Source: Amphiura filiformis (Eukaryota > Echinodermata > Ophiuroidea > Amphilepidida > Amphiuridae). Taken from it: a stretch of 64,000 nt of DNA. The DNA lies in contig NC_092647.1 in the NCBI RefSeq assembly GCF_039555335.1, positions 10,568,313-10,632,312 on the forward strand, read 5' to 3'. The notes below the pieces were generated by a model. The model was not told where the DNA came from. It saw nothing but the letters and a program-made list of their open reading frames with translations, and did no database searches. Positions 1 through 64,000 of this stretch are shown here, in pieces. Both the position numbers and the translations under genes were made by a program. Position 1 is the first letter of the stretch; every line of letters starts with the position of its first letter.

Positions 1-205
1 ACCAAAACAAGTTTCGCTTAGTGTTAGGGGACCGCGCACATAATATTTAATGTCTTTCATAGTAGTTTATTTATTAGACCTGCTTGTAGTGCTGGGCAAT
101 ATATTCAAAAATTGATTTAACATATTGCTACTATGACAGTTAATCCTGTTACATCATCACTTCTACGGCGAATTTTATTATGCAATTTTAACTTCTTTTT
201 TTTTT

Positions 206-500
206 ACACCAATTTTCTTAATTCTTTTTCAGTAAACCCAACAGATTGGGATACTTTCCATAACTAAATATATATTTACTGATACTGGTTCTTATTTTGT
301 CAATAGTCTGCAGTTTCAAAGAAGTCTTCAACATTGCAAATGTCACACTGACTTCTAGTTTCTTTTCCCAATTTTTTTCTAAAAGAATATTGGATAAATA
401 TTGCTTAAGGCAGCTGTGTACTCTAGACATTGTTTCTTTCGCAAAATTGAGGGTTTTTTGATATGTTTGTACCACAGAATTAGAGTAGGAGAACCGGAAC
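206..500 (-). other. Unrecognised open frame, possible exon or relic
   Basis: An open minus-strand frame of about 90-100 codons runs through this stretch. It has no ATG at its head (the first candidate start is GTG), so it would be an internal exon or relic. The translation is leucine- and lysine-rich and looks protein-like (for example ETMSRVHSCLKQYL), but I recognise no family. Function is unknown and the call is weak. Confidence 0.2.
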
Positions 501-760
501 TCCCTATACCGCCACGTACAATCGCGCCGTCAGCTATGGGGAGAACATTTGGGGTATTCGGGTCCTTGCCGACGGTGCGCGGAGACGAACGAAAACAATT
601 TTGCGTCTCATCTGAAGCGTCTTGGTACTCGCGTGCAGGTCGCATCAAGTGCGTCTCTCAAATGCGCCCATCATCCATGTCGCGCTTACATGGCAACGAA
701 TGCCTCGAGCGCATTCCGAGGGAAACCGAATACCCCCAATTTTTGATCCATGCCTGTATG
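470..760. other. GC- and CpG-rich island, no gene recognised
   Basis: About 290 bases are clearly richer in GC and CpG than the AT-rich surroundings. They are open in more than one frame, but no frame gives a recognisable protein. It could be a promoter or first-exon CpG island or an old GC-rich element. The following 760-1720 bp is AT-rich, with another short CpG patch at about 960-1060, and holds nothing I can name. Confidence 0.3.
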
Positions 761-1721
761 AAGATGGCGGTCGAGTCCTGGTTCTCTGGTTTTAATTCTG
801 TGGTTTGTACTTTGTTATGTTTTTTATAAATACAAGGAATGAAAATCCAGATTTGTAAACTCCAACTGCAATATTTTAAGGATTTTATTGAAATTGAAAA
901 GGAAAGAAAATCTTTGTTGTACCAGCCCCAGACAAACTAGTCTATGTCTATGGTACCAGCAGGGTACACGCGCGCAACAACGCACCGCGCAATTTGTTAA
1001 TGCACAAATACGCTACACATACGCGACGCTTATCTGCATGCGCGGCGCATCTTATGGAAACACCACGGAAGCACAAAAACCTAGTGCTCAAATGGCTCCG
1101 TTTTAGCTGATAAAATGTGGGGTTTTCAAGTTCTTTCCCCGATTTAAATATCAAGTTATGAATGGATTTCGCTCAAACTTCTCAAGGGGCCGTGGATTTA
1201 CCCGATGTTAATGTAATGTAAGGTAGAAAAAGAAAAACTGCCGCATTCTCCTGCGAGATTCGATGAAAGTGCAAAATGTGACCACTTTAAACTTCAACCG
1301 CCATTATTTCAATGTTCATTTTCTCGGTAAAATGACGATTTAGGTACACGATAACTCAATAAATACAGCATCTATAGGTAAGCAAATATGATCATCGTAA
1401 AAAGCACGATTGACTCAAGAAACGGTTTTCTCATTTTTTTATATTTTGGTCTATTTCCGATTTTAGGCATCATTTTGTGCAAATAGGCGTTTGTGAATTT
1501 TAAAAAGTTCAATTTGATGCCTTATATGGTCAATATCTCAAAAAATAAGGCCAATATCAAAAAAATTAAAAAAAACGTTTTTGGAATGGAGCCTCAAGAT
1601 CGAGCTAAAAACAAAATAAAATATTTTGGAAAGAGTGTTTTTTTGTTATGATGTACCTAACAAATATTGCCAAAAACTCACTTTTTCTTCATAATTGTTA
1701 TTTTTACCCCAAATCTGTATT

Positions 1722-2993
1722 TACGAGGGGCGGTCAATAAGTTCGTAGAACAAGGTACTTGAGAGAGTACTAGCCAATTTCTTTCTATCTCTCCCTTGAG
1801 CATGGTCAATACATACCTTAATGTACCCGTCGCAATTTTTCTTGAAACCTTCTATGTCAACAAAATGGAAGTCTTCCGATAGCTCCTTGAGCCACTCTTC
1901 AGTGAAGGCTCACCAGCATTGATCACCAGCAAACCTGGTATTATGAAGGTAGGACTTAAAATTCTAAAATAGGTTTCACTAACTGAAGGCCATGCCTGAA
2001 CCACAATATGGTTAGTTTAATTAACTGACCCCTCTATCGTGAATGGCAGCTTGACAAACTAAGAATAGCGTACAGGACACAATCCGAGAACAGCCACATT
2101 CCTACCATCAACCTTCTTCACACGATGGCTTGCCTCAATTTTGCTATAAAAATTGTATGATATGTGCCTATAATTGTACTTTCATTTGGCAAATGATCTG
2201 TCATCAAGACTATCCATGGATCTCAGAAACAGCGATGAAGACCTTGCACTACGGTGACCGAGTGATGATCTTCTTAGGGGTTTGAGATCCAGGTGCTTCC
2301 ACTAAATTCACTCATAATTCCAGTGATTAATGTTTGCCTTATCACCCTTAGCCACATATAGATTAAACTTGCCTTGGTCCTCATTCTAAGTGTATAGAAG
2401 GTGTGGACCTGAATATGTCAACTGGTATCAATTTTGTACATGAAGATTCCGGGACCCCATCTAGAATACACTCTGGGATACCCAAATGTTAATGGATTAA
2501 TATTGAAAACACATTAATCAGAGTTGTCATATTTTGTGGCTATCTCATCTTTCTTATTTGGCTCTATATTCATTATCAATGCCACTGTACCAGCGCGTAT
2601 ATCATTAGTGTTGACGTCAGCAAGTCCTTTGGACCTTGGATGATCTTCAAGGACGCTTACTCCATTCTTGAACTCTAAGAGCCATTTCGTTGCTGTTGAA
2701 TACCAAGGACTTCATGACCATTTACAACAACTGTACATTGTTAAAGTTTATTTGAGTTTTCACCACCGTCAGGAGAAATTTCCATGATGACCCTGTATTC
2801 ACTTCTGGTAGTACCTGTGAATTCATGGAAGTAGGCTACCTCTGAAGAGTGTCCTGCCCATATACAGTGATGCAAAAATATAATATCTTTGCAGTCATGG
2901 TTTGAAGGAACAAGCTTTCAAATGAGACCAAATTCAATACCGTGCGACAAAGTAACATACCGATTTCTACGAACTTTTTGACCGGCCCTCGTA
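1722..2993 (-). mobile_element. Mariner-like DNA transposon, inactive
   Basis: Both ends carry an inverted repeat: ACGAGGGGCGGTCAATAAG on the left, and the complement of a very similar sequence ending CCGGCCCTCGTA on the right, flanked by TA. The length of 1.27 kb is what is usual for a complete mariner. The minus strand still encodes recognisable pieces of a mariner transposase: near 2,620-2,700 a frame reading KWLLEFKNGVSVLEDHPRSK, equivalent to the DNA-binding region motif EF..G..S.EDEPRSGRP of the family, and near 1,750-1,900 a C-terminal segment. Stops and frameshifts separate the pieces, so the copy is dead. Confidence 0.75.
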
Positions 2994-3370
2994 TATTATG
3001 ATTAGAGTTATAAGCCTCTTTTTCCTAATAGTCTTCCAAAGAAAATGACATTTTGGGAGCTTTCGATCTCTCAAAGCTTGACAGATATATTATAACATTT
3101 TCTAATTGGATAAAATTCCCATTTTAGACCATTTGAACAATCTTCATTTTAATCTAAAGTTCCTAATTCTTTTTAAGAATGGAAGAATAAAATGTAAAGA
3201 AGTCCAACATCACTCCACCTGTTTATTTTGAGTATTGAAATCATTCATAGACTTGCCACAGTATTTAATACATTCATTATTCAAAATGACTTCTTGACCT
3301 GGATTCTTCATTTCACCTAGGTGTAGGCTTTTTTTACATTTCCAACTTGTACTGCAAATAATACTCAACT

Positions 3371-3471
3371 GTCGAGTAAAAAGGGAACAGAGCAATGTTA
3401 TTTATCATATTGAGTAAATTTTTACTCAAAATTGAGTTCCATTTATTTGCTCTGTTTCCTTTTTACTCAAC
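3371..3471. repeat. Imperfect inverted repeat
   Basis: GAGTAAAAAGGGAACAGAGC at the left is mirrored by GCTCTGTTTCCTTTTTACTC at the right with one bulge; a smaller self-complementary stretch sits in the middle. It can fold into a hairpin of about 45 bp arms. Probably a small MITE. Confidence 0.5.
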
Positions 3472-3976
3472 CATGTGTACTTGTTACTATTTTTGTTGCG
3501 ATGAAATAATACCATGTTGTTCTATTTAAAGAATTATAATTACAGTAACATTGAAATATTTTCCCATGATGCTTCTTTTTCATTTGTTAATCTTTCAATC
3601 CAAGGATATTTAAGCGAAAATGACAAATGTATATCATATTCAATCCACCATCCTTATAGTGTCTCTTTGTTTTTATTTTCAAAGGGCATATATATTGCTG
3701 GAACAAGTTTAACTGGTTGCAATTTTTTTATTCGTAGTTTTCCTGAAAAAGACAAACGATATTGGTAAAATTCTGGCCCGTGCGGCCCTTTTTCAGCGAT
3801 CGAAGCGAATATTGATTTCCAATGCAACAGACTGATGACGTCATTATATGAATAGTAATCTCCTCCGTAGCTAGTTTGTTTACGCGTGACCAAACTGGCT
3901 GCGGTGAAGACTATATGAACGGATCGTACGGTCGGCGATATTTTTTTGCTGGTCAATATTTGCATCACATAATACA

Positions 3977-4641
3977 TCGTCGTCCGTATTCCATAGTGGC
4001 GTATAGTGGGGCGCCGCGAATAAACAACTTTTCGAGAAAATCGGGTTTGAAGAAATGCCAATTTAAAATCGAGTTGTGTAAATCAGACATTCATTATATT
4101 TTGTAAATGATGTGAAATTTCTGTAGTAAACTAAATAGATTTTATTGTTATATATTTTCAAAAGAAATAAATACATACTTTTGCTGGCAAACTGACAATA
4201 AAACTATACGTCACTATGGAAAACGAACAAAACGCAATACCTTTTTTCGTATTCCATAGTGGCGTATCGACCATACGCCACTTTTTATACATTTTATAAT
4301 TATGAAATATCGGCAAAATGAAAAACATCGTATTCCATAGTGGCGTATAGGTCCGATACGCGTACGCCACTATGACATACGATGTTTTTCATTTTTGCCG
4401 ATATTTCATAATTATAAAATGTGTATAAAAAGTGGCGTATGGTCGATACGCCACTATGGAATACGAAAAATGTCACTTTGTAACTATACGCCACATTTAA
4501 TTAATCAATTACTAATTAATTAGCTAATTATGACTGATGAGACTTAGAAAAATGAAAGAGAACATCATTAAAGACATATGTGCCAATTTTCAAAAAAATG
4601 ACCAAAAATCACTATACGCCACTATGGAATACAGCCGACGA
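3977..4641. mobile_element. Palindromic TIR element (CATAGTGGCGTA family)
   Basis: The ends are inverted repeats of about 31 bp that begin TCGTCG and contain GTATTCCATAGTGGCGTAT. The motif CATAGTGGCGTA or its complement recurs several times inside. The interior from 4248 to 4465 is itself a near-perfect palindrome with arms of about 100 bp. No coding capacity is seen. A second, shorter member of the family lies at 32117-32407. This is a non-autonomous DNA transposon; the superfamily is unknown. Confidence 0.75.
4248..4465. repeat. Large near-perfect palindrome
   Basis: Two arms of about 100 bp are inverted copies of each other with only a few substitutions and indels, separated by a spacer of about 15 bp (around 4349-4363). 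Each arm starts and ends with the CGTATTCCATAGTGGCGTA motif, which is the subterminal motif of the enclosing element. Confidence 0.8.
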
Positions 4642-4651
4642 GGTCATGTAC

Positions 4652-5507
4652 CGGGTGTCCCAAAAAAAGGTTACATGTAGATTTTTGAAAATAATCTAAG
4701 TTAATGTTAACAAATATAAGTATCCTTTTCCTGACATAATCTATGTTCCCTCTACTAGTACCCCTGTGAATGTCAAGTTCACAACTTACGTACTTAGCCC
4801 GCATTCCACACATTCCTGAGCAAGCTCTTTACGTGATACCATACCACCGTCACAACCACCGTGCATTTGGCGGGGCAATTCAGTAGGCCCAGCCATAGCA
4901 TGGCAGATGCAGTATTTTATTCTGATAAACAATGAATAAAACTTGTTCAGTTTTATTTCAAGAGTTCAGCAATGTAACAACAAACAGTAGCGATTTCAAG
5001 TCAACAAAATCAAAACAAGGCCTGAATGCAAAAGATTGATATTCATTTCACTATGTTGATGACGCGATGACGGGAGATACAGCGTGCAGAACTGCTTTCA
5101 CCAAAAACGTGTTCTTTTCTAACGACCACCAGCAAAAGTCAAGAAGCTCTAAAACTGATTTATTTTCAGTGTACAATATTTAACTTTTTCAATATGTTTC
5201 TTTTGTACAATAAGTTCAAAATGAAAAATATGAGAAACATAAAAGGTAATAAAGAAATAAATCTGACAACAAAGGTGTGCTTGTGTTCAACTTTCGTTAT
5301 GCGATATTTTGATGGTTAGCCACTCTTGACACCCCTTTCATCTTGCGCTCATAAGTTAAGTTGCGTTTAAGATACGGGGTTGAAACTTTGCAAACAGTTA
5401 CAAGAAGGATGAATAAATAATATCTGAAAAAATTATATTGTTTTATTGTACCATCACAAAATGCGGTCCATTTTCTACATGTAACCTTTTTATGGGACAC
5501 CTTGTAC
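4652..5507. mobile_element. TIR element with GGGTGTCCCA ends
   Basis: The left end reads GGGTGTCCCAAAAAAAGG followed by TTACATGTAGA. The right end is the complement (CTACATGTAACC...TGGGACACC). The 856-bp body has no open frame of note. A degraded homologue of its left half lies at about 22500-22880. Ends of the type ACAGGGTGTCCCAAA recur at 37965, 38043, 56130 and 61298, and are typical of mariner/IS630-like families. Confidence 0.65.
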
Positions 5508-5593
5508 ATAGTATACTTTAGTGTATGAGGCTGGATTGCGGTGTTCGGTGTTATAAGACGGATTTATTCCCATTAGTATTACCTCTTACTTAA

Positions 5594-5903
5594 AAGGGCA
5601 TTTCGTGATCCACAGCATCATCCCCCCACTTTTCTCAAAAAAAGTTGAGAATTTTATATCACTGGAAACCTCTGGCTACATAATGTTTATGTACCAAAAA
5701 TTTCTTCAGATTAATTCGTTTAGCAAAGATATCGTGATATTACAACACATTGTCTATGAAGCAGTGTTATATAATACACATAATTATGCATAACTCGCAA
5801 ACACAAAATCGGAATCAACTGAATTTTGGGAATAAGCTTTTTTTGAGGATATCTACTGAAAAATGTCATAAAAGGAGGATGCTAGGATCACGAAATACTC
5901 CTT
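5594..5903. mobile_element. MITE, copy 1 (AAGGgcATTTCGTGATCC ends)
   Basis: A 310-bp non-coding element with inverted ends: AAGGGCATTTCGTGATCC at the left, and at the right the complement of AAGGAGTATTTCGTGATCC. A second copy in the opposite orientation is at 19565-19904, which confirms the boundaries. Confidence 0.7.
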
Positions 5904-5924
5904 GAAGGGATGGGGTATGAGCGC

Positions 5925-6190
5925 TTGGACAATATTTTTTATGTGGGACATGAGAGCACATCAGACATACTTTGTTGAAATACGCAATACAATACACATT
6001 TTATGGCAAATGATGAAAAATTTATATTTTTGATATTGAACAGTCCTCGAAGTAAACTTTATAAATCTGATGATATGTACTTAAGTGTATGTAGCTGGGA
6101 TGAAAAGCCGACGATCAATTGAAGATTTTGACCTTCCGTATTGACGATATGGATTTGTTCCCAAAACACCAAAGAAAATTAGGTCTTAGA
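5925..6190. repeat. Interspersed repeat fragment (GTGGGACATGAGAGCACATC family)
   Basis: The segment starts with a GTGGGACATGAGAGCACATC-type sequence that recurs at 8037-8060 and at 17375-17400. This is a fragment of the foldback family seen complete at 7950-8505. No coding frame. Confidence 0.5.
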
Positions 6191-6364
6191 ATAATTTTAC
6201 AACAGCGAAATGAAAATCATTGATTTGACTTTGCGCCAGCTCGCTCTCTGAAATGTACTTTAGCAGTATCTGTTGTGTACAATATCCATTTTAAACCATA
6301 CCTTTTTCTTTGATTTGTTGAACAAGATCTAATCTACTTGGCTTCCGTTTTGTAGAATTCAGGT

Positions 6365-6577
6365 TCAGACTTGATACAATGGCAAATTCACGTAATATTT
6401 GTAAAACCTATATGCTTTTGAACTGATGCAAGTATCGTCTACATACATTGATATATGCCTTGACGTGCACCCTTCATCTCCAAAGGGAACACAATCTGAT
6501 ACTACACCGTTTTGATCGATGTAACTGCATATGCTATTATAAATTGTATTCACCCATTTCATAAGAAATTGAACCAA
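6365..6577 (-). pseudogene. LINE reverse transcriptase relic
   Basis: A short minus-strand frame reads NGVVSDCVPFGDEG near its start and ISMYVDDT later, the latter being a variant of the reverse transcriptase YADD box. It is homologous in DNA to the relic at 58310-58560, which retains GVRQ-type motifs. The part between the two motifs is deleted here. A decayed fragment of an L1/Tx1-type non-LTR element. Confidence 0.45.
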
Positions 6578-6651
6578 AGTTAAGGCAGTGAAAAGAAATT
6601 CTTATTACAAAACATGCAGCTGCTGGACAAACCCTATGGCGCCAAATAGAT

Positions 6652-6716
<65 letters not shown>

Positions 6717-6717
6717 A
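6652..6717. repeat. (AAC)n microsatellite
   Basis: An uninterrupted run of about 22 CAA units. It lies beside a degenerate copy of a putative GIMAP first exon (6725-6840). The intact exon copy at about 18.0 kb is also preceded by CAA-rich sequence (17940-17970), so the two CAA tracts probably descend from one duplicated segment. Confidence 0.9.
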
Positions 6718-6724
6718 CCACAGA

Positions 6725-6840
6725 CTTAAATCAACTTCTTATTTGACCTACCTTGCACGAATCTATCACGTTCCACGTCCGTCAGCGCCCGATGTTACTC
6801 TGGCTGTTATCTCATTTATCGGATATAACATTTTCAAAAG
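6725..6840 (-). pseudogene. Degenerate copy of the putative GIMAP first exon
   Basis: The segment aligns base by base with 17977-18110 on the same strand, including the donor-like CAAG/GTAGGTCAAATAA, but carries an in-frame stop and small indels. It is therefore a decayed duplicate of the exon described at 18013-18106. No GTPase exon follows it, so it is a stranded fragment. Confidence 0.4.
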
Positions 6841-7056
6841 ATTAGAAAAGGTTACCAGAAGCCGTTAAGTGTCGGGTTATATAAAGAGTATAAAACGTTT
6901 AATAAGATATAAAACACATAATGTTAATTACTTGTTGACAAATAATTTTTAAGCGTTTGTGGCCTTCTTTATACCAGAAAACCGAATATGAAAACGTCAA
7001 TTGATAACACCTTTGTTTCATAACCACTTTGGTATTGGACATTTTTTTGTTTTAGC

Positions 7057-7354
7057 TATAGCCCCCTCTCCAGAAGCATTTAATTATATTTGTACTTGCT
7101 CAAGTAGCATTTTGTGCAAATTTTTTTACACAATTTGTTGCCGTTCTTTTTTATGAGCATTTAAGTGCCTAAAACGGCCTAAAATGAGACTATAGCGCCC
7201 TTTCCAGCCTTCTCTAATATCAATATCCATAGACTTTACATGTAAAATGAAAAGGTCCATAAAAAACGGCAACAAATTATGTAATAAAATTGGCACAAAA
7301 TGCTAATTGAACAAGTACGTATGCAATGTACTAGTTATCGTGAGAGGGCTATAT
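7057..7354. mobile_element. Foldback MITE (TATAGCCCCCTCTC ends)
   Basis: A 298-bp element whose left 90 bp (TATAGCCCCCTCTC, GCATTTTGTGC, AATTTGTTGCCGTT) is repeated as its complement at the right (AACGGCAACAAATT, GCACAAAATGC, GAGAGGGCTATA). Non-coding. Confidence 0.65.
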
Positions 7355-7372
7355 ATATATTTTTTTTTTATA

Positions 7373-7848
7373 TACAGTAAGCCAAAAAATTAAGGTACCA
7401 GTTATGTTCACCACTGAATATCCTCAACAAAGACAGGTATGTCATAATTGGAACAAGTGGTCAATAGCTGCGTCTTTTAGCTCGAATTCAAGACCTCATT
7501 TGTTGAAATTGTTCAATAAATAAACACACGACATCGAAAAACCCAAGGAAGATGCCAATTTAAAAGATGCAGTTTGCTGCATTGCAAGCCCTCTTGATTT
7601 ATACACAAGGCGTTCTCGAACAAGAGAACTAACGCCGTGCTTCCATTGATTAGTACGTTAAAACTAGCGCCGTGCTTTCATTGATTAGAACACAAAAGTG
7701 CAACTTTTGATTTCGTTTCTTCCTTAGGATTTAGATCACCGTTTCTTCAATTCTCAACCAATTTCAACAAATAAGGTCTTAAATTTGTCTTTGTTTAGGA
7801 TATACAGGGGTGAACATAACTGGTACCTTAATTCTTTGGCTTACTGTA
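7373..7848. mobile_element. Tc1/mariner-type MITE (TACAGTAAGCC ends)
   Basis: It begins TACAGTAAGCCAAAAAATTA and ends with the complement, TTAATTCTTTGGCTTACTGTA. The match extends through GGTACCAGTTATGTTCACC. The interior contains a second inverted repeat (CATTTGTTGAAATTG and its mirror) and a short direct repeat CTAACGCCGTGCTT/CTAGCGCCGTGCTT. The TA-CAGT start is typical of Tc1-like families. Non-coding. Confidence 0.7.
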
Positions 7849-7949
7849 TTGTATGTATGGTCGTTTCAAAAATAAAATGTCCATCTGAAACATAGGTGTG
7901 TTTTGGGGCGAAAATGTGTATAACTATGGGTGTTCTTCCAGATTCTCGG

Positions 7950-8505
7950 AGGCACGCCCCTAAAGCAAACGTGATCAGAGACATAAAAGCGCAATATTTT
8001 AGGGGATCGGATAGCAACGTTTGCACAGTATTTTTGTGGAACATGTGAGCACATCAAATAATATATCAAATTGCATTTTGAATACGAGGAATGTCCGTCT
8101 GATATGAATAATTTTGACTTTTTGAACTTTTTTGACCTCTCGTATTAAAATATGTAATTTTTCCAAAAAAGACTCATTTTTTAAAAAGATCTTTGGGGGG
8201 GGCGTTTAAATCTTCAATACGAAAGGTCAACATTTTCAAACGATGGACCACATTTCCTCCTAGTAACATACACTTTAAGTACATATTATTAGTTCTATTA
8301 CGTTTTCTTCGAGGACGGTTACATTTTTAATAATTTGCCAAACAATATTTGCATTATATCGCAAATTTAAAAAAAAAAAATCAAAATTATTCAGAATGCA
8401 ATTTGGTGTGTCTGATGCGCTGCCATGCCCCACAAAGAACTGTGCAAACATTGCTATCCGATTCATTAGCTTCTTTTAGTTCATTGTCTCAGACTATGAT
8501 AAAGA
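7950..8505. mobile_element. Foldback element (GTCTCTGATC/GATAGCAACG family)
   Basis: The left end (CAGAGACATAAAAGC...GGATCGGATAGCAACGTTTG) is mirrored at the right (CAAACATTGCTATCCGATTC...TTGTCTCAG). Just inside are GAGCACATCA motifs shared with the repeats at 5.9 and 17.4 kb. Non-coding, about 550 bp. Confidence 0.55.
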
Positions 8506-8612
8506 TCAGCGTTTTTTTATATTCACAAATATCTGAAATAAGGCAAAAACAAATTGCTTGATTGCCCTCCAGTGGGATTTTTGGGTTTGTTCAGTCGGAA
8601 ATTTGTTTTTTT

Positions 8613-8626
8613 AATGACTCACTGCT
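8613..8626. repeat. Target-site duplication, left copy
   Basis: AATGACTCACTGCT is repeated perfectly at 10209-10222, on the other side of the LINE. It marks the insertion boundary of a target-primed retrotransposon. Confidence 0.85.
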
Positions 8627-8639
8627 TTTTTTTAAATGA

Positions 8640-10222
<1,583 letters not shown>

Positions 10223-11390
10223 GTATAATAGGCTTGTAGGCAATGAACATATTTTGTCATGTTGCACCTCAGATGTTCAATACGCAAGATACACCATAGA
10301 AATGGAACAACTACATACGTACAGGCATAAGACACCAAGTTTATTGGAAACATTGATGCAGAAATGGGCAGCTATAAATGATTTTCTTCTTAAGAAAAAC
10401 GTTGTTGGCAAATTTATTTCTGAGCCGACCCTGATTTTGGCCAATTTTGGGTCGGTCGGTGGAGGGCAAGCAAACAAATTTCTTTTCTTTTTTTTGCCTA
10501 ATCTTCGAAAGTATTTTTTTTGCAAGTTTGATAAAGAGTATAGTATGACATACCCTGACAACACGCCTTAATAAAGGTAAAATGTCACATTTTAGTCAAT
10601 GTTCGAGGAACATGCTCGTATGGACAGTTGCAGCTACACGCAATTAAATGAAGCTTCATACGGTATTAAGTTATGTAAATCATGAATACATGAATGCCAG
10701 GGCAGGTACCCTGGTACCTTTTAAAAAGCACAAAACTCGCAAGCTTCCTGTGACCCAACCATTTGCCCTAAGGCGGATCCCTGGAATCCATCTCCCGTTG
10801 CCAAGACGGTAACATTGAATACTTTTATGGATTTCAAGATTTATAAGAAATGTCTTTCTTTCGTGTATTTGTTTTATCTATGGATTCCGGGTATGGCTTG
10901 CTATGTCGCTAACTTAAAAATGCTATAAACCCGGTCATTTTTATGACTTCATGTGTTATTGTTTGGTCATAATGCACATGAACACGTTCTCGAACGTTAT
11001 GTATCATGTATGATAATAATTCTGCTAAAAATATCCAACAATAACATCAACAACAGCAACACAACAACAATATCAGCTACTAGATTCATGCTGACTGTAA
11101 TTTAATGATATTTAATATCATATAATAATATTTTCTATTCTCAAGAAATACATGGTAATGCTATAGTGACACCATGGCGTACATTATGTGCTTATTACAG
11201 AATTATAATTGTACCAAAGATTTACATAATTTGTCCATTTCATATTTTTATCTATTTTTTTGTTTGTCCGTTTCATCTTCTTAAATTATATACACTAGGC
11301 GGTTACCCGTATTTCGCGAATTTCGGCTATCATGGTTATTGACTTTTGCAGATCTCAAAATCAGGGTGTGTCCTTTGGCTGGGATCACTT
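10223..11390. other. No gene recognised
   Basis: AT-rich sequence with two overlapping open frames of about 100 codons on opposite strands (10254-10571). Neither is protein-like or matches a family I know. A short imperfect CAA/CAG tract is at 11040-11075. Confidence 0.4.
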
Positions 11391-11399
11391 TCCTAACAG

Positions 11400-12060
11400 C
11401 TGAGCTCAATTGCAGCTTTTTGCAATTTGACCTGACTTTCGCCCTCAATTTGCAATTTGACCTGACCTTTGACCTGGATGACCTAACAAACACAAACCTG
11501 AGCTTTCTTGGCCAAATTTATACCCACCCACAAAGTTTGAGCTCCAATATATGAGCAATTTGAAATGTTTACGTTTTTTGACCTATGACCTCTTAACCGT
11601 AAGTCTGACAAAAAAAGTGACCGTGGAAACTTATGTTTGTTTGTCCAAGTTCCACTCACCCACAAAGTTTGAGCTCCATAGAGGCAATTTGAAATTTCTA
11701 CCTTTTTTGACCTTTGACCTCTTAACCGTAGGTCTGACAAAAAAGTCACAGTGAAAACTTTTGTTTGTTAGTCCAAGATCCACCCACCCACCAAGTCTGA
11801 GCTCCATAGGGGCAATTTGAAATTTCTACCTTTTTTTGACCTATGACCTCTTAACCGAAGGTCGGACAAAAAGGTCACTGTGGATACTTTTATTTGTTAG
11901 TCCAAGGTCAACACACCCACCAAGTTTGAGCTCCATAGGAGCAATTTGAAATTAGACTTCAATTGGACTTGACCCCGTCGTTGACCTTTGACCTTTAAAA
12001 TATAAAATGGTTCTTCCTCATATCAAGCTTCACCCACCCACCAAGTTTGAGGAACGTGCG
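11400..12060. repeat. Minisatellite with nuclear-receptor-like DR1 sites
   Basis: About five imperfect units of 120-130 bp. Each contains CACCCACCAAGTTTGAGCTC, then GGCAATTTGAAATTTCTACC, then TTGACCTTTGACCTC or TTGACCTATGACCTC. The last part is a direct repeat of the AGGTCA half-site with one-base spacing (DR1) on the minus strand. Sites are near 11462, 11577, 11709, 11832 and 11982. Non-coding. Confidence 0.7.
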
Positions 12061-12085
12061 ACCCCTAGTCTCCGAGAAAAGAGGC

Positions 12086-12830
12086 AGACAGACAGACAGA
12101 CAGACAGACACCCAGCAAACACAAAAACGTTTTAAAAACATTTTAAATAAGTTATATTTTGGCTTTTGGTTTAGGTAAACACGTTTTAATAACATTAAAA
12201 TGTCGGGTTATATAAAGGTCATGATAACGTTTTAAAACGTTTTGTATGAAAACACACTACAACAATATTTTTAAATGTTTTCAAAAATGTTATTGTAAAC
12301 TATTTTTGCAAACATTTTTGCCAAATATTGTGTCAATACTTAAATAACATTATGTTAAAATATTTGAACCCAACAAACACAGAAATGTTCTTAAAATGTT
12401 TTTTTCAAAACCTTTTAATAACATTTAAATGTCGGGTTATATAAAAGTAATGAAAACGTTTTTAAAACGTTATTGAAAATATTTTGGGCAAACATTTTTC
12501 GCAAAATATTTGTTCAACCCTAAAATAACATTCTGTTTAGAATGTTTTGTATCAAGTTTTCAAGAATGTTTTTGGAATGTTATTTAAACGTTTTATACCC
12601 TTTATATAACCCGACATTTAAACGTTTTCTGTAAAACATTTTTGTTTGCTGCGCAGTATATTATCAAAAAATGTTTTGTAAGATTATGAAAACGTTTTAT
12701 ACTCTTAATATACCCTTTATATAACCCGACATTTAAACGTTTTCTGACCTTTTATAACCATTTGCGAATGATGTCGAAAACGTTTTGTGTTTGCTGGGCA
12801 GACAGACAGACAGACAGACAAACAAACAGA
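12086..12830. repeat. ACGTTT-rich repeat block between (GACA)n tracts
   Basis: Two short (CAGA)n tracts (about 12086-12111 and 12798-12822) enclose degenerate copies of CAGCAAACACAAAAACGTTT, AACGTTTTAAAACGTTTT and AATGTCGGGTTATATAAA in both orientations. The first and last inner motifs are inverted copies, so this is a TIR element with a repetitive interior. Fragments of the family recur at 6870-6910, 35130-35185 and 39570-39610. Confidence 0.6.
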
Positions 12831-12885
12831 TTCTGGTGAATTATAGTAAGATTTACTCAATAAAAGCTATTAACGTTAAACCGTT

Positions 12886-13285
12886 GGGGAACGAGCCAAA
12901 AGTTCGATAGCGTCCTATAAACGAAACCCTTTTGTTATGGTGGGAGGGTATCAAAAGGTCCGGTCCGAATACGTGCGTAAAAAATAGCCAGTTAAAATAT
13001 CGGCCAAAAGTTGATATATGGGTCAAAGTTGATCTTTCAGGTTACAATTAGAGAATAAAGGCTGTTTTTAGCCGGTATTGTTCATCTATCGTCTCATATA
13101 ACACGGGCGACATCATTTTGAAAAATAACGACGACGCCCGTGTAATATGAGACGATGGATGAACTTTCTCAAGTGTTAAGAATTACCAACCTTTCAAACT
13201 TATGTTAGAGGGAGGGGTGTCAGCCTCCTAACGAAAGCACTTTCGTTTATAGGACGTCTTCGATCGGACTTTTGGTTTGTTCCCT
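12886..13285. mobile_element. Foldback MITE (GGGAACgAgCCAAAAGT ends)
   Basis: The ends are inverted repeats of about 40 bp (GAACGAGCCAAAAGTTCGAT, CGTCCTATAAACGAAA). A second inverted pair near the centre is GTCTCATATAACACGGGCG against CGCCCGTGTAATATGAGAC. Non-coding; about 400 bp. Confidence 0.7.
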
Positions 13286-14689
13286 CAAAAACCACTGATT
13301 TACGATTTTAATGAAGAAAACAATTCATTCAAGAACTTATCGTATGAAAACTATTATGTTTAAAATGTTGTAGCAGAAAAATCCACAGTTTTGTCTTGTT
13401 CTTTTTTAGAATAAAGCGTAATAATAATTATACCAGAATCACTTTAATCGGTTTCTTTCAATACCCGGGTTAAAAAATTACGCATAATTTAACTAAAACG
13501 TCTAGAGATCCTAGAGACGGATCACTCTTGCCATTTGCGAGCCTATTCAGCGTGTTTAGTTTGGTGTTGGTTGATGATATGCGCAAATAGTCCAACTCGT
13601 TTTCTCAGACGTTTTAGTTGATCGAATGTGACCTGAGCTTTCAAAGAATCAAACTGAAGTGCTTCTGGTACATGTAGCCTAGACATTACTTATAATGTAG
13701 ACAATATTACGCTAAAACTGGTTGCAAATTTTAAATGTATTTTAACCGTCTTCAAATTAGGTGCTTTTGTTTCAATCTGAGTGCAAGAACTGGGCTGCAC
13801 TTGTCCACAATCAATATATTGATCGATATCGATAGATGAATCGCTAAAACTAAAGTCTGTTATGTCAAGTCAATTCTAGAGATATAACCTACAATCCTAA
13901 CAAGTTATATCTCAATACCACCTTTAAATATTCTATAGTTAATTGTTTTAAATATTTTTTTAAATCTTAAAATATTCACAGTTTTTTGCATATACACTCA
14001 GGTGTGACATATTTTTCCGGGTTACATTTTTGTCATGCTGATACCTTACAAGTTACATTCACATAATGTATAAATTGGCTATTCGTATCTTTGGGGGGGC
14101 GTTTTATAAAGTCAGGACATACCACCGATTTAGTGTTTTCTAACCGTCTGAGAAAGGCTAGGGTAGGGAATTGGGTTTTGTTTTGTCATCTTTGGGTCCC
14201 ATAGAGATTAATTTGTCACCATATTGGCACCCGTTAGTATGAGGTCACCTATCGTAATCGCAAAGGAGATATACATTTTAATGTTGTTATAGTAGTAGTT
14301 GCAAAACATTTATATTGTAATATGTCTTCAATAAGCTTCAATAGTAGAAAGAGTTCCACCACACTTATAAAGTAAGTTTAATAAGCATATTGGTTATAGT
14401 TCAATTATCCGCTAAATACATTTATGAGTCTGATTAAGCAATAATTTACTTCCTTAACTTAGTAAAAGTACAAATCAAATATTTTCTGAAGACTTCAAAC
14501 TTAAACTTTATCCAGTGAGTACCGGTTTTGTTATTTTGCTGCATAATATACTGTATTTGTCTGGTTATACCAATGGCAAGAACATATCACCAAGTTTTTT
14601 CAATTATTTTTAACTTTTCGCATTTTATAGTATAAATCAATTCAGTAAAGTATACAGTACTCGTTCGTTCTTACTGGTTATCAAAAACT
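13286..14689. other. No gene recognised; likely 3' flank of the GIMAP gene
   Basis: AT-rich, no protein-like frame and no clear repeat structure. The AATAAAAC-like and TATAGTATAAATC sequences just below 14690 lie where the 3' UTR of the minus-strand GIMAP gene would be, but no strong polyadenylation signal can be assigned. Confidence 0.4.
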
Positions 14690-17501
14690 TTACTGATTCA
14701 TTGTAGAACTTAATGCACCGAAAGCATCACGGAACTCAAAGTAAGTTTGAAGTCTCATAAGAATCTTCAGAACATCATAGAATTTGCCAAGGTATTTTTG
14801 CCTATTTTCCTCAATCCCTTTTAGCACACCTACGAGTTGGTCGTTGGAGGTTCCTGCTGCAGCTGACAGCACGCTTTGCATCTCCCTGTAGACTAGTGAA
14901 CTGTAGAAGCTACCGCCGTTCTTTTGCACCATTGCGCTGATCCTAGAAAAGAGCTGGTTAACCTGGACCTCGTTCTCTCTACCATTTAGCCTGTTGTTGA
15001 AGCCATAGTAGCCACCGCCACTGCCGTAAGCGATGTCTCTGATGCATTGTGGTGTTGTAGAAATCCAGTCGTCTATGGTAACACCTTCGTCTTCTAACTG
15101 GTCCATGCACGTAACCAACAACATCATGTACCTATTAAGATAGATCGAAACCGGTAACATAGTCATAGTAGGTCCAATTACACATAGTGTATGTAAAAGG
15201 TATGTAAAGCTATTATAAACCCTTTGTCAGTAATGATAGCATAACAATAACATTCTTTGGTGGATGTATATTGATACGTAGCGGCAATGGAAAATATTAA
15301 ACTTCTAGTTTTTGTAGCAACCATGGTTTATCTCTCTAATCCATGGTTTCGCTCAATAAAACTCAAATCAGACAACGAATCTGAGGATGTGGAGCCGGCC
15401 ATTTTACATGAAATGCTTTAATAATTTTGATTTTTTAATTGGTGATCCGACCAATTTGGTTTTAACAAAATATTGGTCGGATCAATCTCTGCTGATCCAA
15501 GCTGTAGCCACGCGTCTGGAAGCTGTGCAAAAGTTATTAGCACTGGGGAGGATAAACTTGGGGCGGGTGGGAGCAAGAATTTAAATATAAAAGCAAGTAA
15601 AAAGGGGGGAAGGACATTTTTGGCAGATCCCGATCTGAAGCGGTGAAGGGTAAAGCGGTTTCGAGGGCTCATTTTAAATAACATTCCATATAAAGGGGCT
15701 GTGCAATAGTTATGAGCCATGCTTGCTACGACTCGGCTCTCAGTAGGCCAATTGGAAGCAAAAATTTGGCATTTGAATTGGGCATAATATTTGTACCAGG
15801 CCGGGGGCACATTTTGGCAGCAGGCCAACTAAATGGTGCAAGTAATTTTTCGCACACCGTTTGAAAATTCTACCCCCATCGGGGATCTCATAATAATTGC
15901 ACAGTCAGCCCCTCATACATCACAATTTAAGCAAATACAGGGTGGATATTATCACAAAACATTTAAACTGTGAGATTTAACGGTGCGGCGACTGACGAGG
16001 GTCAGTCTGGAGCTGGCCAGGGAGTAGTTGACATGATACATGTTTTACTAGTTTTTATTGAAATATCAAAATTTGACTTTTATTACAATACAAAGGATTA
16101 TGATTTAGCTATATTTCATTTGGCAGAACAGGATAATATTTTTTTTTAAGTATTTGTAAAAGCACACGTCTCGCTAAAATGGACATAGAACGTATGTCAA
16201 TATTTTGGATTCTTTATGCCTTTCCTATTCCTTATTGAACTCATTATAAAAAGATAATTGAATAAATATCATCATAATAATTATTGTTAAATACCGTTGA
16301 CATAATATTCAGGAGCGGATCCAGGTTTTTTGCAGGTGGACCTGCTCATGAATATTATGCAGCTCGCTTTGCTCACCCAAATTTGACGGTTAACAAACAC
16401 TTGTTAGGGGGTCCTGAATCCAAAAAATTTCATCGGGAAACTTTTTCGACCCCCCCTTTCAGATCTCAAAAATTTCATGCCCCACCCTTTTTGACATGGA
16501 AATTATGGGTCAATCCCATAGGATAGAACCCTCGAATATTTGTGGTCAATTTTTTCAGGCCCCCTAGGAGGGTCGAAACTTTTAAGGCCCCCCTCCCCAT
16601 TTTGCATCAGGCCCCGTAACAAGCTTTTGTGAACAGTTTCCTTTTCGTATATAATTAATCAAGAAATACTATTAACAAAACTAAAACGTTTCACTTACAC
16701 ACATAGCACATTAGTCACATTAATATAATTGTATATAAAGACTGCACAAAAATTAACGCAGCCTTTATAAATACACCTATTGCTTCAAAACTTTTAATTG
16801 TATTCACAATGTTTTCAGTTGTCAAAACATTGTGAATTCAAAGGTGTTTATAACCGCTGCGTTACTTTTTGTGCAGTCTTTAGAAATAGACTATTATGTT
16901 ACCTTTTTGCATCATTGCCAAACACTTGCAAAACCAAATCAATAGTTTGCCTATACTCTGCAGTTTGCCTGTCACCTCCTTTAATGACGACAAGGATGAC
17001 GTGAGGCCCGGGATAGGCAAATAGCAAGCACTTAGCCACTTCTACCATGGTCGCGTCGTTGCGCTTACTGGTATCGAACAGTCCTGGGCTGTCAATGACT
17101 CTCACATTCCGACCCAAAACTCTTCTTTGTTCGAAAGTGCATTGTTGTGTCTCGGATGAGCCATATGAACTGACTTTGAACGGACGCGTTGCCGGGTCGT
17201 ATTCAAGTATGATGTTGTCACCGGTTCTACTTTTTCCTGCTCCTGTACGACCAACTAAAACCATACGTAGGTCTGCAAAAATAAATAGAGTAAATAAATA
17301 AATAATAAATAAAATGAAATACCTATTTTGGACATTTTCTATTAAGGGCAGGGTTATGAACATTTGGACAGAATTTTTGTGGGACATTAGAGCACATGAA
17401 GAATGTCCTTCTGATATCAAATAATTTTGACATTTTATGGCAAATGAAATACACAAAGTAGTGCAACTTTATCGATAGAAATATTGTTACATACCTCCCA
17501 T
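14690..17501 (-). CDS. AIG1/GIMAP-type GTPase
   Basis: Predicted immune-associated GTPase of the AIG1/GIMAP group within the septin-like TRAFAC class; vertebrate members act on membranes in lymphocyte survival, and invertebrate expansions are linked to immunity. The GTPase exon, complement 16903-17272, has G1 GRTGAGKS, a G2-region threonine stretch, G3 DSPGLFD and the AIG1 segment LLFAYPGPHVILVVIKGGD. The last exon, complement 14690-15131, has G4-like LLVTCMDQLED, YYGFNNR and a helical C-terminus. Splicing AAAAAG/GTAACA to CTTAATAG/GTACATG restores one frame (codon split ag/g = R). Two first exons fit the phase: a 7-nt coding piece ATGGGAG/GTATGT (complement 17495-17501), giving 272 aa in total, or the exon at 18013-18106, giving 301 aa. 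Family membership is secure; the start is not. Confidence 0.85.
15132..16902. other. Intron of the GIMAP-like gene
   Basis: The 1.77-kb intron on the minus strand contains repeat debris: around 16310-16620 a segment starting AGGAGCGGATCCAGG with pyrimidine- and C-rich ends (an old interspersed repeat), and a hairpin MITE at 16738-16881. No coding frame of interest. Confidence 0.6.
16738..16881. mobile_element. Hairpin MITE in the GIMAP intron
   Basis: A 144-bp inverted repeat. AAGACTGCACAAAAATTAAC at the left is mirrored at the right (GTTACTTTTTGTGCAGTCTT), and the match runs on through GCAGC and TTATAAATACACCT. A central hairpin is CACAATGTTTT against AAAACATTGTG. It ends only about 20 bp from the splice donor at 16901-16902. 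Confidence 0.75.
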
Positions 17502-18012
17502 CCTGAAAGAGTGTGCTTTTTCCAGCGGAAAAATGAGTAAACGGACGTACTTACAGCCTGTCACACTGAAAAGAAAAATAAGTTTGATTCAGTAAGTGAT
17601 TTAAGTCTATGAATATACCATGCTCACATTTGGCGACGTTGTTGTCTCAGTTATAGTCCCCATCGTTGTCGCCATTGTATTGTCGTTATTATTGTCTTCG
17701 TCATTGTTGCAATATTGCTGTTTAGTAAAGTCTTACTTAGAGAACCTCGCACACAGCTTTTAATTAACTTTATCGTCGATACTGATTTTAATTTTAACAA
17801 CATTGAAACGTTGAACAGAAAAATTAAAACTTTGTAATGACGCAATATGAACAAGAAGTCCTAACTAAAATTTGCTATAGCTACTGGCCAAATCCTTTCA
17901 AAGAAACAAACAAAAAACAAAACAAAAAACAAACATACAAACGAAAGCAGCAACAACAACAATAGCAACAATATCAAACCACGAACTTATATCAACTTGT
18001 TATTTGACCCAC

Positions 18013-18106
18013 CTTTGATGAATATTGCACGCTCCACACCCGTTAGAGCCTGATACCACTCTGGTTGGTTATGATATTTATCAAATATGACATCATACAT
18101 GACCAT
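18013..18106 (-). other. Putative alternative first exon of the GIMAP-like gene
   Basis: On the minus strand an ATG (18104-18106) opens a 31-codon stretch rich in aromatic and charged residues (DKYHNQPEWYQALTGVERA), ending at a donor AAAG/GTGGGT. The leftover phase is one base, exactly what the GTPase exon at 17272 needs to read K-D-L-R-M-V-L-V-G. The competing first exon (ATGGGAG at 17495-17501) has the same phase. A decayed duplicate of this exon is at 6725-6840. The domain is not one I recognise. Confidence 0.4.
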
Positions 18107-19564
18107 GTCACGTCACGTCACTAGGACCTCGAACTACTATCATCCATGCATTTGGCAGTATGATAGACACAGTAGATATAGATATGAAATTAGGTGTACG
18201 GTGCAATTCGGAAACAAACCAGGAGATTGTCGTATAATCATATGAATACATGAATCCAAAACCCACCCAAGTCCATGGGAAGTGATTTTGAGAAAAAAAC
18301 CCTGTGTATCATTTTAATTCCTTCAGTTAAATTTACCTGGTCAATATGGTAAGTTGTACGTGCAAATGGGTGAGTTAAACTGTATTAGGTATGGCGATTA
18401 GCATTTCAGGGACTTCATGGGGTTCATTTTAAATTCTGGACTTGGGTGGTTTTTTGAATCATATACAAAAACAATAATGTTGGAATGAGATTACCACTAG
18501 TAAGATAATACAAAATAAAGCACACAGTTATGTATAATGTTGATAAGCATTCTGCCATGTAATATAAACCACACACTTTCCTTGATTAAACCCATTTTTT
18601 TTTTTTCAAAAGTCACTCTCCAGCAATGAATGTGTTACAAGTGGACTTTTATACATACTGGATTTCAATCAATGTGTTACAAGACTCAAATCATGGACTT
18701 GGGTTGATTCTTTCATACATGCTATTTTTCACATGCTCAATAGACACAGAGGATGAATTTGAGTTGTCCTTTCATACATATGACAGGCCTATGTATAGCA
18801 ACACTTTCCCATGCTTAACTCAATTTGGCCAAAGTATGGACTTGGGTGGCTTTTGTATTCATATATTCATATATATAAATAAATAAATAATCTAATAAAT
18901 AAACAAACAAATAAATAAACAAACCAATAAATAAATAAATAAATAAATAAATAAACAAATAAATAAACAAATAAATAAATAAACAAACAAATAAATAAAT
19001 AATTAGATAAATAAATTGCAGAATCAATTGCAGAAAGTGAAACTATTAAACTATTAGCATTCAGGAAATATTAAAATTATAAAGTTGCAGTTTCAGTGAA
19101 ATTTCATATTTTCAGTAAAGTTTTATAATTGTACATATTGCTTCATAAAAATAGGATTGATGAAGACACAAACAGGACACACACAATGCACAAGCGTATT
19201 TTGTTGTAGATTCAAGAATGGGTAGTTTTCTGGTTTGTAGTTCACAGGTTATTTAAAAATGGGTTGATATTGCTTCTCAGATTGCGGAAGCGGGGGGGGG
19301 GGGTCATATGATTTGTGTATGGCTCGGAGGGGTCATATGGGTTTCTTATCTGAAAAGGGGGTCATAAAGTTTTCCGCAGTGACTTTCTCCATGCTCCCGC
19401 TCCGCCGCCACCCCCTCCCACCCGTTGTCCAGCCAGTACTTAAACGCCAGTGTTGAAGAAGTGATGCTCGGATGAGCTACAAATATTAAACACGTAAGTT
19501 GAAATTACCCTTACTCGTAAAAGTTAGTCTTACATTTGTCTACATTAGGTCTCTTACTCTGATA
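18107..19564. other. No gene recognised
   Basis: Apart from the TAAA-type tract at 18868-19017, the stretch holds loosely repeated CTTGGGTGG-containing sequence (about 18250-18860: GACTTGGGTGG near 18440, 18690 and 18840) and AT-rich DNA. Confidence 0.4.
18868..19017. repeat. (AAAT)n/(AAAC)n tract
   Basis: A degenerate run of AAATA, AAACA and AATAAATA units, about 150 bp. The long minus-strand tyrosine/leucine/isoleucine frame across it is an artefact of the repeat. Confidence 0.85.
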
Positions 19565-19904
19565 AAGGAGTATTTCGTTATCCTAGCATCCTCTTTTTAT
19601 GACATTTTTCAGTAGACATCCACGAAAAAAGCTTATTCCCAAACTTTCAGTTGATTCCGACTTTGCGTTTGCGAGTTATGCATGATTATGTGTATTACAC
19701 TGCTCCATAGACAATACGTTGTAATTTCGTTCTGGTATCCCAGAACGAAATTCAAATTTCATGATATCTTTGCTAAACGAATTATTCTGCAAGAAATTTT
19801 TTGTACATAAACATTATGTAGCCAGAGGTTTCCAGTGATATAAAAATCTCAACTTCTTTTGAGAAAAGTGGGGGATGATGCTGTGGATCACGAAATGCCC
19901 TTTT
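19565..19904. mobile_element. MITE, copy 2 (inverted relative to 5594-5903)
   Basis: The same family as 5594-5903 in opposite orientation. It carries about 30 bp not in copy 1: a perfect hairpin at 19723-19752 (AATTTCGTTCTGG, loop TATC, CCAGAACGAAATT). Confidence 0.7.
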
Positions 19905-20130
19905 AAATGTTGTTTAAAAGTTTAACCAGCGCTGATTAACGGGTGAACTGAGAAGCCAGTTGCTAAATAAGCAAATAACTTGTTCTTAAACAATATTGTA
20001 AGCAATTGGCTGTTCAATTCACATGTTAATCAGCACTGCTTTTAAACTTTTTAACCGTGTAGTAATGGAGTTATTGGGGTGCGCAGTAACTAATCTTTCC
20101 CTCGAGATGGCAGAGAAATCATAACAAAAA

Positions 20131-20190
20131 TTGAGCCCGGGACATCCAGTTTATTAAGCGGATGCTCTTACCAATGAGCACATGGTATTA
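20131..20190 (-). repeat. tRNA-derived SINE-like fragment
   Basis: On the minus strand GCTCATTGGTAAGAGC folds as a tRNA D-arm containing an A-box-like sequence. It is followed by CATCC...GGATG as an anticodon-like arm and GTCCCGGGCTCAA as a B-box-like T-arm region. The anticodon loop is too long and the acceptor stem is missing, so this is not a functional tRNA but a SINE head or tRNA relic. Confidence 0.45.
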
Positions 20191-21940
20191 AAGCTTTTCT
20201 AGCGCATTAGAAAAATTTTGAGGACATCTCCCATTCACCCGCGTGTGGTGAATTTGCTACGTAATAATCACACACTTAAGGGTATAGGCCAATTGCACGT
20301 ATCCACTCCTTTCGAAAGCCGTATCTTGCTAAACAAATGTATTTAGGCCAAAATATCGCAATTAATATTGATTTGAATATGTTATCTTCGTATTACATGC
20401 AACAAAAAAAATAAAAAAAAAATAATAAAAACCGACACAGGTACCTGATGTAATTTCAATGTTTCGTAGTGAATGTGGATGTGGATAATGTGTTGTCATT
20501 TATACTACAGTTCATTCATAAAATATCAAACTCAATCGTTAGTATCGACCATAAGGTATAAATTTGGACACCATCCGGCCATTTTTCCTATAGGTACAAT
20601 GTACCATGCAATCTTAATAAATATTGGCCATAATGCCTCACATAATGCCTCACAACCGCCCCCCCCCCATAGGTAATGTTTGATGGTCGGATTTAACACC
20701 CACAATCCCGCGCGAAAAGCTTGGGACAGTTTGTTGATTTCACGCATCCCCACTCCCCTTATTCAAGTACAACATTAATATCATAAATATGACCATTTCT
20801 CCTAAACGCGTTGTTCGATTTTGATCATTCTTTCAGCTATGAATAGATTAATAAATTTGCCATCTATTTATATACACAGTTTTATAAACTTGTCAATCCT
20901 TTTATTTTTAATATAAAGATATATGCAAATTCACGTTATTAATATTAGGACAGTTTGTTTATTTCACGCATCCCCGCTCCCCTTATTCAATGTTGAATTT
21001 TGAAAATTAGTGGAAAGTGGTTGAGCTCAATCTATGCTCCAACATTGTTAAGGGGGGGGAGGGGGAGAGGAGTAAACAAATACATAACATGACCGATGAA
21101 ACCTATCATGTATTTTCAGCGTCATGTTCAATTCACAGGAATTTGATCTTTCAAACATCATCTGTCCCAACGATTTTCGCACAAGATTGCAGGTAAGGTG
21201 CTGGGGTAAAATGTTACCACTAAAATGAGCGCAAAGGGCGGAACTTCAATTAGCTTAAGTCTTTTGGGCGTAAATACACGCGTTTTTATTGAAAACCTTG
21301 GGGTGGTATAATCCCCTCCCCCACCACCACAACCACCACTACCTTTCGTAGTATATACAGGGGTTAAGCTGTACTGTGTATATATAACCTTAAATAGAGT
21401 TAACATGCCAAAAACGATATATCTATTTTCATCGATTTCAAACTTTATAGTTTCAAAAATATAAGTAGGGTGCCTACTGCTAGCATTAGGCTATATGGCT
21501 GATGTTGGTTGTCTTAACGCGAAAAGTTTTGAAAGGGCCAAAAGGAACCAATTTAGACATGCAAAGGATTCTGTAAAGGGTTCTGTAAAAGAACCAACTT
21601 GGGTTTCTAGCAATTTCCTGGAAGCCCTGTTACATGTAAAGCCTTAACTGTCCTGTATGTAGAACCCTTATTCTAAGAATGAACCCGTACTTGATTCACA
21701 AAGGTACTACACCAACGAAATGAATAACGTTTAATACCTTTCTGAAAATTTCCATAGACTAGACTTCAAGCTATGAAAAATGATTCAAGGTAAACAATAT
21801 GATGAACATCGTTTGCTTCTGTGCGGACTTATGCAGCCCTCTAGAGGACACACTTTATACCTATATCATTATCTGTAATGATGGCAGCATTTCTATATTG
21901 TGCTACGGTTTATATAGGATCAAAATTAACAAAAACTGAA
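20191..21940. other. No gene recognised
   Basis: AT-rich non-coding sequence. A direct repeat of about 44 bp (GACAGTTTGTTGATTTCACG and what follows) occurs at about 20725 and again at 20949. Short C-runs and a CCACCA-rich stretch are near 20660 and 21320. Confidence 0.4.
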
Positions 21941-22009
21941 ATTGCTTTTGTTTAGTCTAGTTTTGTTTTGTTTTTTGTTTTTTAATTTCAACTCTAATCA
22001 AGGCATTAA

Positions 22010-22202
22010 CGCGAACGACATGTATCTATTAGGTAGTGCTGACGGGTTGGCGCCAATTGTGATTACCTCCTGCTTGAATCACAGCATACATGGTGGAAAC
22101 AATATGTTCAGCAAGTGCATTCCAATGTCGGCAGAAGAGGAGAAATTATCTACAGTTGAAGTTGTGACTAAGTTAGATTTGGGAGCTTGTTATGAGATGT
22201 AA
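22010..22202 (+). pseudogene. Degenerate LINE reverse transcriptase fragment
   Basis: A frame of about 65 codons contains SADGLAPIVITSCLNHSI followed later by LSTVEVVTKLD. This matches the pattern of the N-terminal palm region in CR1/Jockey-type LINEs (…DGIPA.ll…it.l.N.SI…, then …SVVSKILE). The middle is degraded. There is no ATG at the head (the frame opens with TTG), so it is not a gene start. Confidence 0.35.
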
Positions 22203-22400
22203 CCATGGTAACGGAATTGAACTGGGGGACTCAAAGCATACATAATCTTCTTGATCATCTAGCTCAAGCTATATGATTTAGAAAGTAATGGCACTATACA
22301 TTCAGGATTTTATTGAATAGAACACATTTATTCACAAAAGCAGAATGTTATGAATGAATTACGTCTGAAGAGATACTATGTGTTTGTTTTAGGTAAAACC

Positions 22401-22480
22401 CTAATCAAGCTGTTTTAACTAGCGAAGTTTACTAACAACTCTAATCAAGCTGTTTTATCTAGCGAAGTTTACTAACGAAT
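22401..22480. repeat. 40-bp direct repeat, two copies
   Basis: CTAATCAAGCTGTTTTAACT and the following AGCGAAGTTTACTAAC occur twice in tandem with two differences. Confidence 0.85.
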
Positions 22481-22499
22481 ATAACTGCTACAGCAGCTA

Positions 22500-22880
22500 A
22501 GGGTTAGACGTAGATTTTTGAAAATGATATATGTTTTATTTTAATGTTAACAAAATATACTGAAATTTATTGACATAATCTAGGAACCCTATACCAGTAT
22601 CCCGATTAATGTCAAGTTGCGTACTTATAAGCCAGCATTCACAAGCAAGCTGTTTATATTATATACATAACTCAACAAGAAGCTCATTACTACCGTGTAT
22701 CTGGCGGGGCATTTGAGTAGGTCCAACCATAGCATGGCAGACGCAGAATTTTATTCTGTTGAACAGATAATAAACTTGTTTTTTTTCTTATGTGCAACAC
22801 AAAATTTGTGAATGTGTTTCTTTTGTGCATTAAGGGCGTACTACACCCATATATTGGTTTGATTGGTCTAAAAAAATATT
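22500..22880. mobile_element. Degraded copy of the 4652-5507 TIR element
   Basis: Aligned stretches include GTAGATTTTTGAAAAT, TTAATGTTAACAAA, TGACATAATCTA, and AACCATAGCATGGCAGACGC against GCCATAGCATGGCAGATGC. The right end is lost or replaced near 22830, where an AAGGGCGTACTACACCC motif of another MITE family (compare 43095-43121) begins. Confidence 0.55.
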
Positions 22881-23299
22881 TTTTCATTTATAGCTAGGCG
22901 ATATATGCACGGATCATGTGAAATAAAAAAAATTATGAAAAAAACCCGTAAAAGTGTCCTTTTTCACCTATTTGTCTTAAAGTTGATTGGTTGATAAGGA
23001 CGCTTATTTTTTTAGCTTAGCGATAGTACCAGGCGTCATAGGAAGCGCAACACGTGACGTACGAGGCTGGCGACAGGGCTGACGGCCCCATTCAAAATAC
23101 ACGGTTAGCAATTACAAGTGGAAAATTAACATACTTGCAGTGGGGTACTTTGTCGAACCCCGACGGTTTTAGAGTAAGATAATTTTGCTTTGACACCACA
23201 TAACAAATTTAGAATTGTTTGTGAAGATTTCATAATTATGTGTTAATCAATGGCGACCTCAAAATTGGCGATATCACTTCCATCACCGCCTGGATAGTA

Positions 23300-23655
23300 C
23301 GTAGTCAATCTCCATAGGGATGGGCGATACCAGCTTTTGGTACCGATTGTCGATCTAGAGCAGTCAGGGGGTGGGGCCGAATTTTTAGAAAAAAATAAAA
23401 TAAAATGAAAAAAAAAATGGCCGCGGAGCTAAGCTTGCGCGACAGGGGGTTGTCTGAGGGGGATGTTCCCCTCAGAAGTAAAAACTTGTGCAAAATGAAG
23501 ATCTAATTGAGTGGTGGACAATTTTGGCACTATAGGCTATAGTGTAAAATTTTAGTTGAAAAAGCCACAAATTTGTAAAATTAATTCCCTATAAATTGTG
23601 TTAACATAGGAAATTTGCAAATGTCGAAAGAAGAGCGAAAATGGTCATATGTTTA
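23300..23655. repeat. Interspersed repeat abutting the GPCR break (family of 41.2-42.0 kb)
   Basis: It contains GCGCGACAGGGGGTTGTCTG, the hairpin GAGGGGGATGTTCCCCTC, and GGTGGACAATTTTGGCAC...TGTAAAATTTTAGTTGAAAA. The same order of motifs is repeated several times at 41190-41960. Its edge is close to the point at which GPCR copy 1 loses homology to copy 2. Confidence 0.6.
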
Positions 23656-24327
23656 TCCACTACGCTGTCTTATTATGAGGATAAAACACCAGCTAAAAAC
23701 CCAAAACAGGCTGAAGTAATGAACGGTGTCGTTTGGTTTTTGAAATGTAAACTGTGTAGGAAAATTAGCATAAGTAGCATCCTGTGGCCACAGGATACAC
23801 CAAGTAGTAAATTTCGTGTAAATTAAAGCTGTTAATGAGTTGAATCCTACAATCCACGCACAACAGATAAGTTTAACTGTTCGTCGAGTTCCTTTCATAA
23901 GATGATGTTTGATTGGGTAACAGATTGCCAGAAACCTTTCCATCGAGACCAGAGTGACAAATGCAAATGATACACTGATAAAGTAGGCAAATAAAGTATT
24001 ACTAACAAATGCCACAACAGCATTTGTTATTCGTACCGGACTGATTTGGTAATTTGCTATCAGTGGAATACCTATGGAGATTAATGTCATCATGTCCGAA
24101 ACCGATAAATTGAGCAGATATATATACGTCGGCGTGCGAAGAGACGGTGTTCGAATAACAGTGTATATAAATAACACATTGGAGATGAGTCCATAAAGTA
24201 TAATGGAAGGCCAGATGATTTCATATACAATCCATTCCCATGGTTGAAAGATGAAGTATGTCACGATATTGTTCGCATACGATAGATCTATTATCACCGA
24301 CTCGTTTTGATTGCAGATTGATTCCAT
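23653..24327 (-). pseudogene. Rhodopsin-type GPCR, copy 1, truncated after TM5
   Basis: The ATG at 24327 opens a receptor N-terminus with a likely N-glycosylation site (NES). Helices follow: TM1 with GLISNVLFIY, TM2 with LSVSD, TM3 ending SMERFLAICYPIKHH (ERF instead of DRY), TM4 with CCAWIVG, an extracellular loop 2 cysteine (TTWCILWPQD), and TM5. The usual cysteine at the top of TM3 is absent. After ILII the frame runs into unrelated sequence (RQRSG, stop), and TM6-TM7 are missing. The downstream paralogue shares the layout. An upstream in-frame methionine at 24384 would add 19 residues. Most like peptide-type receptors, but no ligand class can be named. As it stands it cannot form a seven-helix receptor unless a distant exon supplies the rest. 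Confidence 0.75.
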
Positions 24328-24384
24328 ATTAAAATCTATGAGCAAGAAAAATTGAATTATATTTAGAGCACCGTCGTTACACAC

Positions 24385-26038
24385 ACATTGCTATAGAAGT
24401 TCTACGAAAATACGGTTATCGTTTCGCTTTTATATAAAATCAGTAGCCTTTTTTTCGACTTATTATGTACGTGACAATTTCAGCACCAAATTTAAAACAC
24501 TGTCAATCTATTTAATAAAAATAAAAATGAAAATTGGAATGCTGGTATCGTGTTATTAGTTGAGGTGTATAAATATCCGGACTTAGTGTTCAGTAATCAG
24601 GCTGAATAATGAATATTAAAGAAAGTGGCAAGTCCGTCCTCCTACCAATCCCACCATCAAGATTAATAACACGTTCACAACACGTATGATAAGCTTGTGT
24701 AAACACGACAATAAGACAATAAAAAATGCATTCTCAATAAAAGCTCAAAGAAGAAATTTAAAAGGGAAAAGGAATATTGATTACAGGTAAAAAATGTTTC
24801 ACCCAGGCAGCAAATAGCGGTCACTGGATTTCAGCAGTTCTTGGAGTTCAGCGTGTCTCGGAGTATATCTGTAGGCCTGTTTAAAATGCCACCATGTGGT
24901 AGGGCTGCATGTAGGAATAGTTCGTGAGATGAATTAACCCCAGTACTATGAACCAACCCCTTATGGTTTCAGCCAGCATTTTGATTGGGTGAATAGATGG
25001 TAATGTCTGGTCTACTCGACGTGTTCACTATTTCTGACGGGAATATGATCGGGCGAGTGCCTTCGTCCCGCACCGCTTTCCAATAATCACAGTTCTGGAG
25101 TCTGTCTTGAGTCTTGTCACCCAACCAGGCTACATTACTATATCGTGGTAAGGGGGTGATAGAGTTACGCAATCTAATGTTCAGATATCGGTAGGCCTAT
25201 ATTTTAAGAAAATAGATGGGTATAGCTATATATATTTGCCATTTTTAGAGAAAAACTCTGTCACTAAAAATGGACCAAACTGCAAATGTCAAAAAGTCTA
25301 AAATTAGACCTAAGTTAATTAGGTATGCAGATCCATGTTTCTACTGTGAACAAATATACCAAAATACTAGGTGATCTTAAAATTAAGCTGAGCAAAATGT
25401 AGCTGATGAGATTAATAAAAGATCAACTAAGTCTTGATCACCATTAATCGAAACGCGTCCTACGATAGCTTTCTATAAGTCTCTCAAGGTAATTCCTACT
25501 CTCAACATTGTCAATAATATTTTTCAAGGCCGATATCTCAATTTCCAATTTTATAATACTATAACTTACGAACTCAATATCTTCGCTTAGGAATGTCCGA
25601 TTTCAGTGGGGAAAACGGTGTTGTGGAGTAAAATATCCCTATATTTAAGATATGTAAAAACCTCAAAATTGATAACCTGCCCAAAAGTGTCTCCTTTTGA
25701 CATGACACGTCACATATACATCGGCCAGCCAGAACATTGTACCACTACACTATAATCATCAAGAAGAAAACTCCTGGTTAAGTAGTGATAATTTAAAAGT
25801 GTGATTATATTGTATGTGCATTTATTGTTCATGAACCAATCATGTTTTTCTTTCAATTAAAGACTTAGATTTTGTTAACTAAATCAACCAGTGTATAATT
25901 TTGCTGTTGTGCATTCGTGTGAATTTGGGTAAAATGTGATTTTGGCGTTGAATCAGTACGACTTGTAACAACGTTATACCTCTGTAACTCATCGTATCTA
26001 TAGGATTATTATTACCAGATTTAAGTTTTAATAGCGAG
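24385..26038. other. Upstream flank of GPCR copy 1; no further gene
   Basis: 24385-24640 is homologous to 28300-28590 upstream of GPCR copy 2 (for example TAGAAGTTCTACGAAAATA and GGCTGAATAATGAATATTAA), so the duplication included promoter-side DNA. The rest, 24640-26038, is AT-rich with no recognisable frame. Confidence 0.5.
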
Positions 26039-26173
26039 GGCTTCAAAACTCAACCGCCGGTTGCACGCCGTATCAACCCGGTTCTCTCCAGTTGGAGACG
26101 GTTTCTATTGTTCTAAACAATGTAACACGCTTCAACTACCATCGATTGCAACCGGCGGTCGAATTTTGAAGCC
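26039..26173. mobile_element. Small hairpin MITE
   Basis: A 135-bp inverted repeat: GGCTTCAAAACTCAACCGCC and GGTTGCA at the left, and TGCAACCGGCGGTCGAATTT then TGAAGCC at the right. Confidence 0.75.
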
Positions 26174-26289
26174 GCCTCTAAACTTAATATCCATTTAGCT
26201 GGACAAATACCATAATGTTAAAGAACCGCTAAAGAGATCATGAACGACAACTTTTATATTTTTTTAAATATATTTCTTTAATAATTCTG

Positions 26290-26970
26290 TTACAATACAA
26301 TTCTGTTACAATACAATAAAATACAATTCTGTACAAGCTGCCCTCGCGAAGTAAACCACGCAGACGACGCGGCCGCATCGTTGTTAAACGGTGATGAACA
26401 ACGGTGAAACATGATTGAATCCCTAAAAAAAATGTCATCAAGCTCAAGAGGTTTATTCAGATTAATTGCAGTACAACCTTTCTCAGACGAACTAGCTTCA
26501 AAATCTTGTCTTAATATCTGGCGAAACCTCATCATAAAAATGATTTGCCTCGGGTTGAAAAAGTGATTCAAATTATTTACACCGTTTGTTTCACAGTTTT
26601 CTAAGTACCAACCCCCCAATGTTCCAACATCCGATTCGTAATGAATGATGACAGCCAACGCTGTCCTAGTCCGAATCGCGATGAGAACTAGTGTCCTCTT
26701 GAGAACCCGTATTCTCACTAGCATTGCCATTTGATTATTGTACAATTTGTTATCTATAAACAGTTTACCGCTTTGAAAACGATTTTCTTGCCTTGCCGGC
26801 TTTATACAACAGTCACTTTCTGTCTGAATCGATTTCGAATCACGATTCTTGTTTTGACCTTCTCTACCCGTCCGATGGGCAACCTCTACTGTAATTTTCA
26901 GCCCAAGATCTTCTTTCAATACTCTTTTTACAATCTTTGCAGGGACCTCATCTTTTTTCAGAACCATAGT
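26290..26970 (-). pseudogene. Possible LINE ORF1-like relic
   Basis: A long minus-strand open frame begins near 26967 with KRVLKEDLGLKITVEVAHRTG. This resembles the motif …L.I….IE.AHR.G…R…R.I found in ORF1 proteins of L1-like elements. An alternative frame a little downstream keeps a basic segment expected next in that family. The C-terminal part is not protein-like. Placed between the two GPCR copies. Weak call. Confidence 0.3.
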
Positions 26971-27212
26971 TGCATAACAACAAGTTATGACGCCTTGAAT
27001 ACCTTTCTAGGTTATCACTAGTCTTGATTTACATAATTTCCTCAAATCATTTTTCTTTGAGGCTATTTGGTGTAACAGCTTAGAGTTAGAGTTTTGTTCT
27101 TAAAAGCCTAGAATTGTTTTTCTATATCTGATGTACGAGATGATTGAAACTCAATTGAGTCACCAATACAGTTTCATTACATTATGTTCAAATAGAGGGC
27201 CACGACTTCGTT

Positions 27213-28297
27213 TTATAACTTCGAAGATATTTCATTGCTAGATTCGTGCGAATTATGTGCATGAGACATGTTTTTACTCTCACAAAATAATCGTCCCATT
27301 GCAGCCTTAAAGCTTTGTCGGTATTGTTTATTTGTAATGAAGTAAAGTGTTGGATTTATACACGCATTGCAACCAGCTGCTAAATAATTCACCATAACTG
27401 GTACGATTGCAAGTAATGGGTTATTTGAATAAATATCGACACCAAACACAGGGAGAGCAAAGTAAATAAAATAGATAATATTCACTGCTCCGCAAAAGTA
27501 AAATACGCTACTATTAACGATTAACATAAAAGTAACTTGACGAAGTTGATCATCTAAGTCAACTGATGTGTTCAGAAATTGGCGACTTTGTTTTCGGTTC
27601 TTAAGAACAATGTACATTTTGCATACATAGAAGCTGTTATTATGAGAATTAAACACCAACTAAAAACCCAAAACATGCTGAAATAATGAACGGTGTCGTC
27701 TATAAGTTGAAATGTAAATTGTGTAGGTAGGTTAGCATAAGCACCATTCTGTGGCCACAGGATACACCAAGTAGTAAACCTTGTGTAAATTAAAGCTGTT
27801 AATGAGTTGAATCCTACAATCCATGCACAACAGATGAGTTTAACTGTTCGTCGAGTTCCTTTCATAAGATGATGTTTGATTGGGTAACAAATTGCAAGAA
27901 ACTTTTCCACCGAGACCAGCGTGACAAATGCAATTGATGCACTGATAAAGTAGGAACATAAAGTAATACTAACAAATGTCACAACAGCATTTGCTATTCG
28001 TACCGGACTGATTTGGTAATTTGCTATCTGTGGAATACCTATAAAGATTAATGTCATGATGTCCGAAATCGATAAATTGAGCAGATATATATACGTCGGC
28101 GTGCGAAGAGACGGTGTGCGAATGACAGTATAAATAAATAACACATTGGAGATGAGTCCATAAAGTATAATAGAAGGCCAGATGATTTCATATACAATCC
28201 ATTCCCATGGTTGAAAGATGAAGTATGTCACGATCGTATTGTTTGTTTACGATAGATCTATTATCACCGACTCGTTTTGATTGCAGATTGATTCCAT
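27213..28297 (-). pseudogene. Rhodopsin-type GPCR, copy 2, nonsense and frameshift
   Basis: Paralogue of 23653-24327, retaining all seven helices in two frames. From the ATG at 28297 the N-terminus matches copy 1, but codon 17 is TAA where copy 1 has TAT. TM1-TM5 follow (SVEKFLAICYPIKHH after TM3). Near 27625, after ITASMY, one base has been lost; the other frame continues with KMYIVLKNRKQSRQF, TM6, and TM7 with CINPTLYF (an NPxxY motif) and a C-terminal tail with serines. A start at a methionine just before TM1 (28231) could bypass the nonsense codon, but not the frameshift. Either a recent pseudogene or, for the frameshift, a sequencing error. Confidence 0.75.
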
Positions 28298-28299
28298 AT

Positions 28300-29035
28300 T
28301 AAAATATATGAGCACGAAAGAAGTGAATTATATATATAGCACCGTCGTTACAGCCCAAGTGCTAAAAGAAGTTCTACGAAAATATGGTTAGTTGCTTCGC
28401 TTATATATGAAATCAGTTACTTCTTACATGACTATTTCACCACCAAATTAAAAACACGGTTAATCTACTTAATAAAAATGAAATTGGGAATGATGGGATC
28501 GTGTTACTGGTTCAGGTGTATAAATATCTGGACCAAGCGTTCAATAATCAGGCTGAATAATGAATATTAAAGAAAGTGGCTACTTGGTCCTCTTACCATT
28601 CATGTAACTTTTTCCATCCGATTTATTACGTGTCAATCACACCCTGAATTAAATCTATCTATGCTAGTTTTGACTGCAGTCGACAAATTTCAAATTAAAA
28701 ATAATCAATTATTTCACAATTGTACATTGACATGACCATATTTTGGAATCAGCATGAGAAATGCATTAAAATGAGTACAAACAAACCTAGTGTTGGTTCA
28801 GTGATTCTTGAGATAGCTCTTGATATTTTGAGAAAATATCTCAAAAACATTAGCTTGAAGCCTATGGCTAGCACGCAGAGCACGGTTAATATTATTTTGA
28901 TCTTTAATATTGAAAATTATCTCAAATTTTTGGTCTTGCCGTGAGAAATCAGAATAGTTAGAATGTAAAACATTTCGTTGCCTTGGTAACACAGTAAAAA
29001 AGGACAATTATACCACTGATTCTTATTGCGTTATA
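28300..29035. other. Upstream flank of GPCR copy 2; no further gene
   Basis: The first 290 bp are duplicated upstream of copy 1 (see 24385). The remainder, up to about 29035, is AT-rich and without recognisable features. Confidence 0.45.
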
Positions 29036-29039
29036 TTGA

Positions 29040-29260
29040 CTCCCTTTGACCTTGACAAATTGTTGATCCTCTGTTGAGCGAAGGTTCTCTCGATCAACAG
29101 AGGAGGGGGACTTCGCCACAACCTGTCAAGGACCTACGACGCAGCAATCAGGAAACTACCCCGGTGACTCTCCTGTGACGTCATACCATCAAGTGTGTCA
29201 CCACAGGTCAATAGTCAACAACCTGATCAGTCAGCCTGATGATGCGTCTTGGATGAGATG
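29040..29260 (-). mobile_element. Possible 3' piece of the Penelope-like element
   Basis: A GC-richer block with a hairpin (GATCCTCTGTTGA against TCAACAGAGGA) and CCTGATCAGTCAGCCTGATG. Its position beyond the reverse transcriptase relic and its base composition suggest that it belongs to the same retroelement, but no protein motif confirms this. Confidence 0.3.
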
Positions 29261-29499
29261 CGATACTGTTGCTATCAAATCCAGATGAACAGATTTAATA
29301 TTCATTTTTTTACGAAGTAATAAAGTGTTTATAATGATATTTGATAGGCAATAAACTGATATAATCAGCTTTAAGCTGCAGTGCAAGCCTGCAGTGCAGT
29401 GCAAGTGGTCCAAGGCAACAGTCATTGGTGCAGTTTGGTGGATATGCCGATTTCATAAGCTTATCTAAAACCATACCGTGTCTGTGCTAACATCATTCA

Positions 29500-30660
29500 C
29501 ACCTTGCAGAGTCTTCAATTAGTTCCAAAAGTGACATTTGGCAGGTATTTACCCTGCCTTTTCAACAAAATGTTGCGAGTTCTTGATGTAGGAAGTAGGC
29601 TACCTTTCCCTGATAAGGGTGTCAATATATCCGCTAGGTGTTTCGCTAAATTGTAGCATGGTGAATTGATTGAGCTGACAATAGGTCTAAGTGGCATGTT
29701 TTCTTTGTGAATCTTCGGTAGACCATATATACGTGGAGACACAGTGTGCTTTTGTTAAATGTGATGGCTTTTTCTTATCAACCTTGTTCTGTTCCTTCAA
29801 CTCAGAGATGGCCTTACCTATCTTGCGTTCAAGAGATAGGGTGGGATCTTTCTTCATGACCTGATAAGTATCGCCTTCAGACAATAAGTTGTTCATTTTC
29901 TCTTGGTACTTATCTTTGTCCATATAACAACGGTAGACCGCCCTTTGTCTGCTGGAAGGACAATTATGGAATCATCATTCTTGAGTGAATTCAACGCTTC
30001 TCTCTCTCTCTTCTCGAGATATATTTGGTTGAGGAACTTTGGCTTTCTTGAGAACCCTGAGAACATCACTTCGCACTAGGTTGGCTTCACCTTCACATAA
30101 GTCATTTAAACCGTGTTCGGTCGCCGCTATTAGCTCTTTGACCGGAATGCTCGTTGGAGTTGGTGAGAAATTCATGCCTTTGCTTAAGCTAGCATTTTCA
30201 GATTCACTAAGTTCCCTACTACTTTCATTGCGGACTGTATTTTGAGGAAAGTCACTATTATTTCGCCACTCCCGCCTTAGGATGTTGACCGGCAGGTTTT
30301 CTTGTTTTAGACGGGCAAATTTCTGAAGATGTTCTTGCTTAACACGTGAGTATGTTTTGTCGGCTGCTATCTTGGCCACACGTGATACAGTTTTAAAGTC
30401 CATTTCATTCATATTATCTTTGAGCCATGTGTACGTTTGACTTATTTCATTGGATATACGTTGCATTTGCTGGCGATTTTCATTAATCGTGGCTCTGACG
30501 AGAGATAGACCAGCTTGCAGCATAATACGTTTTGCTTTATTAGACTTGGAATATTTCTTGCCGTCCTCGACGGGAATTCATAACAATTAGTGGGTATTTT
30601 AGCGGGTTCGCCGTCGGACAAGTTTAGAACTGTCAAGCTTTCGTCAGGAGTAGCTCTGAC
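29500..30660 (-). pseudogene. Penelope-like element reverse transcriptase, N-terminal part, broken
   Basis: Reading on the minus strand from 30660: an N-terminal region (PEEVRATPDESLTVLNLSDG, then a long helical frame from 30523 with AGLSLVRATINENRQ and GMNFSPTPTSIPVKELIAA), then ADKGRSTVV and MDKDKYQEKMNNLL near 29960-29880, then YGLPKIHKENMPLRPIVSS near 29730. This order (…LPADKG..TVVMD…YY.KM..LL…YGLPKIHK…RPIVS) is the hallmark of Penelope-like reverse transcriptases. At least three frameshifts interrupt it, and everything after the first palm motifs, including the catalytic YxDD and GIY-YIG domains, is missing. Confidence 0.75.
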
Positions 30661-31628
30661 TTCTTCAGGACAAAGTACCTAAGAATGAGACATGTAGACT
30701 GCCCCTTGTCTACTGATGACTCTGAAAAGAGTCGTTCGCTGAAGACTGCCCTTGTCAACAGAAACAAGCAGATCTCGCCTATATGCTGATTTTGTAAGTT
30801 TTGGTGGCTCTGAAAAGAGCCGTTCACTGAAGACTGCCCCTTGTCAACAGAGAACAAGCAGATCTCGCCTATCTGCTAATAAAGAAAACAAGAGCCGTTC
30901 ACTGAAGACTGCCCCTTGTCTACTTCTGCTTGTTTCTGATTTTGTAAGTCTTCAGCAAACGGCTCTTTTCAGAGCCACCAAAACTTACAAAATCAGCAGA
31001 TAGGCGAGATCTGCTTGTTTCTGTAGACAAGGGGCAGTCTTCAGCAAACGGCTCTTTTCAGAGCCACTAAAACCTGTATATTAGCAGATAGGCGAGATAT
31101 GCTAGTTCTCTATAGACAAGGGGCAGTCTTCAGTGAACGGCTCTTGTTTTCTTTATTAGCAGATCTCGCCCCTTGTATACAGAGAACTAATAGAAGCTAA
31201 TATACAGGTTTTAGTGGCTCTGAAAAGAGCCGTTTGCTGAAGACTGCCCCTTGTCTACAGAAACAAGCAGATCTCGCCTATCTGCTGATTTTGTAAGTTT
31301 TGGTGGCTCTGAAAAGAGCCGTTTGCTGAAGACTACCCCTTGTCAACAGAAACAAGCAGAAGTAGACAAGGGGCAGTCTTCAGTGAACGGCTCTTTTTTC
31401 TTTATTAGCAGATAGGCGAGATCTGCTTGTTTTCTGTTGAAAAGGGGCAGTCTTCAGCGAACGACTCTTTTCAGAGTCATCAGTAGACAAGGGGCAGTCT
31501 ACATGTCTCATTCTTAGGTACGTTGTCCTGAAGAAGTCAGAGCTACTCCTGACGAAAGCTTGACAGTTCTAAACTTGTCCGACGGCGAACCCGCTAAAAA
31601 CCCACCAATTGTTATGAATTCCCGTCGT
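30570..31628. repeat. 1.06-kb inverted duplication with internal stem-loop array
   Basis: The outer 110-150 bp of each end are inverted copies carrying the start of the Penelope-like coding region (right copy at about 31500-31628). Between them are alternating forward and reverse copies of a unit containing GACAAGGGGCAGTCTTCAG, AACGGCTCTTTTCAGAGCC, ACTTACAAAATCAGC and AGATAGGCGAGATCTGCTTG. Head-to-head partial copies are common for Penelope-like elements; the internal array is unusual. Confidence 0.7.
30806..31320. other. Cluster of canonical histone-type 3' stem-loops
   Basis: The 16-mer GGCTCTTTTCAGAGCC fits the metazoan replication-dependent histone mRNA stem-loop exactly (six base pairs, UUUC loop), followed by ACCA or ACTA. 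Plus-strand copies are at 30961-30976 and 31050-31065; minus-strand copies at 30806-30821, 31216-31231 and 31305-31320. Variants with the outer pairs changed (GACTCT...AGAGTC) are at 30718-30733 and 31463-31478. No histone coding sequence is in the window and no clear purine-rich downstream element follows. Confidence 0.65.
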
Positions 31629-31659
31629 AAAAGCCTATCCCACAATTTGCCAAAACACC

Positions 31660-31835
31660 TCCGTGGACAGAGTGAAAAACGAGTACTTGTTGTGAGCCGA
31701 TTGAAATTTTTGTTTCGGTTTATTACAGCTAATGATTAAAGGGTTCTTTAAGTACCAAAATATAATTGATAAATTGTTCAGAAATATGAGTAAAAGAGGG
31801 CGCAATGAGGGTTCTTTTTTGTTTGTTTTATTTTG
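31660..31835. repeat. Interspersed repeat fragment, relative of 37740-37980
   Basis: CGTGGACAGAGTGAAAAAC, GTTGTGAGCCGATTGAAAT and AGAGGGCGCAATGAGGG occur in the same order at 37760-37940, where the sequence ends in GGGACACCCTGTA. It is therefore a truncated copy of a mariner-like element end. Confidence 0.6.
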
Positions 31836-32116
31836 TTTTTTTGGACAGTGACTGTGAACAGTGAGGAAATTTAAAGTAAATTTAAATAATAATAAAAACC
31901 CGCTTACATAGCGCTTTCAGTCCGAAGACCTCAAAGCGCTTTACAAAACAACAACAAAATGTAAAACATCTACAAATCTCCAAGCAACATCAGAAACAGA
32001 ACGAGCAACCGGAGAGCTGGTTGATGGAGATCTGTAGACGACAACAAAATATCTTAAACAAGAACAAAATATAGCACCAACATAATTAAGCATAGGCATC
32101 AAAATCAATAACAAAA

Positions 32117-32407
32117 TTCGTCGGTCGCAACACATAGTGGCGTACGTGAAGGGCAAAATACGTCTCCAAGCAAAACGTTTTTGAAGGATATGCTACTAAC
32201 GGAGTCGATACTCCTCCACTGTTATCTCTCAGTAGCCCGATTCCATTTTAAATTGAAGTTTAAGGTTAAAACTATAACACTGTATCGTTAATAGTAAACA
32301 AGAAATAACTATTATATGATAATAGCTAGCTCTAAACCTGTACGCCACTATGTGAAACGGAAAGTTTGAAAAATCACTCTACGCCACTATGTGTTGCGAC
32401 CGACGAA
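32117..32407. mobile_element. TIR element, second member of the CATAGTGGCGTA family
   Basis: The left end TTCGTCGGTCGCAACACATA followed by GTGGCGTA is mirrored at the right (TACGCCACTATGTGTTGCG, then ACCGACGAA). An internal TACGCCACTATGTG copy is at 32341. It shares the TCGTCG terminus and the CATAGTGGCGTA motif with 3977-4641. It is inserted in the LINE 3' UTR and so is younger than the LINE. Confidence 0.75.
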
Positions 32408-32539
32408 TTACACAAAATAGGTACTACAAAAGTCTACAAACCTCCAAAGAACACATAAACGAGAGCCCAAAACCAAAAAGGCAGGTTCATGGAGATCTGT
32501 AGACAGCAATAAATACCAACTATCTTAAACTACAGCATA

Positions 32540-34600
32540 TTATAAAACAACATTCAAGCAAAACATCATAAGTCCCAAACGAGAAAGTCGGAAACACACG
32601 AACAAAAGATGATTAGATTTTCCAGCCGTGAATATTGAGTTTGAAGAGATGAGTTTTGAGGACACGTTTGAATGAGTCAACAGAGTTAGTTTCTTGATAT
32701 GGTCGGGAAGATTGTTCCACAGTGAAGGAGCAGCGTGGCAGAATGCTCTTGAGCCATATGATGCCGTAGACCAGTTCTTAGTTGGTGCTTGCAGAAGATT
32801 CTGCGTACTTGATCTGAGTCCACAGTGACCAGGAGAGTAAGTTGTCAGAAGCTCGGTGAGATAAGCAGGTGCCAGACCGTTCAGCGCTTTAAATGTCAAC
32901 AGCAGTATCTTGAAGATGACGCGCTTCTTAACTGTCAGCCAGTGCAAATCGTCAAGAACAAGTGATATACTATCATATTTTCTGACCTTGGCAACGAGTC
33001 TGGCAGCTGTGTTTTGCACCCGCTGCAATTTCATTATTTGCGAGTCAGGAAGGCCGTAGAGCAACGAATTGCAACTGTCCAAACGAGACGCTCGGTGGTA
33101 TGTTGGTCAAGGCATGGACGGATCTGACCAATCTTCCTGATGGCGATGGTAGCAGATCTACAGATGTTGTTCACGTGGGTGCACATAGACAGGTGACCGT
33201 CCATAGCAACACCGATGTTGCGGGCAATGTCAGAAATCTCGACGGACGTAGCACCAACAGCTAGAGGAGGCATTGCAGGAATCTTAGCAAAACGCGACCT
33301 GATATGAATGACTTCGGTTTTGCTATCGTTCATCATCAGTTTATTAGCGACAGCTCATTGCTTAACATCACAGATACACTCCTCTAGAAGCGGCAGGGCA
33401 TGTGATCTATCAGATGGCTTGAGTGTCGTCGGCGTATATCATTGAGTGTATTCCGTGAGCAGAGATGATGTACTCAAGGGGTGCCGTGTACATAATGAAA
33501 GATAGCGGTCCCACCACTGAGCCTTGGGGGACGCCAAATTCCAACGGTTGTGATACGGAAACACTGTTACCAATGACAATTTGCTGGCTGCGATTGTCCA
33601 TGTACGAAGTAAACCAGTCAAGTGCTTTATCTTCAATTCCATAGCGAGAGTTAAGGCGATTCAAGAAAATGCGATGGTCAATCGTGTCGAAGGCGCTGAG
33701 AGAACTGCCTCCTTCTGACTATCCACAGCGGAAAGAAGGTCATTTTGAACCCGCAATAGCGCTGATTCCGTGCTATGGCAGCTGCGGTAAGCAGACTGGA
33801 CATGCGCATAAAGATTGTTTGCAGAAAGATAGTCTTGGATCTGAGAAGCAGCGATTCTTTCTTCGAGTTTGGACAAGAAGCTGAGGTTGGATATGGGCCG
33901 ATAGTTTTTTAAAACTTCGCGATCCATTTTTGGCTTCTTTAAGGATGGTACAACACGAGCACGTTTGAACGATGTAGGGAATCGTCCATAGGATAACGAT
34001 CTGTTGACTAACTTCGTGATGATAGGAGTAAGTTCGTCAAGGAGTTCTTCTTTCAAGAGCCAAGTAGGAACCGGGTCTAATGGACATGATTTGATTGGCG
34101 ACTTCTGAATATACTTTCGCACATCCTCATCTGCTACCTGGCTAAACTCGCTAAAATGACTCTGGCAGGATTCAAATGGATGTGTAATACTGTTCTCGTT
34201 ATCTTTATCCTGATCAAGTTCTTGTCTGATGTCGCGAATCTTGGAAGCAAAGTAGTCGGCAAAGTTATCAGCAAGGTCTTTTTCGGAGTCACTAGATGGA
34301 AGAATCTGTTCGCGTTTTCCAACACAAATATCATCAATGACTTTGAAAAGCTGACGGTCATTTCTATTGTCAACTTGCGATTTATGGTAGGTAGTTTCGG
34401 CATCGTAGAGCAGCTTATGATATTCCTTGCATTGTTCTTGGAATATTTGTCTGTGGCATTCTAAACCCGATTTTTCCAGGCTCTCTCACATTGACGTTTC
34501 TTCTGCTTGGCAGCTTGAAGAGGAGTAAACCAAGGTGCGTTTGGGCGAAGAGTGATTTCACGCCTTACTTCAGGAGCATGTTTGTCAACAAGATCACGCA
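32540..34600 (-). pseudogene. LINE reverse transcriptase relic (CR1/L2 group)
   Basis: From 34600 downward: a linker with DNFADYFASKI, then KSPIKSCPLDPVPTWLLKEE and VLKNYRPISNLSFLSKL (34122-33661), AYRSCHSTESALLRVQNDLL, then in another frame ALDWFTSYMDNRSQQIVI, FGVPQGSVVGPLSF and the catalytic IYADDTQ (33664-33410). Later frames have MNDSKTEVIHI (33336-33034) and the C-terminal RVQNTAARLVAKVRKYD, LHWLTVKKRVIFKILLLTFK and LWNNLPDHIKKL (33082-32540). The order is that of CR1/L2-type reverse transcriptases. Frameshifts separate the blocks; no endonuclease is visible. Confidence 0.8.
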
Positions 34601-34619
34601 GTGTGGTGTCATATCATAA

Positions 34620-36540
34620 ATAATTAACATATCGAAGCCACGCACAAAAAAGAGTGAAACCATTCTTTATACTGGGGTGCACTATCACACCCAAACGGAT
34701 TTAGACTAGGATATTGTTTGATAACATAAATACACTTTTTGAATTATTTTTCAAAGTTTTGAGTTTTACGTGCTAAACCAATGACGGCGTCAAAATGTAG
34801 TCAATTTTGGCCGGCCCTCTGCAAATCGCAGCAATTTTTACTTTTCGCCCCCATATTAGACCTATGACGTCACAATGATTATAAAACTCTTTTACCGATA
34901 ACTCCATAATGTACCTCACAGCTTAGTTAAAGTGTACGTTTTCTGCGTCGTCATGGCCAGAGGATTACGGTGGTGTTGGTTTTGAACACTTTTGAGTTTT
35001 GAACTTGACCCAACATGTGCAAAGTTCAATGACATATTGGAATGGCTCCATAGCCAAAATTAATCAATTATTTTTACTCTACTGCAAAATATGAAAACGC
35101 TAACATGATTGTAGTGTGCTTTCGTACAAAACGTTTTAAAACCGTTTAATAACCTTTATACAGCAGACATTTTAATGTTATTAATTGTCCATGCCAGAGA
35201 GATCCAGGTGATATGACAAAATCTGGGAACATGAAGGTTGGCCAAATCGGTTCATACTTTGTAAGATTGATGTACTGGATGACATATTTTCACATGCCAG
35301 ACTAGACCCACCTGACACCCCTGGGTAGGGAGATATGGGTACCCCCTAATTTGGGGCTTTTGACACAGGAAAATTGCTGTGAAAACAGTTGAAAAATGGC
35401 AAAGTTTATGAAGTTTTTTTCTATCAGCAACTTCTCGATTGGATTTTATTTTGAAATATTTGTCAAGAGCATAGTTTATTTGTAATATAGAACTTAAAAT
35501 AGCAATGATTGGGGTCTTGGGTTTTCAGGAGGGGTCATCAATGTTACCCCTCTTTAGCATTTTAAAAATGTAAAAAAAGGGTAATTTTAAAGCCCTTTTA
35601 TGAAAATATACATCTTAAATATTGATTTTTTTCATGTCAACATTTTGAGCCTATATTGGTCTACTCCAAACAATAAATGGTAGATTGGGGCGGTGTAACG
35701 AATTTGCATAAAATTGGTGTTTCTAGACAGTATTTTCGCCTAATAAATTTCTTGAAAATGATATTGTAAGTCTAAAAATTGGAGGAAACTGAATGTGACA
35801 ATTCTATTTTTAGTCTTAAAATGCTTAAAATGTTTTCATATGGTGACATTGTTTTAGATTTTTCTAAACAGAATCATGTCAAGTCTGCAGAAGTGTTTCT
35901 AAATACAAAACAATTCATATTTAGCTATCTGAGTAAAATGCAAAACAGAAATACTGAATACAAGACTACCTTGTGATAAACCATGATGAACAAAATTGCA
36001 ATATAAATGTAGGTCCATTATGCTTTTTTAAAAGTATATCATATATATTGTTTTTATATATTAATAAAAATTCTGCCTAAATGCCCTCAATGTTACGAGT
36101 AAGAAACTAAGATATTAGTTGGCTACTGTGATAATAGCTGATAACTAACATAAATCACAAGAGTTTATGAAGGAGTAAGTTAATCATTTCAAATAAATTG
36201 GATCACAGTTTACATTCACAAATAATCATTCTAGAAACACTATACTGCAAGTGCCCAAGAATCTTAGCCATAGGATGTAGTTCCAGTAGGCCTTTCTAGT
36301 AGCTGGGGCAGATATGGTCTTTCATATATGATCGAATATTTCATGCTATGCTGCTTGAACTGCAACTGCCTTATAAATACTGAAGTATTCACTAAATCAA
36401 ACCGGGATTTTATTCAATTACAATCGCAAATTTCTAATTTGTGAGTGTACTGTTTTTGGTCAGTTCTTCTTTCTTTCTTCTGTCAAACTTGTAACGAGCT
36501 ATCGTAGCCATATGCTTTAGGACCCTGTAACCATATTTGG
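34620..36540. other. No gene recognised
   Basis: AT-rich. At 35130-35185 there is a fragment of the ACGTTT repeat family (AAAACGTTTTAAAACCGTTT). The only longer frames (for example 35779-35976) are not protein-like. Confidence 0.4.
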
Positions 36541-36544
36541 TCAC

Positions 36545-37100
36545 AAGGACCAATGGGTGGGGGCACAAATGTTACATGACCAACTTGGGGTCAAAGGTCA
36601 TCCAAAGGTCATTATGGCCAAAATGTGATTTTCACTAAAAATGCTTCTTCTTCCACAAATTACATAACACAATGACGTGACTTGCATACCTGCATCGGCT
36701 TTAGCCAATGTCTAAAAGTTGTACAAAGAATTGGTCATTTAGGGGGTAAAATCTTTCAATTGCATTATCTCGACATCCGTAAGGGGTATGGTGCTCAACT
36801 CGGTGACAACAAATCTCATGACCAGGGGAACATTTTACAGGGGTCAGGTCAAAGGTCATGCAGAGATCAATTTTAGAAATGCATTTTCTGTACATTTGTA
36901 AGGGTACAGGACTCAAACTCTGTGACAACAAACTTAATGACCAGGGAAATATTTTGGAACACTTTGCAGGGGTCAAGTCAAAGGTTATCTGGGGTCAAAT
37001 CTTATAATTTCTTTTTCTGGACATCTGTAAGGGTATGGGGCTCAAACACTGACAACAAATCAAATTTTAGAAATGTATTTTTTGGACATCTGTCTGGAAT
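36545..37100. repeat. Minisatellite with GGTCAAAGGTCA sites
   Basis: About four imperfect units of roughly 130 bp with the parts GGACATCTGTAAGGGTATGG, GACAACAAATCTCATGACCA and CAGGGGTCAGGTCAAAGGTC. The DR1-type AGGTCA repeats are at about 36590-36612, 36845 and 36972. Non-coding. Confidence 0.65.
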
Positions 37101-37509
37101 GTAATTCATAGGCCTACATTTACATGCGAGATATACAGGCTGTATCAAAATGATTGGTACCAGTACCAATCCATATTTTGTTTATTAAAAAGCAAACTTC
37201 TTGGAACATCATGATATCAGACATCAAGACATCATAAATACTTGAGAAGTAAAACATGTTTGATGTATATGATTGAATCAAAGTATCTATTCTGGCTTGA
37301 ATACTTAGATTGTGCTTGAAATGTTTGAGTTATAAAATGGTATACTTTTCAATAAAATGGACGATTGAGAGTAAAATCCAAGAATCTTGTTTGTTTTATT
37401 ATGTTTCTTACTTTGTTGGTTTTTTTTTTTTCTTTACAACATAAGTCATTTCTCTTTTTAGGATAAAGGGTAGCCTTAAAAGGCTGTTTAGTTTGTCTTT
37501 GGTTCTTCT

Positions 37510-37765
37510 GAAGTGAGTTTACTGTGCTGCTCTGCCCTGGTTGCCTCCTAGGCGAATACAGGTTTCAGCCCTGGTTCTCATTGCATCAATTGCGTTGCGT
37601 ACCATCCCTGTGCGCCAGATACTTGCGAATGCATTCAGTAATACGTTTGCAAAGATCTTGGATTTTGCCACAAAGGAAACAAATCAAGTGGTGTGAGGTC
37701 TGGTGATCGTGCAGGCCACTCCACAGCATGAGCCATCCCAACCACTATGTTTGCTATCCGTGGAC
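37510..37765 (-). pseudogene. Mariner/IS630-like transposase relic
   Basis: On the minus strand the frame reads VEWPARSPDLTPLDLF followed, after a frameshift, by LCGKIQDLCKRI. This is the segment around the last catalytic acidic residue of IS630/mariner transposases (WP.RSPDL.P.D.FLWG.IK). It lies beside the ACAGGGTGTCCCA-type ends at 37965 and 38043, which suggests that this transposase class mobilised that family. Confidence 0.7.
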
Positions 37766-38060
37766 AGAGTGAAAAACAGGTACTTTTATTCAAAAGAGCA
37801 TATCTTCAAAAGTTGTGAGCCGATTGAAATAATTGTTTTGGTTTATTAAAGCTAACGATTATAGGTTTTTTACATACCGAAATATACGAGTATTTAATCA
37901 ACTTTACAGAAATAGGAGAAAAAGAGGGCGCAATGAGGGGCCTCTTTTTTTGGGGACACCCTGTAAGCATTGCACTTTCAGTTCCATACAACTTCTTATG
38001 TGTAAGCTAGAATATCACTTTGACACTTGCCTGTCCTCAACTACAGGGTGTCCCAAAATT
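37740..38060. mobile_element. Mariner-like element ends
   Basis: A segment with homology to 31660-31835 ends in GGGGACACCCTGTA (37962-37976). A new ACAGGGTGTCCCAAAA end starts at 38043. The two are inverted relative to each other. Confidence 0.55.
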
Positions 38061-38707
38061 ATTTATATCAGGAAAGTTGTATTTATTTAGGTATGAAGGG
38101 CATTACTATCGGTTGTTTTTTTTAATTCTAAAATTAACATATATTTAGCTTTCTTAGGAATTTTAGATTTTAGAAATTGGACGTTTCTAATAGAAGTTAC
38201 AGAATAAGTAGGAGACATTATGTGTCATTGTATTGCACATATTAAAATTATAGATACAGTGTTGACTACATATTTTTGATATTTTGTTCAAACACGGTAT
38301 AAAACATTCTGCGACACCATGTAGTACAATTAGGCGTCGAAAAGAACGGTAACATGCAAAGTGTCATCATGATTATGCACTAATAAATAACTGAATTGCT
38401 AGGTCTATAATAACTCATATTTATATGTTGATGCTAAGTAATGTTGTATGATCATGATTTAAATCTTAAGGGAGTGCTGCTTACCAAATAATTGTTTATT
38501 TCTTACTTATGTTACCCAACTAATTGTTTATTTCGTACTTTTGTTTGAATCTGTTCATAAACGGTTTGTTTAATCAAACTGTTCTTTAAAATTCCTGAGT
38601 GTTTGATCAGTATTTTAGGTTTTTCTCATTTTAGATCGAAAAAAATCTAGAAACACTTACATTTTAGTAACATTTGCATTTTGCTTTTGTTATCCATGTT
38701 ATTAAAG
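38060..38707. other. No gene recognised
   Basis: Strongly AT-rich, no protein-like frame. Two near copies of ACCAAATAATTGTTTATTTC are at about 38485 and 38517. Confidence 0.4.
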
Positions 38708-39048
38708 TTTAAAACCTTACTCAACTTAATAACCAGCTCTATAAATAAAGTATCTAGTTGAATTAATCACGTATTTCGTTAATATTACAATACTTTCAGC
38801 TTTGTAATATTGCTTAAATACCATATAGAAACACTGTATTTTCTAAAAAAAAGCAACACCGCCCCAAGATATTCTAATTACTAACCTTATTCAACTTAAT
38901 AACCAGCTCTATAAATAAAGTATCTAGTTGAATTAATCACGTATGTCGTTAATATTACAATACTTTCAGCTTTGTAATATTGGTTAAATACCATATAGAA
39001 ACACTGTATTTTCTAAAAAAAGCAACACCGCCCCAAGATATTCTAATT
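38708..39048. repeat. 168-bp tandem duplication
   Basis: Two head-to-tail copies (38712-38880 and 38881-39048) starting ACCTTACTCAACTTAATAAC and ending GCCCCAAGATATTCTAATT differ at only a handful of positions, including A-run length. Confidence 0.9.
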
Positions 39049-41189
39049 TGTTTCCCACAGCCACATGTTGGGTCACTCTAATGACACCAACCAAAATTCA
39101 AAATTTTGATGTATATTTTTTATATTTGCATTTGAATTCATCAAATAAAAATTCAATTTTTTAAGACATTTTGAGGGGGGTATGTTTAGACACCCCCCCC
39201 CCAGAGCCAAATGATAGGGGTTGGTCCAATGTCAATTGTTCTCTGTAATGCCAGGGTAGATGTTTCCTACAAATACTTAATTTACTTAAATAACTTCAAC
39301 CACTTGTGAAAAAATGAGAATACAAAATTGGCTTAAATTCAGGAAAAATTCATCCATTTTAAGGGGGTAGATTGTACCAAAACAAATAAGGGCTATAAAC
39401 CCTTAACAAGGGGGGTCAGAATCCTGAAAAAGTTTCAGTGAGAATGTTTCATCAAACACCCCTACTACACCAAATATGGGCAAATTCGGACAACCTTGAT
39501 GTTCCTGCCACTGCCTGGCTTTCTCCGGCATGATCAATTAAAGCGTGTTACCCAAAACCCAAACTATAATACCCGTTTAAAACTTTTAAAAACGTTTTGT
39601 GATTGCTGGGTACATAATATGTTTTGTACTTTGTCCCAGCTAATTTTTCTTTCTGTAACGTGATGAGGTAAATAATATGAAATTTGGCCATTTTCGACAG
39701 CGTTTGAGCGATTTTAGGGTGCGCAAAGGTCTACCAGCGTCATGACCAGATTGCAGGAAAGCTACTCAAGTAGAGAAAGAAACATCTCTATAGCCTTTCT
39801 TTTGAGCTGTTTTGGCGTTATCGTTATTAGTTTCTTTTATTGGGATTCTGAGAAATACTTTACAAAATATATAGGTTATTGGTTAAGCTTTCGGTTTCTC
39901 TGAATCACTCAATTGATTGTCCTGCTTCAACCAAACATATGGATTCGTACCTACTTTATTTCTGAATTTTGTTACAACAGTGTTCACAACTAACCAATGG
40001 GATGTAAGAATTGGCCGACCACGTATATACAAAAACCGCCTATTTCTGTACAGCTCACCGTGATGGTTTTTCATACCCCCACCCCATCAATTGTCATGTT
40101 AATCTGATCTTGTCACGCTTATCTTGGATTTTATAATAGACATATAGAAACTAATATCAAGCAACCAATTGCATTGCGAGTTGAATGTCGGAGTGTCCCT
40201 CCCATTTCACTCGCGAATCACCGATCATGGAAATGTGTGCTTTCTCTATACACAAAGTTGTTTAATATTTGAATTAAAATTTGGTTCTAATACACGTATT
40301 TGAAGCTACCTCAGATTCAATAAGATCTAGTTCATGAATAGGCCAAACTAAGAACCAAATTAGCAATTCAACCAATCAGAGCATCGCGCAGATTGAATGA
40401 TCCGTTAACGGTCGTCTTCTTGAACGTCATTTACGCGTCGGCTCATTTTGAGTACACATCCTCTTATAAAGTCTCTTCGATTTTGATTCGAATTTTCAAC
40501 ATTTCGTCAAGCCAACCGGTAAGCATTTCATATTTTAATACAAATAAACCTTGTGTTATAGAGCAAGCATGTAGCTTAATGGTATTTTTAGGTGTTTTTC
40601 TAAGTTTGAATTGGAACCCAAATTTACTTGCTAAAATATGATAAAATGCAGTTGTATGGGCGACAGATGTATACGGAAGAGATGTAATGTAAGGATATAA
40701 TGCGCCACAAGTTGTGTTTTTGTTGGACTTGTTAGTTTTATCTGTGGGTAATTTTGTGAAGATTATAAATATGCAAATATAGGTTTTACAACTTATAAGT
40801 TCCATCCTAATACATGTACTTTTTTACATAAATCAAACAATATTGTCCGAAAAGTAAAAAGATATGTGTAGCCTTATTTGTTTTTATGGACCAAATTATA
40901 GCATCAGACGTCATTGCGTTCAGTTACAATGGTTCATTACGTAAAAAAGATACCGTTTTAAAACATTGTTAAGGATAAATGATGTATTGTTGTCGAAGCA
41001 GCAAAAAAAAAATCGATTTTCATTATCTAAATCAATATATTATTGAAAAATAACACTGTACAAAAGTCCATTCTACAAATCATATACTTTGACACCGATT
41101 TTGTAATACTTACACATGTTCCAACTTAAATCTATGAGCAAAGTGTCAAATTCGCCCTATTTGTAGTAAAACGGGAAAGGGGGGGCACA
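39049..41189. other. No gene recognised
   Basis: AT-rich. A fragment of the ACGTTT family is at 39570-39610 (AAAACGTTTTGTGATTGCTG). C- and G-runs are at 39175-39195. An 82-codon plus frame at 40393 overlaps a 113-codon minus frame; neither is protein-like. Confidence 0.4.
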
Positions 41190-41960
41190 CTCCTTAAAAT
41201 AAACATGAAATGTAAGAAATGGACGCGAAGCGTGCATCCCGGAGCGCTTGCGCGACGCAGGGGGGTGTCTGAAGGGGGATGTGCCCCCTCAGAAGTGAGA
41301 AACTTTTGGAAAATGAAGACCCAAGTGAAGCCATTTGGTGGACCATTTTGTCAACATTATTGTGTAAAATTTTAGTTTGAAAAAGCCTAAAATTTGCAAA
41401 AAGACGGCCCAATTGAAGCCATTCGTGGACAAATTTTGACATCTTTTGTAAAATTATTGCTTCATACCTATGTACCCATAACGTTGCGCGACATGGGGAG
41501 GGGGTGTCTGAGGGGGATGCCCCCTCAGAAATGAGAAACATTTGCAAAATAAAAACCTAATTGAAGCCATTTGGTGGACCATTTTGGCACTATTATGGTG
41601 TAAAATTTGAGTTTGAAAAAGCCGAAAATATAAAATTTGCGAAATGACAGGCCAATTGAAGCCACCTTTTTTCACTGTTATTGTATAAATTCAGAGTGCT
41701 GGGTGTGAAATACAGAAGCGAAAACGGGCAGTTGTTTATATAGGCAGGGGGTGTCTGATGTTCCCCTTCCGAAATTTGGAAATTTTGCAAAGTGAAGGTC
41801 AGAAGGTCCAATTGAAGCCATTTGGTGCATCTGTTTTACACTATACATATACGAGAGTATATCATTGCTTTTTAAAACAAAACAGGGCCCGAACTCAATT
41901 TGTAAAATGTTACACTGACACTTTAATAGGCCCTAGGCCTAAGACTCGGAGATTCGCAAT
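41190..41960. repeat. Tandem interspersed repeat with G-rich hairpins
   Basis: Three to four degenerate units of about 230 bp, each with GAAGCCATTTGGTGGACCAT, GTGTAAAATTTTAGTTTGAA, AATTGAAGCC and the hairpin TCTGAGGGGGATGCCCCCTC. Clear hairpins are at about 41266 and 41508. One unit also lies at 23300-23655, at the GPCR break. Confidence 0.7.
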
Positions 41961-42204
41961 TTAAAGCATGCATGGATCGAAGTCAGCATGGAGTCCGTAT
42001 TAATACTGACTTTGGTGACAAAATGTGACAGGCCCTGCATCATCGACGGGCAATCAAAAATCAACAAGTACTGCCTAAAAGAATCCGACCTAACTAGTAT
42101 TCCCGCTAGTATTATAGGGCCTACTTTTGATAGACCAGACTGTGAGCTACTGTGCGGTTTATTTGGCATGGGCCTACTAATTACGTGCAATTTAACTTTT
42201 CCCC

Positions 42205-42500
42205 TTCTCCTTTTCTCTTCTCTTTTCTCCTTTTTCCTCTTTCTCTTCTCTTCTCTCTCTCTTTTCCTTTTTTTTTTTTTTTTGAGAGGGGCTGAATCCG
42301 CGCCTGGAGAGTGCCACCCCGGTGTATGATACTCACTACAGATTTATTAGGCTATAGGCCCGAAGATTTTCTTTCTTTCTTTTTACGTTGTTCCGTTTTC
42401 TTTTTCTTTCTTTTCTTTTCTCCCTTTCTTTTCTTTTCTTTTCCTCTTTTCTTTCCCTCCTTCTCTTCTCTTTCTTTTCTTCTTTTTTTAATTTTTTGGG
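42205..42500. repeat. Pyrimidine-rich low-complexity tracts
   Basis: Two blocks of TTTTC/TTCTC-type sequence (42198-42282 and 42367-42495) surround GGGGCTGAATCCGCGCCTGG and a related AAATCCGCGC copy near 42541. These are probably ends of the same old repeat family as 16310 (GGAGCGGATCCAGG). Confidence 0.6.
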
Positions 42501-42755
42501 ATCCGCCAAAAGGGGGGGCACGGGCCGGCTGTGCCCCCCTCTAAATCCGCGCATGGCGTAGGAGACTAACTCTGAGGCCGCACTCGCCGTCTTCATCCAA
42601 AAAATGCGAGATATTTCGAGTGATAGAGGTGAAGTTTATGATGTTGTTTGTTTGCAAATTCCCAATGGTTTTCGCGTCCAAATGTATCGGGAATTGCATA
42701 TTATCATTTTGGAAGAAAAAGAAAAATCTAAAATTTAACTTCGTACGCTTAGGCT

Positions 42756-43121
42756 TTAAAGGCATTACTACCCTGTGATAAATTTGTGACTAATTTTTCA
42801 TTTATCTCAAAAAATAATAACACACTGGTAACAAAAGTTATGTATATTATTGGGGCAAGAAATTCAATTACTACACTGAAATTTCAGTGACTCAAGACAA
42901 GCGGTTCAGTATATATGATATGAAATGAAGTACATCCTACCGGTACCTTATTTCTTATCATAAATAACAAACCGCTTATCTTGGGTCACTGAAATCCCAG
43001 TGTAGTAATTGGATTCCTTGCCCCTATAATATACACAACTTTTGTTATCACTGTATTATTTTGAGAAAAATGCAAGAATAGAGACAAATCTATCGAGGGG
43101 GGGTGTAGTACCCCCTTAAGG
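42756..43121. mobile_element. Long foldback MITE
   Basis: Arms of about 160 bp face each other: AAAGGCATTACTACCCTG...ATTACTACACTGAAATTTC...AAGACAAGCGGTT at the left, and AACCGCTTATCTTGGGTCAC...GAAATCCCAGTGTAGTAAT...GGTGTAGTACCCCCTTAAG at the right. The central spacer is about 60 bp. Non-coding. Confidence 0.8.
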
Positions 43122-44498
43122 CTATTGCTATGCCTTCAAGTTCTATTCAAATTTCACAGGCAAATTATGCAGAAATACTGCGACGATGCTTCCTATGTGC
43201 CCAGTTTATATCAGCTCCATAATGACAAGAAAACCACTCATTTCCAGGGGCGTAGCAAGCAGGTGGACAGGGTCTACGAAGTATAGGGGCCCCGAGCAAA
43301 ACTCAAACATGAAAGGATTAGGGAAATGGCTGATAAAGGACCCCGCAATGCCCCTTGTTCATGGGCCTCGAGGCTCTTGCTATGCCCCTACTCATTCTAA
43401 TAACACTGATGAACTACTTTCTGGTATTTTTATAGGCAGTTCATGCAATATTTAAAACAGTGGTATAATGTAGAAAAATGTACATTAATGGATAGAACAT
43501 AAATTCAGCATGAAAATGCTTTTTGAATTTTTCAAAAAGGCCAACCGGTTTTCGAGCTATGGCTTGTTTTGTCGGGATAACTTGGCAAAACATTTGAACG
43601 TTTTAGGAACCTATTTCTTATTATAGTCTTTATTTTGGCATGGCGCCATCATAATTTCATTAAGAAATTGTTTTTCTATAATATTTTTATAATTATCTTC
43701 TTTAAACTATCCCACATTTGTTTTCATAAGAACATATAAGTTGTACCAAATTTTTGATCAATTATTTTGAGGAAATAGTCGCTAATTTGCATAATTAGCA
43801 ATTAATTAACAATTTTAATTAATTTTTGCAGTGGGAATTGTGATTTTTGTTCAATTAATAAATGAAATGCTGCTTTAAAGTGACTGACACACAAAGCAAT
43901 CATCAAAGTATCAAAAAACATTTAGAAAATGTGATTAAATTCATTAAAAAGGTCTAAAAATTGCATTAATTAGTGTTCAGTGAGCATGAAAACTAGCAAC
44001 ACTGTACGTTGGTTTTCCTCATATGAAGCCCAAATTTCCTTGAAGTAAAGGGTTTTCTTTGATTATTGGAGCCTTGCTGCAGGGGAATTTCTCTGAAACT
44101 GTGGATTTAGGACAACTTAATAGGCATGTATATTGATACTAACATGCATAAATATTGCTTGTAACCAGCATTATAAAAATTCAGTCCTAAATTTTCAAGA
44201 AACTAACTTTCCAACCACTGCGCCGATTTTGACGCAGGTTGATACAGTTATTCATCTTGACATACTCTACTTAGAAAATCAATTGCTTTCAGCACAAAAC
44301 CAGACTATAGTACCAATAACAGAGCATTTATAGAACTATGCACTCACTATATGGCAACACTGGTTTCCATGTTTACTGTGCCATGCTCACTGTGCAATCA
44401 GTGGATGACCTTGTCAACCAATTCAGTGAGCACACTGAACTACCTAATTTTAACGTGTATTAAATGAGAGCTTTATTAAGTGGTATGTTACTTTGTTG
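43122..44498. other. No gene recognised
   Basis: AT-rich unique-looking sequence up to the TACA next to the big transposon array; a short repeat fragment starts CAGGGGCGTAGCAAGCAG at about 43246. Confidence 0.4.
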
Positions 44499-44502
44499 TA
44501 CA
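44499..44502. repeat. TACA, probable target-site duplication (left)
   Basis: TACA immediately before the first TIR. The same TACA immediately follows the last TIR (54764-54767). The inner junctions of the array lack it. Confidence 0.55.
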
Positions 44503-44972
44503 GGGCGCACACCACTAAATAAAGTCCCATTGAAATACACGTAGATATACATGAAAGTAACTTTGTTTTTCTACCCCATGTAAAACCAATTTTCATATTT
44601 TAATCGCATCAATGTCTTAAATAAAGATGAAATTTTAATTAAAAATAGGTTTTTTGACACAAGTTGAGACTAACTTTTGAGATACGAACCCCTGAACAGC
44701 GCCATTCCGAATTTCAGCCGACACTAGCGCCTCCTTACCGGTTCCGGCCATGATATTGTTCCGAGAGCCTATCGCCCATGCACATTCGTTTCGGAACATT
44801 TTCTGAACGGATTTGTAATGTTGAGCTCCTATTCTATCGTTTTGGTCAAAACATTCAAGAGTCACTCAAATTCGGTTCCCTCGGGACGCCGATATATTTC
44901 GCATAGGTGCTATTTTTTACCGGGACTATGAAGGGTTACACCAAATGCGGAAGGATTTAGTGGTGTGCTGCC
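44503..44972. repeat. Terminal direct repeat S1
   Basis: 470 bp, bounded by inverted GGGCGCACACCACTAAAT / ATTTAGTGGTGTGCTGCC. The middle (44635-44865) is GC-rich. On the minus strand it contains CATGGCCGGAACCGGTAAGG, a start codon in good context followed by a splice-donor-like GGTAAGG. Essentially identical to S3 and more distant from S2. Confidence 0.8.
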
Positions 44973-45790
44973 TTATAAGACAAAAATTTTGTTTTTTAAT
45001 TTTTTCTGGAAAGAATAGACATTTTAAAGAAAAAGTGTCAAACCATTCCTCTCTGTGATTTGTTGATCTCAAATGAGACCATGTTTTTGTAAAATGATGG
45101 TATCCCAAATTGCACTGTAAGTATGTAGTGTTTGAATGCAATCAGAGTACTTATAGACTCTTTAGTTGACATAACTATTCCACGTAAGTTTTGGTTTGAT
45201 CATGCATATATGAATTGGAAAAGCGACTATATCTAGTAAAACATGTCAAACAACATTTCCACATTATTTTAACATTCTTCAAGTCATAATAAATGAATTA
45301 AATTAGCTTTAACATGTTTAACGTTAAGGCACGCAAAAGCTACATGAGTCAGAGTGTGATTTCATTTCGTAAATCTATTTAATTTAGGAGTCGACTACTT
45401 AAGAGTATAATGTGTTCAAAGTTGAAAAGTAACAAAAACACTTTCATGAATTGTGTAGAATAATGAGATATACGGATATGTTACACTGTGGACATACGTA
45501 CATGTTTAAACCCGACTTTTAGACCTACGTGCATCCTACAGGATTGATGAACATAATGCGTTCCTCTAAAAAGATTCCTTCAAGTTCTTCTTCATCATCT
45601 TCTTCTTTTATATTATGTATATTATGATAACATGTTTTAGCATTAAATTAAAGTGTGTAAGATTTATTGATCTGAACTAACCCGTTAACCTATTGACCCT
45701 TCAGGGAAGCGGGGAAGTTCCAAGTTTATGAGAGTAGTAGTCACGTGACCTGATCTCCAAGAAAAAGAATGACCATTATTACGAAGTTAT
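44973..45790. other. 5' non-coding part of internal segment A
   Basis: AT-rich leader between S1 and the transposase promoter; no protein-like frame. The equivalent in copy B is 49871-50690, nearly identical apart from homopolymer lengths. Confidence 0.5.
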
Positions 45791-45794
45791 TGCG

Positions 45795-45802
45795 TATATA
45801 AG
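45795..45802 (+). promoter_or_regulatory. TATA box of transposase copy A
   Basis: TATATAAG lies 82-89 bp upstream of the transposase ATG, with a CACGTG E-box 53 bp further upstream (45742-45747). The spacing fits a short 5' UTR. The same arrangement is in copy B at 50695-50702. Confidence 0.55.
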
Positions 45803-45883
45803 CGCATGTAAATGACGAATTTTGATATTTGGAATCTATCTTTCATATAAATAATATAAATACTTGAAGAAAAAATTAACAAC

Positions 45884-48567
45884 ATGCCAGAGAATAAGGT
45901 GATGAAGAGGAAGCGGCATTGGACACGGACATCAAGAAAACGCAAACATTGGATGCGCGGTGGCAATTTCTTTAAACCAGGGAATCAGTGGAGTCCATGT
46001 CGAAGAGATGGTGTTAAAGAAGACACAGCGCCAAAAGGTGATGTTCAAGAAGATGTTCCATCTACATCGAATGACATTCAAGGTAGGTAATGCTTTTCTT
46101 TGCAAAGTGTGGACAAGCTGAAAACGGGTCCTTTAATGTTTATCCTACTTTCGTGTCAATTCGCTAAATGTTTAACTTTCTTGGGCATAAAATATTTCGT
46201 GATTCGACAGAGTTAACATAGAAAAGATATGAACGGCACATGTAAATTCAATTCATGGCTAACGCCACATAGTATAGAAGTATTTGCTAATGTGTTGCTT
46301 TCTTTTGTTTTAATATTTTCAATACAGATAGTGTGCCAGAGGTACGCCGAAGAATCTCTATTGATCTCCACCGAATTGCGCGCAATCCGCAGACGCCAGA
46401 GATCCAACCGTCAAGTTTAAGACCATATAAATGTTCTCCTGTCAAAGAGCCCGAATCACCTAAAAGACTGACTGGGAATATTATTACAGATGTGACAAAA
46501 TGTGAGATTAATTTTAATAAGTGTATTCGAAGTCACTTAGAGGCGTTTCCAGATTGCCCTGGTGATGTTATCTTCGATCCACAGTCGTTTAGCACCTGGG
46601 GCTTGGGAATGGCTGGACGACTCAAGTGTTCTGATAGCTGTGGTTTCATATCGGATAAAATGAAATTTTATCAAGAAGTTGTGCGTCCTGGTAGAGGAAG
46701 AAGAGCTGCAAAGATAAACTCGCAGTTACAAGTTGTACTAACAAAACAAACTATTGGAAATTCTGCCGTTCGCGAAGTGTTGGCTTCGATTGACACCCCG
46801 TGTCCCAGCGAGTCTGGCATGCAAAAAACTGCGAACAAAGTGTGTGATGCATATCAAGAAATTGCAGAGAAACAGCTGAGCAAGAACAGAGAACTTGTGA
46901 AAACTGTTAGGACATTGAGAGGACTCGATGAGGCGAACAGGGATGTTCCTCTCGTCGTGGCTCAATCGGACGTAGCCTACAATAATCCCATCAAAGGGAG
47001 AATGTTTTACCAACCAGGAACTCAAGCCTGGGCTCCATGTTTTGCAGGTGAGCCCGGGCTTAGACATTTACCAATCGCGTTCCAAACACGCAGTAAAGTT
47101 TGCAGTTGTGTAGCTAAAAATGGTGTCTTGACACATAGGAAAGACTGTAAAAAGAACTTTCCTTCCGAACAAGCAATGGGCAATGCTGAATATGAACTCG
47201 GTAAAGACTTGGGTAGAGAATTGATGGAAGGAGAATCGCCACTTGGAATTAGCACACTGGTGACCGACGGCGATTCGCACCTGCATAAAGGCATGAAGGA
47301 AGTCATGGCTAGCTTCGAAATCAGAACGGAGAAAGGAGACTGCACCAGACATATCACGAGATCAATAAGTCGCAACATCCGAAAGGGCACTTTAAGTGAC
47401 AGATGCTTGGGGGAGGGAAACACAAGCCAAGAAAAGGGCCGAAATAAGCAAATACTGGCCAATTTTATCGAGAGACGATGTTCAATGGAGTTTAGGGCAG
47501 CCTACAGAAGATACGGTAGCAACTTGGAGAAACTAGTGAACACTTGCAAACTTGCCAAAATAGGAATTTTAGGGTGTGTGCAGGGCCATCCCGACATATG
47601 TCGACAATCTTCTCTCGTGTGTGGAGCCCACAGATGGAAGAGCAAGAGCAAGGTAAACATTTCGAGTCTATTCTAATCATGTTTTCTTTCAAATAAATGA
47701 AGTAAATGAACAAAAGGACACCCTGCGTAAAACTGTAAGATCCCTGACGCCGCTGATGCTATAAAGCTATATGCACATTTAAACTTCATCGTGCTTGTAT
47801 ATAAGGAGGTGTAACGTTTATGGTTAGGGTCTAGGGTTGGGTATAAGATCTAGGGTTAGTGTATTGGTTTTAAGCTTCCGTTCTGGCTAGGGTTAGGGTT
47901 AGAATTTAGATCAGGGTTATGATTAGATTAGGGTTAGGATTTTGTTAAGTTTATGATTAGGTTAGGGTTAGGGCTCGGTTATGTTAAAGATGAAGAGGGT
48001 ATTCTGTAATTATTCCGAATTTCGAGTAATGGTTCCCTTTTTTATTTGTTTTTCATTTTTACTCAGCCACCACCAGGCCTACCAGACCGCAACTATGTTA
48101 AACTCAGCAAATCAGATGCATGCCTAATAGAAAAATGGATTGACAACAAGTTGGGTCCAACTGCTGTGAGAGGACAGAAGGATAACATCACAACAAATAG
48201 AAGCGAAGCATCACACCTGACTGTGCTCAGAGGGTCACCTAAGTGTCGCAATCGTCGCAGAAATTTCAGCGGACGCGCAAAATCTGCGGTCCACTCCATG
48301 AGTGTTGGTGTCATTGATAGTGTTGTGACGGCCAACACTATCCTCGGCGCAGAAAACGCGACCAACTGTCCCGCTAATCACGCCCGCAGACAATTAAGAA
48401 ACAGAAATATCTATCATAAAGACAGAAGAACATCTCGGGCATATAAGGCTTCAAAATTTGCCTCTGTAAGACGAGCAAGACATAGTCGACAGTCTGCCTC
48501 CAGAGGATACCGTACCGGTGTCCAAGATCCCATAGTTCGGCTTGATCACTCTTACACACCTACCTAG
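45884..48567 (+). CDS. DDE transposase, copy A (three exons, open)
   Basis: Exons 45884-46082, 46328-47652 and 48067-48567. Junctions CAAG/GTAGGT..TACAG/AT and CAAG/GTAAAC..CTCAG/CC join in phase to 674 codons plus stop. The N-terminus is strongly basic (KRKRHWTRTSRKRKHW). A CxxC-type cluster is near residue 167 (LKCSDSC). The putative triad is D281 (SDVAYNNP), D380/D382 (TLVTDGDSHL) and E555 (TNRSEASHLTVLRG). Zinc-type cysteines and histidines lie in CSCV...HRKDC and CVQGHPDIC...CGAH. The layout resembles the metazoan Mutator-like transposase family (Pfam Mutator/MULE type; Kolobok-like proteins are similar), but the 4-bp flank fits neither Mutator nor Kolobok. Near 47410-47440 two compensating indels relative to copy B leave a short out-of-frame patch (about residues 428-438). 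Confidence 0.8.
47822..47980 (+). repeat. Telomere-like TTAGGG repeats in transposase intron 2 (copy A)
   Basis: About a dozen GGTTAGGGTTAG-type units, interrupted by TTAGATTAGGG and TTTATGATTAGG variants, sit in the 414-bp second intron. The motif is the metazoan telomere repeat in degenerate form. Confidence 0.75.
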
Positions 48568-48698
48568 GGATAAAAGTTGAAGAGAACAGAAAGAAGTGTT
48601 AATGTCATGACATGATTCATTTAATTTTTTTAATGACACATCACAGTAGGCCTATGTATGTTCGACAAACAAATCACTTTCTCTTTTTTGTGATTGGT

Positions 48699-48742
48699 AG
48701 TTCTGAAAAGAACTGTTTGGTTTAGTAGTCCTAAAAAGGACT
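48699..48742 (-). promoter_or_regulatory. Two histone-like stem-loops after the endonuclease stop (copy A)
   Basis: On the minus strand AGTCCTTTTTAGGACT (48727-48742) and AGTTCTTTTCAGAACT (48699-48714) lie 27 and 55 nt after the endonuclease stop. Both keep the six-pair stem, four-base loop and the G-C second pair of the histone consensus, but have A-T at the base. The second is followed by ACCAATCACAAAAAAGAG, a purine-rich stretch where a U7-binding element would be. Confidence 0.4.
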
Positions 48743-48768
48743 GTTTTTGTAAAATGACTGAGGAAAGA

Positions 48769-49169
48769 TCACTGCTTTCTGATGATGCAGGGAGGTGAAC
48801 ATCCGCCGCACGTCCTGCCAAAGTGGCAATCAATCCTCCTGGTGTTGTCAACAGGCATTTCCAGATGCAGGTGGCTTATCTCAACGCATTCCTTCTTGCC
48901 ACACCTGTGGGAGACTTCCCGGCTGCTCGATTTCGTATGAGGTGCGGTTCTCGGTTTTCCAAAATGTACACGGCCCTGTGAAGCGTAGTGTTCACTTCTC
49001 TGTGCCCAGGATACCGCAGATGATACCTAAAGTATCCAGCCTTCGTCTGGGATCCTTCACGTACCAGCAAACACCCCTGGTCCCTGTCACATCTCGTGTA
49101 AATTTGCTCCAACTTGTCTTTAATTTTACCTTCCTCCGTCTTTCCGTCACTTAGCATGGGCGCTGCCAT
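48769..49169 (-). pseudogene. His-Cys box endonuclease, copy A (frameshifted)
   Basis: Same gene as 53664-54065. One C is missing in the C-run near 48918, so the frame shifts just before the catalytic SH.C motif, and the product would end in an unrelated tail. All other residues agree with copy B. The shift is at a homopolymer, so a sequencing or assembly error is possible. Confidence 0.7.
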
Positions 49170-49397
49170 TTTGTATGTATACAGTGCAGTGATTCGCCAA
49201 AAGTTTGGCGGTAAAGCCTACTATAATTATGTTTAAATGCAATAAAAAAATATGTTATATTAATTCATTGTGAAGACAGTAATTCTTAGAGTGTAAATCA
49301 ATTTTTATATACTTTTAAAAGTACGAAAATAAAGAGTAAAGGGGCATTTTCAAAGCAAAAAACACTGAAAACTGGCCATTTTGCGCATGTCTTCGAA

Positions 49398-49870
49398 GGG
49401 CGCACACCACTAAATAAAGTCCCATTGAAATACACGTAGATATACATGAAAGTAACTTTGTTTTTTTTCTACCCCATGTAAAACCAATTTTCATATTTTA
49501 ATCGCATCAATGTCTTAAATAAAGATGAAATTTTAATTAAAAATAGGTTTTTTGACACAAGTTGAGACTAACTTTTGAGATACGAACCCCTGAACAGCGC
49601 CATTCCGAATTTCAGCCGACACTAGCGCCTCCTTACCGGTTCCGGCCATGATATTGTTCCGAGAGCCTATCGCCCATGCACATTCGTTTCGGAACATTTT
49701 CTGAACGGATTTGTAATGTTGAGCTCCTATTCTATCGTTTTGGTCAAAACATTCAAGAGTCACTCAAATTCGGTTCCCGCGGGACGCCGATCTATTTACC
49801 ATAGGTGCTATTTTTTACCGGGACTATGAAGGGTTACACCAAATGCGGAAGGATTTAGTGGTGTGCTGCC
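49398..49870. repeat. Central direct repeat S2
   Basis: 473 bp. Same boundaries as S1 and S3, but with private differences (CCGCGGGACGCCGATCTATT where S1 and S3 have CTCGGGACGCCGATATATT; a longer T-run near 49460). It is not flanked by TACA. Confidence 0.8.
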
Positions 49871-50694
49871 TTATAAGACAAAAATTTTTGTTTTTTAATT
49901 TTTTTCTGGAAAGAATAGACATTTTAAAGAAAAAAGTGTCAAACCATTCCTCTCTGTGATTTGTTGATCTCAAATGAGACCATGTTTTTGTAAAATGATG
50001 GTATCCCAAATTGCACTGTAAGTATGTAGTGTTTGAATGCAATCAGAGTACTTATAGACTCTTTAGTTGACATAACTATTCCACGTAAGTTTTGGTTTGA
50101 TCATGCATATATGAATTGGAAAAGCGACTATATCTAGTAAAACATGTCAAACAACATTTCCACATTATTTTAACATTCTTCAAGTCATAATAAATGAATT
50201 AAATTAGCTTTAACATGTTTAACGTTAAGGCACGCAAAAGCTACATGAGTCAGAGTGTGATTTCATTTCGTAAATCTATTTAATTTAGGAGTCGACTACT
50301 TAAGAGTATAATGTGTTCAAAGTTGAAAAGTAACAAAAACACTTTCATGAATTGTGTAGAATAATGAGATATACGGATATGTTACACTGTGGACATACGT
50401 ACATGTTTAAACCCGACTTTTAGACCTACGTGCATCCTACAGGATTGATGAACATAATGCGTTCCTCTAAAAAAGATTCCTTCAAGTTCTTCTTCATCAT
50501 CTTCTTCTTTTATCTTATGTATCTTATGATCACATGTTTTAGCATTAAATTAAAGTGTGTAAGATTTATTGATCTGAACTAACCCGTTAACCTATTGACC
50601 CTTCAGGAAGCGGGGAAGTTCAAGTTTATGAGAGTAGTAGTCACGTGACCTGATCTCCAAGAAAAAGAATGACCATTATTACGAAGTTATTGCG

Positions 50695-50702
50695 TATATA
50701 AG
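50695..50702 (+). promoter_or_regulatory. TATA box of transposase copy B
   Basis: TATATAAG 82-89 bp upstream of the ATG at 50784; a CACGTG E-box is at 50642-50647. Confidence 0.5.
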
Positions 50703-50783
50703 CGCATGTAAATGACGAATTTTGATATTTGGAATCTATCTTTCATATAAATAATATAAATACTTGAAGAAAAAATTAACAAC

Positions 50784-53461
50784 ATGCCAGAGAATAAGGT
50801 GATGAAGAGGAAGCGGCATTGGACACGGACATCAAGAAAACGCAAACATTGGATGCGCGGTGGCAATTTCTTTAAACCAGGGAATCAGTGGAGTCCATGT
50901 CGAAGAGATGGTGTTAAAGAAGACACAGCGCCAAAAGGTGATGTTCAAGAAGATGTTCCATCTACATCGAATGACATTCAAGGTAGGTAATGCTTTTCTT
51001 TGCAAAGTGTGGACAAGCTGAAAACGGGTCCTTTAATGTTTATCCTACTTTCGTGTCAATTCGCTAAATGTTTAACTTTCTTGGGCATAAAATATTTCGT
51101 GATTCGACAGAGTTAACATAGAAAAGATATGAACGGCACATGTAAATTCAATTCATGGCTAACGCCACATAGTATAGAAGTATTTGCTAATGTGTTGCTT
51201 TCTTTTGTTTTAATATTTTCAATACAGATAGTGTGCCAGAGGTACGCCGAAGAATCTCTATTGATCTCCACCGAATTGCGCGCAATCCGCAGACGCCAGA
51301 GATCCAACCGTCAAGTTTAAGACCATATAAATGTTCTCCTGTCAAAGAGCCCGAATCACCTAAAAGACTGACTGGGAATATTATTACAGATGTGACAAAA
51401 TGTGAGATTAATTTTAATAAGTGTATTCGAAGTCACTTAGAGGCGTTTCCAGATTGCCCTGGTGATGTTATCTTCGATCCACAGTCGTTTAGCACCTGGG
51501 GCTTGGGAATGGCTGGACGACTCAAGTGTTCTGATAGCTGTGGTTTCATATCGGATAAAATGAAATTTTATCAAGAAGTTGTGCGTCCTGGTAGAGGAAG
51601 AAGAGCTGCAAAGATAAACTCGCAGTTACAAGTTGTACTAACAAAACAAACTATTGGAAATTCTGCCGTTCGCGAAGTGTTGGCTTCGATTGACACCCCG
51701 TGTCCCAGCGAGTCTGGCATGCAAAAAACTGCGAACAAAGTGTGTGATGCATATCAAGAAATTGCAGAGAAACAGCTGAGCAAGAACAGAGAACTTGTGA
51801 AAACTGTTAGGACATTGAGAGGACTCGATGAGGCGAACAGGGATGTTCCTCTCGTCGTGGCTCAATCGGACGTAGCCTACAATAATCCCATCAAAGGGAG
51901 AATGTTTTACCAACCAGGAACTCAAGCCTGGGCTCCATGTTTTGCAGGTGAGCCCGGGCTTAGACATTTACCAATCGCGTTCCAAACACGCAGTAAAGTT
52001 TGCAGTTGTGTAGCTAAAAATGGTGTCTTGACACATAGGAAAGACTGTAAAAAGAACTTTCCTTCCGAACAAGCAATGGGCAATGCTGAATATGAACTCG
52101 GTAAAGACTTGGGTAGAGAATTGATGGAAGGAGAATCGCCACTTGGAATTAGCACACTGGTGACCGACGGCGATTCGCACCTGCATAAAGGCATGAAGGA
52201 AGTCATGGCTAGCTTCGAAATCAGAACGGAGAAAGGAGACTGCACCAGACATATCACGAGATCAATAAGTCGCAACATCCGAAAGGGCACTTTAAGTGAC
52301 AGATGCTTGGGGAGGAAACACAAGCCAAGAAAAGGGCCGAAATAAGCAAATACTGGCCAATTTTATCGAGAGACGATGTTCAATGGAGTTTAGGGCAGCC
52401 TACAGAAGATACGGTAGCAACTTGGAGAAACTAGTGAACACTTGCAAACTTGCCAAAATAGGAATTTTAGGGTGTGTGCAGGGCCATCCCGACATATGTC
52501 GACAATCTTCTCTCGTGTGTGGAGCCCACAGATGGAAGAGCAAGAGCAAGGTAAACATTTCGAGTCTATTCTAATCATGTTTTCTTTCAAATAAATGAAG
52601 TAAATGAACAAAAGGACACCCTGCGTAAAACTGTAAGATCCCTGACGCCGCTGATGCTATAAAGCTATATGCACATTTAAACTTCATCGTGCTTGTATAT
52701 AAGGAGGTGTAACGTTTATGGTTAGGGTCTAGGGTTGGGTATAAGATCTAGGGTTAGTGTATTGGTTTTAAGCTTCCGTTCTGGCTAGGGTTAGGGTTAG
52801 AATTTAGATCAGGGTTATGATTAGATTAGGGTTAGGATTTTGTTAAGTTTATGATTAGGTTAGGGTTAGGGCTCGGTTATGTTAAAGATGAAGAGGGTAT
52901 TCTGTAATTATTCCGAATTTCGAGTAATGGTTCCCTTTTTATTTGTTTTCATTTTACTCAGCCACCACCAGGCCTACCAGACCGCAACTATGTTAAACTC
53001 AGCAAATCAGATGCATGCCTAATAGAAAATGGATTGACAACAAGTTGGGTCCAACTGCTGTGAGAGGACAGAAGGATAACATCACAACAAATAGAAGCGA
53101 AGCATCACACCTGACTGTGCTCAGAGGGTCACCTAAGTGTCGCAATCGTCGCAGAAATTTCAGCGGACGCGCAAAATCTGCGGTCCACTCCATGAGTGTT
53201 GGTGTCATTGATAGTGTTGTGACGGCCAACACTATCCTCGGCGCAGAAAACGCGACCAACTGTCCCGCTAATCACGCCCGCAGACAATTAAGAAACAGAA
53301 ATATCTATCATAAAGACAGAAGAACATCTCGGGCATATAAGGCTTCAAAATTTGCCTCTGTAAGACGAGCAAGACATAGTCGACAGTCTGCCTCCAGAGG
53401 ATACCGTACCGGTGTCCAAGATCCCATAGTTCGGCTTGATCACTCTTACACACCTACCTAG
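50784..53461 (+). pseudogene. DDE transposase, copy B (two frameshifts)
   Basis: Exons correspond to 50784-50982, 51228-52550 and 52962-53461. Exon 1 and most of exon 2 are identical in protein to copy A. At 52308-52316 the G-runs are two bases shorter, so the frame ends at PRKGPK, stop. In exon 3 near 53026 one A is missing from the run in ATAGAAAATGG. The two catalytic aspartates are encoded before the first break and the glutamate after the second. Both breaks are homopolymer length changes. Confidence 0.75.
52719..52876 (+). repeat. Telomere-like TTAGGG repeats in transposase intron 2 (copy B)
   Basis: Identical arrangement to 47822-47980, so it predates the dimer formation. Confidence 0.75.
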
Positions 53462-53593
53462 GGATAAAAGTTGAAGAGAACAGAAAGAAGTGTTAATGTC
53501 ATGACATGATTCATTTAATTTTTTTTAATGACACATCACAGTAGGCCTATGTATGTTCGACAAACAAATCACTTTCTCTTTTTTGTGATTGGT

Positions 53594-53637
53594 AGTTCTG
53601 AAAAGAACTGTTTGGTTTAGTAGTCCTAAAAAGGACT
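53594..53637 (-). promoter_or_regulatory. Two histone-like stem-loops after the endonuclease stop (copy B)
   Basis: Same two hairpins as in copy A (53622-53637 and 53594-53609), 27 and 55 nt past the stop of the intact endonuclease frame. Confidence 0.4.
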
Positions 53638-53663
53638 GTTTTTGTAAAATGACTGAGGAAAGA

Positions 53664-54065
53664 TCACTGCTTTCTGATGATGCAGGGAGGTGAACATCCG
53701 CCGCACGTCCTGCCAAAGTGGCAATCAATCCTCCTGGTGTTGTCAACAGGCATTTCCAGATGCAGGTGGCTTATCTCAACGCATTCCTTCTTGCCACACC
53801 TGTGGGAGACTTCCCCGGCTGCTCGATTTCGTATGAGGTGCGGTTCTCGATTTTCCAAAATGTACACGGCCCTGTGAAGCGTAGTGTTCACTTCTCTGTG
53901 CCCAGGATACCGCAGATGATACCTAAAGTATCCAGCCTTCGTCTGGGATCCTTCACGTACCAGCAAACACCCCTGGTCCCTGTCACATCTCGTGTAAATT
54001 TGCTCCAACTTGTCTTTAATTTTACCTTCCTCCGTCTTTCCGTCACTTAGCATGGGCGCTGCCAT
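53664..54065 (-). CDS. His-Cys box (His-Me finger) homing endonuclease-like protein, copy B
   Basis: 133 aa from ATG at 54065. The N-terminal half has QGCLLVREGS and GYFRYHLRYPGHREVNTTLH; the C-terminal half has EVSHRCGKKECVEISHLHLE, then MPVDNTRRIDC and CGGCSPPC. Catalytic His88 and metal-binding Asn109 are 21 residues apart, as are H98 and N119 in I-PpoI. C90, C95 and H100 have the same spacing as C100, C105 and H110 there, with C33 as the fourth ligand. C115, C121, C124 and C128 form the second zinc site, with cysteine where I-PpoI has H134. Function: DNA cleavage, inferred. The gene converges with the transposase (about 200 bp between stops). Homing endonucleases of this box occur mainly in rDNA group I introns; inside an animal DNA transposon it is unusual. 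Confidence 0.8.
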   Translation of the reverse strand: MAAPMLSDGKTEEGKIKDKLEQIYTRCDRDQGCLLVREGSQTKAGYFRYHLRYPGHREVNTTLHRAVYILENREPHLIRNRAAGEVSHRCGKKECVEISHLHLEMPVDNTRRIDCHFGRTCGGCSPPCIIRKQ

Positions 54066-54293
54066 TTTGTATGTATACAGTGCAGTGATTCGCCAAAAGT
54101 TTGGCGGTAAAGCCTACTATAATTATGTTTAAATGCAATAAAAAAATATGTTATATTAATTCATTGTGAAGACAGTAATTCTTAGAGTGTAAATCAATTT
54201 TTATATACTTTTAAAAGTACGAAAATAAAGAGTAAAGGGGCATTTTCAAAGCAAAAAACACTGAAAACTGGCCATTTTGCGCATGTCTTCGAA

Positions 54294-54763
54294 GGGCGCA
54301 CACCACTAAATAAAGTCCCATTGAAATACACGTAGATATACATGAAAGTAACTTTGTTTTTCTACCCCATGTAAAACCAATTTTCATATTTTAATCGCAT
54401 CAATGTCTTAAATAAAGATGAAATTTTAATTAAAAATAGGTTTTTTGACACAAGTTGAGACTAACTTTTGAGATACGAACCCCTGAACAGCGCCATTCCG
54501 AATTTCAGCCGACACTAGCGCCTCCTTACCGGTTCCGGCCATGATATTGTTCCGAGAGCCTATCGCCCATGCACATTCGTTTCGGAACATTTTCTGAACG
54601 GATTTGTAATGTTGAGCTCCTATTCTATCGTTTTGGTCAAAACATTCAAGAGTCACTCAAATTCGGTTCCCTCGGGACGCCGATATATTTCGCATAGGTG
54701 CTATTTTTTACCGGGACTATGAAGGGTTACACCAAATGCGGAAGGATTTAGTGGTGTGCTGCC
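54294..54763. repeat. Terminal direct repeat S3
   Basis: 470 bp, matching S1 at the sites where S2 differs. Its right TIR is the outer end of the array and is followed by TACA (54764-54767). Confidence 0.8.
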
Positions 54764-54767
54764 TACA
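54764..54767. repeat. TACA, probable target-site duplication (right)
   Basis: Matches 44499-44502. Four bases only, so a chance match cannot be excluded. Confidence 0.5.
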
Positions 54768-55175
54768 ACCTATCCAACGAATTATATGATTGATGGTGTG
54801 TGTAAAAATGTACTTGAATTTAGCTCGCTTTAGCCCCGGGCTTTAGCATTAAAAACTGCATATGAAGGGAATAATTGCAGTGACACAGAAATGGCGTATT
54901 AGTGGCTAACAAAATTATGCCAACTGCTCGACGATTCTCTACAATTGTCAGTAATGGTGGATGCTGATCACTCTGTTTGCTTTTCACTTTTGTACTGACA
55001 TATAGCCTGGAATTTTCACAAGAGTGTTGAAAACTTTACGCCGTCAGTACATTTGCAAATTTGTGCTCTCTGGTCTCACAAAGTTAGCTACGCCTCTTTT
55101 GTTAGATTACAATAATAATTGCACTTAATTACAATAATAGTATTAATAATACTGTTTGTACTTAGGTAGAAGACG

Positions 55176-57342
55176 ATGGCAAAGTCTACTAAATTTTTCC
55201 AGTTCACTGTTGGGACAAGTACAGACGTAACCAACCGCCACGAACAGCTTCGAGTAACGGTTTATAGTCCTAAACCAACTGGAACGACAGCACTCTACAC
55301 CGCACAGGAAGCGAAGAAATACAGGCCAACAGATAAGAAAATAATCTCTAATTTGATACATCAGTTAAAAACGCAGGATATTGAAAAGTCAACAAAACAA
55401 ACATTAGTTAAACCCACACCAGGTGAGCAAGCTCGAGGTGGCACCACCATAAAAGACCTTCGCATCGATAGCCAGCCAGCAACTAAGGCGTACAGGAATA
55501 TCCATATTCAAAGCGGTCCAAAGAGCTTTGCTGTGACGACAATAGACAATGGAGGACAACTCTGTTTTGCAGTGGGCTACGAGAAAAGACTGTTGGGATA
55601 TTTGAAGCTGGGCCTGTACGAGAGCTTTAACGATATTGTCTTCCAAGATCCAAAAAAGACTAAGCCAATAGGAGCCGAGCAATACAACATTAAGGTCACA
55701 ACTGAAGAACGCGAACTAAAAGCGAACAGGTGGGTTAAACGAGACTATTCAGACAACGACCTGAAGAAAGTTGCAGGTGTCATTGAAGCTAGGCTGAGGG
55801 AGAACAAAGCGAAGAAAAGTGGGCGAATGAAAAGTACTAAAGCCATGAACAACCGCAAAATTACCGAAGCCAATGATTCGATTGAGCACATTGTGGCCGC
55901 AATAGAGAAGAATGTGGCCAAGCTTATCAAGAAAGAAGGTGAAGCTGCCAATATACCAAGTGTATCTACATTTCTGGGCATTTTCTTTGGAGCGTCTCTC
56001 TTGACAGGCGACTTTGTTGGGGCGTTTACAGCTGTTACCCTTGGTTTTCTATCAGCCGATATTTCTGGAACCGGTATGATTTGAAATGTTACTTTAAACT
56101 TTTAAATTCGTGTATACTTTATATATATACAGGGTGTCCCAAAGGTATTTTAAGTAAATACTGCACAAAAGGTTACGAAGCTGTTAGAAATACGCCTATA
56201 GCTTAACAAATAATTATTGTTTTCATAATAGTTCAACATAGAAAGAAGGATGATTTATTTACGTGCATAGTGTCCAAAAATCTCAAAGTCGGTCGTGGAG
56301 GAATATGTCTCCCCTTGTTTTGCCCTTAATATGAAAATAGATTGGAGATAGATTTGACATGTTTAACACAGCCTAAGCAAACCTCTTTCAACATGTTCAA
56401 AGGCACGTTTAACGATCAGTCTCATCTCGGGAGCCTCACCAAGAGCCAGCCGTATACATGTATTCCAGTTGGAATACATACACTCCCTGTGGAAGACATG
56501 ACCTTAATCTCCCACACAGGGAGTGCAAATTTCAAATGGGGGTTACCTGAATGGGTGAATCCATTTGAAACCTACATCCACTGAGCAGGAGATTAAAAGC
56601 ATGTCTTCCATAGGGGTGTGTGGGTTTAAACTAAAATAGCATATTGTTCATTTTACCTCATAGTTAGTATTGTTGTTTTTCCATATTCTATCCAGGTACT
56701 ACCACTGCGCTTAGAAAAGATGTTGATCAGATGGCGAGAGATATCCAGCAAGCCATAAATGATAAGAAAAAGCACAAGAAACTTCTGGAGAAAGAAATTG
56801 AAGAGCTGAAGCAACAGAACAGAAGGATCAACGCCGAGCTACAGAAGCTGCTTCCGGAATCCCCAATATATGGGGATGGTAACTATGATTGCGCTTTCAA
56901 TGAAACAGAAATGTGTAATGTAGATGACATATCCAAGATCCATATGAGGAGTGGGGATCTTGTAAATGCGATTCAGGTTGAATACCGATTTGGAGGGAAG
57001 GGAGGTTTCCATGGTGGTAAAGGTGGTAGTCCGAAAACGTTTGATCTCGACACGGATGAGAGAATCACTGGCGTAGAAGTCAGTACACTGTCTTTGGCAG
57101 TGAGCAGCATTTCCTTTGTCACTGACTGTGGTCGTAAGGAAACGTTCGGAACAGTCCAGCCAAATGTCCAAACATTTGAAATGATCGATGGCGAGTATTT
57201 AGGTGCCATCAGGGGCTATGATATGTTCAAAGTAAAAGATGGCAAAGTGTCTAAGAGTCTTCCTGGAAGGGCGGGAAACTGTGAAGTACTTCCGGCAATT
57301 GGGTTTGTTCCAAAAGTGATGTACGAGGAGACCACAAAATAA
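55176..57342 (+). CDS. Two-exon protein with hydrophobic segment, coiled coil and jacalin-like lectin domain
   Basis: Exons 55176-56073 and 56696-57342 (ACCG/GTATGA..TCCAG/GTACTA) join in phase to 514 codons. Residues 1-260 match no family I know: a positively charged start without signal peptide, a probable beta-rich part (about 90-185) and amphipathic helices (195-255). Residues 264-294 are hydrophobic and glycine-rich with one central charged residue (STFLGIFFGASLLTGDFVGA), like a membrane hairpin. Residues 305-355 form a coiled coil. From about 375 on a beta-prism pattern appears: SKIHMRSGDLVNAIQVEY, GGKGGFHGGKGG, FDLDTDERITGVEV, ISFVTDCGRKETFG and a terminal AIGF, as in jacalin-type lectins that bind carbohydrate. 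Predicted role: glycan recognition combined with membrane or oligomer formation (inference). An acceptor-like TACTTAG/GTAGAAGACG just before the ATG suggests a 5' UTR intron. Confidence 0.7.
56130..56629. mobile_element. Repeat-filled intron of the lectin gene
   Basis: An ACAGGGTGTCCCAAAGGTAT end of the mariner-like family starts at 56130. A MITE of about 155 bp spans 56472-56629, with ACACTCCCTGTGGAAGACAT, GACCTTAATCTCC at the left and GGAGATTAAAAGCATGTCTT, CCATAGGGGTGTGTG at the right. Confidence 0.6.
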
Positions 57343-57683
57343 AAGGGGTATGAATTCTGTTATGCCATATAGACCGGTTCTATTCTTATTATTAGCTGCG
57401 TTCGTTAAGTTATAGCGTATAAGCTGGCAACCAAAACAAACGGTATTTATAGGACTCCCCTGGTCCAAACGGATCGGATACCACCTTTACCATCATGTTA
57501 TTGTAAATGATATTTAAAGATTGTATCCATCAATTACTATTTGACTTAAGTGCAGTTTCGAATTATAGTAATCAGATAAGAATTATAGTTGTCCGCTAGA
57601 TAGCATGTCTTGTAGTCTGTAGATAATTGTGCTTTTATGTGCTTTTAATAATTAATTGCGCTATTTATAATTTATAGCAAGTC

Positions 57684-57955
57684 TGAAACCCTTGTAGTGG
57701 AGTTTCTTCCTTGATCTTCTTAAACCCTTCTCCCTAATTTTTTCTGTCGTCTGAGGTACAATGTCACTTAGATACTCTCACCACCAGTGGCATTTGAATT
57801 TCCTTTTATATGAAGTCTCCTCCCTGGGTCATGAAATCTTGGATAACTCAGTGAAAACTGGAACCCTTGTAGTGGAGTTTCTTCCCGGATCTTCCTACAC
57901 CCTTCTCTCAATGCACAGGGCACGGAAGTTTTCTACCGTCTAAGGTACAATGTCA
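57684..57955. repeat. 185-bp tandem duplication
   Basis: AACCCTTGTAGTGGAGTTTC...ACACCCTTCTC...GTCTGAGGTACAATGTCACT occurs at 57684-57771 and 57868-57957, the second copy slightly diverged. Confidence 0.7.
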
Positions 57956-57971
57956 CTATAAAATTCAAATA

Positions 57972-58190
57972 CGACCTTTTCTTTTCTTTTCTTTTCTTTT
58001 CTTTTCTTTTCTTTTCTTTTCTTTTCTTTTCTTTTCTTTTCTTTTCTTTTCTTTTCTTTTCTTTTCTTTTCTTTTCTTTTCTTTTCTTTTCTTTTCTTTT
58101 CTTCTCATTTCATTTCATATCATTTCATTTCATTTCATTTCATTTCATTTCATTTCATTTCATTTCATTTCATTTCATTTCATTTCATAC
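57972..58190. repeat. (CTTTT)n followed by (CATTT)n microsatellites
   Basis: About 26 CTTTT units (57972-58104) pass directly into about 16 CATTT units (58106-58190). One C/T-to-A substitution separates the two unit types. Confidence 0.9.
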
Positions 58191-58309
58191 TTACACCAAT
58201 AACAGCATTATGTGGCTAAGATTTCCATTTTATCATGCCACTTTCTTTGAATTGATTTACAAGATCCACAAAGCATCAGTTTAGGTTGAATTTAGATCTG
58301 CTACAATAG

Positions 58310-58560
58310 AAAATGCACGTAATTAATGTAGACCTTTCATGTGATACAAAACTGCAACATCGTCCGCATACATTGATATTATACGCACCAAATTATTCAA
58401 TCATTTTGAAGGGGAAGTTTATAACATTTCTTATTTTATAGGCAAAAATCTCAATAGATAATATAAACAATAGTACAGAAAGTAGACATCTTTGACGTAC
58501 ACCTTTCTCTAAGGGGAAAACAATCTGATACGACACCATTTAAACAATGCAACTTTCACA
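58310..58560 (-). pseudogene. LINE reverse transcriptase relic (L1/Tx1-like)
   Basis: On the minus strand: GVVSDCFPLEKGVRQRCLLS then LLFILSIEIFAYKIRN, and, after a frame change, ISMYADDVAVL. This is the GVRQGCPLSPLLF...YADD region of L1-like reverse transcriptases. It is homologous to 6365-6577. Confidence 0.6.
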
Positions 58561-59240
58561 TTATTTACTTTTCTTTTCTTTCCTTATACTTCTTTTCATT
58601 TGTCTTTTCCTTGTATTTCATTGTCAGTTGGGAATTTATACATTTTTTTCTTTCTTTCACTTCCTCATTTCTTTCTTCCATTTTTTTTTCTCGCTTTCAG
58701 TTTTTCTGTATTCTTTACTTTTTTCTTCGAACTATATTATTTTTATCTTTCTTACTTTCTTATTTCCTTGTGTCTCTTGTTCTTTTATTTCTCTCTTTTT
58801 CTTCCTTTTGTATCTGTATTCTTTACTTTTTTCTTCGAACTATATTATTTTCATCTTTTTTTATCTTACCTTCTTATTTCCTTGTGTCTCTTGTTCTTTT
58901 ATTTCTCTCTTTTTCTTTCTTTTGTATCTTTATTTTTTATGGTTTTTATTCCCTATTTTTCGCCTTTGTGTGTTCCTCATATTAGTTTCATTTTGATCCA
59001 TTTTACATTATGTACCATAACTAGGCTTATTGTATTTATGTTTGATTTGTTTGAACACGATCTATGCTTTTGTTTTCATCACATTATCTTACTTCTCTAC
59101 GGAATCTTTTTTTTGTTTGTTTCTTTGTTGTTGTTTTTTGTTTTTGTACCTTACTACCTTTTACTTTTTTTTCCCTGTACTTTTTGATGTTTTTCTTACC
59201 TTGCGTGTGTATTGTAAAAGTTATATTTTCTTGTTATAGG
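58540..59240. repeat. T-rich low-complexity region with 110-bp tandem duplication
   Basis: TTCTTTACTTTTTTCTTCGA...TTTCCTTGTGTCTCTTGTTC occurs twice in tandem (58706-58815 and 58816-58930). The long phenylalanine/leucine frames across this region are compositional artefacts. Confidence 0.75.
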
Positions 59241-59502
59241 GCATATAAAAATAGAAATACAGAGCCAAGAATAATTGTGTGTAATGCATTGCATTGTTGT
59301 TGTTTTTATTTTTTGTGCAAAGACTGCCGATTTTGAAATTATACTTAAAGCCATAATGTGTGATTTGCTTCACAGCGACGCCCTCAATTTTGCTTGGATT
59401 TCTACTTTTTGCATAATTATAATGCCCAGTGGCATACTAAAATACCACGTAAAAGACTAAGCTTGAAGTGCTTTAATAACAGTAAAATTTAACTTTTTGT
59501 AT

Positions 59503-59526
59503 TAAAACCGGGTCGACCCGGTTTTA
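59503..59526. repeat. Perfect 24-bp palindrome
   Basis: TAAAACCGGGTC followed directly by its complement GACCCGGTTTTA, within AT-rich DNA. No gene is adjacent. Confidence 0.85.
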
Positions 59527-60655
59527 TTCAGAGTTCAACGATCGAGTACTTGCTAACATGTACCGTGAATGTCAGCTTGTATGTGCATGTACACACGTCG
59601 AGCGCGATGCTCCGTGCAGTTACATGTAATACGATCGGCGAGCGTAGTACACGCATTGTAGGCGTTGGAATGAATCGCAATTTTCTTCGTTGTACCTCGT
59701 TTGTTTGGCTCGAAATTAAAAGGGGATAACGTGATCAGTGAAAACAAACATTTGAATAAGAATCTATTCTTTATGCAAATCACACATAATTGCTTTAAGA
59801 TTAGGCCTTAAAATGACGATATGTAATCGATTTACGGGCACATCACAACATAGCGTCTACAAACCAAATGGAAAAAATGGAAAAGAAACCATGAAAAGAA
59901 AAATTAACGCACAAAGGAAACAATAAGGAGTAGAACGGAAAAGAAAAGGAAAGGAAAATAAGAAAGGAAAACTTAAAGAATAAAGAATGTCTTGAGAAAA
60001 AAAGAGGGATAGGGTGCATTCCTATTTTGCTTAGATCTTTGGTTTGGCCCCGGGGTTTGGCATTGTTTAGTGTGGCTTAAACACTTCTTTTTTCTTGGTC
60101 CGAACATTTACTTTAAATTAGTGTCTTTCTATTTTTTTCCTATGCATTCTCGGTACTGGTTATACGTTTTGGAAATGTTAAATCGTTTTTTCTTTCTTCC
60201 TCTTATTTTCAATTCATTTAATAATTCATTCATTTGTTCATCCGTTCATTAATGTATAGATTTCTAGCTTCCTTCTTTTTTTTTTTCTTCTTTCATATTC
60301 TTTGCATGTTTGGTTCTTTCTCTTTCGTTCAGGTTTACTTCATTGTTTCTGTCCGTTTTTCCTTTCTTACTCTATTATTTCAATTTACATTGTACTTACC
60401 TTTACTAAGTATATAATAATATACCTTATACTTTCATATTGTTGATTCATTCTTATCTTTACTTTACATATATCTTCCTTTTTCGATTTCTTTATGTTCC
60501 TATCATTTGGTTTCTTTCGTATGTATTCTTTCATGGTATACCGTATACTGCTGCTTTGTCTCGTCTTACGTCCTATAATAATAAAGGCGTTAATTTATCT
60601 TTTATAGTATTTTCCCTTTCTTTCTATAACTTTCATTCTTTCTCGGCCATATACT
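59527..60655. other. No gene recognised
   Basis: A CpG-richer patch (59530-59660) and then A-rich followed by T-rich low-complexity sequence (59870-60650). Long phenylalanine-rich frames here are artefacts. Confidence 0.4.
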
Positions 60656-60659
60656 GCGT

Positions 60660-60890
60660 CTTGAAGATGGCGAGCCTGTGAAAGAATATGCGCTTTATAT
60701 TCCACCACATGGGAAGAGGAAACCGGGACGGCCGCGCACACTGTACTTACAGTATGTCCAGCACCTCCTGGGAGATACTGAAGGGATGCTGCAGCCAAAC
60801 AAAATTGTTTCGCTTGCCCAAGATCGCATTAGTTGGAGAAAGCTTGTAGTCGCCTGCTCCGCAGCCGACTGATGATGATGATCATTCTTT
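60660..60890 (+). pseudogene. 3' end of a LINE-type element
   Basis: A plus-strand frame with GKRKPGRPRTLYLQYVQHLL and ARD-like LAQDRISWRKLVVACSAAD, stop, followed by a GATGATGATGAT tail. G.R..GRP..RW.D.......A.DR..WR.LV is the C-terminal motif of RTE-like and related LINE polyproteins, and the trinucleotide tail is typical of their 3' ends. Confidence 0.6.
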
Positions 60891-61089
60891 CACTTTCATC
60901 CTATTTTTATTTTCCTTCTAGGCCGTGTGTTTTGAACTCGCCACCCTTAGCGTTACATCACAAATATTGTGAATTTTTACACCAATCAAGTTTCAAATTA
61001 GAATATCTCCACAACTATCAACCCTAAACTAGCAAAAGTATACATTTTTGGAAAGCTGAAGGCAAAAGCAATTTAAATATACATATTTC

Positions 61090-61310
61090 AACTCATTGTA
61101 CAGGGTGAACTTGAAGTTATACAGGGTGGAATAAAAAAAATCCAAATAAAAAATGGGTCACTTAATGCATTGCTTATTACTAACTTGCAGTATAAACTGT
61201 AAACTGAAAGTAAACAACATTGGTTTGGTTAGATGTTAGGGGGAGCCTACTGACTTTGGAAGAAAAAAAAATCACAGCTGTTTGGTAATCTCGGAATACA
61301 GGGTGTCCCA
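61090..61310. repeat. ACAGGGTG-type element ends
   Basis: GTACAGGGTGAACTTGAAGT (61100), ATACAGGGTGGAATAAAAA (61121) and ATACAGGGTGTCCCAAAAT (61296) lie close together in the same orientation. They are termini of related mariner-like MITEs, nested or truncated. Confidence 0.5.
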
Positions 61311-62260
61311 AAATATGTTCAAATTTTTTTACAATTCAATATTAGATTCCTCGTCAAATTTCCTCTCAGAAAATATAAACTTTGACTATGATAGGATAAG
61401 TAATTAAAAATTTAGGGCAACTTTTAGATTTTGAAGACATCCGCATTGCTTACTACAGTGTTTAATATGACTATACGTAAGTAAAGTAATGCAAAGCTGC
61501 GTTATGTGTTACGTGTCGCAGAATCTTTGTGAAACAGGTTTACATACAGTTCGCGGAGTTTACGTACGGTTGACTGTACTTACGACTCGTCGTAACGCTT
61601 TATGAAACACCCCACTGGTATAGAGGAAGGCAATTAAAATAATGGTAATCATGATAATGTGATTTGATGATATTATCATGATCGGGTACGTTTTTATAGC
61701 CATCAATTTTTGGCGAAATTTGAGATTTTGATATCAAAAATTTCAGAAATAAATGGTTTTTCAGTAACAAAAAGACTAATATCCATTTCCATACCAAATC
61801 ACAGATTAGTGAAAAAAGCCTTAAAATAAGTCGGGTGTCGCTAATATTGATTTTGAGAAATTGGCAAGGAAAGTGTTAATTTGTTGTTTGTTTTATGTTG
61901 TTTTCAGCGATTGATTCACGTAACTTCGCCAAAAAAGTTGTATCAACATGGTGTTTTCAGTTTCTGAAAGCTCTAAATGTCCGCTTTAGAAACATATATA
62001 AAACTCATTTTCGACCAGGGTCGACATGTGATCATGTCACGCCTTGTATCCAAAAAGCCTAATTGCACTAAACTAATGTTGCGCTGATAATGAATTAACA
62101 AAAGCAAAGAATAAATCTTTTTTCTTATTGTTTTCTAGTTTTATATTCTTTATAAACTGAATTTATATTCGCTGACACAAATGTAGAATTCAGTATTTGA
62201 GGTCAAAATTCTTTAATCTCAATGTTCTCAAAATGGCCAAAATGAAGATTTATAGGCAGT
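61311..62260. other. No gene recognised
   Basis: AT-rich; a short inverted pair TCATGATAAT...ATTATCATGA is around 61648-61683. No protein-like frame. Confidence 0.4.
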
Positions 62261-62269
62261 GTTTTTCAC

Positions 62270-62970
62270 TGTTTTTTTTTTACATATTGCCCTGGTAGAC
62301 AATGGTAGAGGAAGATAATTAACGTTTTATCTTATAACAAAGTATCATCGATAATCCCGTGATATGATAATAATTAAAGGCACAAGTCCGTTGTTTTAGC
62401 ATTCTTCGGCTCAGCATAATCCTTTGTTCTGATGTTAGTCATAAACATGTAATTTTTTAGCATAATGTCAAACACGTTTGCTTTTGCTTTGTACAAATTG
62501 CCATGAGAATGCTACAAATATTAATCATAAAAATGTGATGTGATGATATTAAAGGCACATTTCTATTGGTTTAGGCTTAGTATTATCTTCTATAGTACGT
62601 ATTTATAACTATGATGTAAGCATATAATTTAAAGATAATAAAAACACGTGTTGCTTTTGTTTTGTACATTGCCCTGGTAGAGGTAGGTACGTGTATGTGT
62701 TTTTCTTATACTAGCAATTACGGATCATCTATTGATGATCCGTTGCTATAAGAAAACCGTAATCATGATATGTGATATAATTAAAGCCACAAGTTCATTG
62801 TTTTAGGCTTAGTATAATCTTGTATTGTTCTTGTGATAATCATGTGCGTTTTTGTAGCCATGATGTAAAACGACTTTCAAACAAGATTATGAATTCGTAG
62901 TGTACATATTGCCCCAATAGAGGGCGGCAAATACATGTTGTTTCCTTATTTATAGCAATGGATGACCTAA
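62270..62970. repeat. Degenerate tandem repeat, unit about 200 bp
   Basis: Three to four diverged units share TACATATTGCCCTGGTAGA, GATATAATTAAAGCCACAAG-type and TTGTTTTAGGCTTAGTATAA-type sequences. A hairpin is at 62699-62757. Confidence 0.6.
62699..62757. repeat. Hairpin inside the tandem repeat
   Basis: The core CGGATCATC TATT GATGATCCG is perfect. The stem continues outward with AGCAA/TTGCT and TTTTCTTATA/TATAAGAAAA after small bulges. Confidence 0.75.
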
Positions 62971-64000
62971 GATAATTTGTACCGTATAAATGGTGATAAT
63001 TATGATGATAAGGCTGAAAAAAAGAAGGAAAAAAAAGGGCGGGGTAGTCTTAGAAGATCGCGAGAGTGTAGCCGTAGCTAGAATTATACCGCCGCGCGCG
63101 ACGCTTAGTACCGCTAGCTGCTGTATTGGGCTATCTATAGAGGATTCCAGAGGGCACTGAGTGAGTGCTTCAAGTAGCTTTTAAAATTCTTTTTTTGTTT
63201 TGCCTGTTTTTGAAAAAATATGCAATAATATATTTTCTTTTAAATATCGCATTTCGCATAGAGTCTTTCAACCAAAAGTGTCAAAATAAATCTCACACCG
63301 CTTAGGATATCTTTCAATTATAACCTTTTGCCCTAATTAAAAGTATAGACTATGTTTGCTGTTTTAGATTTAGTATGATATTGTATTTGTTAGTCTTATT
63401 TGAGCACACTGATTTAAAAATCAGTGCTCGAGTGTTTAGTTATACTGGAAATAGATCATTGGAGTTCTTGGACACCTAAAAAAATCTTGCTATCATAACT
63501 CCATGTAGCATGTAGTGTTTAGGCTACTGGAAATAGATCATTCGTTTCCGATTGGACCCCTATACTTTGATCAGCTCGTAATCGGCGGGAATTGGTTTTT
63601 TTACCACTGCGCCGAAAATTAGACAGACGTTAAAAGAAATATGGTTGCCCGATAGTTGGCCTGTATGGCCTAAATTTTGCTAGTTAAAGAACGTAGACAA
63701 AGTATTATGACTTCAGTGAATAACTTGTGATGATTCCGTCGAGATGTCACAAGACAATCCTCAGAATAAAATATATTGATATTAATCCGCGATGTTATAA
63801 GGCCCGTCGATTACGAGCTGATTATAAATAAAGGACGAGGTTAACTTGTCATATTGCAACGGTATAAGGTGTTGTAATTGATTAAAACATGACTATAATC
63901 TGAAAGTAGCAATATAAATCACGTGGAATTGCTTAATTACACATTACGTTTCTCTACCTGGAGAGAATTGATCAAAAATAGAATTCCCTCCTGAGGTTCG
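62971..64000. other. No gene recognised
   Basis: A GC-richer patch at 63040-63130 and an imperfect direct repeat (TACTGGAAATAGATCATT at about 63444 and 63522). AATCGGCG/CGTCGATT-type inverted sequences near 63575 and 63805 (CAGCTCGTAATCG against CGATTACGAGCTG) enclose about 240 bp and may mark a small TIR element. Confidence 0.35.

Follow-up and report, generated by a model that had tools for sequence, protein, structure and literature searches.

The segment 44503–54763 of the window, the 64-kb stretch of DNA analysed here as a whole, is almost certainly a dimer of a KolobokP transposon; its repeat structure and both proteins are read directly from the DNA, and from these we infer the roles of the transposase and the nuclease. 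According to the description by Kojima & Bao (Mob DNA 13:24, 2022; PMC9587614), KolobokP is a lineage of the Kolobok superfamily comprising 228 families from seven animal phyla, in which a DDE transposase is paired with a His-Me finger nuclease encoded downstream on the opposite strand. The same paper gives the architecture as two long terminal direct repeats (LTDRs) enclosing an internal region (INT), in the order LTDR-INT-LTDR, with terminal inverted repeats (TIRs) of up to 18 bp, RR/YY ends and target duplications of 3–5 bp, and reports that the elements also occur as solo LTDRs and as (LTDR-INT)n-LTDR multimers (PMC9587614).

The putative assignment to KolobokP was made by comparing architecture, target duplication, motifs and protein profiles with this published description. 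The kind of element was already described in 2022, and the array adds no new kind. The preliminary description of this locus had held that no described superfamily has this pair of genes and that their combination would be a new mode; both statements have to be withdrawn, as KolobokP already has the pair and nuclease-induced unequal crossover was proposed in the same paper, whose authors state that the model awaits experiment (PMC9587614). A search on the lineage name found no second paper on KolobokP in the literature collection used; a paper on bivalve mitochondria (PMC12750733) cites Kojima & Bao 2022.

Architecture of the array

The array has the order LTDR-INT-LTDR-INT-LTDR, with three direct repeats and two internal regions of 4.4 kb, and its outer limits are exactly those given by the preliminary description. 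All five parts are described on the forward strand: LTDR 1 (44503–44972, 470 bp), INT 1 (44973–49397, 4425 bp), LTDR 2 (49398–49870, 473 bp), which is common to both units, INT 2 (49871–54293, 4423 bp), and LTDR 3 (54294–54763, 470 bp). The LTDR lengths of 470, 473 and 470 bp agree with the shorter of the two LTDR classes of KolobokP, approximately 450 and 660 bp, and families with LTDRs of 473 bp are among those published (PMC9587614). The length of a monomer here would be 470 + 4425 + 470 = 5365 bp.

Each LTDR starts with GGGCGCACACCACTAAAT and ends with its near-inverse, yielding imperfect 18-bp TIRs that match at 16 of 18 positions and have GG...CC termini, consistent with the short TIRs and RR...YY ends of KolobokP. 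The inverted repetition continues into the internal region, where the INT ends (44973–44982 and 49388–49397) form the 10-bp inverted repeats TTATAAGACA and TTCGAAGACA with 8 of 10 positions matching, which lengthens the LTDR inverted repeat to 28 bp, with mismatches at positions 3–4 on both border sides. The earlier reading of a TIR-bounded unit with two genes, present twice, stands in that both genes are found in both units; it fails in its architecture, as this is not a plain TIR element and comprises three LTDRs, each with its own TIRs.

The last letters of the left flank (44499–44502) and the first letters of the right flank (54764–54767) both read TACA, confirming the 4-bp target duplication that had been proposed; at this one locus, its length lies within the KolobokP range of 3–5 bp. 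Around the middle LTDR the adjoining letters are CGAA on one side and TTAT on the other, indicating that there is no target duplication between the units. As judged by eye, the rejoined empty site (44495–44502 plus 54768–54769) forms a 10-bp palindrome, GTTGTACAAC, that contains the TACA duplication. Multimers and solo LTDRs are both reported for KolobokP (PMC9587614). A dimer is present here; under blastn (E 1e-3), neither a further copy of the array nor a lone LTDR turned up elsewhere in the window.

The transposase frame

In copy 1, three forward-strand exons (45884–46082, 46328–47652 and 48067–48567), whose GT/AG borders were picked by eye, join in frame to a protein of 674 aa, in full agreement with the three-exon transposase of 674 codons noted before. 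The joined protein matches PF20700 over residues 125–498 (E 4.6e-51, over the curated cut-off), and the open frame 46291–47676 alone matches the same profile with an E of 1.8e-51.

Using motif patterns composed after inspection of the sequence, we obtained the order AQSD, CCHC finger, TDGDS, CTRH (CxxH), second Cys/His finger and TTNRSE, corresponding in the 674 aa to D281, 325–340, D380 or D382, 405–408, 483–498 and E555, respectively. Exon 2 encodes the probable first two acidic residues along with the CCHC finger, the CxxH motif and the second finger; exon 3 contributes the probable third acidic residue (TTNRSE), which lies outside the PF20700 match. This arrangement agrees with that of KolobokP, a DDD/E transposase that has a C/DxxH motif, a CCHC finger following the first D and another finger ahead of the E. 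The copy 1 frame is a DDE transposase whose motifs follow the published Kolobok order, with putative catalytic residues at these positions.

The Pfam name of PF20700 is Mutator-like, and MuDR/Mutator elements make target duplications of about 8–11 bp. A MuDR/Mutator identity was considered and rejected, based on the duplication of 4 bp and on the motif order, which is that of Kolobok.

Telomere-like TTAGGG words, loosely spaced and on one strand, were observed in the intron that separates exon 2 from exon 3 (47824–47973 and 52722–52871), with five words per copy in this intron and a further two per copy in exon 2; we deem them incidental.

The His-Cys box nuclease

Downstream of the transposase and on the complementary strand, both units carry a His-Cys box nuclease gene, in the layout that characterises the His-Me finger (His-Cys box) nuclease of KolobokP. 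In copy 2 the gene is open (53664–54065, reverse strand, 133 aa) and matches PF05551 (E 4.4e-10, over the curated cut-off), the Pfam family for the zinc-binding loop found in homing endonucleases. In copy 1 the gene (48769–49169, reverse strand) is frame-shifted as assembled, and its 113-aa frame gave no Pfam match.

With the Ser-His pair of the copy 2 protein set as S97/H98 of I-PpoI, the residues H110, E114 and N119 are present, and cysteines fall at positions 100, 105, 125, 131, 134 and 138 in I-PpoI numbering. The preliminary description had credited this 133-aa protein with the full catalytic and zinc-ligand spacing of such enzymes, which is borne out for S97, H98, H110, E114, N119 and the six cysteines. 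Cys 100, 105, 125 and 138 match zinc-ligand positions of I-PpoI; the nuclease has a Cys where I-PpoI has His134 and is shifted by one residue at I-PpoI Cys132. Searching for solved structures that resemble the nuclease, phmmer returned no PDB match (149 aa at E up to 1, 133 aa at E up to 10), so that the link with I-PpoI is drawn from the Pfam profile and the residue spacing.

Its position on the opposite strand and in a reading frame of its own might suggest that this one element acquired the nuclease by an unrelated insertion or carries it as a passenger. We consider the likelihood of this practically negligible, as the gene is found in both units and a like protein in like place and orientation is reported for most KolobokP families (PMC9587614). 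The nuclease is part of the element, and the original proposal of a DNA transposon that carries both genes is upheld by their presence in both units together with the published KolobokP layout. To the accompanying question, whether the nuclease is missing from other copies, the same source gives a large part of the answer: most families encode it, and two named ones, KolobokP-1_LG and KolobokP-1_SaGl, apparently do not, perhaps owing to decay (PMC9587614).

State of the two copies and origin of the dimer

INT 1 and INT 2 differ by four substitutions and by 14 gaps of one base, every one of them in a single-base run, the shortest of two bases. Some of these gaps put the transposase of copy 2 and the nuclease of copy 1 out of frame, so that, as assembled, only the transposase is open in copy 1, only the nuclease in copy 2, and neither unit has both frames open. 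The two copies of the preliminary description exist as adjoining units of one insertion, but not, as assembled, as units with both genes open. Because indels in single-base runs far outnumber substitutions, we take most of them to be probable read errors, and the lack of a unit with both frames intact is perhaps a consequence of such errors. Only one substitution between the copies falls in coding sequence, a silent one in the nuclease, which renders dN/dS between the copies uninformative on selection.

LTDR 1 and LTDR 3 show 0 differences over 470 bp, and this identity, together with internal regions only four substitutions apart, suggests that the dimer is young. LTDR 2 differs from these two identical repeats by four substitutions within 21 bp and by one three-base gap.

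Since single-base-run indels of one base make up 14 of the 18 INT differences, this region of the assembly probably contains some errors, and the dimer itself might be an assembly artefact in which two alleles of a monomer were joined head to tail. This we regard as very improbable, since the repeated stretch starts and stops at the element borders to within one base, and multimers of such form have been published (PMC9587614).

Taking the array as a genuine KolobokP dimer, its formation can be pictured following Kojima & Bao. The transposase would bind the short TIRs that terminate the LTDRs and move either the whole element or a lone LTDR, and the nuclease would make breaks within the element. 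Such breaks may then be repaired from another LTDR, which either the sister chromatid or an LTDR-INT circle could provide, and this repair would add units in place, giving rise to a dimer inside a single target duplication. The earlier suggestion that the nuclease may aid copy gain by homing-like repair comes close to the published model (PMC9587614). A dimer within one duplication fits sister exchange, integration of a circle or transposition of a ready-made dimer alike.

The substitution cluster of LTDR 2 is not what a simple, recent exchange among identical repeats would predict, barring an assembly error or a tract acquired from another element, and, if it is no assembly error, the evidence leans slightly towards a donor distinct from the repeats on either side. 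Such a donor could be an LTDR-INT circle, derived from a copy with slight differences, that integrated into the LTDR of a resident monomer, in place of sister exchange, a route that is among the proposals of Kojima & Bao (PMC9587614). The four-substitution cluster confined to LTDR 2 and absent from LTDRs 1 and 3, as well as three A-to-C differences within 18 bp in INT 2, speak for such an integration; however, the differences are few and mostly single-base-run indels resembling read error, and the clusters may be assembly artefacts, leaving circle integration a rather unlikely origin of the dimer.

Palindromes at the LTDR-INT borders

At both kinds of LTDR-INT border there is an 8-bp palindrome with the pattern CTTNNAAG (CTTATAAG and CTTCGAAG), reaching one base into the LTDR. 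After seeing these palindromes we considered that the nuclease might cut at the borders and not inside the LTDR, with the palindrome as candidate site; I-PpoI itself recognises a site with a CTTAAG core. Across the window we counted 19 instances of the form CTTNNAAG, four of these at the borders, compared with a mean of 24.45 in shuffled sequence and at least 19 in 82 of 100 shuffles; it is not enriched, so that only its placement at the borders is notable. The stretch LTDR1-INT1-LTDR2 contains 27 palindromes of 8 bp in 5361 positions. The INT of KolobokP-1_MeMe is reported to start and end with TATA, which speaks against the generality of a border palindrome (PMC9587614). Overall, we find cleavage at the borders highly doubtful. 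If true, it would imply that only full units are cut and multiplied, as solo LTDRs are without border sites, and the LTDR-INT border offers a concrete place to seek the cleavage site of the nuclease.

Searches for relatives and neighbouring sequence

Protein scans of the viral_contigs collection retrieved 12, 27 and 2 stretches with the peptide patterns, and a scan of genome_contigs retrieved 212, with zero confirmed relatives among them; as the scans depend on exact matches to short peptides and neither collection consists of animal genomes, this outcome says little. An 18-base LTDR end was present in two viral contigs, where blastn of the LTDR and INT against the retrieved parts found nothing beyond these 18 bases, and we dismissed it as a chance match.

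For the genomic context, 10 of the window's 20 frames of at least 150 aa were scanned against Pfam. Six exceeded the cut-off (two AIG1, two rhodopsin-type receptors, a reverse transcriptase and a jacalin-like lectin), two had hits that all stayed below it (reverse transcriptase; Imm39) and two gave none. This set of domains would fit an invertebrate animal. To the right of the element lie a 304-aa open frame (55170–56084, forward strand) with no Pfam match at E 0.1, the frame with the jacalin-like lectin domain (56668–57342, forward strand; PF01419, E 1.4e-11) and, at approximately 57974–58187, long pentanucleotide arrays of TTTTC and then TTTCA. The two rhodopsin-type receptor frames (23653–24390 and 27572–28246, reverse strand) are alike by eye, perhaps as a result of local duplication.

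Comparison with known systems

The array shares with KolobokP both proteins, their strand layout, LTDRs of approximately 450 bp, TIRs, RR/YY ends (here GG...CC), a target duplication of 3–5 bp (here 4 bp) and a multimeric form, and differs in the length of its monomer, 5365 bp compared to the 4,022–4,748 bp given for autonomous oyster families (PMC9587614). KolobokE, KolobokD and KolobokH likewise combine a Kolobok transposase with an accessory DNA enzyme, which in these lineages is, by the same account, an exonuclease-like nuclease or a helicase (PMC9587614). With I-PpoI, from a group I intron of Physarum, the nuclease has S97, H98, H110, E114 and N119 in common (I-PpoI numbers as given in PMC9587614); the genomic setting differs in that the nuclease here is carried by a transposon. 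According to Kojima & Bao, LTDRs are present in no other DNA transposons (PMC9587614). KolobokP is an unusual element, and the locus supplies a dimer of it that looks young and has a clear target duplication.
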